Below, one piece after another: positions 1-44,448 of a DNA stretch of 44,448 nucleotides. A program made the translations under genes and the position numbers. Each line of letters begins with the position of its first letter. Within the stretch, counting starts at the first letter, position 1. The stretch comes from Acidobacteriota bacterium (lineage in GTDB: Bacteria; Acidobacteriota; Vicinamibacteria; Vicinamibacterales; Fen-181): the NCBI GenBank assembly GCA_017883185.1, contig JADGOB010000018.1, positions 1 through 44,448 on the forward strand. Reading direction: 5' to 3'. The notes under the pieces were generated by a model that saw nothing but the letters and a program-made list of their open reading frames with translations, did no database searches and had not been told where the DNA came from.

Positions 1-2530
1 AGGTCTGGCACTTCACCATCTCCACCGGGAACCCGATCTTGCTAAGCGGTTCCATCTGGGTAGCGGCATCACCGGCGATCACATAATACATCCGGTTCGG
101 ATCGATGTAGCCCATGGCGACCACGGTGTTGATGGCGGGCAGGACGCACTTCTCGGCGCTCTCACCCGGGAATCCCGTGTTGTAGACGATATCGGGGCGC
201 AGCAGAACATACCCATTGCTCACGTAGCGCGTGACGTTGATGCTGGTCCCGACGTTCGGCGCGCTGTAGCTGTGCAGCCCCTGCGTCAGTTCCTCGTAGA
301 TGTAGACCATCAACGGGTACTTCTTCGTCGGGTCGAAGTTCTCGGGCTTGGTCAGGATGGCGCGGAGTTTCTTGCCGTCGCCGTTGATGTACTCGATCAG
401 CTCGGACTTGCCCCAGACGAACTGCGCCTGCTGCGGGTTGGCGTTCGACACCTTCTTCATGTCCTTGAGGGTGGTGTCGCTGGCGACCCACAGGTCGGGG
501 AACTCCTCGAAGCGTGACATCGTGAACACGACGGTGTCGGCCTTGGCGGCCTTCGTCAGCGCCCCGAACGCCTTCTCCTGCATCACGATCTTCTCGGGCG
601 CGGCCGTGCCGTTGAAGGCCTGGCGATAGAAGCCCGTGGCGCGCGTCCGCTCGTGCGTTGTCGACAGCACCAGCGGTTTGTTCGTCGGGACCGTGCGCGC
701 CTCTGGGTCGAGCGAGCGGTAGCGGAACATCAGCGACTGCTTGCGTCCCTCGCCGTTGGTGATCATCCGGGCGCCGGAGCCATCCGGTTTCACTTCCCAG
801 ATGTCGAACTCGTCATAGAGCAGCACGGACTGGTCGTCGGCCGTCCAGCCGCCTGTCCCGTAGGGGCCAGGCAGGTCGGGCGTCGTGAAGTCCTGCTGGA
901 AGCGCACCTTGAGCTTCTCCGTGAGGTTGGTCCGAGCGCCGTCGGCGATTCGGTAGGTCCACCAGTGGCCGGTGTTCTCGTCGAAATACAAGACGAACTT
1001 CCCGCCGGGAGACAGCGTGGTTCCGGTGCTGCCCCAGTGTTCAACCACCTTCGTGGGCTTGCCCGTCTGTAGGTTGACGAGGAACACGTCGTTGTAGGTC
1101 TGGTCCCAGGACATCTCCATCCGGTAGGGGATGTCCGAGGTGCCGATGGCGCGCGTCAGATCGTCGCCTGGGTTGACCGTCGGGAGGTCCGGGGCCGCAA
1201 GCTGGACGTAGCGTGTGTCCCCGAGGTGCACGACACCGCGGTAGCTCCGTATCCGCTCCTGCTCCGCGCGGACTTTCTGCATCGGCTGGATGACCGGGTC
1301 CTTGTACGACCACAGATCAACGGTGAGTGGCGCCGGCGTCTTGTCGTTCGGATCGGCCGGCGCCTTGGGCGGCGGGCCGACGCTCAGGAACAGCATGGTG
1401 CCGTTTCGCGAGAATCGCGGGGCGGCCGAGTCGGCCACGACCATGCCCTTCAGCACGCCCGGTGTGGACGCCGAAACGAGTTCCGCGGCCGGCGTGTCAC
1501 CGCTCTTCCAGAGGTACAGACGGTACGGAGACACCGGCTTGTCGTACTCGGCCTGGTCGCTGAGGAACGCCAGTTGCTGGCCGGCCTCGTCGAACGTCAG
1601 GCTCTTGTAGTGCCCGCGTCCCGTCATCAGCGTCTTGACGACGCCGTCGCTCAGGTGGCGCACGAATGCGCCATCCTTCGCCGCGTCGTTCGATGACGTG
1701 GCGTAGGCCAGCCACGCGCCCTTCGTCTCGAGGTCGTACTCGGTCACCTCTGGGATGGTGGTTTCCTCGCCCGTGGCCAGCTTGCGGAGGATGAGATCGG
1801 AACCGGGGTCCTTCCGCTTCTCGCGTGAGCCGCCGCGGCCGCCCCGCGATGCCTCCTGGGCAGGCGCCGCCGCCGCTGGCGCCGCGCCGCGTGCTCCGCC
1901 GCCACCGGCTCCCCGTGCGCCGCCCGCGCCCCGCGCGCCAGCGCCACGGCCGCCGCCGCCCGCGCCGCCGACGCCCTTGTAGTAGGCGAGCCAGGTCGAC
2001 GATTCCTCAGCCACCCTGAAGCTGCCGACCTTGTCCACGGTCGTCACCTGCCCGCCGGGCAGCGCCATGATCCCGAGGCCCGTCTTCGGTTCGCGCGGCG
2101 TCTGCGTGCCCGGGGCTTCGCCGCGGCCCTGCCCGCCGGTTGCCTGCCCGCCGGCCGCCTGGGTCTCTGACCCCCGGGTGGCCTGCTTGTCCTTCTCCTC
2201 GTCGGCTTTGCTCTGCGCAACCGTAAAGACGACGAACGCGCCGTCCTGGGTGAAGACCGGGCTGGTTCCACGACTATGCCTGAACTCCTGGCCCGTCTTG
2301 AGATTGCGGACGAACAGTTCGCCGTCCTCGGCCTGCGAGGTGACGGCGTAGGCCAGCCACTGGCCATCGTTCGACAGGCGGGTGCCCTGGATCGCTCGCC
2401 AGTAATCGACGACATCGTACGTGAGGGGACGCTTGCCCGCCGTCTGGGCTTGCGCCGTGATTACCCACTGGAGCGCGACCAACGCGCACACGAGGAGCGC
2501 GAAGAACCGCGCCATGTTTCGCTGACGCAT
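1..2530 (-). CDS. S9 family (prolyl oligopeptidase-like) serine peptidase, 3' end cut by the window
   Basis: This is an exported peptidase of the S9 family, expected to cleave oligopeptides outside the cytoplasm. A continuous minus-strand frame runs from ATG at 2530 to the window edge (about 843 codons). A GGGAGG ribosome site lies just upstream of the ATG. The protein starts with a signal peptide (MRQRNMARFFALLVCALVAL...AQAQT), followed by beta-propeller-like repeats such as GTRLSNDGQWLAYAVTS. A Gly/Ala/Arg-rich low-complexity insert lies at about residues 180-240 (plus strand 1815-1985). The start of the hydrolase domain is recognisable (LRAILTKPENFDPTKKYPLM, then GFPGESAEKCVLPAINTVVA). After GYIDPNR (near position 95) an S9 enzyme should continue with the GHSWGGY nucleophile motif. 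Here the frame continues with MYYVIAGDAATQMEPLSKIG, which resembles the C-terminal end of M16 zinc peptidases. The nucleophile Ser, Asp and His are therefore not in this window. The family call is firm, but the left end may be chimeric. Confidence 0.85.
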   Translation of the reverse strand, partial: MRQRNMARFFALLVCALVALQWVITAQAQTAGKRPLTYDVVDYWRAIQGTRLSNDGQWLAYAVTSQAEDGELFVRNLKTGQEFRHSRGTSPVFTQDGAFVVFTVAQSKADEEKDKQATRGSETQAAGGQATGGQGRGEAPGTQTPREPKTGLGIMALPGGQVTTVDKVGSFRVAEESSTWLAYYKGVGGAGGGGRGAGARGAGGARGAGGGGARGAAPAAAAPAQEASRGGRGGSREKRKDPGSDLILRKLATGEETTIPEVTEYDLETKGAWLAYATSSNDAAKDGAFVRHLSDGVVKTLMTGRGHYKSLTFDEAGQQLAFLSDQAEYDKPVSPYRLYLWKSGDTPAAELVSASTPGVLKGMVVADSAAPRFSRNGTMLFLSVGPPPKAPADPNDKTPAPLTVDLWSYKDPVIQPMQKVRAEQERIRSYRGVVHLGDTRYVQLAAPDLPTVNPGDDLTRAIGTSDIPYRMEMSWDQTYNDVFLVNLQTGKPTKVVEHWGSTGTTLSPGGKFVLYFDENTGHWWTYRIADGARTNLTEKLKVRFQQDFTTPDLPGPYGTGGWTADDQSVLLYDEFDIWEVKPDGSGARMITNGEGRKQSLMFRYRSLDPEARTVPTNKPLVLSTTHERTRATGFYRQAFNGTAAPEKIVMQEKAFGALTKAAKADTVVFTMSRFEEFPDLWVASDTTLKDMKKVSNANPQQAQFVWGKSELIEYINGDGKKLRAILTKPENFDPTKKYPLMVYIYEELTQGLHSYSAPNVGTSINVTRYVSNGYVLLRPDIVYNTGFPGESAEKCVLPAINTVVAMGYIDPNRMYYVIAGDAATQMEPLSKIGFPVEMVKCQT

Positions 2531-2883
2531 GAGACCTCCCGGAGCAGAGTTTGATAGTGACCGTGCCCAAGCAGCCCGTGGTGCAAGTCCCGCCGGCATC
2601 CGGCCGATGTGGCATCCCGTCCGGCGGCGTTGCTCCTCCCTCAAATATTCCCGATATTCTCGGTCGTCGCGCCTTGCCGGCCGGGCGCCTCGTCGCCCTC
2701 GGTGCTGTGTCGCAACTTGAACCACGGCCTACCACGACGGCCGCGCGGCAGGCGCGGCCGGAAGCGGGCGGATCGTATCAGCTTTGCTTGATGCTTGTCA
2801 GTCGAAGAACCGATGCCGACTCCTCATCGCCAGTTCCCGACTCGTCCTGCGCGGCCGGTGGCGGACTGTCTCGCACCGCGCCC

Positions 2884-2919
2884 TTCGACGTGGCTCAGGG
2901 CGTGGTGAGCGCAGTCGAA
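2884..2919. repeat. REP-like 36-bp imperfect palindrome
   Basis: The outer arms TTCGAC and GTCGAA are perfect. The inner arms GTGGCTCA and TGAGCGCA pair with mismatches around the centre GGGCGTGG. The minus strand reads TTCGACTGCGCTCA, which resembles a motif often scattered between genes in environmental bacterial genomes. It is likely a non-coding extragenic palindrome; no copy number can be given from this window. Confidence 0.5.
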
Positions 2920-3104
2920 CCACGGACTCCGGTCGGCTCGGGGCAGAACCTCCACGCCGGCCGTCGTCGGCCGCTGGTCGCGGGGGTCGCGCGGTCTGAT
3001 CCACGTGCGAACATCGCGCTCAACCGCCCAGTCGAGGAGGGTGAGGCGCATAGGGATCAGGGATCAGGGGCTAGGGATCGCCGATCAGGGAACATGGCGA
3101 GGCA

Positions 3105-3130
3105 CAGGGGCACAGCATGCTGTACCCCTG
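3105..3130. repeat. 26-bp palindrome
   Basis: CAGGGG and CCCCTG flank the perfect 12-bp palindrome ACAGCATGCTGT. Only the C/A pair between the two parts is mismatched. It sits about 20 bp from the pepD terminator-like hairpin. Confidence 0.55.
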
Positions 3131-3148
3131 CGCCGCGGACGGTGACAC

Positions 3149-3167
3149 GGGCGACCGAGGGTCGCCC
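3149..3167 (-). terminator. Hairpin directly after the pepD stop codon
   Basis: GGGCGACC, loop GAG, GGTCGCCC gives a perfect 8-bp GC stem that begins one base after the pepD TAG (3168-3170). No T-run follows, so this is either a weak terminator or an RNA-stabilising hairpin. With the adjacent bases it reads GTAGGGGCGACC on the minus strand, a pattern that partly recurs near 11204 and 44192. Confidence 0.5.
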
Positions 3168-4619
3168 CTACTTTACGCTCTTCAGGATCGCCAGCAGGAA
3201 GGCGTAGAACTTTTCGACCGTGTCGATGTAGAGATGCTCGTTCGGCGAGTGCACCTCTCTCATCGTCGGGCCGAACGACACCATGTCCATGCCGGGGTAC
3301 TTCTCGCCGATGATGCCGCACTCGAGGCCCGCGTGGACCGCCTTCACCGCGGGATCCTTGCCGTACAAGGATTTGTAGGTGGACTGCGCGCGCTTGAGGA
3401 TCGGCGACTCGATGTTCGGCTTCCAGCCCGGGTAGCCGTCCGACCCTGTCATGGTGGCCCCGCCGAGTTCGAAGACCGCACGCACCGCCTGCGCCGCCTC
3501 GTCGATCTCGGACGCCACGGAGCTTCGCTGGCTGGTCTGAATCGAGATGGCCTTCTTGCCGGTCTGGATGATGGCCAGGTTCGTCGAGGTCTCGACCAGG
3601 CCCGGGATGTCGGCGCTCATCTTGAGCACGCCGTGCGGCAGGCCCGAGAGCGTCAGCAGTACCCTCTTCTGGAGCGCCTTCTTGAGGATCTTGCGGACAC
3701 CCTTCTGCGCCTGGCAGGCGATCGTGAGGTTCGGCTCCACGGTGGCCAGTTCCGCCTTGATCGCCTGGTTCATCTGCTCGACGAACTCGCCCGCCTGCGC
3801 GGCTTTCGCCTTCGGCAGCGACACGACCGCTTCCGCCTCGCGCGGGATCGCGTTCCGCTTGTTGCCGCCGTCGATCCGGGCCACCCGCGCACCAATCGCG
3901 GCAAGGCCGAGCAGGACGCGCGTCATGATCTTGAGCGCGTTCCCGCGGCCGGTGTGAATCTCGAGCCCCGAGTGCCCGCCCTTCAGTCCCTTGACGGTGA
4001 TGAGCAGCCCCGTCCCGCCCGCTGGCGCATCGTCGAGCGCGGCGTCCCACGTGCCGGCGTTGTCGCGGCCGCCCGAGCAGCCGACGTAGAGTTCGCCCTC
4101 GTCCTCCGAGTCGAGGTTCAGGAGGGTCTTGCTCTGGAGGAATCCGGGCTGAAGGTTGTTGGCGCCGGTCAGGCCTGTCTCCTCGTCAACGGTGAACAGA
4201 AACTCGAGCGGGCCGTGCTCGAGGTTCTTGTCCTCCATGACCGCCAGGCAGGTGGCCACCGCGATGCCATTGTCGGCACCGAGGGTCGTCCCGTTGGCGG
4301 TCATGAAGTTGCCCTTGCGAACCAGTTGGAGCGGGTCCTCGAGGAAATTGTGGATCGTGTCCTTGTTCTTCTCGCAGACCATGTCCATGTGGCCCTGCAG
4401 GCACACGCTTTGCGCTCCTTCTCGGCCCCGCGACGCCGGCTTGCGAGCGAGCACGTTGCCCGTCGCGTCCTGCTCGGCCGCCAGGCCGAGCTTCCGCGCC
4501 GTGTCCACCAGGTACTTCCCGATCGCCGCCTCGTTCTTCGAGCCGCGCGGGACCAGGCTGATCTCGGCAAAGTACTTCCAGACGAGTGCGGGTTTCAGTC
4601 CATCGATTGCGTTCGCCAT
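3168..4619 (-). CDS. pepD: Cytosolic non-specific dipeptidase PepD (M20C, aminoacyl-histidine dipeptidase)
   Basis: This metallopeptidase hydrolyses a broad range of dipeptides in the cytoplasm, the last step of peptide use. The 483-residue length matches the family and no signal peptide is present. Zinc-site and active-site motifs are clear: LQGHMDMVCEKN, GADNGIAVA, FTVDEETGLTGA, LNLDSEDEGELYVGCSGG and, near the C-terminus, HAGLECGIIGEKYP. An AGGAG ribosome site lies about six bases before ATG 4619. The gene is co-oriented with the M28 peptidase upstream (78-nt gap) and the S9 peptidase downstream. The three form a peptide-degradation set, though the gaps suggest they need not share one transcript. 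Confidence 0.95.
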   Translation of the reverse strand: MANAIDGLKPALVWKYFAEISLVPRGSKNEAAIGKYLVDTARKLGLAAEQDATGNVLARKPASRGREGAQSVCLQGHMDMVCEKNKDTIHNFLEDPLQLVRKGNFMTANGTTLGADNGIAVATCLAVMEDKNLEHGPLEFLFTVDEETGLTGANNLQPGFLQSKTLLNLDSEDEGELYVGCSGGRDNAGTWDAALDDAPAGGTGLLITVKGLKGGHSGLEIHTGRGNALKIMTRVLLGLAAIGARVARIDGGNKRNAIPREAEAVVSLPKAKAAQAGEFVEQMNQAIKAELATVEPNLTIACQAQKGVRKILKKALQKRVLLTLSGLPHGVLKMSADIPGLVETSTNLAIIQTGKKAISIQTSQRSSVASEIDEAAQAVRAVFELGGATMTGSDGYPGWKPNIESPILKRAQSTYKSLYGKDPAVKAVHAGLECGIIGEKYPGMDMVSFGPTMREVHSPNEHLYIDTVEKFYAFLLAILKSVK

Positions 4620-4697
4620 GTCTGACTCCTGTGGGAATGCGTTCTGGCTTCTCTCGCTCCAGGCTGCCAGCTGGCCGCTGGCCGCTGGCGCGACACG

Positions 4698-6875
4698 TTA
4701 CTTTTTCTTTGCCTTCGCCGGCACCTCCGGCGCTTTCTCGACCAGCTTGACCGAGCCCAGCTTGGATTGCGCGTCGAAATACGCGACGACGTCGGCCAGC
4801 TGGACCGGCTCGAATTCGCCGGAGATGAAGTCGCGGACCTGCATGACGGTAAGCTTCCGCGGCAGGATGGCGCGAAGCTCGGAGGTCATGTGGCCGGGGA
4901 TCTTGCGCATCGCGGCAGCCGCTGCCTCTCGATCGGCAGCGGACACTGAAGCGCCCGCGCCCGCCTGGGCGCCGCCCTGCCCACCACCACCGCCGCCAAA
5001 CCCGCCGCGCCCGCCTCTGGCACCGCCGACGGGCTCCACGGTCGTCCTGGCGGCCTTCTGCTCGAGTTCGGTCGGCGCCGGCTCGGTGGTCGGCGCATTG
5101 AACCGTGCGGCCGTGAGCTTGTAGAGAGCGGTCGCGTGTCCCTGCAGCGCGGCGGCCTGCTGGTCCAGCAGGGGTTCGAGCGTCGCCAGCCGCTTCTGGC
5201 CGTCGGCGGGATTGGGGAAGAGCACGGCGGCCGTCCGGAGCGTCGCTTTCTCGGTCTCGACCTGGTGCCGCACGGCGTTGCGCGCGTCCTTGTACCCCTC
5301 GACGGCGGCTGCGGCATCGGTGGCGTCGGCGATGTACGACAATCCCTTGCGCTGTGCCTGTCCAATCCGCTCGGTGCCCCGCGCCAGCGTCTCGGCCACC
5401 ACCTTCATCGCCATGGCCTCGTCCGCCGTGGCCAGCACCGTCAGCGCGCCGAGGCCGACGACGCCCGCGCGCTTGAACTGCGTGGGATCGAGCTTGTTGG
5501 GCGTGTCCTCCGAGGAGTGATAGAACGGATCCGGCCACGTAATGAACATCAGCGACGGGATGCCGTTGCTCATGTAGACGACGTGGTCGCTCGCGCCGTA
5601 GTGCTTGTCCACCAGGATGTAGAACGGATCCTGGCTGCCCGTCGGGGCGAGCACCGGGAGGGTGAAGCCATAGCCGCCGGAGCGATAGCGCACGCGCTCG
5701 CGATTGAGGTTCGCGATCACCTCCATCATATTCGCGCCGACGTCGTTCAGGAACGTCGGGAAGCTGTCCGGCGTCCGGTGCATCGTCCAGAAGCTGCCGT
5801 GTGTCGCCAGGCGCAGTCCTTCCATGTCGAAGTTCAGGTCGGCGACGAGTTTCTTGGTCACTTCCGGGTGCTTCTGCAGCCACGCCGATGTCCCGCTGAT
5901 CTCCGGTACCCAGAGGAAGTGGATGGTGCGCTTCGGCTTCGGGATCTTGCCCTCGGCCACGAGCCGGATCAGCGCGCGGCCCATCTCGAGGGTGATCGCG
6001 CAACCTGACGCGTCGTCGTTGGCGCCCTGCTTTAGATAGCCTTCGTAGAGATGCCCCGACATGGCCAGTTCCTGGTCGGAGCTGCCATCGCCCGGGATGA
6101 CCGCATGCACGGTTTCCATCCGTCCCGGGTACGAGTCCGCCTTCACGATCGAGCGGAGCGTGATCTTCTCGCCGCGTGCGAGCATGCCCGCCAGTTCACG
6201 CCCGACGCGTGGTGACACCGACCAGCCGAACCCGATGGTCCGGCCCTGTGGTGCCGTGCCCGACACGCTCTGGGAACCGATCTGGTCGATGTTGGCTTCC
6301 GGGTGAATCGGGTTGTAGCTGAGCACGCCAATCGCCCCGCGCTCGAACACCGCGAGGCGCTGCAACTGGCTGCTCGACGCGGAACCCAGGACGATCTTGC
6401 CCTTGACGTCCTTGCTCGTGTAGTCCTCGGGCCGGCCGCCGTAACCCAGGTCGACCAGTTCCCCGGTGACGTCTCCCGTCTCACTGCCTGACGCGACGCT
6501 GACGGCCACATCGCGGAAGTCGTACAGCTTGCGGCTGTCCGGCTTCACCATCCAGAGTTCGGCCTGCGTCGCCTGCCACAGCTTCTGCGAAGTGGGGAAC
6601 GTCTCGATCTCGACGTTGCTGAACCCGTACTCTCGGGCCAGGCGCGCCATGACCTCGCTTTCGCGGAAGCGCCCCTCGTACTCCGCGCGCGGCCGGACGC
6701 GAGGATACGGGACCATTTCGAGCACCGTCTGCTGAGCGCGCTCGCCCGACACTTCGTTGATGATGGCGTGGAAATGATCCCAGGAGAGCAGCGCGCGATC
6801 TTCCCGTTCCTGTGCGGCGGCCGGTATCGCGCAGATGGCTGCGGCCAACATGAGAAGCAAGGCCAATCGTTTCAT
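4698..6875 (-). CDS. Secreted M28 family zinc peptidase
   Basis: This is a predicted exported aminopeptidase or carboxypeptidase of 725 residues. The signal peptide is MKRLALLLMLAAAICAIPAAAQ. A protease-associated (PA)-like segment lies at about residues 120-230 (VKGKIVLGSASSSQLQRLAV). M28 metal-site motifs follow: SGHLYEGYLKQGANDDASG (His and Asp ligands), WVPEISGTSAWL (Glu), LNFDMEGLR (Asp) and FYHSSEDTPNKLDP (His). A Gly-rich linker (about residues 615-640) joins an additional C-terminal region ending in a Lys tail. A GGGAG site precedes ATG 6875. The first motif carries Glu where many M28 enzymes have Asp. It is divergent from the molybdo-enzyme operon across 339 nt. Confidence 0.9.
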   Translation of the reverse strand: MKRLALLLMLAAAICAIPAAAQEREDRALLSWDHFHAIINEVSGERAQQTVLEMVPYPRVRPRAEYEGRFRESEVMARLAREYGFSNVEIETFPTSQKLWQATQAELWMVKPDSRKLYDFRDVAVSVASGSETGDVTGELVDLGYGGRPEDYTSKDVKGKIVLGSASSSQLQRLAVFERGAIGVLSYNPIHPEANIDQIGSQSVSGTAPQGRTIGFGWSVSPRVGRELAGMLARGEKITLRSIVKADSYPGRMETVHAVIPGDGSSDQELAMSGHLYEGYLKQGANDDASGCAITLEMGRALIRLVAEGKIPKPKRTIHFLWVPEISGTSAWLQKHPEVTKKLVADLNFDMEGLRLATHGSFWTMHRTPDSFPTFLNDVGANMMEVIANLNRERVRYRSGGYGFTLPVLAPTGSQDPFYILVDKHYGASDHVVYMSNGIPSLMFITWPDPFYHSSEDTPNKLDPTQFKRAGVVGLGALTVLATADEAMAMKVVAETLARGTERIGQAQRKGLSYIADATDAAAAVEGYKDARNAVRHQVETEKATLRTAAVLFPNPADGQKRLATLEPLLDQQAAALQGHATALYKLTAARFNAPTTEPAPTELEQKAARTTVEPVGGARGGRGGFGGGGGGQGGAQAGAGASVSAADREAAAAAMRKIPGHMTSELRAILPRKLTVMQVRDFISGEFEPVQLADVVAYFDAQSKLGSVKLVEKAPEVPAKAKKK

Positions 6876-7088
6876 CGAGTCTCCCGTATCGACGCCGTGG
6901 GTGGCGCCAAGGCTGTCAAACCACGCAAGCGTAGGGCAAGAGGGGCGCGAAGGGCAAGCACGGGCCGGTCACATGCCGGTCGCGGGCCCGGCAGCGTGTT
7001 CGTGGTGGTGCCCAAGGCCGTCGGCGCACCGCTGGTGTTGAAGCTCCGTTATTGACGGGGCGCCGTTTCTCGAAGCGCCTCTCTGATC

Positions 7089-7094
7089 TATAAT
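7089..7094 (+). promoter_or_regulatory. Consensus -10 box for the molybdo-hydroxylase operon
   Basis: TATAAT is a perfect sigma-70-type -10 hexamer in a GC-rich gap. It would start transcription near 7101 and give a leader of about 115 nt before ATG 7215. No good -35 hexamer lies at the usual 16-18 bp; TTGACG at 7052-7057 is too far (31 bp). An activator may therefore be needed. Confidence 0.4.
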
Positions 7095-7180
7095 CCGGCA
7101 GTACGTGTGTGCCGCGGCTGCCGGACGCTGCGCGGCGCGCGCTAAGATGGACGGCGTCCGCTGTCGAACGACTGGCGCAT

Positions 7181-7200
7181 GGGCGGCCGTTGGGCCGCCC
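7181..7200 (+). promoter_or_regulatory. Leader hairpin just before the ribosome site
   Basis: GGGCGGCC and GGCCGCCC form a perfect 8-bp stem with a GTTG loop. It ends four bases before the AGAGG ribosome site of the next gene (ATG 7215), so it could affect ribosome access. It also makes the upstream ATG at 7179 an unlikely start. Confidence 0.4.
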
Positions 7201-7214
7201 CACAAGAGGTTCTC

Positions 7215-7856
7215 ATGCCTGAAGATTCCGAAGATCCCTTCCGGAAACGGACGGGCGTCACCAGACGGGGCTTTATGGCCACGATCGGCACCGGCGCCGT
7301 TGCCGCCGCGACCGTCGGGCCGTCGGCGACCGCCGAAGCGGCGCCGGGCGCGGAGATCCCTGATGCCGCCGAACTCCTTCGCGTCACGCTGACGATCAAC
7401 GGCCGGAGCCATCGCCTCCTGGTCGAGCCGCGCTGGTCGCTGCTCTACGTGCTGCGCGAACGCCTCGGCCTGACGGCGACCAAGCTTGGATGCGATCGGG
7501 GCGAGTGCGGCGTCTGCACCGTGCTGGTCGATGACAAGCCAGGCTACTCCTGCATGATGCTGGCCGTCGAGTCGGAAGGAAAAACCATCGTCACGCTCGA
7601 GGGGTTGATGCGGGGCGAGGAACTCGGGCCGGTCCAACGGGCGTTCGTCGAGGAGGACGCCTTCCAGTGCGGCTATTGCACGCCGGGGCAGGTCATGGCG
7701 GTCGAGGGGTTGCTGCGGGCGAATCCCAACCCCACGATGGATGAGATCCGCACGGGTGTCAGCGGGAACCTGTGCCGCTGCGGCGCGTACGCGCACATTT
7801 TCAAGGCGGGGCAGCGCGCCGCGGAGTTGAAGAAACAGGAAGGAGGTCGCGCATGA
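7215..7856 (+). CDS. Tat-exported 2Fe-2S subunit of a xanthine dehydrogenase-family molybdo-enzyme (PaoA-like)
   Basis: This is the electron-transfer subunit of a molybdenum hydroxylase. The N-terminus has a twin-arginine motif (TRRGFMA, RR at 17-18) and an Ala-rich hydrophobic stretch, so the complex is probably folded and then exported. The plant-type 2Fe-2S ligands are C93, C98, C101 and C113 (GCDRGECGVC...YSC). The second cluster has C152, C155, C187 and C189 (QCGYC...LCRCG). The 213-residue length fits the family. ATG 7215 is chosen because AGAGG lies 5-6 bases upstream and the extra 12 residues from 7179 would come from a hairpin. The stop overlaps the next start (ATGA), indicating translational coupling. 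Relatives are the small subunits of periplasmic aldehyde oxidoreductases and isoquinoline 1-oxidoreductases. Confidence 0.92.
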   Translation: MPEDSEDPFRKRTGVTRRGFMATIGTGAVAAATVGPSATAEAAPGAEIPDAAELLRVTLTINGRSHRLLVEPRWSLLYVLRERLGLTATKLGCDRGECGVCTVLVDDKPGYSCMMLAVESEGKTIVTLEGLMRGEELGPVQRAFVEEDAFQCGYCTPGQVMAVEGLLRANPNPTMDEIRTGVSGNLCRCGAYAHIFKAGQRAAELKKQEGGRA

Positions 7857-10168
7857 TGCCGGACGATCGGTACTATGTGACCGATGTTCCGCCCGAGACT
7901 CCGGAGCCAGCCGACCAGCCCGCTCCATGGACCACGACCACGGTCGTGGGGAAGCGCCTGCCGCGGGTGGATGGATACGAACGCGTCAGTGGCGCCGCCG
8001 TCTACACGGCTGACGTGGTGCTGCCAGACATGCTCTACGCGGCGGTGCTGCGCTGCCCGCATGCGCATGCGATGGTCAGGAAGATCGACACCAGCAAGGC
8101 AGAGAAGATGCCGGGCGTGGCGGCGATTCTCACCGACAAGAGCCCGGGTGCGGATGTCCCCTGGTTCAATGCCCGTACCGGGCCGCTGAGCCGGTTGTTC
8201 GATCCGCACTGCCGCTACGAGGGCGAAGAGGTGGCGGGGGTGGCGGCCGAAACGCCGTATCAGGCCTGGGACGCGGTGCGGGCGATCGCGGTGGAGTACG
8301 AGGTGCTGCCGTTCGTCGCCGACGCCGAGGATGCGTTGAAGCCTGGGGCGGTGGCCATTCACCAGGGCGGCAACCGCTCGGGGGATGTCACCAGGTATGC
8401 CAGGGGAGACGTGGATGCCGGGTTCGCGGCGGCCGACGTGGTCGTCGAGCAGATTTACAGCACGGCGTGCGAAATCCACGCGCCGACCGAGACGCACGCG
8501 TCGGTGGCAAGGTGGGATGGCAACCGGCTGGTCGTGTGGGACTCCACGCAAGGGGTCTACCCGATTCAATCGGGCCTCGTCCAGTTGCTGAAGCTCCCGT
8601 CGTCAAGCGTGCGCGTCATCGGCCACTACATGGGGGGCGGGTTCGGGTCGAAGCTGAGTGTCAGCAAGCACACGGTGATCGCGGCGCTGCTGGCGAAGAT
8701 GACCGCCCGCCCGGTCAAGCTGCACCTCACGCGCGAAGAGAGCTTCCTGGCGGTCGGGAATCGTCCGCCGGACACGATGACGCTCAAGGCCGGCGTGAAG
8801 AAAGACGGCACGTTGACCGCGCTGCAGATGACGGTGCTGGGCACCGGCGGCGCGTATCCGGGCGGTGGCGTCGGCAGCGTGGACTGGGTGGTTCGCGACC
8901 TCTACACCTGCCCGAACGTGAAGACCGAGTTGACCGACGTCTTCATCAACGCCGGGCAGGCCAGGGCGTTCCGTGCGCCCGGTCATCCGCAGGGCGCGTG
9001 GGCGCTCGAGCAGATGATGGATCAGCTGGCGGAGCGGATCGGGATGGACCCGGTCGAGTTCCGCCTGAAGAACGTGCCGATGGTCAGCCAGGCCACCAGC
9101 GGCACCCCGCCCTACAGCTCGACGGGCCTCAAGGCGTGTCTCGAGGAGGGTGCGAAGCGGTTCGGGTGGAGCGAGGCGCGCAAGCGGGCGCGCACCGAAG
9201 GGCCGATACGCCGCGGCGTTGGCGTGGCTGCGGGCCTCTGGAGGGGCGGCGGCGGCGGACCGCCGGCCACGATCATCGTCAAGCTCTTTGCCGACGGGAG
9301 CGCGAACCTGAACATGGGCGCGAGCGACCTCGGCACCGGCACGAAGACCGTGATGGCCATGGTCGTGTCGGAGGAACTGGGCGTTCCGCTCGAGAAGATC
9401 CAGATCGAATGGGCCGACACGGCCACCACCCAGTACGCCACGGCCAGCGGCGGCAGCAAGACGGTGCCGACCGAGTCGCCGGCCGCGCGGGCGGCGGCCC
9501 TCGACGTCAAGCAGCAGTTGCTGACGATGGCCGCGGCGCAGCTGAAGGTGACGCCCGAAGAACTGGTCCTCAAGAACGGTGAAATCGTCTCGACGGCCGA
9601 CTCGTCGAAGAAGGTCGCGATCGCGGGCGTGAACGCGCTCCGCGGTCGCGGGCTGATCGTCGGCGTGGGTTACCGCGGCCCGAACCCCGAGGGCAAGGTC
9701 ATCTGCCCGTTTGGCGCCCACTTCGCCGAGGTCGAGGTGAACACCCGGACCGGGGAAGTGAAGGTGACGCGGTTCCTCGCCGCGCAGGACAGTGGCCGCG
9801 CGATGAATGAGCTGACCTACGAGAACCAGACCCAGGGCGGCATCACGATGGGCCTCGGCCTGGCGCTGACGGAGGGGCGCATCCTCGACCGCAGCCAGAC
9901 CGGCAAGATGGTCAACCGCAACTGGCACGACTACAAGATCCCGACGGCCATGGACGTCCCGGTCGAGCAGATCGTGATCCCGATCGACCTGCACGACTAC
10001 CAGGCGAACAGCACGGCCGCGAAGGGGCTGGGCGAACCGGCCACGGTTCCCGCGGCGCCCGCGGTCGCGAACGCCATCTACAACGCCTGCGGCGTGCGGA
10101 CCCCCGACACGCCCGTCAACCCGCTGCGGCTCATGGGCCTGCTGGCCGCATCGAAGAAGAGGGGATGA
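7853..10168 (+). CDS. Molybdopterin-binding catalytic subunit, xanthine dehydrogenase/aldehyde oxidoreductase family (PaoC-like)
   Basis: This is the large catalytic subunit, expected to hydroxylate an aldehyde or N-heterocycle at a Mo-cytosine-dinucleotide centre. It has 771 residues from ATG 7853, with AGGAGGT six bases upstream. Recognisable parts are the N-terminal entry KRLPRVDGYERVSGAAVYTADV, the first Mo-binding stretch GHYMGGGFGSK, QARAFRAPGHPQGAWALEQMMD and a second Gly-rich region (NLNMGASDLGTGT). The C-terminal GLGEP contains the invariant active-site Glu (E728). It has no signal peptide of its own and would be carried out with the Tat subunit. The substrate cannot be read from the sequence. 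A dedicated chaperone (PaoD/XdhC type) is not present in the window. Confidence 0.92.
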   Translation: MMPDDRYYVTDVPPETPEPADQPAPWTTTTVVGKRLPRVDGYERVSGAAVYTADVVLPDMLYAAVLRCPHAHAMVRKIDTSKAEKMPGVAAILTDKSPGADVPWFNARTGPLSRLFDPHCRYEGEEVAGVAAETPYQAWDAVRAIAVEYEVLPFVADAEDALKPGAVAIHQGGNRSGDVTRYARGDVDAGFAAADVVVEQIYSTACEIHAPTETHASVARWDGNRLVVWDSTQGVYPIQSGLVQLLKLPSSSVRVIGHYMGGGFGSKLSVSKHTVIAALLAKMTARPVKLHLTREESFLAVGNRPPDTMTLKAGVKKDGTLTALQMTVLGTGGAYPGGGVGSVDWVVRDLYTCPNVKTELTDVFINAGQARAFRAPGHPQGAWALEQMMDQLAERIGMDPVEFRLKNVPMVSQATSGTPPYSSTGLKACLEEGAKRFGWSEARKRARTEGPIRRGVGVAAGLWRGGGGGPPATIIVKLFADGSANLNMGASDLGTGTKTVMAMVVSEELGVPLEKIQIEWADTATTQYATASGGSKTVPTESPAARAAALDVKQQLLTMAAAQLKVTPEELVLKNGEIVSTADSSKKVAIAGVNALRGRGLIVGVGYRGPNPEGKVICPFGAHFAEVEVNTRTGEVKVTRFLAAQDSGRAMNELTYENQTQGGITMGLGLALTEGRILDRSQTGKMVNRNWHDYKIPTAMDVPVEQIVIPIDLHDYQANSTAAKGLGEPATVPAAPAVANAIYNACGVRTPDTPVNPLRLMGLLAASKKRG

Positions 10169-10171
10169 GCC

Positions 10172-11143
10172 ATGGTGCCTGGATTCACCTACGTCCGTGC
10201 GAAATCGGTCGCCGATGGTGTACGACAACTGGCTGCCCCGGGCGCGAAACTCCACGCCGGCGGCACCGACCTTCTCGGGTGCCTGCGTGACGGCGTGTTC
10301 AAGGCGGACAGGCTGATCAGCGTCAGCGGCCTGAAGGAACTTCGCGGGATCGCCCCGGTGCCGGCCGGAGGGTTGCGCATCGGCGCGTTGACGACGCACG
10401 CGCAGGTCGTCGCCGACAAGACGATCAACGAGCGTTACCGCGCGCTGGCCCAGGCCTCCGCTGCCGTTGCCAGCCCGCAGTTGCGGAACCAGGGCACGAT
10501 CGGCGGGAACCTGTGCCAGCGGCCGCGCTGCTGGTACTTCCGCGGCGACTTCCACTGCCTGCGCAAGGGCGGCGACCACTGTTATGCGGAGGGTGGCGAG
10601 AACCAGTACCACGCCGTCTTCGGCGGCCACAAGTGCTACATCGTGCATCCCTCCGATACCGCGCCTGCGCTGATTGCGCTCGGGGCCAGGGTGCGCATCG
10701 CCGGGCCTGGCGCCAGCCGGGTGGTGCCGCTCGCGTCGTTCTTCGTCGGGCCGGCGAAGATGATCACGAAAGAGACGATCCTCGAAAAGCGCGAGATCCT
10801 CACCGAGATTCTCCTGCCGGCGGCCGAACCGGATCTCCGGAGTTCCTACCGGAAAGTACGGGCCCGCGGGTCGTTTGATTTCGCCCTGGCCGGCATCGCG
10901 CTCGCCCTGCTGATAAAAGACGGCAAGGTGGCCCGGGCCCGGGTGGTGTTCTCGGGCGTCGCGCCGGTGCCGTGGCGGTCGGAGCCGGTGGAGCAGGCCA
11001 TTACCGGCAAGGCGCTCACGCCCGACGTGGTGGCGGCGGCGGCCGAGGCCGGGGTGAAAGGCGCTGAACCGCTCGAGAAGAACGGGTACAAGGTGCCGCT
11101 CCTCGAGGGCATCATCACCGAGTCGCTCCTCGCCCTGGCGTAA
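10172..11143 (+). CDS. FAD-binding subunit with an extra 4Fe-4S motif (PaoB-like)
   Basis: This is the medium, flavin-carrying subunit (323 residues) that passes electrons between the Fe-S subunit and the acceptor. FAD-binding stretches are LHAGGTDLLG (29-36) and NQGTIGGNL (106-114), followed by the CO-dehydrogenase flavoprotein C-terminal domain. A cysteine-rich insert after the second FAD motif (C115, C120, C129, C137: CQRPRC...FHC...DHC) matches the 4Fe-4S site known from the E. coli PaoB type and is absent from ordinary XdhB. It starts three bases after the Mo-subunit stop. The order here is Fe-S, Mo, FAD, unlike E. coli paoA-paoB-paoC. Confidence 0.9.
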   Translation: MVPGFTYVRAKSVADGVRQLAAPGAKLHAGGTDLLGCLRDGVFKADRLISVSGLKELRGIAPVPAGGLRIGALTTHAQVVADKTINERYRALAQASAAVASPQLRNQGTIGGNLCQRPRCWYFRGDFHCLRKGGDHCYAEGGENQYHAVFGGHKCYIVHPSDTAPALIALGARVRIAGPGASRVVPLASFFVGPAKMITKETILEKREILTEILLPAAEPDLRSSYRKVRARGSFDFALAGIALALLIKDGKVARARVVFSGVAPVPWRSEPVEQAITGKALTPDVVAAAAEAGVKGAEPLEKNGYKVPLLEGIITESLLALA

Positions 11144-11203
11144 GGTGTCCCGGACCGCGTGGGGGCGAGGCCGGATCGTCCTCACGCCCTTCTTTCCGGC
11201 GTC

Positions 11204-11228
11204 GGTAGGGGCGCGGCGTGCTGCGCCC
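11204..11228. repeat. GGTAGGGGCGC-type hairpin
   Basis: GGGCGC (11209-11214) pairs with GCGCCC (11223-11228) around GGCGTGCT. It sits after the molybdo-enzyme operon and just before the ribosome site of the next gene. The leading GGTAGGGGCG resembles the pepD hairpin (minus strand near 3168) and the GGTAGGGACG copy at 44192. Confidence 0.4.
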
Positions 11229-11244
11229 GTTTCCTGGAGCTGAC

Positions 11245-12213
11245 ATGTTCGATCTCTCTGCCGAGTTGTTGTCCGCGTCCACGATCGCCATTCGCGATTG
11301 CATGGGCGCCAGGCCCGGTGAGCGCGTGCTCGTCATTACCGACGAGCCGCTTCGCGCGATCGGTTTCGCGCTCCAGCGCGCGGCGCGTGACCTCGGGCAC
11401 GAGGTGCTGCTCGTGGACATGCTGCCGAGAACGAGCAACGGCGAGGAACCGCCTCCGGAGGTCGCCGACCTGATGAAGCGGGCGGACATCGTGCTGTGCC
11501 CGACGTCGAAGTCGCTCACGCACACCGACTCGCGCCGGGCGGCCAGCCTGGCCGGGGCGCGCGTCGCCACGCTGCCCGGCGTGACCGAGGCGATCATGGT
11601 CCGCTGCATGAACGCGAACTACGAGGAGATCGCGGCCCGTACCTACCGGCTGTGCGCCCTCCTCGAGGAGACGAACGTCGTCCGTGTCACCGCTCCGGCG
11701 GGCACCGACATCACGATGCCGATCACCGGTCGCGAGGCGCACGCCAGCTCCGGGCTCTTCCGGGAAAAGGGGCAGTCGGGCAACCTGCCGACCGGCGAAG
11801 CCTACCTGGCTCCGCTCGAAGGCCAGTCGACCGGTGTTGTCGTGGTCGATGGCTCCATGGCTGGCGTCGGCATGGTGAGCCAGCCGCTGCGGATCGTCGT
11901 GGAGCAGGGCTACGCGACCCAGATCTCGGGGGGGCCAGAGGCGCAGACACTCATCGCCTTGCTCGATCCGCACGGGAAGGATGCCCGCACGGTGGCCGAG
12001 TTCGGGATTGGGACGAACGACAAGGCGATCCTCACGGGCGTCATCCTCGAGGACGAGAAGGTGATGGGCACCATCCACATCGCCTTCGGCGACAACAAGT
12101 CGATGGGGGGGAACGTTCGCGTCGCGAGCCACCTCGACGGCCTGATCACGCGCCCGACCGTCTGGTTCGACGGGACGAAGGTGATGGAGGACGGCCGGTT
12201 GCTGGTTGGGTGA
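11245..12213 (+). CDS. M29-like aminopeptidase (aminopeptidase T-related)
   Basis: This is a predicted cytoplasmic metal-dependent aminopeptidase of 322 residues. The N-terminal part is a Rossmann-like domain (RPGERVLVITDEPL, ADIVLCPTSKSLTHT). The C-terminal part holds the putative metal ligands in the order expected for M29: the Glu of LPTGEAYLAP, the Glu of EFGIGTND, the His of GTIHIAFGDN and the His/Asp of SHLDGLI. ATG 11245 is chosen because GGAG precedes it by five bases; a GTG at 11218 lies inside the hairpin. It is shorter than classical M29 enzymes (about 400 residues), so 'M29-like' is safer. It is nine bases upstream of the M48 gene and co-directional. Confidence 0.82.
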   Translation: MFDLSAELLSASTIAIRDCMGARPGERVLVITDEPLRAIGFALQRAARDLGHEVLLVDMLPRTSNGEEPPPEVADLMKRADIVLCPTSKSLTHTDSRRAASLAGARVATLPGVTEAIMVRCMNANYEEIAARTYRLCALLEETNVVRVTAPAGTDITMPITGREAHASSGLFREKGQSGNLPTGEAYLAPLEGQSTGVVVVDGSMAGVGMVSQPLRIVVEQGYATQISGGPEAQTLIALLDPHGKDARTVAEFGIGTNDKAILTGVILEDEKVMGTIHIAFGDNKSMGGNVRVASHLDGLITRPTVWFDGTKVMEDGRLLVG

Positions 12214-12222
12214 CGAACACTG

Positions 12223-13704
12223 ATGAGCCGTCTCGTGATGCACAATCTCCTCAAGCCCCTCCTGGTCTTGCTGGTCATCCCGGTGCTCGCCACCGCCCTG
12301 GGCATGTTCGGCCGGAGCGAGTGGGACTCGCGCTGGAACGCCACGCTGATGCGGCAGCTGGCCGCCCAGCGGATGCGGCCGGATGCGCGCCTGCTCGCGC
12401 GCTACTCGCTGGCGACCTTGTGCTCCGATCGTCGAACGGGCGCGCGCCTGCCTCCCTGCCGGACCTACAACCTGTTTTCCACGGTGATCGGCGCCTCCGC
12501 CGTCGTGGGCGGCGCGGGCTTCGTGTTTCTCGGGGCGCTCCTGCTGACAGGTCACCTGTGTCGAGGCAGCAGGCGCCGGCTCGTCTGGCTGTTCCGGCCG
12601 TCGCTGGCGTTTGCCGCGGCCGGCACGGCGGCGCTGGCCGTCGCCCACGCGGTGCTGGCCATTGCCGTCGTGATCGCCGGCACGACCTACCTGTTCGGCG
12701 AGCCGGTCGAACGTGTCTCGACCTCGCTCGTCCTGGTCGTCGGTACCGCTGCCGTCGTGTGGGCGATCGCGATGGTGGCCGTCGCGTTTAGTGTCACCCG
12801 CAGGCCCACCATCACCGTGGTCGGGCGCGCGCTCGACCTGTCTTCCCAGCGTCCGCTGATGGAGGAGGTGGCACGGGTGGCCGACGCGGTCGGCGCACAG
12901 CCGCCGCGGAACATCGTCGCGTGCCTGGCGCCTGCCGTGTTCGTGACCGAGGTGAAGGTCGCGTGCCTCGATGGCGTCGTGGCCGGGCGCACATTGTGCC
13001 TCTCGCTGCCGCTCGGTCGAATCATCTCGATCGACGAGTTCCGTGCGCTGCTCGCCCACGAACTCGCGCACTTCTCACGAGAGGATGAAGGGTTCGCACG
13101 GCGGGTGGCGCCGTTCCATGCCGGGGCCTCGCGGGCGCTGGGTTCGCTGGCGCGACGCTCACGCGGCATCCGAGCGGCGGCGGTGTTCCCACCGCTGGTC
13201 CTGCTGCGCTTCTACATGGAGGCGGTGCAGGGGACGGAGGAACTTGGCGCGGAGCGGGAGACGACGGCCGATCGACTGGCCGCGACCGTCGCGGGCCGGG
13301 AGTCGCTGGGTTCGGCACTGGTGAAGACGCAGGCGTTCGGGCCCGCGTGGTACGCGGCGTACGGCGTCATGCAGGAGGCCGTGGCCGGACGCATGCAGTA
13401 TCTCAATTCCAGCGCGTTGTTCCAGGAGATCGTCGCGTCGAACACCGGCTCCGAGCGGTTGATCGGCATCGGGCAGCAGCGCGTGGACCACCCGACCGAT
13501 CGTCACCCGACGCTCGCCGAGCGGTTGACGGCCCTGGACCTCAACCTGTTGCAGGTGGCTGCGGCAGCGCTCGAGACCGCCCCGGTCTTGCCGGCGATTT
13601 CGCTGGTGCAGGGATACGAGGCGCTGGAGCAGGGATTGTCGGCCGCGGAACACCATCTGATGGCGGCGACCGGCGGGGAACTGATGGAGCGGCTCGGCGA
13701 GTAG
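12223..13704 (+). CDS. Membrane-bound M48/M56-type zinc metallopeptidase
   Basis: This integral membrane peptidase has 493 residues. Four hydrophobic segments come first (about residues 6-26, 85-112, 125-162 and 167-190). A protease domain follows with the zinc motif HELAH (H279, E280, H283) in LLAHELAHFSREDEG. Downstream, ELGAERETTADRLAA supplies the likely third ligand Glu and a conserved Asp, as in M48 (ExxxD). The sequence TDRHPTLAERLTAL near the C-terminus is typical of M48. The probable role is membrane protein quality control or signal-responsive proteolysis. It lies nine bases after the aminopeptidase, so the two are probably co-transcribed. Confidence 0.88.
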   Translation: MSRLVMHNLLKPLLVLLVIPVLATALGMFGRSEWDSRWNATLMRQLAAQRMRPDARLLARYSLATLCSDRRTGARLPPCRTYNLFSTVIGASAVVGGAGFVFLGALLLTGHLCRGSRRRLVWLFRPSLAFAAAGTAALAVAHAVLAIAVVIAGTTYLFGEPVERVSTSLVLVVGTAAVVWAIAMVAVAFSVTRRPTITVVGRALDLSSQRPLMEEVARVADAVGAQPPRNIVACLAPAVFVTEVKVACLDGVVAGRTLCLSLPLGRIISIDEFRALLAHELAHFSREDEGFARRVAPFHAGASRALGSLARRSRGIRAAAVFPPLVLLRFYMEAVQGTEELGAERETTADRLAATVAGRESLGSALVKTQAFGPAWYAAYGVMQEAVAGRMQYLNSSALFQEIVASNTGSERLIGIGQQRVDHPTDRHPTLAERLTALDLNLLQVAAAALETAPVLPAISLVQGYEALEQGLSAAEHHLMAATGGELMERLGE

Positions 13705-13709
13705 CGCCG

Positions 13710-14198
13710 CTAGGTGGACTCGAAGATCCCGCGCGTCCAGGCAATCGCTTTGGGGTAGTACATCGAGAGATCCCGCTCGGTCAACCCAGCGTGCCCGGCG
13801 AATTCCGACGCCTCGTCCCATTGTCCCCGCTCGCGGATTTCGCCAACATCTCGCAGAGGCGCGCGCGCAGCATCGAGGCGACGATCAGCTCCGCCGGCAG
13901 GTCCTTGCCCAGTTCGGCGAGGCTCCAGATCGTCGCACAGACGCGAACCTCCCGCTCCCCGAGCAGCACGAGCGCGTGGCGCAGGGAGGAAGTGGCCATC
14001 CGGAACCCGTAGGCGGCCGAATTGACGCGGCGCAGCAGGCGGAGCGTCATCGACGTGGGGCGTCTGCAACTCCGGGTTCGGCCCGGGGATGAAGAAGTTG
14101 TCGGTGCCCGACCGGAACAGCCGCTCGTAGGCGAAGACCCGCTGGCGGTCATCGAGAATCGGTTGCCGGGCGACGAAGATGTCGGTGAATTGCGGCAT
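13710..14198 (-). pseudogene. Decayed EAL-HDOD (YuxH-like) signalling gene with two internal deletions and frameshifts
   Basis: Three pieces of one family are found in the right order but in shifting frames. From ATG 14198 the frame reads MPQFTDIFVARQPILDDRQR and VFAYERLFRSGTDNFF, the start of EAL-HDOD proteins. Near 14050 the homology moves to another frame with HDOD sequence (SMTLRLLRRVNSAAYGF, SSLRHALVLLGEREVR, WSLAELGKDLPAELIVASML). Near 13840 it returns to the first frame with the C-terminal end (RERGQWDEASEFAGHAGLTE, YYPKAIAWTRGIF, stop 13710). Most of the EAL domain and part of the HDOD domain are missing. It cannot make a full protein. Confidence 0.85.
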
Positions 14199-14432
14199 GG
14201 CGACGCTGACGGGAAGTCGTGGAGTCCCTCTCTGGAGATAATCGGTAGACGGTGGGCCCGGTTGAGACGGTTTCTCACCTCCTTCCGGGATCTTGCGTCC
14301 CCGGCCCTGCGCATCCAGGCCAATGCGGCACGCTGGCAGCAGCCGCAATTGACGCGGATGATGGCGTGGAGAACAATGATCCGCGCCGGACGCGCCGTTG
14401 TCGCCCTGGGCCGTTTTCTGGAGGAGGATCCG

Positions 14433-17400
14433 ATGTTTCGAGTGATCGGGCGGGTGTGTGCCCCGCTGGTCTTGACCCTGCTCGTCGCGGCGGCCTGGAT
14501 GGTCCCGGCAGGCGCTCGCGGGACGCCGCCGGCCACGCCAGCGCTGCCCTCATTCGCCGACCCCGGCATCTCGCCGGACGGCGCCGAAATCGCCTTCGTG
14601 TCCGGCGGCGACATCTGGACGGTGCCCGCCTCCGGCGGCGTGGCGCGGCTGCTCGTGTCGCACCCGGCCACCGAGTCGCGCCCTGTCTATTCGCCTGCGG
14701 GAGACCGGCTCGCATTCGTGTCCACCCGCACTGGCAATGGCGACGTCTATCTCCTGACGTTCGCCACCGGCGAGCTGCGCCGGCTGACGTTCGACGATGG
14801 CGCGGACGTGCTGGACGCTTGGTCGCGAGATGGCCGCTGGATCTATTTCTCGTCGACCAGCCGCGACATCGCCGGCATGAATGACATCTTTCGCGTGCCC
14901 GTGGACGGGGGCACGCCGATGGCGGTGAGCGCCGATCGTTACGTGAACGAGTATTTCTCGGCCCCGTCGCCCGATGGCAAGCATCTCGCCTTCACCGCGC
15001 GTGGCCTGGCCTCCAGCCAGTGGTGGCGCAAGGGACACAGCCACATCGACGAGTCGGAGATCTGGTTGCTGACCGACGGCGCGGCCCCCGCCTACGAGAG
15101 GGTGACCGAGGGTGGCGCGAAGGAGATGTGGCCGATGTGGGACGGCAACCGCCCATCGTTGTTCTACGTGTCGGACCGCAGCGGCGCGCAAAACATCTGG
15201 AGGCGGGAGATCGGCAAACCCGCGACGCAGGTCACGCGGTTCACCGACGGCCGTGTGCTCTGGCCCTCGATCTCGTCCGATGGCCGACGCCTGGTCTTCG
15301 AGCGCGAGTTCGGGATCTGGATGCTGGACACGACCACCGGCCGGGCCGCGGCCGTCGCTATCGCCCGCCGGGGCGCACCTGACGGGCTCGCGGTGGAACA
15401 CCTGACGCTCACGAACCAGATCCAGGAACTGGCCCTGTCTCCCGACGGGAAGAAAATCGCCTTTGTCGTCCACGGGGAGGTCTTTGCTGCTGCCTCGAAG
15501 GACGGTGGAGATGCGGCCCGCGTGACGAGCACCCCGGCCAACGAGTCGCAGGTGGCGTGGGCGCCTGACGGCCGCCGCCTGGTCTATGCGTCGGACCGCG
15601 ACGGCGCGACGCACCTGTTCCTCTACGACTTCCGGACGACGACCGAGACGCAGTTGACCCGCGACGTCCTCGACGATGCCCTGCCCGTGTTCTCGCCTGA
15701 CGGGAAGCTGCTGGCCTTCGAGCGGGGGCAGCGCGAGTTGCGGCTGCTCGATATCGACACCAGGCAGGAGCGGGTGGTCGCACAAGGATACCTGTCGGAC
15801 AAGCTGTCCGGCGGTCATCCCGTCGCCTGGTCTCCAGACGGGAAGTGGGTGGCGTATCTCGGCCTCGGTCCGAAGGGGTTCACGAATGTCCACGTCGCCG
15901 CGGTGGCTGGAGGCGCCCCCCGGCAGGCCAGCTTCGTGGCCAACGCGTTCGCGGGCAGCGTGTCGTGGAGCCCCGACGGGACGTTCCTCCTGTTCAATAC
16001 CTCCCAGCGAACCGAGGTCGGTCAGCTTGCTCGCGTCGATCTCACTTTGCGTGTGCCGAAGTTCCGGGAGGATCAATTCCGGGAACTCTTCCAGGAGGAG
16101 ATGCCCAGGCCGTCGGCGCCTCCAGCGCAACCGCCCGTCCCTGAGACCACCAGGCCGTCACCGGCGCCGGATGTGATGCCGGCCCAGGACGCGAAAGAGA
16201 CGAAGGACCCGAAGGACGTAAAGAAGCCGGTCAAGCCCGTCGAGATCGCGTTCGAGCAGCTTCGACGACGCCTGGCGATCGTGCCCGCCGGGGTGGACGT
16301 GTCCGACCAGGCGATCAGCCCGGACGGGAAGTGGGCCCTGCTGACCGTGTCGGCTGCCGGCCAGACGAACCTGTACACGTACTCGCTCGACGAGCTGTCG
16401 CGGGAACGCCCGGTCGCGCGCCAGCTGACATCGACGTCCGGGGCCAAGTCGGACGCGCAGTTCTCGCCGGATTCGAAGGAGGCGTACTACCTCGAGGATG
16501 GGCGCGTCCAGGTCATCACGCTCGAGCGCCGGGAGACGCGGAGCATCCAGGTCACGGCCGAGATGGACGTGGACTTCCGGACCGAGAGGCTCGAGGTGTT
16601 CGACCAGGCGTGGACCTATCAGCGCGACAGCTTCTTCGATCCGAAGTTCAACGGCGTGGACTGGGACGGCGTCCGCGCCCGCTATCGCCCACTGGCGGCG
16701 GGCGCCGCGACCGGCGACGAGCTTCGCCGCGTCATCTCACTGATGGTCGGCGAGCTGAACGCGTCGCACCTCGGGATTTCCGCGCCCTCGTCCGGGGGCG
16801 TCACGGGGGCGACCGGGCGTCTCGGCCTCCGGTTCGACCGGGGCGTGTACGAACGGGATGGGAAGTTCCGCATCTCGGAAGTGGTGCCGCTCGGCCCGGC
16901 CGCCGTGACGCGGGCGATCAAGGTCGGGGACGCTCTGGTGGCGGTGGACGGGACCGCGCTTGGCGCCCGGACGAACCTCGACGAGGTGCTCGACCACAAG
17001 GTCGGACGCCGCGTGGTCCTGACGATCGCCACGGGGCCGGACGGCAAGGACAAGCGGGAAGTGGCCGTACGTCCTGCGACGCAGGCCACCGAGAAGGGCT
17101 TGATCTATCGGGAGTGGGTCGAGGGCAACCGGGCCTACGTCGAGAAGGTCAGCGGGGGGCGTCTCGGGTACGTGCACATGATCGACATGGGTGCCGCGTC
17201 GCTGGCACAGTTGCACGTCGATCTCGACACCGAGAACCACGGCCGGGATGGTGTCGTCGTCGACATCAGGAACAACAACGGCGGCTTCGTCAACGTCTAT
17301 GCCATTGACGTCCTGGCGCGGCGCGGATACCTGACGATGACGCCACGCGGGCTGCCGTCCACGCCGGCCCGCCCGGCGCTGGGTCAGCGGGCGCTGGAGT

Positions 17401-17729
17401 CGCCCACGATCCTGGTGACCAACCAGCACTCGCTGTCAGACGCGGAGGACTTCACCGAGGGCTACCGGGCGCTGGGCCTGGGCAAGGTTGTCGGCGAACC
17501 GACCGCGGGGTGGATTGTCTTCACGTGGAGTGTGCGGCTGATCGACGGATCGAGCTTCCGACTGCCCCGGGCCCGGATCACGACGGCCGATGGCTCGCCG
17601 ATGGAGATGCATCCCCGGCCGGTGGACATCGCGGTCACGCGACCGATCGGAGAAGGGCTGTCCGGGAAGGACAGCCAACTCGATGCCGCCGTGGCCGAAC
17701 TGCTGAAATCAGCGCTCCGGCGCCGGTGA
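14433..17729 (+). CDS. Tricorn-like S41 protease with WD40-like propeller, PDZ and S41 domains
   Basis: This is a large exported protease (1098 residues). ATG 14433 follows GGAGGAGG by a few bases and starts a signal peptide (MFRVIGRVCAPLVLTLLVAA...GARG). The frame is open further upstream, but that part lacks a start signal. Residues about 40-540 are PD40/WD40-like repeats (ISPDGAEIAFVSGGDIW, FSPDGKLLAFERG, WSPDGTFLLFNTS). A Pro/Lys-rich linker (about 555-605) follows, then more repeats, a tricorn C1-like region (DQAWTYQRDSFFDPKFNGVD), a PDZ domain (about 800-880) and the S41 core. The core has VVDIRNNNGGFVN and TNQHSLSDAEDFTEG; S1000 or S1002 is the likely nucleophile. The family degrades peptides. 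GC stems at 17737-17766 probably end the transcript. Confidence 0.92.
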   Translation: MFRVIGRVCAPLVLTLLVAAAWMVPAGARGTPPATPALPSFADPGISPDGAEIAFVSGGDIWTVPASGGVARLLVSHPATESRPVYSPAGDRLAFVSTRTGNGDVYLLTFATGELRRLTFDDGADVLDAWSRDGRWIYFSSTSRDIAGMNDIFRVPVDGGTPMAVSADRYVNEYFSAPSPDGKHLAFTARGLASSQWWRKGHSHIDESEIWLLTDGAAPAYERVTEGGAKEMWPMWDGNRPSLFYVSDRSGAQNIWRREIGKPATQVTRFTDGRVLWPSISSDGRRLVFEREFGIWMLDTTTGRAAAVAIARRGAPDGLAVEHLTLTNQIQELALSPDGKKIAFVVHGEVFAAASKDGGDAARVTSTPANESQVAWAPDGRRLVYASDRDGATHLFLYDFRTTTETQLTRDVLDDALPVFSPDGKLLAFERGQRELRLLDIDTRQERVVAQGYLSDKLSGGHPVAWSPDGKWVAYLGLGPKGFTNVHVAAVAGGAPRQASFVANAFAGSVSWSPDGTFLLFNTSQRTEVGQLARVDLTLRVPKFREDQFRELFQEEMPRPSAPPAQPPVPETTRPSPAPDVMPAQDAKETKDPKDVKKPVKPVEIAFEQLRRRLAIVPAGVDVSDQAISPDGKWALLTVSAAGQTNLYTYSLDELSRERPVARQLTSTSGAKSDAQFSPDSKEAYYLEDGRVQVITLERRETRSIQVTAEMDVDFRTERLEVFDQAWTYQRDSFFDPKFNGVDWDGVRARYRPLAAGAATGDELRRVISLMVGELNASHLGISAPSSGGVTGATGRLGLRFDRGVYERDGKFRISEVVPLGPAAVTRAIKVGDALVAVDGTALGARTNLDEVLDHKVGRRVVLTIATGPDGKDKREVAVRPATQATEKGLIYREWVEGNRAYVEKVSGGRLGYVHMIDMGAASLAQLHVDLDTENHGRDGVVVDIRNNNGGFVNVYAIDVLARRGYLTMTPRGLPSTPARPALGQRALESPTILVTNQHSLSDAEDFTEGYRALGLGKVVGEPTAGWIVFTWSVRLIDGSSFRLPRARITTADGSPMEMHPRPVDIAVTRPIGEGLSGKDSQLDAAVAELLKSALRRR

Positions 17730-17736
17730 AAGACAG

Positions 17737-17766
17737 GGCAGGGCGGTGTGCGATCGCCGCCCTGCC
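17737..17766 (+). terminator. 10-bp GC hairpin after the tricorn-like gene
   Basis: GGCAGGGCGG and CCGCCCTGCC pair perfectly around a 10-nt loop, eight bases after the TGA at 17727-17729. There is no T-run. It lies before the -10 box of typA, so it separates two transcription units. Confidence 0.55.
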
Positions 17767-17801
17767 ACGCGTCCTGTGTCTCGCCGCCCGGGCCCGGCTG
17801 G

Positions 17802-17807
17802 TATACT
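17802..17807 (+). promoter_or_regulatory. -10 box placed for a leaderless typA transcript
   Basis: TATACT ends six bases before ATG 17814, so the expected start of transcription falls at or next to the start codon. No Shine-Dalgarno sequence is present just upstream (GGGCGG only). No clear -35 is visible. Confidence 0.4.
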
Positions 17808-17813
17808 GGGCGG

Positions 17814-19658
<1,845 letters not shown>

Positions 19659-19669
19659 GACAGGCCCCG

Positions 19670-19691
19670 GCCGAACCTCCTTGGTTCCGGC
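19670..19691. terminator. Hairpin between convergent typA and methyltransferase
   Basis: GCCGAACC pairs with GGTTCCGGC (one bulged base) around a TCCTT loop, about 12 bases after the typA stop. It could serve both converging genes. There is no clear T-run on either side. Confidence 0.35.
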
Positions 19692-19708
19692 TCGACTGGG
19701 TTATGACG

Positions 19709-20467
19709 TCAGCGGGCGACGATGACCGTGTCTGGCGATTCGGACGGGACCCACGGCACGTCGCCCACCGTCCCGAAGACCTCGCGCCCGTGGAACCCGC
19801 CAGCGTCCAGCGCCTCTTCCAGTTCCTGGCGTCGCCACCCCTTGAGCTGCACGTTGCGTGTCGCGAGGACCTCGAGGGGCGGATTGCCGTCCGGACGATA
19901 GCGCAGCGTGGACGGCGTGAACACGACCGTGCCGTCGGGGCGCGGCGTCATCAGGCGCAGGAACACCACCTCACCTTCGCCCTCGTCCTGCCGGATGTTC
20001 AGCGGCAGATACCGCTGCCCGCTCTGTAGCACCTTGTCGTAGTTCAGCACCTGCAGCAGCAGCGCGGCGCCCGGGCGCAGCCGAGCGCGAAGGCCGCCGA
20101 CCAGCCGCAGCAGCGTGGCCCGGTCCTGGAGGTGAGGAAGCGTGTTCCCCAGGCAGATGGCGCCGTCGAACGTGCCCGGGGCCAGGCGTTCGACATCGGC
20201 GATGTCGCCTTCGACGAACCGCAGGTTGGGCGGGAGCGGCGTGTCGGTGGCCTTGGCCAGCATCGACGGCGACGAGTCGATGCCGACCACCTCGAACCCT
20301 TTCGAGGCGAGGAACCGGCTGTGCTCGCCCGTGCCGGAGCCGAGGTCGAGGACGCGGCCGCCCTGGCCGAGAACGCGCAATAGAAACGGCCACTCTCGCT
20401 CGATTCGCTGCGGCCAGGCGACCAGCCGCCGGTAATCCACTCGGGAATAGGGATCGTCGGATTTCAC
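19709..20467 (-). CDS. Class I SAM-dependent methyltransferase
   Basis: This is a predicted methyltransferase of about 252 residues acting on an unknown substrate. The SAM-binding motif I is VLDLGSGTGEHSRFLAS, motif II acidic is VVGIDSSPSML, then VEGDIADVERL and DGAICLGNTLPHLQD. The GTG at 20467 (VKSDDPYSRVDYRRLVAWPQ) is preferred because conserved-looking sequence begins there and AAAGG lies upstream. The frame extends to an ATG at 20599, but that part is Gly/Arg-rich and overlaps another short ORF. It has the Methyltransf_11/25-type fold and resembles enzymes annotated as small-molecule methyltransferases. Confidence 0.85.
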   Translation of the reverse strand: MKSDDPYSRVDYRRLVAWPQRIEREWPFLLRVLGQGGRVLDLGSGTGEHSRFLASKGFEVVGIDSSPSMLAKATDTPLPPNLRFVEGDIADVERLAPGTFDGAICLGNTLPHLQDRATLLRLVGGLRARLRPGAALLLQVLNYDKVLQSGQRYLPLNIRQDEGEGEVVFLRLMTPRPDGTVVFTPSTLRYRPDGNPPLEVLATRNVQLKGWRRQELEEALDAGGFHGREVFGTVGDVPWVPSESPDTVIVAR

Positions 20468-20499
20468 CGTCTCAACCTTTCTGGCATGCCTGCCGCCAC

Positions 20500-20652
20500 C
20501 TAGCCCATCACCGCCGCCGCCGCGACCGAATCCCGCAACGCCTCGAACCACTCCGGGTCTGTAGCGTGAACGCCCACGACGAGGGCGCCATCCGCACACG
20601 TGAACCTCCGGAGCGGGAACAGCGAGCGCGCGAACGCCGGGAGTGGCGTCAT
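20500..20652 (-). CDS. Possible 50-residue hypothetical protein or gene remnant
   Basis: An ORF from ATG 20652 to TAG 20500 encodes MTPLPAFARSLFPLRRFTCA, then DGALVVGVHATDPEWFEALR and ending AAAAVMG. The composition looks protein-like, but I recognise no family and see no strong ribosome site. It lies 32 bases upstream of the methyltransferase start on the same strand. It could be a small partner gene or the tail of a lost one. Confidence 0.3.
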   Translation of the reverse strand: MTPLPAFARSLFPLRRFTCADGALVVGVHATDPEWFEALRDSVAAAAVMG

Positions 20653-20868
20653 GAGAACCGCTGTCGCAACACTCTATCTTGTGGGTCGAGCACCGGGCAA
20701 GACAGACAGATTTGGAGTTGCGCTACAAGACCGTAATCGGGGTTGGCAAGCTCGAGGTGGATTCTCTCGCATTCGGCCGGTGTCTCGTTTCGAGGCCGCC
20801 GGCACAGTAGTTGCCTTCTCACGAGACAGGTGGCGCGTGTCCATGGCCACGCTCGATGGAGACCGAAC

Positions 20869-21843
20869 GTGCTCAGAACCATCATCCGCACTGCGTCGCT
20901 GTTTCTTCTGTGTGCGCTTTCGTCGCTGACGGCGGCGGGCCAGACCACCGTGGTGAACCCGAAGGTGGTCGAGTTCGATCCGTCGGCCGATCACGCGGCG
21001 CTGACGGCCGAGGGCCACGCCCTGGTGACTCGCTACGACCTGCAGATCTTCCTGCCGGGAGCGACGCAGCCGATTTCTACCGCCAGCCTGGGCAAGCCCG
21101 CGGCAGACGCCGACGGGAAGATCCGGGTGGATTTCTCGACGGTGCTCGTGGGATGGCCCCTGGCGAACGGGACATACGAGGCGCGCGTGGCAGCGGTCGG
21201 GCCCACCGGGAGCGGCCAGAGCGATCCGTCGAATCCCTTCGATTTCCAGGCCGTCGTCACGCCACCGCCCTGCACGTTCACGCTCTCGGTCGCGGCGGTC
21301 AGCGTGGCGGCCACCGGCAGCACCTCGACCGTCTCGGTGACGGCGAGCGTCGGGACCTGCGGGTGGACGGCGGCGAGCAACGCCAGTTGGGCGACGGTGA
21401 CTCCGGCGAGCGGCACGGGCACCGGGACGGTGAGCGTGACGGTCGCGGCCAACACGGGGGACGCGCGGACGGCGACGGTGACGATTGGCGGTCTCACGTA
21501 CACGGTGACCCAGGCGGCCGTGCCGCCGTCCTGCACGTTTACGCTCTCGGCCACGGCCGTCAGCGTGGCGGCTACCGGCAGCACCTCGACCGTCTCGGTG
21601 ACGGCGAGCGCCGGAACGTGCGCCTGGACGGCAAGTACAATGGCCAGCTGGTTGCCGCTGGCGACGGCCAGCGGCGTCGGGAGCGCGTCGGAGGGCTATA
21701 GCGTGTCGCGCAATGGCACCGGTCAGACCCGGACGGCCACGGTGTCGGTCGGCGGCAAGGTCCTGACGGTGACGCAGGCGAGCGTCGCGCGGCCGGCGCC
21801 GCCGAAAGGCCTGAAGCTCAGCTCGGTGATCGCGGTGAAATAG
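20869..21843 (+). CDS. Exported BACON-domain protein with two duplicated modules
   Basis: This secreted or surface protein of about 324 residues starts at GTG 20869 (TGGAGA upstream). The signal peptide is MLRTIIRTASLFLLCALSSL...AGQ. A fibronectin-like N-terminal part (about 25-130) precedes two BACON-type all-beta modules with the typical pattern CTFTLS...GTCGWTAASNASWATVTPA...VTIGGLTYTVTQA. BACON modules are found in extracellular carbohydrate- or mucin-binding and adhesive proteins. The second module (CAWTASTMASWLPLATASG) is more divergent at its end. No catalytic domain is visible. An ATG-less N-terminal extension to 20743 is open but has no start signals. Confidence 0.82.
   Translation: MLRTIIRTASLFLLCALSSLTAAGQTTVVNPKVVEFDPSADHAALTAEGHALVTRYDLQIFLPGATQPISTASLGKPAADADGKIRVDFSTVLVGWPLANGTYEARVAAVGPTGSGQSDPSNPFDFQAVVTPPPCTFTLSVAAVSVAATGSTSTVSVTASVGTCGWTAASNASWATVTPASGTGTGTVSVTVAANTGDARTATVTIGGLTYTVTQAAVPPSCTFTLSATAVSVAATGSTSTVSVTASAGTCAWTASTMASWLPLATASGVGSASEGYSVSRNGTGQTRTATVSVGGKVLTVTQASVARPAPPKGLKLSSVIAVK
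21271..21610 (+). repeat. Intragenic duplication: two near-identical 79-bp stretches, 261 bp apart
   Basis: Bases 21271-21349 and 21532-21610 (TGCACGTT...ACGGCGAGCG) are nearly identical, offset by 261 bp (87 codons). This marks a recent in-frame duplication or conversion of the BACON module. The second halves of the modules have diverged. Confidence 0.75.
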
Positions 21844-21877
21844 ATAGCAGGTGCGCTCGTGGCCGTCGATTATTTTC

Positions 21878-21923
21878 GCCAGAGCTGATAAGCTTCTGTT
21901 TTGCTCGCAATTCACGCTCTGGC
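21878..21923. promoter_or_regulatory. Inverted repeat upstream of the broken PilZ gene
   Basis: GCCAGAGC (21878-21885) and GCTCTGGC (21916-21923) are perfect inverted copies 30 bp apart. The right arm also sits inside TTCAC...GTGAA (21911-21929). The stretch between is relatively AT-rich (TGATAAGCTTCTGTTTTGCT). It may be a terminator for the BACON gene or an operator for the PilZ gene. Confidence 0.35.
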
Positions 21924-21944
21924 TGTGAATCACCCATAGGCATC

Positions 21945-22259
21945 ATGAGCGATCGTGACCGTCGTGGCGCGAAAAGGATTGGCTACTTCGCGGAAGTTGA
22001 AATCGAGGGCATCGATGTCAGCCACCGCCTGCAGGTGCGGCTTGCGGACCTGAGTACCGGGGGGGCGTTCATCGATGTGTGAACGGTCCTGCCAACCGGT
22101 ACGACCGCCCGGTTGCGATTCACGGTGCTCGGGAGGGATATCAGCGTGCTCGCGGAAGTCCGCTACAGCATGCCGTCGTTCGGAATGGGAGTGAGGTTCC
22201 TGGATCTTCGCCCCGAAGATCAGGCGTTCATCGAGCAGTTCATCAGCCAGCAGGCGTAG
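21945..22259 (+). pseudogene. PilZ-domain protein interrupted by one in-frame TGA
   Basis: From ATG 21945 the frame reads MSDRDRRGAKRIGYFAEVEI and LADLSTGGAFIDV, then TGA at 22080-22082. It continues without any shift as TVLPTGTTARLRFTVLGRDI, AEVRYSMPSFGMGVRFLDL and [16 protein letters not shown], ending in TAG. This is a complete small PilZ domain (about 104 residues), a fold that binds cyclic di-GMP. It retains the DLSTGGAF core, while the N-terminal Arg motif is DRDRRGAKR. A single base change such as CGA to TGA would explain the stop. A sequencing error or recent nonsense mutation is more likely than recoding. Confidence 0.8.
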
Positions 22260-22363
22260 CCGAGCTGCGGCGGGATGGTCAACTTCCGCGTGCCGCCGAC
22301 GTGCATTCCCGCCACGCCCTCGTCCCACCCCTTGATGACGCGGCCCCCGCCCAGCGGGTCCTT
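22253..22363 (-). pseudogene. Remnant of an FKBP-type peptidyl-prolyl isomerase
   Basis: On the minus strand, directly after the stop of the FAD/Fe-S dehydrogenase, 37 codons read [20 protein letters not shown] and [17 protein letters not shown]. This is the central core of FKBP domains (RVIKGWDEG...[15 protein letters not shown]). There is no start, no N-terminal strand and no C-terminal strand (VFDVELL). Homology stops where the PilZ gene ends on the other strand. It is a gene fragment left by a deletion. Confidence 0.82.
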
Positions 22364-25207
22364 CTACTCCGGTCGCGTGGCCCACTCGAGGAGGTAGATG
22401 TGTGAGCGGTAGACGTGCCCGGTGGCGCGCGTGAGGCCGATCTCGCACGTGCGGCTGCTTGAGTAGTAACCATCCGCGCACAGCGACCTGACCTCCGCGG
22501 CTTCGCGTCGTGTCGCGCTCGCGGTCAACTCCGGGACGAGCCAGCCGCGGTCGCCCGCGAAGGCGCAGCAGCCGGCATCGGCCGGGATCACCACGTCGTC
22601 GGCGCACGCTCGCGCCACCTGCTCGAGGTCGGCGGAGAGGTTCATCTTCACGATGGCGCACACGGGGTGCAGGACGACGCGTCCCTGGCGGCGCGTCACC
22701 CGGAGCGCGGGCAGCAGCGTCCGCGCGGCGAATTCGACGCTGTCGAGGAGCGTCAGCGAGTCGAATCGCGTGCGGTTCTCCTTGTTGAGTGCGTCGCGGC
22801 ACGCGCGCAGACCGTAGGTGCAGGGGCTGGTATCCACCACAACCGGAAGGCGGCCACCGTCCGACCAACGCCACAGGCTTTCGATGGTGCGGTTCGCCAT
22901 TAGCCGGTGGGCCTCCACGTACCCCTTCGACGAGAACGGAACGCCGCAGCAATGCCCCTCGACGTCGTCCGGGATCCACACCGGTTGCCCCGCCCTCGCC
23001 GCCAGCCGGACGAGCGCGTCGGACAACGAGAGATCGCGCGGCTCGCCGGGTAGTTGCCCCATCGTGCGTGAGACGCACGACGGGAAGTAGACGGCGACCG
23101 CTCCCTCCCGCGCGGTGTCGGGACGCGCATGTTCGGCAGGACCCGGCATGGGCGCCACCCACAGCGGGGTGCGCCTGCGGAGCACCGCCCCCGGGATGCG
23201 GGTCAGGGCCGTAAGCGTCCTCTGACCCACCAGGTGTTCCATGATCCGACCGACGCGAAGGCCCAGCCGAACCACCGGCTCGACGAGGGCGAAGTGACGG
23301 GCCATCCAGCCGGCGATGCGATGACCAAGCGTCAGGTGTCGCCCGGCGCGCAGGTGCTTGGTCAGCGTCCCCGTGTCGATCCCCACCGGGCACGCGGTGG
23401 CGCACAATCCGTCCGCCGCGCAGGTGTCGAGCCCGTCGTAGGAGAAATCGGCTTCCAGCGCCGCGATGTCCGCCGCTCGGTCCTTGCGTCCCCGGAGCCG
23501 TTCGATCTCCCGTCGAACGACGATGCGCTGGCGCGGAGTGAGCGTCAGGTCACGGCTCGGGCACGTGGGCTCGCAGTAGCCGCACTCGATGCAGCTGTCC
23601 ACATCGTCTTCGACGGTCGGCAGGCTCTTGAGATTCGCCAGGTGGGCCCGGGGATCGGTCGTCAGGATCACGCCGGGGTTCAGGATCCCGTCCGGGTCCA
23701 CGAGCGCCTTGAGACGCTGCATGATCACGTAGGCTTCCGGCCCCCACTCCGACTCGACGAACGGAGCGATGTTGCGGCCGGTGCCGTGCTCCGCCTTCAG
23801 CGCACCGTCGTATCGGTGCACCACGAGGTCCACCACGTCGTCCATCAGCCGGGCGTACTGCGCGACCGCCGCCTGGTCGTTGAACGACTGGCTCAGGACG
23901 AAGTGCAGGTTGCCGTCCTTGGCGTGGCCGAACACGATCGCGTCGTCGTAGCCATGGCGGGCGAACAAGGTCCGCAGGTCGGCCACCGCGTCCGCGAGCC
24001 GGTCCACCGGGAAGGCCACGTCTTCGATCAGCACCGCCGTTCCGCGCTTTCGCGCCGCGCCCACCGAGGGGAACATGCCCTGGCGGACCTTCCACAGCGC
24101 GGCCTGTTCGGCGGAGGCGTGGGTGAACCGGGCGGGCTCGACCAGCCGCAACCCGCCGACGCCAGCCGCGGCGGCAGTCTCAAGCGAACCGCGTGAGGCC
24201 TCGTCGGCCACCTGGAACTCGACGAGCAGTCCTGCCGCTTCGGCCGGCAGGCGCGCGATCGATGCCGGGACCCCGGCCTGGCGTTCGACCGAGCGGAGCG
24301 CCGCCCGATCCATGACCTCGATGGCCACCGCCCCCGCGTCACGGAGCGGGACGATGGCCGCGCAGGCGTCGCGGATTGTGGGGAAGAGCAGCAGCCCGGT
24401 GTACTTGACCGGCAGATCCGGGACGGTTCGCAGCGTCGCGCTGGCGATGAAGGCGAGCGTGCCTTCCGATCCCACGAGGAGGTGGGCGAGGATGTCCACG
24501 GGCCGATCGAAGTCGAGGAACGCGTTGAGGGAATAGCCCGTCGTGTTCTTCGTGAGGTACTTGCGTCGGATCTTCGCCTGGACGCCGGGGTTCGTCGCGA
24601 TCTCGCGTTGCAGGTCCAGCAGGCCCTCCGCCAGTGCCGGCTCCGCGGCCCTGAAGGCAGCGTCCGCCTCGGGCTGGGCGGTGTCGATGACCGTGCCCGA
24701 CGGCAGGACGAAGACCAGCGAGTCGAGCGTGTGATACGCGTTCTGCGCGGTGCCGCAGCACATCCCGCTCGAGTTGTTGGCGAGAATCCCGCCCATCATG
24801 CACGCCTGGAGTGACGCGGGGTCGGGGCCGATCTTGGCGCGCGATGCCTTGAGGTGTCCATTCACGGCGGCGCCGACGACGCCTGGCTCGACGCGTACGC
24901 GGCGGCCGCCGTCGAGGATCTCGACGCCACGCCAGTGCCGGGAAAGGTCGGCGAGCACGCCGTCGGTCACCGCCTGCCCGGACAGGCTCGTGCCGGCGGC
25001 CCGGAACGTGAGCGGCACTTGGTGGAGCCGGCAGATCGAGAACAACTGCCGGACGTGATCGATCGACTGCGGCCTGACGACGGCCTGCGGCACCAGGTGA
25101 TACACGCTGGCGTCGGACGCGTAGGCCGCCAGGTCGATCGGCCGAGTCAGCACGTGATCGTCGCCGACGATCCCCCGGAGCGCTTGGTGAACCGCGAAGG
25201 ACATCAT
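22364..25207 (-). CDS. FAD-linked oxidase fused to a 4Fe-4S/CCG heterodisulfide-type domain (D-lactate or D-2-hydroxyacid dehydrogenase-like)
   Basis: This 947-residue membrane-associated or cytoplasmic flavoprotein should oxidise D-lactate or another D-2-hydroxyacid and pass electrons towards quinones. Residues about 30-210 form a PCMH-type FAD domain (FRAAGTSLSGQAVTDGVL, MMGGILANNSSGMCCGT). The FAD-oxidase C-terminal domain (about 230-500) contains HAKDGNLHFVL and EHGTGRNIAPFVE. Two ferredoxin-like motifs follow (CIECGYCEPTCPSR, CAADGLCATACPVG), then two CCG-type cysteine regions (HCCGVPFSSKGY; DAGCCAFAGDRG). The architecture matches the YdiJ/Dld fusion proteins (about 950-1020 residues). 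The start is one of two adjacent ATGs (25207/25204) with no clear ribosome site. It is divergent from the chalcone isomerase-like gene. Confidence 0.9.
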   Translation of the reverse strand: MMSFAVHQALRGIVGDDHVLTRPIDLAAYASDASVYHLVPQAVVRPQSIDHVRQLFSICRLHQVPLTFRAAGTSLSGQAVTDGVLADLSRHWRGVEILDGGRRVRVEPGVVGAAVNGHLKASRAKIGPDPASLQACMMGGILANNSSGMCCGTAQNAYHTLDSLVFVLPSGTVIDTAQPEADAAFRAAEPALAEGLLDLQREIATNPGVQAKIRRKYLTKNTTGYSLNAFLDFDRPVDILAHLLVGSEGTLAFIASATLRTVPDLPVKYTGLLLFPTIRDACAAIVPLRDAGAVAIEVMDRAALRSVERQAGVPASIARLPAEAAGLLVEFQVADEASRGSLETAAAAGVGGLRLVEPARFTHASAEQAALWKVRQGMFPSVGAARKRGTAVLIEDVAFPVDRLADAVADLRTLFARHGYDDAIVFGHAKDGNLHFVLSQSFNDQAAVAQYARLMDDVVDLVVHRYDGALKAEHGTGRNIAPFVESEWGPEAYVIMQRLKALVDPDGILNPGVILTTDPRAHLANLKSLPTVEDDVDSCIECGYCEPTCPSRDLTLTPRQRIVVRREIERLRGRKDRAADIAALEADFSYDGLDTCAADGLCATACPVGIDTGTLTKHLRAGRHLTLGHRIAGWMARHFALVEPVVRLGLRVGRIMEHLVGQRTLTALTRIPGAVLRRRTPLWVAPMPGPAEHARPDTAREGAVAVYFPSCVSRTMGQLPGEPRDLSLSDALVRLAARAGQPVWIPDDVEGHCCGVPFSSKGYVEAHRLMANRTIESLWRWSDGGRLPVVVDTSPCTYGLRACRDALNKENRTRFDSLTLLDSVEFAARTLLPALRVTRRQGRVVLHPVCAIVKMNLSADLEQVARACADDVVIPADAGCCAFAGDRGWLVPELTASATRREAAEVRSLCADGYYSSSRTCEIGLTRATGHVYRSHIYLLEWATRPE

Positions 25208-25224
25208 GAGGTTTCAGTTGATGA

Positions 25225-25230
25225 TATGAT
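25225..25230 (+). promoter_or_regulatory. Candidate -10 box for the chalcone isomerase-like gene
   Basis: TATGAT lies in the 60-bp divergent gap, 38 bases before ATG 25268, in the most AT-rich stretch locally (GTTGATGATATGATG). The -35 region is not recognisable. Its reverse strand (ATCATATCATC) could also serve the divergent dehydrogenase. Confidence 0.3.
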
Positions 25231-25267
25231 GCGGCGTCTCACGGCTCAACCAAAAGAGGAGATCCTG

Positions 25268-25819
25268 ATGCGGAAGGTTGTCATTGCGCTCGGGTGCGTG
25301 TGTGCGTTGTCCGTGCCGCTGCTCGCGGCCACTCTCGCCGATGTGACCCTGCCCGACACGATGACCGTCGGCAACCAGACCCTGGTGCTGAATGGCATGG
25401 GCCTTCGGACGAAGATGTTCATGAAGATCTACGTGGGCGGGCTCTACGTGGAGAAGAAGACGAGCGACGCGAACGCCGTCATCCAGGCGGACGCCACCAA
25501 GCGCGTCGTGCTGCAGTTCATCTACGGCGAGGTAACCCGCGATCAGATGGTGGAGTCGTTCAGCGAAGGATTCAAGGGCAACGCCCCGGGCGCGATCAAG
25601 TCCCAGGTCGATCAGCTCCTGAACGCGCTCGAGACGATGAAGAAGGGGGAGCAGTTGGTGGCGACGTACGTGCCCGGCACCGGCACGACCCTCACGATCC
25701 GCAGCAAGGACAAGCTGACAATTGCCGGGCTGCCATTCGCCCAGGCGCTGTTCTCGGTGTGGCTCGGACCGAAGCCGCCGACCTCCGACCTCAAGAACGG
25801 GATGTTGGGGAAGAAGTAG
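25268..25819 (+). CDS. Exported chalcone isomerase-like domain protein
   Basis: The protein has 183 residues, with a signal peptide (MRKVVIALGCVCALSVPLLAATLA) and a chalcone-isomerase-like fold: VTLPDTMTVGNQTLVLNGMG, LRTKMFMKIYVGGLYVEKKT, FIYGEVTRDQMVESFSEGF. Bacterial members are periplasmic and probably bind fatty acids or similar small molecules. They are not expected to catalyse the plant reaction. AGAGGAG precedes ATG 25268 by six bases. The 3' end overlaps the convergent response regulator gene by 29 bp. Confidence 0.88.
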   Translation: MRKVVIALGCVCALSVPLLAATLADVTLPDTMTVGNQTLVLNGMGLRTKMFMKIYVGGLYVEKKTSDANAVIQADATKRVVLQFIYGEVTRDQMVESFSEGFKGNAPGAIKSQVDQLLNALETMKKGEQLVATYVPGTGTTLTIRSKDKLTIAGLPFAQALFSVWLGPKPPTSDLKNGMLGKK

Positions 25820-26192
25820 GATCGTTGGGTTCCAGGACGTGACGCAGGGCTTCCACGAGATCGGCACGATCGAACGGTTTCGCCAGCGTCGCGTCCGCCC
25901 CCAGGGTAGCCGCCACCGCCAGGTACGGCACGGGCGATTGCCTTCCGCCGCCTGACATCGCGATGATCTTCACCCCTGGCCATCGCTTCCTGATGACCGC
26001 GATGGTCTCGATCCCCTCGCTCTCCGGCATGATCAGATCGGTGATCACGAGGTCAACCGGGTTCTCCTCCAGCCGCTGGACCGCCTCCTTGCCGTTGCCG
26101 GCCAGGATCGTCTGATGGTTCATCGTGCGGAGCATCCGGTCCAGGATAACAAGGATGTCCGGTTCGTCGTCCACGATCAGAATGCGCGCCAT
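25791..26192 (-). CDS. Single-domain response regulator (CheY-like receiver)
   Basis: This 133-residue receiver has no output domain. The acidic pocket is D8/D9 (ILIVDDEPD), the phospho-acceptor is D52 (VDLVITDLIMPE), the switch Ser is S80 (IIAMSGG) and the conserved Lys is K105 (TLAKPF). The start is ATG 26192 (MARILIVDDE); the frame extends upstream without family sequence. It has no histidine kinase next to it, so its partner is elsewhere. It may act by protein-protein contact, as CheY and Spo0F do. The last 29 bp overlap the end of the convergent exported protein gene. Confidence 0.92.
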   Translation of the reverse strand: MARILIVDDEPDILVILDRMLRTMNHQTILAGNGKEAVQRLEENPVDLVITDLIMPESEGIETIAVIRKRWPGVKIIAMSGGGRQSPVPYLAVAATLGADATLAKPFDRADLVEALRHVLEPNDPTSSPTSRS

Positions 26193-26300
26193 AGGCTTGT
26201 CATCCAAACTCGAGCACACACCTGCCCGGGACTGGCCGGCCGCGGCCGTTCTCCTGCCCGGTAATCGGCTAAGAGCCTCCGAGCATGAGCACAAGGACAA

Positions 26301-26344
26301 CCACTCCGGGAGTGATTTCGGCGGCGAAATTACTCCCGGAGTGG
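26301..26344 (-). terminator. 44-bp hairpin with 20-bp arms between the POT transporter and the response regulator
   Basis: The left arm is 26301-26320 (CCACTCCGGG...), the loop is GCGG (26321-26324) and the right arm is 26325-26344. All 20 pairs match except one position, a G-T wobble. It follows the POT stop by 16 bases on the minus strand, and a T-containing TTGTCCTT follows, so it can act as its terminator. The length and symmetry are far beyond what termination needs, so a mobile palindrome is also possible. Confidence 0.7.
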
Positions 26345-26360
26345 TACTTGGCCGCGGCGA

Positions 26361-27890
26361 TCAGGCGTTGCCCGGCCACGGAGTCGTGCCTGGCTGAGGT
26401 TGACGGCCGTTCATCACCAGGCCGCCACCGCCGAGCGCCAGGAAGATCAGGGCCTGCACGCCGGTCCGGTACTGCGGGGGCGACGTCGAGAACGCCAGGT
26501 AGAGGAAAAACGCCCCCAGCAGGAAGATCAGGCCGTAGGCGCCATACATCAGCATCCGTGCGCCACGCCGCGCCTCGGGTGTGTCCTTGCCGAATCGTCG
26601 CGAGAAAAAGATCAGGCCTACCGCGGCGACGACGTCGAGGGCTACGAAGAGCAGCCAGAAGAGCCGCGCTCGTTCCGACGCCATCGGGGTATCGATGACC
26701 GGCACCATGATCTTTGCGTACAGATAGGAGCCGATGTTGCTCCCGAGCAGCGAGCCGAGCACGCCGTACAGGAACGCGTAGCCCATGTAGACCGCCTTGC
26801 GGTCCTCGGGCGCCAGGAGTCCCACGTAGCTGTAGTACTTCGGGTGGGCCGTCATCTCGCCGATCGAGAACACCGCGATGCCGAGCACGAATGCCCAGGG
26901 ATTCCGCGACGCCGCGAGGCACAGGAACCCGAGTGCGCCGATCGACATGCCGATGACCATGGTGGGCAGCGCCGGCCGGTTCTTCACGATGCGGCTGACG
27001 AGCACCTGGAGCAGGATGATGGTGCCGGCGTTGATCGAGGTGACGTGTTCGGCGTCGAACGCGAAGGTCCATGGCAGGCCCACCGCCTGGAAGGCCGAGG
27101 TCAGGGCCGCGCTGACCGGCGCGCGGTCCACGAAGTCGCGAAGGTAGTAGAGGACCGTCCCGAAATTCTGGAAGTAGAGGACCCAGAAGCCGGAGTAGAC
27201 GACGATCATCAGCATGAAGCGCGAATCGCCGAGTACCTCGGCGGCGCCCATCAGCGTGTCCTTGAGCTTCTTGGTGCTCCCGGTTCCCGGGGGATCGCGG
27301 AACACGAAGATCGTGGGCAGCAGCATGAGGCCGGTGTAGATGGCCGACGCGGCAAACACATACCGCCAAGACCAGCCGCGGAGCACGCTGACGACCAGCG
27401 GCGCCAGGAAGGCGCCGAGGTTAATCATCCAGTAGTAGATGCCGAAGCCGAACGCGGAGTTCGTTTCGTCCGTCGTGCGCGCGATCGTTCCCGAGATGAT
27501 CGGCTTGAAGAGGCCTGAGCCGGTGGCCATGATGAGCAGGGCCAGGAACACCAGCGCGTAGCTCGACATGTACCCGGCGGCAAAGTAGCCGCACGTGAGG
27601 AATGAGAATGCCACCATCAGCATCCGGCGATAGCCGTAGCGGTCGGCGAGGGCGCCGCCGAGGATCGGCAGCACGTAGGTGGCCGCGTAGATGATGCCCT
27701 GCAGGAAGCCCACCGCCTCGACGCTCTCGCCCAGCCCACCGCTGGCCACGCTGCTGGTCAGGTAGATGGCCAGCACGGAGTTCATCCCGTAGTAGGCGGC
27801 GCGCTCGAACAGCTCCATGACGTTCGCGGTCCAGAACGTCGCGGGGAATCCGCTGCGGGGCCGGGACGAGGCGGTATCGACAGCAGACAT
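26361..27890 (-). CDS. POT/PTR family proton-coupled oligopeptide transporter
   Basis: This inner-membrane symporter takes up di- and tripeptides with protons. It has 509 residues and about 12-14 hydrophobic helices. Family signs are the helix-1 motif MELFERAAYYGMNSVLAIYL (a variant of ExxERFxYYG), the PILGGALADRYGYRR loop between helices 2 and 3, and FGIYYWMINLGAFLAP (PTR2 signature-like). The ExxER motif is kept as ELFER. ATG 27890 is chosen because GGGAG lies six bases before it; an upstream ATG at 27908 is also in frame. With the six peptidases nearby it completes a peptide-feeding set. The 44-bp hairpin ends the unit. Confidence 0.92.
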   Translation of the reverse strand: MSAVDTASSRPRSGFPATFWTANVMELFERAAYYGMNSVLAIYLTSSVASGGLGESVEAVGFLQGIIYAATYVLPILGGALADRYGYRRMLMVAFSFLTCGYFAAGYMSSYALVFLALLIMATGSGLFKPIISGTIARTTDETNSAFGFGIYYWMINLGAFLAPLVVSVLRGWSWRYVFAASAIYTGLMLLPTIFVFRDPPGTGSTKKLKDTLMGAAEVLGDSRFMLMIVVYSGFWVLYFQNFGTVLYYLRDFVDRAPVSAALTSAFQAVGLPWTFAFDAEHVTSINAGTIILLQVLVSRIVKNRPALPTMVIGMSIGALGFLCLAASRNPWAFVLGIAVFSIGEMTAHPKYYSYVGLLAPEDRKAVYMGYAFLYGVLGSLLGSNIGSYLYAKIMVPVIDTPMASERARLFWLLFVALDVVAAVGLIFFSRRFGKDTPEARRGARMLMYGAYGLIFLLGAFFLYLAFSTSPPQYRTGVQALIFLALGGGGLVMNGRQPQPGTTPWPGNA

Positions 27891-27928
27891 GTCACTCCCG
27901 TGGGGCAAGGCGTCAGCCCTGCCCGTTC

Positions 27929-29452
27929 CTACCGTTCGCTGATCACGATGCGTCGACCGTCATACGCCGGGCGAATCGTGCCCTTCTCGCGGATGTACGT
28001 GATGAGCGTCTCCAGGCGCGGCTTGCCCGTATCCTGGACTGCCAGCCCCTTCAGCGCGTAGCCGGCGAAGTACGAGTTGGTGACACCGTTGTACGTCCGG
28101 CTGTCGTCGAGCGGTTGGCCGCCGATGGTGACCTCCACCAGTTCCTTGTTCTGCAGGCGGTAGCGGATGCCCGACACGGCCGGGGAGTAGCGCTGGAGGA
28201 TCTGGCGGATTTCCTTGCCGGTCGCCTTGAACGTGATCACGGTGTTGTTGAACGGGTCGAGCGTCACCAGGTCCCCGCGCGTGATCGCGCCCCGGAGGAG
28301 CGGCGCGCGGATGCCGCCGAGGTTCTCAACCGCGAAGTCGGCGTTGAACGACTCGCGCAGCGCGTCCGACATCAGGTGGTATTCCGCCATGTCGTCGCCG
28401 CGGCTGCTGAATTCGCCGGCGGCCTGCCCGATCACCTCGCCGTAACGGAGAGCAATCGGCTTCCAGAACTGGCCGACGACCGCGGCTATGCCCGGGTCTT
28501 CGGGGATGTCCGGGCTGACGGGAATCAGTTGCGCGCGGTACCGATCCACGTGCCACGCACCCGTCTCGTCCTTGGCGAAGAGCAGGTCCAACCGGCCCAG
28601 TTCTCCGGCCCACTGGTGCGCCTGGACGATGACTGTGCCGTTCACGGACGCCGCCTTGAGTTCCTGCGAGTGCCAGACCAGTTCGCCGGACGGGATGCGG
28701 CTGTGCGAATGACCGCCCACGATCACGTCGATCTCGGGGACCTCGACGGCGATCCGCTGGTCCATGTCCTCGCCGGCGTGCGAGAGCAGGACGATGATGT
28801 CGACCTGCGTCCGCAGCGTGGCCACCGTCTGCCTGGCGGCCGGGATTTCGTCCGTGACGTCGAACGTCTCTTTTCCGGCAGGGTAGGTGGCCGCTTCCTT
28901 CGTCATCAGGCCGAACACGCCCACCCGAACTCCGCCGACCTTGCGGATGACGTAGGGCAACACCATCGGCTTCGACGTGGTGCGATCGGTGACGTTCGCG
29001 CAGACCAGCTCGTACTTGGTCATCGCGATCAGTTTCCGCACCTGCGCCGCCGTGTTGTTGAACTCGTGGTTGCCAAGCGTGCCCATGTCGTAGCCCACGG
29101 CGTTCATGGCTGCCACGTCGGCTTCGCCGTGGTACTCGATCGAGAACGGCGTGCCGTCCGAGTAGTCCCCGATATCGACCAGCCACGTGGGCACGGCCCG
29201 CTTGTCGAGTTCCTGCCGGATGTGCTTGATGAGCGTGGCCCGGCGGGCGATCCCCCCGATGTCCTTGTAGACGCGAAGCCCCTGCAGTTCCCGGCCCGAT
29301 GCGGCGGAATCGGGATAGCTGAACGGGAGCATGTGACCGTGCGTGTCGTTCGTGTGGAGAATGGTCAGCGACGCGGTCTGTGCGGCTGCGAACGGAGCCG
29401 CCGCCAGCAGCGAAACGGCGATGGCCATGAACAGACAGTTGAGCTTTCTCAC
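27929..29452 (-). CDS. Exported 5'-nucleotidase/UDP-sugar hydrolase family metallophosphatase
   Basis: This periplasmic enzyme should remove phosphate from nucleotides or related esters for salvage. It has 507 residues from GTG 29452, chosen because GAAGGA is seven bases upstream and the extra residues (MRKLNCLF) complete a signal peptide (MAIAVSLLAAAPFAAAQ). ATG 29428 is the alternative. The metallophosphoesterase motifs are LHTNDTHGH (D36, H38), DIGDYSDG, GNHEFNN and VGGHSHSRI. The 5'-nucleotidase C-terminal domain follows (about 320-500: GGIRAPLLRGAITRGDLVTL, FNNTVI). It is 38 bases from the POT gene on the same strand, possibly one transcript, and divergent from the aldehyde dehydrogenase. 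Confidence 0.93.
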   Translation of the reverse strand: MRKLNCLFMAIAVSLLAAAPFAAAQTASLTILHTNDTHGHMLPFSYPDSAASGRELQGLRVYKDIGGIARRATLIKHIRQELDKRAVPTWLVDIGDYSDGTPFSIEYHGEADVAAMNAVGYDMGTLGNHEFNNTAAQVRKLIAMTKYELVCANVTDRTTSKPMVLPYVIRKVGGVRVGVFGLMTKEAATYPAGKETFDVTDEIPAARQTVATLRTQVDIIVLLSHAGEDMDQRIAVEVPEIDVIVGGHSHSRIPSGELVWHSQELKAASVNGTVIVQAHQWAGELGRLDLLFAKDETGAWHVDRYRAQLIPVSPDIPEDPGIAAVVGQFWKPIALRYGEVIGQAAGEFSSRGDDMAEYHLMSDALRESFNADFAVENLGGIRAPLLRGAITRGDLVTLDPFNNTVITFKATGKEIRQILQRYSPAVSGIRYRLQNKELVEVTIGGQPLDDSRTYNGVTNSYFAGYALKGLAVQDTGKPRLETLITYIREKGTIRPAYDGRRIVISER

Positions 29453-29640
29453 GCAGGTGTCCTTCGGTGCAGCCGTCCACGGACGGCGGTGATTGGGGCG
29501 CGACCACAGAATCCTAGCGCAGGAGCCGGGGAATGGAAAATAAAGAAATGACTCCCGATCCCGGTTCCACTGGTTTACGCTAGCCCGGACCTGGGCCGCA
29601 TCCCTGGCCCATACGTTCATCCTACACCGGGGAGGCTGCG

Positions 29641-31119
29641 GTGAACCGGCACTTCATCGACAACGCATTTGTCACCGGCCAGCCGGCCGGCGAGATCGTA
29701 GTCCAGAACCCCGCGACCGAGGAGACGCTGGACTGCGTCCCGCTCGGCAGCGCCGCGGACGTCGGCCGGGCCGTGGCTGCCGCACAGGCCGCATTTCCAG
29801 CCTGGAAGCGGATGCCGGCCGTAGAACGCGCGAACCTGCTCCACGATGTCGCGCGCGCCATCAAGGCCGACGGGGAACACCTCACCCGGCTGCTCACGCT
29901 CGAAGAGGGGAAGCCGCTCACCGAAAACGAGGAGGAGATCACCTGGACGTGGTCCACCTTCGACTACTACGCCGAACTCGGGCGGAACGGCCGCGGCCGC
30001 GTCCTGCCGTCGCCCGAAGATGGCCAGCTCTCGCTCGTCCTCAAGGAACCCTACGGCGTAGTCGGCTGCATCGTCCCGTGGAACTACCCGCTGCTCCTGC
30101 TGGCATGGAAGGTGGCCCCAGCGTTGGCGGCCGGCAATACCGTGGTCATCAAGCCAAGCGAGATGACGCCGCTGGCCACGCTGCGGCTGTGCAAGACGGC
30201 CTTTTCCTGCCTGCCGCCCGGCGTGGTCAACGTTGTGACGGGGGACGGGACGACCGGCGCGGCGTTGGTTTCCCATCCCGGCGTGCCGATGGTGGCCTTC
30301 ACCGGGTCGCTGGCGACGGGGCAGGCAATTGCCGCGGCGGCCGGTCCGATGATGAAGCGGACGCACCTGGAGCTCGGCGGCAAGGACGCGTTCGTGATTG
30401 CGGAGGATGCGGATCCCGAGATCGCGGCGAGAGCGATTGCCTACGCGGCGCTCATCAACGCCGGACAGGTGTGCACCAGCACCGAGCGGGTCTACCTCCC
30501 GCGCGCTCGCGCGCCACAGTTCACCGACGCGATCGTCGATCTCGTCCGCTCGCTTCGCCTTGGCAACGGCCTCGACGCGGGCACCGACATCGGGCCGATG
30601 ATCGGGCCGCGCTATCGCGCGAAGGTCATCGACCACATCCAGGACGCCGTGCAGCGCGGTGCCCGGGTCCTGACAGGGGGGCGTGTGCCCTCCGGCCCGG
30701 GGTTCTTCCATGAACCGACTGTCCTGGTCGGCGTCGATCACTCGATGAAGATCATGACCGAGGAGACGTTCGGCCCGGCCATCCCGATCATGGCCTACGA
30801 CACGTTCGACGAAGCCGTGGCGCTCGCCAACGACAGCATGTTCGGCCTCGGCGCGTGCCTGTGGACGAGCGACCCGCGCAAGGCCCGCCTGTTCTTCGAA
30901 GAGGTGAAGGCGGGCACGATCTGGATCAACGATCCGCTCACCGACAACTACGCCGGCCCGTTCGGCGGGATGAAATACTCGGGCGGTGGCCGCGAGCTTG
31001 GCGAAGAAGGCCTGGAGGCCTTCCGCGAGACCAAGCACGTCCACTGGGACATCGAAGCGCGGCCGAAAGGGTGGTGGCTGCCGTACTCGCCTTGTTCCAT
31101 CAGTCGTGAGGTAAAATAA
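29641..31119 (+). CDS. NAD(P)-dependent aldehyde dehydrogenase
   Basis: This is a cytoplasmic oxidoreductase of the ALDH superfamily (492 residues) that converts an aldehyde to its acid. The start is GTG 29641, with GGGGAGG upstream. Conserved residues are visible: VPWNYPLLLLAWK (catalytic Asn region), KPSEMTP (cofactor binding), FTGSLATG, LELGGKDAF (E244) and NAGQVCTSTE (C278, the nucleophile). The closest types are betaine- or lactaldehyde-like ALDHs; the substrate cannot be fixed. It is 42 bases upstream of the giant carboxylase on the same strand, so the two are probably co-transcribed. Confidence 0.93.
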   Translation: MNRHFIDNAFVTGQPAGEIVVQNPATEETLDCVPLGSAADVGRAVAAAQAAFPAWKRMPAVERANLLHDVARAIKADGEHLTRLLTLEEGKPLTENEEEITWTWSTFDYYAELGRNGRGRVLPSPEDGQLSLVLKEPYGVVGCIVPWNYPLLLLAWKVAPALAAGNTVVIKPSEMTPLATLRLCKTAFSCLPPGVVNVVTGDGTTGAALVSHPGVPMVAFTGSLATGQAIAAAAGPMMKRTHLELGGKDAFVIAEDADPEIAARAIAYAALINAGQVCTSTERVYLPRARAPQFTDAIVDLVRSLRLGNGLDAGTDIGPMIGPRYRAKVIDHIQDAVQRGARVLTGGRVPSGPGFFHEPTVLVGVDHSMKIMTEETFGPAIPIMAYDTFDEAVALANDSMFGLGACLWTSDPRKARLFFEEVKAGTIWINDPLTDNYAGPFGGMKYSGGGRELGEEGLEAFRETKHVHWDIEARPKGWWLPYSPCSISREVK

Positions 31120-31161
31120 TGGGCTTGCCGTCGCCATCATCCTGATACAACCCGTGAGGTC

Positions 31162-34100
31162 ATGATGTCCGCAGACTTCCAGCGCGTAGCCATCGTCAAC
31201 CGCGGCGAGCCGGCGATGCGCGTGGTCCATGCCATTCGCGAATTCAACCTGGAACGCTCCACAGGGATCAGCACCATCGCGCTCTTCACCGAACCGGATC
31301 GTCGGTCGCGCTTCGTGCGCGAGGCTGACGAATCGTACAGCCTCGGTCCGGCGACCTTCGTGGATGATGCGGACGGGCAACGGAAGCCGACCTACTTGAA
31401 TTACGACCGGCTGGAGCAGGCGCTGGTGGCGGTCCAGGCCGATGCGGTCTGGGTCGGGTGGGGGTTCGTGGCCGAACGCGCCGACTTCATCGAGCTGTGC
31501 GACCGGATCGGGGTCACCTTCATTGGCCCGACCAGCCACGCGATTCGACGGCTGGGGGACAAGATCTCCGCGAAGCGGCTGGCCGAACAGGCGGGCCTCC
31601 GCGTGACGCCGTGGGGAGGCGAGGCCGCGGCCACGCTGGACGTCGCGTGGGTGCACGCCCAGCGTCTGGGCTACCCGGTCGTGGTGAAGGCGTCCGCGGG
31701 GGCGGGTGGCCGGGGCATCCGGCGCGCGTGGAGCGAATCGGAACTGGCGGCGGCCTTCGACAGCGCCCGGCGCGAGGCGGGGCGGACGTTCGGTGACGCC
31801 ACCGTGTACGTGGAACGCTGGCTCGAAGGCGTCCGCCACGTCGAAGTCCAGATCCAGGGCGATCACCACGGCGCGATGTGGGCGCTCGGCGTCCGCGATT
31901 GCACGATCCAGCGACGATTTCAGAAACTGCTGGCCGAAGCGCCGTCGCCCGCCCTGCTGGCCGGCGAAGAGCAGGCGCTGAAAGAGGCGGCCATTCGCCT
32001 GTGCCGGGCGGCCGACTACCAGGACGCGGCCACCGTCGAGTTCCTGTTCGACCCTTCCACGCGCCAGTTCTCCCTGATGGAGGTCAACCCGCGCCTCCAG
32101 GTCGAGCACCCGGTCACCGAGCTCACCACCGGCGTTGACCTGGTGAAGCTGTCGCTGCACGTGGCGCGCGGCGGGCGGCTCGAGGGCGAGCCGCCAGTGA
32201 CGACGGGCCATGCCATCGAGGTGCGGTTGAACGCGGAGAACGTGGACGCCGGGTTCTCCGCGGCTCCGGGCGAGATCGAGCTGTTGCGCCTGCCGACTGG
32301 GCCGGGCCTCCGCGTGGACTCGGGCGTCGCCGAGGGCGACCTCATCCCACCCGAATTCGGCTCGATGTTCGCGAAGCTGTCGGCCCTGGGACACACGCGC
32401 GAGGAGGCGCTGGGCCGCCTGAAGCGGGCCCTGGCCGAAAGCGCCATCGTGGTGAAAGGCGGGACGACGAATCGGACGTTCCTGTTGCAACTGCTCGACC
32501 GCGACGAAGTGCGGGCCGGGCGGGTGGACGTCGGCTGGCTCGATCGATCGAGCCAGCGGCCGGTGATCGGCCCCGGCGACCACGCGGGGATCGCGCTCCT
32601 CCAGGCGGCCATCGAAGTGTACGGCGCGGAATCGGAAGCGGAACTCGAGGAGTTCTTCTCGTCGTCCGCCCGCATGAAGCCGACGTGCCGGCCCGACGTG
32701 GGGCGCCAGGTGGAGATCGGCTACCTGGGCCACCGTTACCAGTTCAAGGTGTATCGCCAGGGACTGCAGGAATACCGGATCGACGTGGCCGGCACGCGCA
32801 TCGACCTGAGCGTGGAGCGGCTCGGGCCGTGCGAGCGGTGGACGACTCACGGCGAGCATCGTTACCGCGTGCTGTCGCTCGTTCAGGGCTACACGCACCT
32901 GATCGAGGTTGACGGCGTCCAGCATCGCATCTCCCGGGCCGACGCCGGCATCGTCCGCGCGCCAGGCCCGGCGATGGTCGTTGGCGTCAACGTGAAGGCG
33001 GGCGACCACGTCTCGGCGGGGGACCGCCTCGCCGTCCTCGAGTCGATGAAGATGGAACTGGCCGTCACCGCGCCGTTCTCGGGCACGATCCGCCAGGTCA
33101 TGGTGATGGCGAACGCCCAGGTGGGTGCTGGCACGCCATTGCTGCACGTCGACGCCGCGCGCGACGAGAGCGGCGACGAGGAAGGCGTTCGCGTCGCGTT
33201 CGAGGGGATCTCGCTGTTGAAGCAGCGCCCCGAGCGCCGCGTGTCCCGGACCCGCGCGATCCTCGAGGGCGTGAAGGCCGGCTTCGGCGAGCTGAAGCGG
33301 GGTCCCGGGCACCGCGCGCCGGTGCTGCTCCTCACCCTCCGACGCCTGATGCTCGGGTTCGATGTCGATCCCGTGGAGTCGAAGCGTCTCGTCAGCGAGT
33401 ACGTGCGCGCGTCCCAGGCGCTCGAGGAGGGGGACCCGGAACGGCGACGCGCAGAAGACGACCTGCTGCGCATCTTCGCGGACGTCTCGGCGGTGTTTGG
33501 GCGCCACGCGGCGCCGGAGGGCAGCGACGCGGACGGGACGCTCAGCGCGGAAGAATACCTCTTCACGTACCTCCGGACGCTGGAGGCCAGGGGCGGCGAT
33601 CTGCCGCGCGCATTCCTCGACAAGCTGCAGCGCGCCCTGGCTCACTACGGCGTGGACACGCTCGAGCCGACCTCAGCCCTGCGCGAAAGCCTGCTGTGGA
33701 TGTTCAAGTCCCACCGCCGGGTGGACCAGCAGGTGGACGCCGTCGCGGCGGTGCTCGAGCAGCGCCTGGTCCGCGACGACACGGCGGACGTCCCCGGCTT
33801 TCTCGCCCTGCTCGACCGGCTGATTGCCGTGTCACGACATCGTTACCCTGGCGTCTGCGACGTGGCGCGCGACGTGCGCTATCGGGCGTTCGACCGTCCC
33901 GCCTTCGAGCAGTTGCGACGGTCCGTCTACGCGACGATGGAGGCGCACCTGGCGACGCTCGCTCGCGACCCGTACGGTGCGGACCGCCGGGCGCGGATCG
34001 CGGCGCTCGTGGAGTGCCCGCAGCCGCTGAAGGAGCTGTTCGCACCCCGCTTCGACCAGGCCACGCCGGTCGTGCGCGAGGTCATGCTCGAAGTGCTGAC

Positions 34101-36810
34101 TCGTCGCTTCTACCGAATCCGCGACCTCGGCTCGTTCATGGGGCTCGAGTCGGGTGATCGGACCCTGGGACTCACCGACTACGCGCTGGACGGACGTCGA
34201 ATCCACATCATTGCCGCCCACACCAACGCACCGGACTCGAGGCGGGCGCTCGAGACGATCCAGCAGGTGTCGCAGTCGATCCCGGCCGGGCACGAGATCG
34301 TCGTGGACCTCTACGTGTGGGCGCGCAGCGTCCTGAACGACCCGGATGCCGCCTCCGACGAACTCCGCCTGCTGCTCGACCAGGCGGGCTTCGAGCGCCC
34401 GGTCAGCCGCGTGGTGATCATGGTGTCGGGGCCAGGCGTCGCCGCGACCACCGGGCAGACGCAGTGCCTGACGTTTCGTTCGGGTCCGGCCGGGTTCCGC
34501 GAGCAGAAGCTGTATCGCGGCATGCACCCGATGATGGCCAAGCGGCTCGAGTTGTGGCGGCTGTGCAACTTCTACGTGAACCGGCTGCCGTCGGTCGAGG
34601 ACGTCTACCTGTTCCACGGCGTGGCGCGAGACAACCCGAAGGACGAGCGGCTGTTCGCGTTGGCGGAAGTGCGCGACGTCACGGCGATCCGGGACGGCAG
34701 CGGCGGCCTCGTGCAGGTGCCACACCTCGAGCGGATGCTGATGGAGGCGCTCACGGCCATTCGCCAGGAACAGCTGCGCCGCCCGCCAGGAAGCCGGTTG
34801 CAGTGGAACCGCGTGCTGCTGTACGTCCGTCCGACGCTGGCCCTCACGAAGGAAGAGCTCGAAGGGATCGCGCGGCGGATGGGCACCGAGGCCGAGGGAC
34901 TTGGGCTGCAGAAGGTGGTGGTGCGGGCGAGCATCCCGGACGAGAACGGCGTGCCGCGTGACACGGTGCTCCGCGTGGCGGTCGCGGCTGGCCAGGCGTT
35001 GGCGCTCCAGTTCAGCCCGGCGTCGGCCGAGCCGATCCGCCCGCTGACCGAGTACGCGCAGAAGGTCGTGCGCATGCGCCAGCGCGGGCTGACGTATCCG
35101 TACGAGCTCATTCGCATGCTGACGCCCGCCCGCGAGGCGATGCAGGCCGACCTGCCGCCTGGCGAGTTCGTCGAGCACGATCTCGGCCCCGACGGTCAAC
35201 TCGTTCCGGTCGATCGCCCCTACGGTCATAACACGGCAAACGTCGTGGTCGGGCTGATCAAGAACGTCACCGACAAGTACCCGGAAGGGATGACCCGCGT
35301 GATCATCCTGGGCGACCCGAGCAAGGAAGTGGGCTCGCTGGCCGAGCCCGAGTGCGCGCGGATCCTGGCGGCGCTCGACCTGGCCGAGCGGATGCGCGTC
35401 CCGCTCGAGTGGTTCGCGCTCTCCGCCGGCGCGAAGATCTCGATGGAGAGCGGCACCGAGAACATGGACTGGATTGCGCAGGTGCTGCGCCGGCTCATCG
35501 AGTTCACCCAGGCAGGCCACGAGATCAACATTATCGTCATCGGCATCAACGTCGGCGGCCAGCCGTACTGGAACGCCGAGGCGACGATGCTGATGCACAC
35601 CCGCGGGATCCTGATCATGACCCCCGAGGGCGCGATGGTGCTGACGGGGAAGACCGCGCTCGACTATTCCGGGTCGGTCTCGGCCGAAGACAACCAGGGC
35701 ATTGGCGGCTACGAGCACATCATGGGGCCGAATGGCGAAGCCCAATACTGGGCGCGCGACCTCGGCGAGGCCTGCCAGACCCTGCTGCGGCACTACGATC
35801 ACACGTATGTCGTGCCGGGTGAGCGGTTCCCGCGGCGCGCGGTCACGCGCGATCCGATCGCCCGCGACGTCCGGGTCTTCCCGCACGGCGACGTGCAGGG
35901 GACCGGGTTCGAGCTGGTCGGCGACGTCTTCTCGGACGAGAAGAACCCCGGACGCAAGAAGCCGTTCGACATCCGCAAGGTGATGCGCGCGGTCAGCGAT
36001 CAGGACCACGAGCCGCTCGAACGGTGGTCGCACATGCGAGACGCCGAGAATGCGGTGACCTGGGACGCCCACGTCGGCGGCTACCCGGTCGCGATGCTCG
36101 GATTCGAGTCGCGCGCCGTGCCGCGCGTCGGCATGGTGCCGCCTGACGGCCCTGAGCAATTCACGTCGGGGACGTTGTTCCCGATGGCGTCGAAGAAGGT
36201 GGCTCGCTTCATCAACGCCGCCAGCGCAGTGCGCCCGCTCGTCATCCTCGCCAACCTGTCCGGGTTCGACGGATCGCCCGAGTCGATGCGCCGGCGCCAG
36301 CTCGAGTGGGGCGCCGAGATCGGCCGCGCGGTCGTCAACTTCAAGGGGCCGATCGTGTTCGTCGTGATCTCGCGGTATCACGGCGGCGCGTTCGTCGTGT
36401 TCTCGAAGGCGTTGAACGAGAATATGGAGGTGGTGGCGCTCGAGGGGACGTTCGCGTCGGTCATCGGCGGCGCCCCCGCCGCCGCGGTCGTCTTTGCGCG
36501 GGAAGTGGATGCCCGGACCCGGAAAGACCCGCGGGTGCAGAGCATCCAGAAGGAACTGGACCAGGCGTCGGACGCGGGCAAGGCGGCTCTGCGAGCGAAG
36601 CTCTTGGAGGTGACGCGGAGCGTCCGTTCAGAGAAGTTGGGCCAGGTGGCTGACGAATTCGACCGGATTCACAGCGTGCACCGGGCGCTTCAGGTCGGGT
36701 CGCTCGATCGGATCATTCGGGCGTCCGACCTTCGCCCCTACGTGGTGGACGCCCTCGAGCGCCTGATGGCCAGAGATATCCAGCGGGCCGCCGGCGCGCT
36801 GGGCGTGTAG
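31162..36810 (+). CDS. Single-chain biotin-dependent acyl-CoA carboxylase with eukaryotic ACC-like domain order
   Basis: This 1882-residue enzyme carries all parts of an acyl-CoA carboxylase on one chain. Residues about 1-480 are biotin carboxylase (VAIVNRGEPAMRVVHAIREF, KASAGAGGRGIRRAW, EVNPRLQVEHPVTELTTG). The biotinyl domain has ESMKMEL with the attachment site K630. Residues about 690-1260 are a long central region whose end (LFHGVARDNPKDERLFALAE, HLERMLMEALTAI) resembles the central domain of eukaryotic ACC. The carboxyltransferase follows (about 1300-1850: YGHNTANVVVGLIKNVT, MVLTGKTALDYSGSVSAEDN, GIGGYEHIMGPNGEAQYWAR, ILANLSGFDGSPESM). GAGGT precedes two ATGs (31162/31165). Acetyl-CoA or propionyl-CoA are the likely substrates. 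meaB converges from the other strand 58 bases away. Confidence 0.93.
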   Translation: MMSADFQRVAIVNRGEPAMRVVHAIREFNLERSTGISTIALFTEPDRRSRFVREADESYSLGPATFVDDADGQRKPTYLNYDRLEQALVAVQADAVWVGWGFVAERADFIELCDRIGVTFIGPTSHAIRRLGDKISAKRLAEQAGLRVTPWGGEAAATLDVAWVHAQRLGYPVVVKASAGAGGRGIRRAWSESELAAAFDSARREAGRTFGDATVYVERWLEGVRHVEVQIQGDHHGAMWALGVRDCTIQRRFQKLLAEAPSPALLAGEEQALKEAAIRLCRAADYQDAATVEFLFDPSTRQFSLMEVNPRLQVEHPVTELTTGVDLVKLSLHVARGGRLEGEPPVTTGHAIEVRLNAENVDAGFSAAPGEIELLRLPTGPGLRVDSGVAEGDLIPPEFGSMFAKLSALGHTREEALGRLKRALAESAIVVKGGTTNRTFLLQLLDRDEVRAGRVDVGWLDRSSQRPVIGPGDHAGIALLQAAIEVYGAESEAELEEFFSSSARMKPTCRPDVGRQVEIGYLGHRYQFKVYRQGLQEYRIDVAGTRIDLSVERLGPCERWTTHGEHRYRVLSLVQGYTHLIEVDGVQHRISRADAGIVRAPGPAMVVGVNVKAGDHVSAGDRLAVLESMKMELAVTAPFSGTIRQVMVMANAQVGAGTPLLHVDAARDESGDEEGVRVAFEGISLLKQRPERRVSRTRAILEGVKAGFGELKRGPGHRAPVLLLTLRRLMLGFDVDPVESKRLVSEYVRASQALEEGDPERRRAEDDLLRIFADVSAVFGRHAAPEGSDADGTLSAEEYLFTYLRTLEARGGDLPRAFLDKLQRALAHYGVDTLEPTSALRESLLWMFKSHRRVDQQVDAVAAVLEQRLVRDDTADVPGFLALLDRLIAVSRHRYPGVCDVARDVRYRAFDRPAFEQLRRSVYATMEAHLATLARDPYGADRRARIAALVECPQPLKELFAPRFDQATPVVREVMLEVLTRRFYRIRDLGSFMGLESGDRTLGLTDYALDGRRIHIIAAHTNAPDSRRALETIQQVSQSIPAGHEIVVDLYVWARSVLNDPDAASDELRLLLDQAGFERPVSRVVIMVSGPGVAATTGQTQCLTFRSGPAGFREQKLYRGMHPMMAKRLELWRLCNFYVNRLPSVEDVYLFHGVARDNPKDERLFALAEVRDVTAIRDGSGGLVQVPHLERMLMEALTAIRQEQLRRPPGSRLQWNRVLLYVRPTLALTKEELEGIARRMGTEAEGLGLQKVVVRASIPDENGVPRDTVLRVAVAAGQALALQFSPASAEPIRPLTEYAQKVVRMRQRGLTYPYELIRMLTPAREAMQADLPPGEFVEHDLGPDGQLVPVDRPYGHNTANVVVGLIKNVTDKYPEGMTRVIILGDPSKEVGSLAEPECARILAALDLAERMRVPLEWFALSAGAKISMESGTENMDWIAQVLRRLIEFTQAGHEINIIVIGINVGGQPYWNAEATMLMHTRGILIMTPEGAMVLTGKTALDYSGSVSAEDNQGIGGYEHIMGPNGEAQYWARDLGEACQTLLRHYDHTYVVPGERFPRRAVTRDPIARDVRVFPHGDVQGTGFELVGDVFSDEKNPGRKKPFDIRKVMRAVSDQDHEPLERWSHMRDAENAVTWDAHVGGYPVAMLGFESRAVPRVGMVPPDGPEQFTSGTLFPMASKKVARFINAASAVRPLVILANLSGFDGSPESMRRRQLEWGAEIGRAVVNFKGPIVFVVISRYHGGAFVVFSKALNENMEVVALEGTFASVIGGAPAAAVVFAREVDARTRKDPRVQSIQKELDQASDAGKAALRAKLLEVTRSVRSEKLGQVADEFDRIHSVHRALQVGSLDRIIRASDLRPYVVDALERLMARDIQRAAGALGV

Positions 36811-36868
36811 ACAGCTTTCAGGGTTGAGTTCGTCACGGGTGAGTGCCGCATCTGCGCCTCCACGCGGC

Positions 36869-37951
36869 CTAGCCGCGCGGTCGTGTCCGAGCGACCGTTT
36901 CGTCCAGGAGCCGCGTCGCGGCCTCGTCCACCGACACGGTACCTGACAGCACCTCGGAGGCCATCCCGCCGCTTGCCCGCTGGCTCTGCAGCGTGTCTCT
37001 CAGGCGACGCGTGGCTTCCTCGATGACCGCCTCCCGCACTTCCTGCTCGATCGAGTCCAAGCGCTGCGCCTGCCACCGCGGGCTGAACTCCGACCCGAGC
37101 GCCTCGAGGTCGTCCACCAATTCCTTCACGCCCTGCCCCTGCCCGCCGCTGACCAGGAAGGTCCGCGGTTCGATGAGCGTGCCCGGCCGCCGGGACAGCC
37201 ACGGCGCGAGGTCACCGGCCGTCTCGTCCTCGACGACGGGGGCGTGGTGGCCGCTCAGGTCCTCGCGCGCCACGCGCAACATCGCGAGCAGCTCGCCGTG
37301 CAGCCTGGCCGCGTCAGGCCGGTCGGCCTTGTTGACGACGAACAGGTCGCCGATTTCCATCAGCCCCGCCTTCAGGAGCTGGATGCTGTCGCCGAGGCCG
37401 GGAGCGAGCACGATCATCACGAGGTCGGCCACTCCTGCCACCTCCACCTCGCTCTGGCCAACGCCGACGGTCTCGACAAAGACGACGTCGCACCCGATGA
37501 GGCCCATGATCCGGATGACGCCCTTGACCCCGAGCGCGAGCCCCCCGAGGTGCCCGCGGGACGCCATCGACCGGACGAACACCATCGGATCGGTGGCGTG
37601 GCGCATCATGCGCACGCGGTCGCCCAGGACCGCGCCGCCCGTGAAGGGGGAGGAGGGGTCCACGGCGACGACGCCAAGTCGCCGGTCCGGATGGCGGCGG
37701 CGGTAGTCCCGGATGAGGGCGTCGGTCAGCGTGCTCTTGCCTGAGCCCGGTGCGCCGGTGATGCCGATCAGGAGCCGCGGCAGCGTGAGGCGGCGTGAAT
37801 CGCCGGCCTCGAGACCGGCTGCGGCCTGGAACACTTCGGGCAGCCGGTGGGGCTCGTCGGAGAGGATCGACATCAGCCGGGCGGCGGGGCGGATGGCGCC
37901 GGGACCCTCAGCCGCGGCGGCGCGAACGAGAGTGGAAATGGTGGTAGACAT
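36869..37951 (-). CDS. meaB: MeaB/ArgK G-protein chaperone of methylmalonyl-CoA mutase
   Basis: This G3E-family GTPase (360 residues) gates loading and protects the adenosylcobalamin-dependent methylmalonyl-CoA mutase. The P-loop is GITGAPGSGKST (63-74). Then come VVAVDPSSPFTGGAVLGDRV and RMMRHATDPMVFVRSMASRG, which are typical of MeaB. DVVFVETVGVGQSEVEV is switch II and VVNKAD is the guanine-specificity motif. The C-terminal helical dimerisation region is present. The mutase itself is not in the window. The carboxylase next door would make methylmalonyl-CoA if it accepts propionyl-CoA. A strong ribosome site is not obvious before ATG 37951. Confidence 0.93.
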   Translation of the reverse strand: MSTTISTLVRAAAAEGPGAIRPAARLMSILSDEPHRLPEVFQAAAGLEAGDSRRLTLPRLLIGITGAPGSGKSTLTDALIRDYRRRHPDRRLGVVAVDPSSPFTGGAVLGDRVRMMRHATDPMVFVRSMASRGHLGGLALGVKGVIRIMGLIGCDVVFVETVGVGQSEVEVAGVADLVMIVLAPGLGDSIQLLKAGLMEIGDLFVVNKADRPDAARLHGELLAMLRVAREDLSGHHAPVVEDETAGDLAPWLSRRPGTLIEPRTFLVSGGQGQGVKELVDDLEALGSEFSPRWQAQRLDSIEQEVREAVIEEATRRLRDTLQSQRASGGMASEVLSGTVSVDEAATRLLDETVARTRPRG

Positions 37952-38028
37952 CAGCCACCGAGAAGTCTACAAGAATCGCCGGAGCGGGGCGAGCGGGAAG
38001 GACAATCGGGGAGTAACGGGGTCGGGCC

Positions 38029-38051
38029 GGGCGGTCTGTTCCAGACCGCCC
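38029..38051. repeat. Perfect 10-bp-stem hairpin upstream of meaB
   Basis: GGGCGGTCTG and CAGACCGCCC are perfect inverted copies with a TTC loop. The bases just before it (AACGGGGTCGGGCC, 38015-38028) recur inverted at 38811-38824, so this is a composite of dispersed motifs. It lies in a 290-nt gap between divergently and convergently placed genes, not directly behind a stop codon. Confidence 0.55.
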
Positions 38052-38149
38052 CACCAGATGCTCGTCGCAGGCGTGCCAGTCGGCCAGCGAAGCTCCGCAT
38101 CACGCCGCTGAGATCGCCGAGGCGCTCGTCGCGGGTTTTCGCTGCCGGA

Positions 38150-38173
38150 GCGCGGCCGGCCAACCGGCCGCGC
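38150..38173. repeat. Second perfect GC palindrome in the same gap
   Basis: GCGCGGCCGG, loop CCAA, CCGGCCGCGC form a perfect 10-bp stem. It lies 69 bp from the stop of the histone-like gene (minus strand), so it could end that transcript. No T-run follows. Confidence 0.5.
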
Positions 38174-38241
38174 CTGAGCCAGATTCCAGGGACCCCTCAG
38201 AAACCTGCTTCAACCGTCAGAATCTCAGCCCTGGAAGATGT

Positions 38242-38580
38242 CTAGACGATAACCGCGGGAGTTTCCGCGGCCGGGGCCTTAGCGACCGGCTCGGAGGCCA
38301 CCGGGGCGACCGGGGTTTCGACGACGACCGGCCGCGGGGCCGGCTTCGGGGCGGCCTTGCGGGCGGCCTTCGTCTTCGGGGCGGCTTTCTTGGCGATTGG
38401 CTTGGCGGCCTTCTTCACGATCTTCTTGGCCGCGGCCTTTTTTGGCGCCGCCTTCTTCACCGCCTTCTTCACGACCCTCTTCGGGGCGACTTTCTTCTTC
38501 GGGGCGGCCTTCTTCACCGCCTTCTTGACTGTTTTCTGTCTGCGGGATCCGGATGACTTCACTGTCCGATTCTTCGCCAT
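38242..38580 (-). CDS. Histone H1-like Lys/Ala/Pro-rich DNA-binding protein
   Basis: This small, very basic protein (112 residues) is built from KKAxxKK and KKAAPKK-type repeats (KAVKKAAPKKKVAPKRVVKK, KIVKKAAKPIAKKAAPKTKA). It ends in an Ala/Pro/Val tail with acidic residues. It resembles eukaryotic H1 tails, bacterial HctA/HctB or the AlgP-type tails of HU proteins. The likely role is nucleoid compaction or DNA bridging. AAGGAGG lies six bases before ATG 38580, a strong ribosome site that implies high expression. There is no folded domain. The plus-strand ORF over it is a compositional shadow. Confidence 0.82.
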   Translation of the reverse strand: MAKNRTVKSSGSRRQKTVKKAVKKAAPKKKVAPKRVVKKAVKKAAPKKAAAKKIVKKAAKPIAKKAAPKTKAARKAAPKPAPRPVVVETPVAPVASEPVAKAPAAETPAVIV

Positions 38581-38689
38581 CTGTGCCTCCTTCAACGCCG
38601 CGGATATATTCGGCCGCGTGGCCGGCGCGATTATAACGCAACTCCCGCGCGGCGCATCGCGTTTCGACAAGGAAAACGACAGCCTGTGC

Positions 38690-38717
38690 TATGCTCCAGC
38701 GTGGGATGGGATCCCAT
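38690..38717 (+). promoter_or_regulatory. Extended -10 promoter and operator-like palindrome before the sugar operon
   Basis: TATGCT (38690-38695) is preceded by TG at 38687-38688, forming an extended -10. Transcription would start near 38702. The perfect 12-bp palindrome ATGGGATCCCAT (38706-38717) lies right at that point, a good place for a repressor. The leader to GTG 38859 would be about 157 nt. Confidence 0.4.
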
Positions 38718-38806
38718 TTCCTCCTTCTTAGCCTGGCGATCCTCGCGACTTGGCAGGCCTTCCGCCACGAACATTCTACAGGCAGGCGGCTGCGCGCGCG
38801 GTGGTG

Positions 38807-38823
38807 ACGGGGCCCGACCCCGT
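38807..38823. repeat. ACGGGG/CCCCGT hairpin in the leader of the sugar operon
   Basis: ACGGGG and CCCCGT pair around CCCGA. Read on the minus strand, positions 38811-38824 repeat 14 bases found at 38015-38028. It is a dispersed intergenic motif rather than a typical attenuator. Confidence 0.4.
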
Positions 38824-38858
38824 TTCAGGCGGCGACTCCATTTCTGGCGAGGACTGAC

Positions 38859-39677
38859 GTGGCAGGCGAGCTGACGAAGGCCGTGATTCTAGCGAGGGGA
38901 CTGGGCACGCGGATGCGGCGCGCGGTCGCCGGCGCCGCGATAGACGAGGATCAGGCGCGCGCGGCCGACTCCGGCGTCAAGGGCATGATCCCGATCGGCC
39001 GGCCGTTTCTCGATTTTGTCATCAGCGCGCTGGCCGACGCGGGATACCGTGATGTCTGCCTCGTGATCGGCCCGGAGCATCAGGCGATCCGCGACTACTA
39101 CTCGCGGGATGTGAACCTGACTCGCGTCCGCGTGGAGTTTGCGGTTCAGGCGCAGCCGCTCGGCACGGCGGACGCCGTGGCCGCCGCTGAGGCGTTCGCC
39201 GCGGGGGACGAGTTCCTCGCCATCAACTCGGACAACTACTACCCGGTCCCCGTCTTCGAGGCCGTCCGGCGCCTGCCGGGGTCAGGGCTGGCCGGGTTCG
39301 AGCGGGAGACGCTCTCGAAAGAGGGCAACATCGACGACGAGCGGGTGAGCAGGTACGCCGTGCTCCAGGTCAGCGCGGGCGGGTTGCTCGAGGACATCGT
39401 CGAAAAGCCGGACGCGGAGACCTGGGCGCGCACCGGCGCGGGCGCGCTCATCAGCATGAACTGCTGGCGTTTCGGGCCGTCGATCTTCGACGCGGCGCGC
39501 CGGATCGAACCTTCGTCGCGCGGCGAATACGAGCTGGCCGACGCGGTCAGGGAAGCGATGCGGCGGGGCGAGCGTTTTCACGTCGTGCCTGTGCGGGCCG
39601 GCGTACTGGATCTGTCTCAGCGAGGCGACATCCCGTCGGTCGCGCTCAGGCTTGCGGGCGTGGAGGTGCGGTTGTGA
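38859..39677 (+). CDS. Sugar-1-phosphate nucleotidyltransferase
   Basis: This enzyme joins a sugar-1-phosphate to an NTP to make an NDP-sugar (272 residues). The signature loop is KAVILARGLGTRMRR (7-21). Then come GMIPIGRPFLDFVISALADA, QPLGTADAVAAAE and FLAINSDNYYPVP, which has a metal-binding Asp. Further on, the product-site EKPD and a C-terminal region are present. The start is GTG 38859 with CGAGGA upstream. It overlaps the kinase start by four bases (GTGA), so translation is coupled. A GHMP kinase next to a nucleotidyltransferase is the pair used in sugar salvage (as in FKP or GlcA/Gal pathways). The nucleotide and sugar cannot be told from the sequence. Confidence 0.88.
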   Translation: MAGELTKAVILARGLGTRMRRAVAGAAIDEDQARAADSGVKGMIPIGRPFLDFVISALADAGYRDVCLVIGPEHQAIRDYYSRDVNLTRVRVEFAVQAQPLGTADAVAAAEAFAAGDEFLAINSDNYYPVPVFEAVRRLPGSGLAGFERETLSKEGNIDDERVSRYAVLQVSAGGLLEDIVEKPDAETWARTGAGALISMNCWRFGPSIFDAARRIEPSSRGEYELADAVREAMRRGERFHVVPVRAGVLDLSQRGDIPSVALRLAGVEVRL

Positions 39678-40957
39678 GCCTGGAACTACTGTCGTCGCTG
39701 CGCGCGGCGCTCGGGCCGGGCTCAAAGACCCGCGAGTCGTCTGCCTTCTGGGTGCCAGGGCGAATCGAAGTGCTCGGAAAGCACACTGACTACGCCGGGG
39801 GCCGCAGCCTCGTGTGCGCGGTGGAACAGGGGTTCGTCGCGGTGGCCGTTCCCCGCGCCGACACGACGGTGCGCGTGGTGAACGTGGCCGCGGGCAGCGA
39901 GGTGACGCTGGCGCTCGACCCAGCGCTGGCCCAGCCGCCGGAGCCGTGGATGCGTTACCCGGCCACCGTGCTGCGCCGCGTGGCCAGGAACTTCCCGGCG
40001 GCCCGACGGGGCGCGGACCTCGCGTTTCTGAGCGACCTGCCACTGGCATCCGGGATGAGCAGTTCGAGCGCCTTCATGGTCGCGGTCTTTCTCGCGATCG
40101 CCGACATCAATCGGCTGTCGGAGGACGAGGCGTATCGCCGGACGATTGGCAGCCCGGAGGATCTGGCGGGCTACCTGGCCACGATCGAGAACGGCCAAAG
40201 CTTTGGTTCGCTCACCGGTGACCGCGGCGTCGGCACGTTTGGCGGCAGCGAGGATCACACGGCGATGCTCTGTTGTCGGGACGGCGAGTTGAGCCAGTAT
40301 TCGTTCTGCCCGGTGCGCCACGAGCGCCAAGTGCGGTGCCCGGGCGATCACCGCTTCGTCGTCGCCGTCAGCGGCGTGAACGCTGAGAAGACCGGCGCCG
40401 CGAAGGATGCCTACAATCGCGCCTCTCTGGCGGTGCGCGCGATCCACGATGCATGGCGCGCGGCCTCCGGGCGGCTCGATGCCTCGTTGGCGGAATCGGT
40501 CGATCGTGGTGGCGCGAGTTCGGTGCGCGAGGTCATCGAACGGACGCCGATCGACGGCTTCGCTACGCAGGTGCTGCTCAACCGGTTCGACCAGTTCGTC
40601 GAGGAGAGCGCCCATATTATCCCGGCGGCGGCCGAGGCGCTGGAGCGACGGGAACTCGCGAGATTCGGCACGCTGGTCGATCGGTCGCAGGACCTGGCCG
40701 AACGCCAGTTGTGCAACCAGGTGGCTGAGACGGTCAGCCTCGCGCGGTCGGCGCGGGATCTGGGCGCGGTTGCCGCGTCGGCGTTTGGCGCGGGGTTCGG
40801 CGGCAGCGTGTGGGCGCTGGTGGCGGACGACGATGTACCCGCATTCGCGGCAAGATGGGAGGCGTCGTACCGTGCCGCCTTCCCGGCCGCGTCGCCCGCG
40901 TTCCTCGTCACTCGGCCCGGACCCGCGGCGGCGAAGATCCCAGGGTCTCGAATCTGA
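39674..40957 (+). CDS. GHMP-family sugar kinase (galactokinase-like)
   Basis: This kinase should phosphorylate a free sugar at C1, supplying the nucleotidyltransferase. It has 427 residues from GTG 39674. The substrate-entry motif is GRIEVLGKHTDYAGG (29-43); most galactokinases have GEHTDY, so Lys replaces Glu at residue 36. The ATP loop is LPLASGMSSSSAF. GSEDHTAML (GTFGGSEDH) corresponds to the catalytic-Asp region, and FGAGFGGSVWALV is the C-terminal GHMP motif. The end is 13 bases before the first mutase. Alternatives include glucuronokinase- or arabinokinase-like activity. Confidence 0.88.
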   Translation: MSLELLSSLRAALGPGSKTRESSAFWVPGRIEVLGKHTDYAGGRSLVCAVEQGFVAVAVPRADTTVRVVNVAAGSEVTLALDPALAQPPEPWMRYPATVLRRVARNFPAARRGADLAFLSDLPLASGMSSSSAFMVAVFLAIADINRLSEDEAYRRTIGSPEDLAGYLATIENGQSFGSLTGDRGVGTFGGSEDHTAMLCCRDGELSQYSFCPVRHERQVRCPGDHRFVVAVSGVNAEKTGAAKDAYNRASLAVRAIHDAWRAASGRLDASLAESVDRGGASSVREVIERTPIDGFATQVLLNRFDQFVEESAHIIPAAAEALERRELARFGTLVDRSQDLAERQLCNQVAETVSLARSARDLGAVAASAFGAGFGGSVWALVADDDVPAFAARWEASYRAAFPAASPAFLVTRPGPAAAKIPGSRI

Positions 40958-40970
40958 GAACAGAGAGTTG

Positions 40971-42320
40971 ATGAAGCCACTCAAGATCGGCGTCAGCGGC
41001 GTGCGCGGCGTGGTCGGCGAGACGTTGACGCCGGACCTCATCGTCGGATTCGCGCAGGCCTTCGGCACCTACCTCGGGCCAGGTCGCATCCTGGTGTGCC
41101 GCGACACCCGCCCCTCCGGGCCGATGGTCGCCGCGGCCGTGATGGCCGGGTTGCTGAACACCGGGTGCGACGTCGTGGATCTCGGCATCTGTCCAACGCC
41201 CAGCCTCCAGCTGGCGGTCCGGTGGCTCGGGGCCGATGGCGGGATCTCGATCACGGCGGGCCACAATCCCGCCCACTGGAACGCGCTGAAGTTCGTCCGC
41301 CAGGACGGGCTGTATCTGACGCCGGGCCAGGCCGAGGAGCTCCTCGACATCTACCACCAGGGACGGTTCGAGAAGGCGACGTGGGACCGCATGCGCACGC
41401 GGGTGGAGCAGGGAGAGGCCATCCAGCACCACCTCGACGTCCTGTCCGCCAGCTTCGACCTTGCCGCGCCGAGACGCCGCCGCCTGAAGGTGGCCGTCGA
41501 TTGCTGTAACGGCTCGTGCTCCTTGCTCGCCCCTCGCTGGCTGGCGACCCTGGGATGCGAGGTGTTGGCCATCAACGACGATCCGTCGAGCCCGTTTCCG
41601 CATACGCCCGAACCGAAGCCGGAGACGGCGGGGCAGGTGCGGGCGCTCGTCAAGGCGGGGCGCGCCGACATCGGCCTCGTCCACGACGCCGACGGCGAGC
41701 GGCTGGGCCTGGTGGACGAGACCGGTCTGGCCCTGTCCGAGGAGTTCACCCTGGCCCTGGCGACCGATATCGCCCTCCGCCACCGCGTCGGCCCCGTGGT
41801 CACCAACGTCTCCACGACGATGGCGATCGATCGGATTGCGGCGCGCTACGGCGCGACCGTGGTCCGAACGCCGGTGGGGCAGGCGCACATCTCGGAGGCG
41901 ATCCTCGAGCACGGCGCCGTGATTGGGGGCGAGGGCAACGGCTCGGTCGCCGTGCCACGCGTCCAGGCGTCGCACGACAGCGCCGCCACCACGGGGTTGC
42001 TGCTGTGCCATCTCGCGGAGACCGGCGCGCCGTTGTCCGCGCTCGTCGCAGCGCTGCCGCAGTTGACGATGCTGAAGGAGCACGTGGCGATCGAGCCGAG
42101 CGTCATCTACTCGGCCCTGCAGGAGTTCCGCGACGCGGTGCAGGACGAGGCGGGAACGAGCGTGGACCTGTCGGACGGGGTGAAAGTGGCCTTTGCCGAC
42201 GGCTGGGTGCACGTGCGTGCGTCGAACACCGAGTCGATGATCCGGCTGATCGTCGAAGCCGATACGTCGGCGCGTGCAACCGAACTGATGGATTGGGGAA
42301 GGGACAGGCTGCGACGGTAG
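40971..42320 (+). CDS. Phosphohexomutase (PMM/GlmM-like) paralogue 1 with altered active-site loop
   Basis: This is a member of the alpha-D-phosphohexomutase superfamily (449 residues, all four domains present). The entry is GVSGVRGVVGETLTPDLIVG. The phosphoserine loop, normally TASHNP, reads TAGHNP (T95-P100), so the nucleophile Ser is Gly97 (codon GGC). The metal loop, normally DxDxDR, reads DADGER (239-244). The sugar loop GGEGNGS is kept. The phosphate-binding loop is RASNTES, where paralogue 2 has RGSNTEP. It may be inactive as a mutase, act as a phosphate-ester binding partner, or belong to a Gly-type subfamily. ATG 40971 has only a weak GAGAG upstream. It is followed after eight bases by paralogue 2. 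Confidence 0.88.
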   Translation: MKPLKIGVSGVRGVVGETLTPDLIVGFAQAFGTYLGPGRILVCRDTRPSGPMVAAAVMAGLLNTGCDVVDLGICPTPSLQLAVRWLGADGGISITAGHNPAHWNALKFVRQDGLYLTPGQAEELLDIYHQGRFEKATWDRMRTRVEQGEAIQHHLDVLSASFDLAAPRRRRLKVAVDCCNGSCSLLAPRWLATLGCEVLAINDDPSSPFPHTPEPKPETAGQVRALVKAGRADIGLVHDADGERLGLVDETGLALSEEFTLALATDIALRHRVGPVVTNVSTTMAIDRIAARYGATVVRTPVGQAHISEAILEHGAVIGGEGNGSVAVPRVQASHDSAATTGLLLCHLAETGAPLSALVAALPQLTMLKEHVAIEPSVIYSALQEFRDAVQDEAGTSVDLSDGVKVAFADGWVHVRASNTESMIRLIVEADTSARATELMDWGRDRLRR

Positions 42321-42328
42321 TCAACGCT

Positions 42329-43687
42329 ATGCGTGCAATCCCGACACTCAAGATCAGCATTTCCGGCGTCAGGGGCGTGGTGGGCGATTCGCTGACGCCC
42401 GACCTCCTGACGCGATTTTCGCAGGCGTTCGGCACTTACATGGGCTCGGGCCGCGTGGTGGTCGGTCGCGACACGCGGACGTCGGGCGAGATGGTCCGGC
42501 AGGCCGTGGTTTCGGGCCTCTTGTCGGCTGGGTGCCGCATCGTGGATGCGGGTGTCTGCCCGACGCCGACCGTCCAGTTGCTCGTGCGCAAGCTGCGCGC
42601 CCACGGCGGAATCGCCATCACCGCGAGCCACAATCCGCCGGAGTGGAACGCCCTGAAGTTCGTCGGCCCCGACGCGCTGTTCCTCAGCGGGGCGCGCGGA
42701 CACGAGCTCCTCGACATCTACCACCAGGGTGAGTACACCAAGGCGCGGGGGACCCGGATTCGCGTCGTCGAGTCGATGCCCGGCGCGCTCGACCAGCACA
42801 TTGCGGCCGTCCTCGAGGCGCTCGGCCCGCTGCCGGCCGACCGACGTCGGCCGCGGGTGGTGCTCGACGCGTGCAACGGCGCCGGATCGATCGTGGGACC
42901 GCGGCTGCTGGAGGCGCTGGGCGCAGAGGTCATCGGGATCAACACGACACCGGACGGGCGGTTCCCGCGGCCGGCCGAGCCGACGCCCGAGAACCTGAAG
43001 GCGTTGTGCGCGGCGGTTCGCGAGCACCGCGCGGACATCGGGTTTGCGCAGGACATGGACGCGGATCGGCTGGCGATCGTCTCCGAGCTCGGTGAGCCGA
43101 TCGGCGAGGAGCGGACGCTCGTGCTCGCCGTCGAGCACGTGCTCGGACGAACGCCAGGGCCGGTGGTCGCCAACCTGTCCACCACCCACGCGCTCGAACC
43201 GGTCGCGCAGCGATTCGGGTGCGCCGTTTTTCGCACGCCGGTTGGCGAGGCGAACGTGACGGAAGGGATGCAACGGCACCGCGCCGTCATCGGCGGGGAA
43301 GGCAACGGGGGCGTGATCTATCCCCGGATCAACTTCGCGAGGGACAGCCTGGTCGGGATGGGGCTCTTGCTTCACCGGCTCGCCGACTCGGGACGAACGG
43401 TGTCCGAGTTGGTGTCGGCGCTGCCCGCCCTCGAGATCGTGAAGATTCAGTTCCCATTCCCGTCACAGCGGCTGGGCGAGGTGCTCCGGAAGGCGCGGAG
43501 GGAGTACGCCGACTTCCCAATAGACCTGCGCGACGGCGTGAAGGTGATGCTGCCGGACGCCTGGTTCCTGCTGCGAGGATCCAACACGGAGCCGGTCCTG
43601 CGGGTGGTGGCCGAAGCAGCCAGCGAAGACGCGGCCCGCGGTGTTGCCGAGAAAGTTCGAGACCAGGTGAACGAGTGGCTCGCCTAG
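42329..43687 (+). CDS. Phosphohexomutase (phosphoglucosamine/phosphomannomutase-like) paralogue 2, canonical active site
   Basis: This is a 452-residue phosphohexomutase that interconverts sugar-6-phosphate and sugar-1-phosphate. Canonical motifs are ITASHNPPEWNALKF (phosphoserine S100), DMDADRLAIV (metal site), IGGEGNGGVIYPRI (sugar loop) and RGSNTEPVLRVV (phosphate loop). The entry ISGVRGVVGDSLTPDLLTRF is the archaeal/GlmM-like type rather than the bacterial GlmM entry (FGTDGIRG). It shares long similarity with the gene just upstream, so the pair arose by tandem duplication. ATG 42329 follows the first gene's stop by eight bases. A hairpin at 43705-43737 probably ends the operon. Confidence 0.92.
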   Translation: MRAIPTLKISISGVRGVVGDSLTPDLLTRFSQAFGTYMGSGRVVVGRDTRTSGEMVRQAVVSGLLSAGCRIVDAGVCPTPTVQLLVRKLRAHGGIAITASHNPPEWNALKFVGPDALFLSGARGHELLDIYHQGEYTKARGTRIRVVESMPGALDQHIAAVLEALGPLPADRRRPRVVLDACNGAGSIVGPRLLEALGAEVIGINTTPDGRFPRPAEPTPENLKALCAAVREHRADIGFAQDMDADRLAIVSELGEPIGEERTLVLAVEHVLGRTPGPVVANLSTTHALEPVAQRFGCAVFRTPVGEANVTEGMQRHRAVIGGEGNGGVIYPRINFARDSLVGMGLLLHRLADSGRTVSELVSALPALEIVKIQFPFPSQRLGEVLRKARREYADFPIDLRDGVKVMLPDAWFLLRGSNTEPVLRVVAEAASEDAARGVAEKVRDQVNEWLA

Positions 43688-43704
43688 TCCCATAGCTCAA
43701 TTGC

Positions 43705-43737
43705 GTGGACGAACTGGCCGGAGGGTTCGCCGTCCAC
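43705..43737 (+). terminator. Hairpin after the sugar operon
   Basis: GTGGACG (43705-43711) and CGTCCAC (43731-43737) are perfect inverted copies, extended by AAC/GTT with a short bulge. It begins 17 bases after the TAG of the second mutase. No T-run is present. Confidence 0.45.
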
Positions 43738-43793
43738 ATCGTCCGCTCAGGTGAGTACCGGGTTTAAGACCTTGTGCCAGGAGGACTCATTCG

Positions 43794-43892
43794 ATGCGTA
43801 TGCGACAACGGCTGGTGATCTGGGTGGCGCTGTTCGCGTGGTTGTGCCCGGTCGCGCCGCTGCTGGCGCAGGCCGCGGGTTCCCCTCACTAG
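43794..43892 (+). pseudogene. Isolated signal-peptide ORF (32 residues), probable start of a lost exported protein
   Basis: AGGAGGA precedes ATG 43794 and the frame reads MRMRQRLVIWVALFAWLCPV then APLLAQAAGSPH and TAG. This is a textbook Sec signal peptide with a cleavage region (LLAQA), yet the protein stops six residues later. No downstream continuation in another frame is recognised. It is more likely a truncated gene than a real small protein. Confidence 0.5.
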
Positions 43893-44150
43893 CACATTGC
43901 ATGCCGAGCGTGGTCAGCGAGATCGCCGTGCGTCGGTCGCCCACCTACTGCACCTCACTGGTTTCCGGCCCGGTGATCGACTCGGGCAGGTCGGGGGCAA
44001 ACGCGGCGTCCGACCCCGAGAACTTCATGATCTCCATCACCTGCGTCAGCACTCGCCCTCCACTGGAAGTTCACGATTGAGAATCTCTTCACGCATGCGG
44101 GCGAGTGTACCACCGGCCCATGACAGGGAAGGTCACAGCAAGCGATGCGA

Positions 44151-44202
44151 GCGTCCCTACCTTTCGGCAGATTCCCACCATTTTTCGAGGCGGTAGGGAC
44201 GC
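44151..44202. repeat. GCGTCCCTACC / GGTAGGGACGC inverted repeat
   Basis: Perfect 11-bp arms (44151-44161 and 44192-44202) flank 30 bp that includes an A/T-rich CCACCATTTTTCG. The right arm runs on into GGGACGCCTTCCGTCC, itself a small hairpin. The motif GGTAGGG(A/G)CG also occurs at 11204 and, inverted, at the pepD stop. Confidence 0.5.
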
Positions 44203-44338
44203 CTTCCGTCCGCCCTTAATTTTTGGTCCGGGGGTGGGGGTGTCGCGGAGGCGCAACTGCCCCTGATTCCTGGCGATCCTCTCCGTGTCAGCCTCGCCCG
44301 TAGCGGGAACGCCTGTAGCCGGTGACGATCAGCGGCTA

Positions 44339-44398
44339 ATTGTCGTCATGTCGGCTGTCGCGTCAATTGACGCTTACGGGAACGCTCACGACGACAAT
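44339..44398. repeat. Nested inverted repeat, possible recombination site or element end
   Basis: The outer arms are ATTGTCGTC (44339-44347) and GACGACAAT (44390-44398). Inside is the perfect 14-bp palindrome GCGTCAATTGACGC (44360-44373), followed by TTACGGGAACGC, a near copy of TAGCGGGAACGC at 44301. The layout (outer arms, inner palindrome, flanking direct repeat) looks like a recombinase or replication-protein site. Confidence 0.4.
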
Positions 44399-44448
44399 CA
44401 CACGGAAACCCTGCGCCTCCCTCCGGCGAAATCTCGGCTGAATCTAGC

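Follow-up and report, generated by a model that had tools for sequence, protein, structure and literature searches.

The stretch of DNA analysed here, 44,448 nucleotides from an Acidobacteriota bacterium that we call the window, encodes a protein of 1882 amino acids that is very probably an acidobacterial carboxylase of the SACE_4237 type, one that would work by an ACC-like mechanism and probably in an auxiliary role. The protein adds to a family that is rare but already known, its first description, from actinobacteria, dating from 2019. Its central domain, as judged from a sequence profile and a predicted fold, is a true homologue of the central domain of eukaryotic ACC.

Reading frame and domain order

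The gene, its domains and its neighbours are placed in the window as follows.

27929..29620, minus strand: 5'-nucleotidase-like phosphoesterase, a neighbour conserved in the genus
29641..31119, plus strand: aldehyde dehydrogenase, ending 42 bp upstream of the carboxylase
31162..36810, plus strand: single-chain acyl-CoA carboxylase, ATG start, 1882 aa, BC-BT-BCCP-CD-CT (reading frame, Pfam, full-length profile)
31177..32553, plus strand: biotin carboxylase (BC) domain, residues 6-464 (Pfam, catalytic-residue alignment)
32554..32946, plus strand: BC-BCCP linker, residues ~465-595 (profile alignment with the BT region of human and yeast ACC)
32965..33144, plus strand: biotinyl (BCCP) domain, residues 602-661 (Pfam Biotin_lipoyl)
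33049..33051, plus strand: codon of the biotin-accepting Lys630, in ESMKM (alignment)
33250..35043, plus strand: ACC central domain (CD), residues ~697-1294 (profile, model, fold search)
34399..34977, plus strand: Pfam ACC_central match, residues 1080-1272
35284..36780, plus strand: carboxyltransferase (CT), Pfam match at residues 1375-1873, domain start ~1335
36869..37951, minus strand: MeaB-like GTPase, a neighbour in convergent orientation that other genomes of the genus also have next to the carboxylase

The original prediction of one uninterrupted frame of 1882 codons holds: the frame 31162-36810 on the plus strand has no internal stop. Frames of comparable length, with 44-98% identity, are found in more than 20 contigs, and those of the same genus (80-98% identity) show no interrupting stop over the compared length; the frame is thus not a product of chance. 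In two MAG contigs, L021 (7740-12222) and L068 (6956-12523), the carboxylase frame seems to be split or shifted, by either assembly error or decay.

The prediction also placed BC, a biotinyl domain with its lysine at 630, a central region and CT on this single chain, and the Pfam matches fall in that order: BC (Biotin_carb_N 6-128, CPSase_L_D2 133-341, Biotin_carb_C 353-461), Biotin_lipoyl 602-661, ACC_central (PF08326) 1080-1272, with an E-value of 1.4e-16 and a score of 60.4 bits (cut-off 23.2), and Carboxyl_trans 1375-1873. The biotin lysine, Lys630, is invariant across all rows compared, and the motif LFHGVARDNPKDERLFALAE, at about residues 1150-1169, is conserved inside the ACC_central match. 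When the full-length family profile is searched against the PDB, yeast and human ACC rank first, in segments that run from BC through CT; its alignment to the human ACC1 chain 8xkz is continuous over the linker.

The central domain

In 2016, the CD of ACC was said to be without homologues in other proteins (PMC4833862), and bacterial homologues were described afterwards (PMC6491548). We built a CD profile from residues 664-1372 of eight sequences and searched it against the PDB: it matches eleven distinct sequences at E < 0.01, and 11 of 11 are eukaryotic ACCs. ACC_central itself matches in none of 14 control genomes.

The AlphaFold model of the CD (mean pLDDT 66.7) has a helical part at ~696-935, a short helical linker at ~942-984, and two alpha-beta domains at ~993-1114 and ~1164-1286 that resemble each other, like CDC1 and CDC2. 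The model thus presents the order CDN, CDL, CDC1, CDC2 of the yeast enzyme (PMC4833862). With this model, the top 29 Foldseek matches are ACC, the best with an E-value of 6.2e-19, and structural alignment gives Z scores of 18-22 over ~490 residues against whole-CD ACC chains, human and yeast, versus 7.4 for the best non-ACC chain. Sequence identity to eukaryotic ACC in this domain is just ~15-17%. Because the profile matches only ACCs and the fold match is so much closer to ACC than to any other chain, we take the two central domains to be homologous.

The resemblance to the eukaryotic central domain had been claimed in the original prediction, which proposed to look for it with an HMM search for the ACC central domain and CT and with a structure comparison to yeast ACC, and which was to be given up if residues ~690-1260 held no ACC central match. 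The HMM search finds both domains, the structure comparison gives the Z scores above, and the match is present, in sequence profile and predicted fold alike.

The Foldseek matches of the CD model also include PDB 9kkm, titled Shewanella acetyl-CoA carboxyltransferase holoenzyme. A Deinococcus single-chain carboxylase is another candidate for comparison.

The bacterial domain is shorter at one place. Profile positions 351-372 span residues 390-459 of the yeast construct, an excess of ~47 residues on the yeast side, and in the CD model a short turn connects strand 337-346 with strand 349-359 in the first alpha-beta domain. The regulatory loop of yeast, with Ser1157, sits between strands 2 and 3 of CDC1 (PMC4833862). 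The missing ~47 residues are probably this phosphorylated loop, and members of the family that seem to do without it could reveal which parts of the CD predate control by phosphorylation.

Active sites and a possible mechanism

Using as catalytic the positions that we take from the residue numbering of E. coli AccC, we find all ten equivalents in the window protein: K116, K159, H209, K238, E276, E288, N290, R292, E296 and R338. In two relatives, L069 and L070, the equivalent of AccC R292 is Trp and BC is otherwise intact. The signatures AVWxGWG and LGDKI...PW are common to the window protein and eukaryotic ACC. Five BC positions (T43, W97, W100, L131 and W151) link bacterial single-chain and eukaryotic ACC against other BCs, while three point the opposite way; at 17 positions, the bacterial single-chain BC agrees with other bacterial BCs and the eukaryotic residue is altered.

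The CT profile reaches yeast ACC CT with an E-value of 2e-26, versus 2e-9 for the best PccB-type chain. The domain is ~540 aa long, and its structure model is of low confidence (mean pLDDT 52.6). The original prediction also raised the possibility that this CT binds drugs differently.

From this anatomy we infer the activity, substrate, homodimeric state and role of the protein. BC would use ATP and bicarbonate to carboxylate the biotin on Lys630; the biotinyl arm would swing the carboxybiotin over to CT; CT would carboxylate a short acyl-CoA, in all likelihood acetyl-CoA, giving malonyl-CoA, and perhaps also propionyl-CoA, giving methylmalonyl-CoA. The central domain would take no part in catalysis and would serve as a scaffold that keeps the BC and CT dimers apart, the role it has in yeast and human ACC.

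Gene neighbourhood in relatives

A PfaA-like synthase (KS, AT, ACP, KR, DH) precedes the carboxylase in the relatives L018, L019, L023, L076, L079 and L080; in the one that was scanned, the top NCBIfam match is PfaA, at a score under the cut-off of that model. A phosphopantetheinyl transferase (PPTase) gene follows the carboxylase in L018, L019, L076 and L080. In Nonomuraea, 4 bp lie between the end of a similar synthase and the start of the carboxylase gene, and the gene order in Tsukamurella is FAS-I, AcpS, carboxylase; no such synthase is annotated beside the carboxylase in Gordonia. With L087 and L089 added to the six loci listed first, carboxylases beside a type I lipid megasynthase are found in three phyla: Acidobacteriota, Pseudomonadota and Actinomycetota. 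This recurrent adjacency suggests that type I lipid megasynthases receive malonyl-CoA from enzymes of this family, the fused enzyme being a dedicated source.

Three carboxylases of PfaA-like clusters have lost BC catalytic residues: L079 (5527-10995, minus strand), L080 (6902-12283, plus strand) and L076 (3493-9240, plus strand). L079 and L080, from two genera of one family, carry a deletion of ~65 residues in the ATP-grasp portion of BC, and most of their catalytic positions are altered; in L076, four are. The biotin lysine, the central domain and CT are conserved in all three, with CT 76% identical between L079 and L080. The genomes of these BC-degenerate relatives have two other BC genes each. 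BC function has probably been lost in L079 and L080, judging by the residues, and their CT may draw on carboxybiotin from a different BC, or may run in reverse. A carboxylase of this kind would be a natural BC-dead ACC of the eukaryotic type.

Role in the window's own lineage

The neighbours of the carboxylase, both in the window and in other members of the genus, are the 5'-nucleotidase and the MeaB-like GTPase, and the synthase is absent from the locus. A PfaA-like partner elsewhere in the genome was considered and rejected: a search with the PS-DH profile (PF14765) found no such megasynthase. The genome holds AccA, AccD and AccC, names inferred from domain matches, together with a PccB/MmdA-like subunit that has its own BC. 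The megasynthase role therefore does not seem to transfer to the window organism. Since its locus has no synthase and its genome has AccA, AccD and AccC, our best guess is that the window carboxylase is probably auxiliary and adds to the supply of malonyl- or methylmalonyl-CoA.

A part in methylmalonyl-CoA metabolism would suit the MeaB neighbour no less well, which raises the alternative that an enzyme of the same family acts here mainly as a propionyl-CoA carboxylase, assisted by MeaB. The genus retains the MeaB-like gene next to the carboxylase, SACE_4237 accepts propionyl-CoA too, and AccA, AccD and AccC are already there. However, the MeaB-like GTPase of the window is a second paralogue with no mutase adjoining; the canonical MeaB adjoins methylmalonyl-CoA mutase on another contig, the genome has its separate PccB/MmdA-like subunit, and relatives from other families have lipid synthases as neighbours instead of MeaB. 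We consider this alternative unlikely, though it is the most serious one, and keep the auxiliary role, with acetyl-CoA as the likeliest substrate, as the preferred reading.

A function deduced from the upstream aldehyde dehydrogenase was also rejected: no homologue of that gene lies beside the carboxylase in any relative examined, including one whose carboxylase is 98% identical. The aldehyde dehydrogenase is therefore probably a late arrival, outside the system. Its position between the 5'-nucleotidase and the carboxylase reflects either recent insertion or differential loss.

Distribution and phylogeny

The carriers of ACC_central number 10 among 396 sampled genomes of Acidobacteriota and 13 among 193 of the class; in the sampled Pseudomonadota, nothing but the centre genome itself scores above the cut-off. 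Two gammaproteobacterial MAGs carry the carboxylase gene. The nearest homologues of the window protein on named contigs are in Acidobacteria MAGs, one of them 98% identical, and a Vicinamibacterales MAG has one at 75%; the host is thus an acidobacterium, and probably one of the Vicinamibacteria. So thin a spread of the gene suggests transfer or repeated loss.

Two trees, of 29 rows for BC and 32 rows for CT, each contain two eukaryotic sequences, yeast and human, and five actinobacterial ones. In the BC tree, all 18 rows of bacterial single-chain enzymes come together, with support 100/100; nine other BCs, namely one MccA from the PDB and AccC-, PccA- and PC-like sequences from the studied genomes, group apart (100/98), and neither group includes yeast or human ACC. 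The CT tree repeats this grouping (98/98 for the bacterial single-chain rows, 100/100), on very long branches. In both, the window protein groups with the actinobacterial multidomain enzymes, SACE_4237 itself not being among the rows.

Such a tree has only three groups, so that its unrooted order is trivial and any sister relation hinges on the root. We favour a root that makes eukaryotic ACC and the bacterial single-chain enzymes sister groups, on account of the shared central domain, the same domain order and the five BC positions. The relevance to the origin of eukaryotic ACC that was first proposed survives in part: eukaryotic ACC stands beside the bacterial group, but it is not nested in it, and whether the two are sisters turns on where the root is placed.

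That bacteria recently acquired an ACC gene from eukaryotes, which the sparse spread over 10 of 396 Acidobacteriota genomes might suggest, is very unlikely: the window protein is not inside eukaryotic ACC, as the bacterial rows, compared with two eukaryotic rows per tree, form their own group with long branches to yeast and human, and their BC retains the 17 bacterial-type positions that eukaryotes have altered. Less credible still is a PccA-PccB fusion peculiar to this lineage, with a linker that merely resembles the ACC central domain, despite a CT near PccB in length and a single-sequence BC search that puts chains of the MccA/PccA type above ACC, because the CD is homologous to ACC only, in sequence and fold, separate PccA/PccB-type genes exist in the same genome, and the phylogeny with eukaryotic ACC for which the original prediction had called, and which could have returned BC and CT as separate PccA/PccB fusions, places BC outside the PccA-type and AccC-type rows and CT outside the PccB-type rows, with eukaryotic ACC adjacent.

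The window protein thus stays with the SACE_4237 type, and with it comes the question of where the fusion arose. A proposal of 2019 placed it in actinobacteria; the acidobacterial and gammaproteobacterial members enlarge the sample that bears on the origin of eukaryotic ACC and make this proposal testable. Our trees do not resolve the branching among the bacterial single-chain rows and thus place the origin of the fusion in neither actinobacteria nor Acidobacteriota. We offer, tentatively and as a joint conjecture with odds rather against it, that eukaryotic ACC came from a bacterial single-chain carboxylase that first fed type I fatty-acid or polyketide megasynthases, that the fusion was not necessarily actinobacterial, and that some members in Acidobacteriota are BC-dead, being decarboxylases or carboxylases dependent on another BC.

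Comparison with known systems

SACE_4237 of Saccharopolyspora erythraea was the first bacterial homodimeric multidomain ACC to be described (Sci Rep 2019, PMC6491548). It is essential, has the central region, and acts on acetyl-CoA and propionyl-CoA with kcat/Km of 0.85 and 0.52 s-1 mM-1, and not on palmitoyl-CoA; its CT groups with eukaryotic ACC with 100% bootstrap, and its orthologues occur in families that include the Streptosporangiaceae (PMC6491548). Nonomuraea belongs to this family, and the actinobacterial homologues in Nonomuraea, Embleya, Tsukamurella and Gordonia are 47-53% identical to the window protein over 93-94% of CD and CT. We conclude from these homologues, and from the published description and list of families rather than from an alignment to SACE_4237, that the two proteins are of the same kind. 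Both carry BC-BCCP-central-CT on one chain of ~200 kDa, with homology to eukaryotic ACC from end to end and a CT that groups with it. The window protein differs in that it belongs to Acidobacteriota, in a genome with several carboxylase systems and with other neighbours, and is an enzyme predicted from sequence. The original prediction of a yeast-type carboxylase in a bacterium is thus borne out by architecture, CD and trees, but it is not the first, SACE_4237 and its orthologues having preceded it.

With the cytosolic ACC of eukaryotes, yeast ACC1 and human ACC1, the protein shares domain order, BT region, the CDN-CDL-CDC1-CDC2 arrangement and the two BC signatures; the eukaryotic chains are longer, ~2,200-2,350 aa against 1882, and include the ~47 extra CD residues seen in the yeast profile alignment. 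LCC is also a single-chain bacterial carboxylase, but its CT is amino-terminal and its BC-BCCP carboxy-terminal, it is a hexamer, and the central domain is absent (PMC6491548). Finally, a 2011 survey reported in Koribacter versatilis a secondary-lipid cluster of Type R with an ACC gene between homologues of pfaA and pfaE (PMC3098273). That carboxylase, described then as part of an ACC complex in one organism (PMC3098273), has a pfaA homologue on one side and a PPTase gene on the other, an arrangement shared with L018, L076 and L080, whereas the window locus has no synthase.
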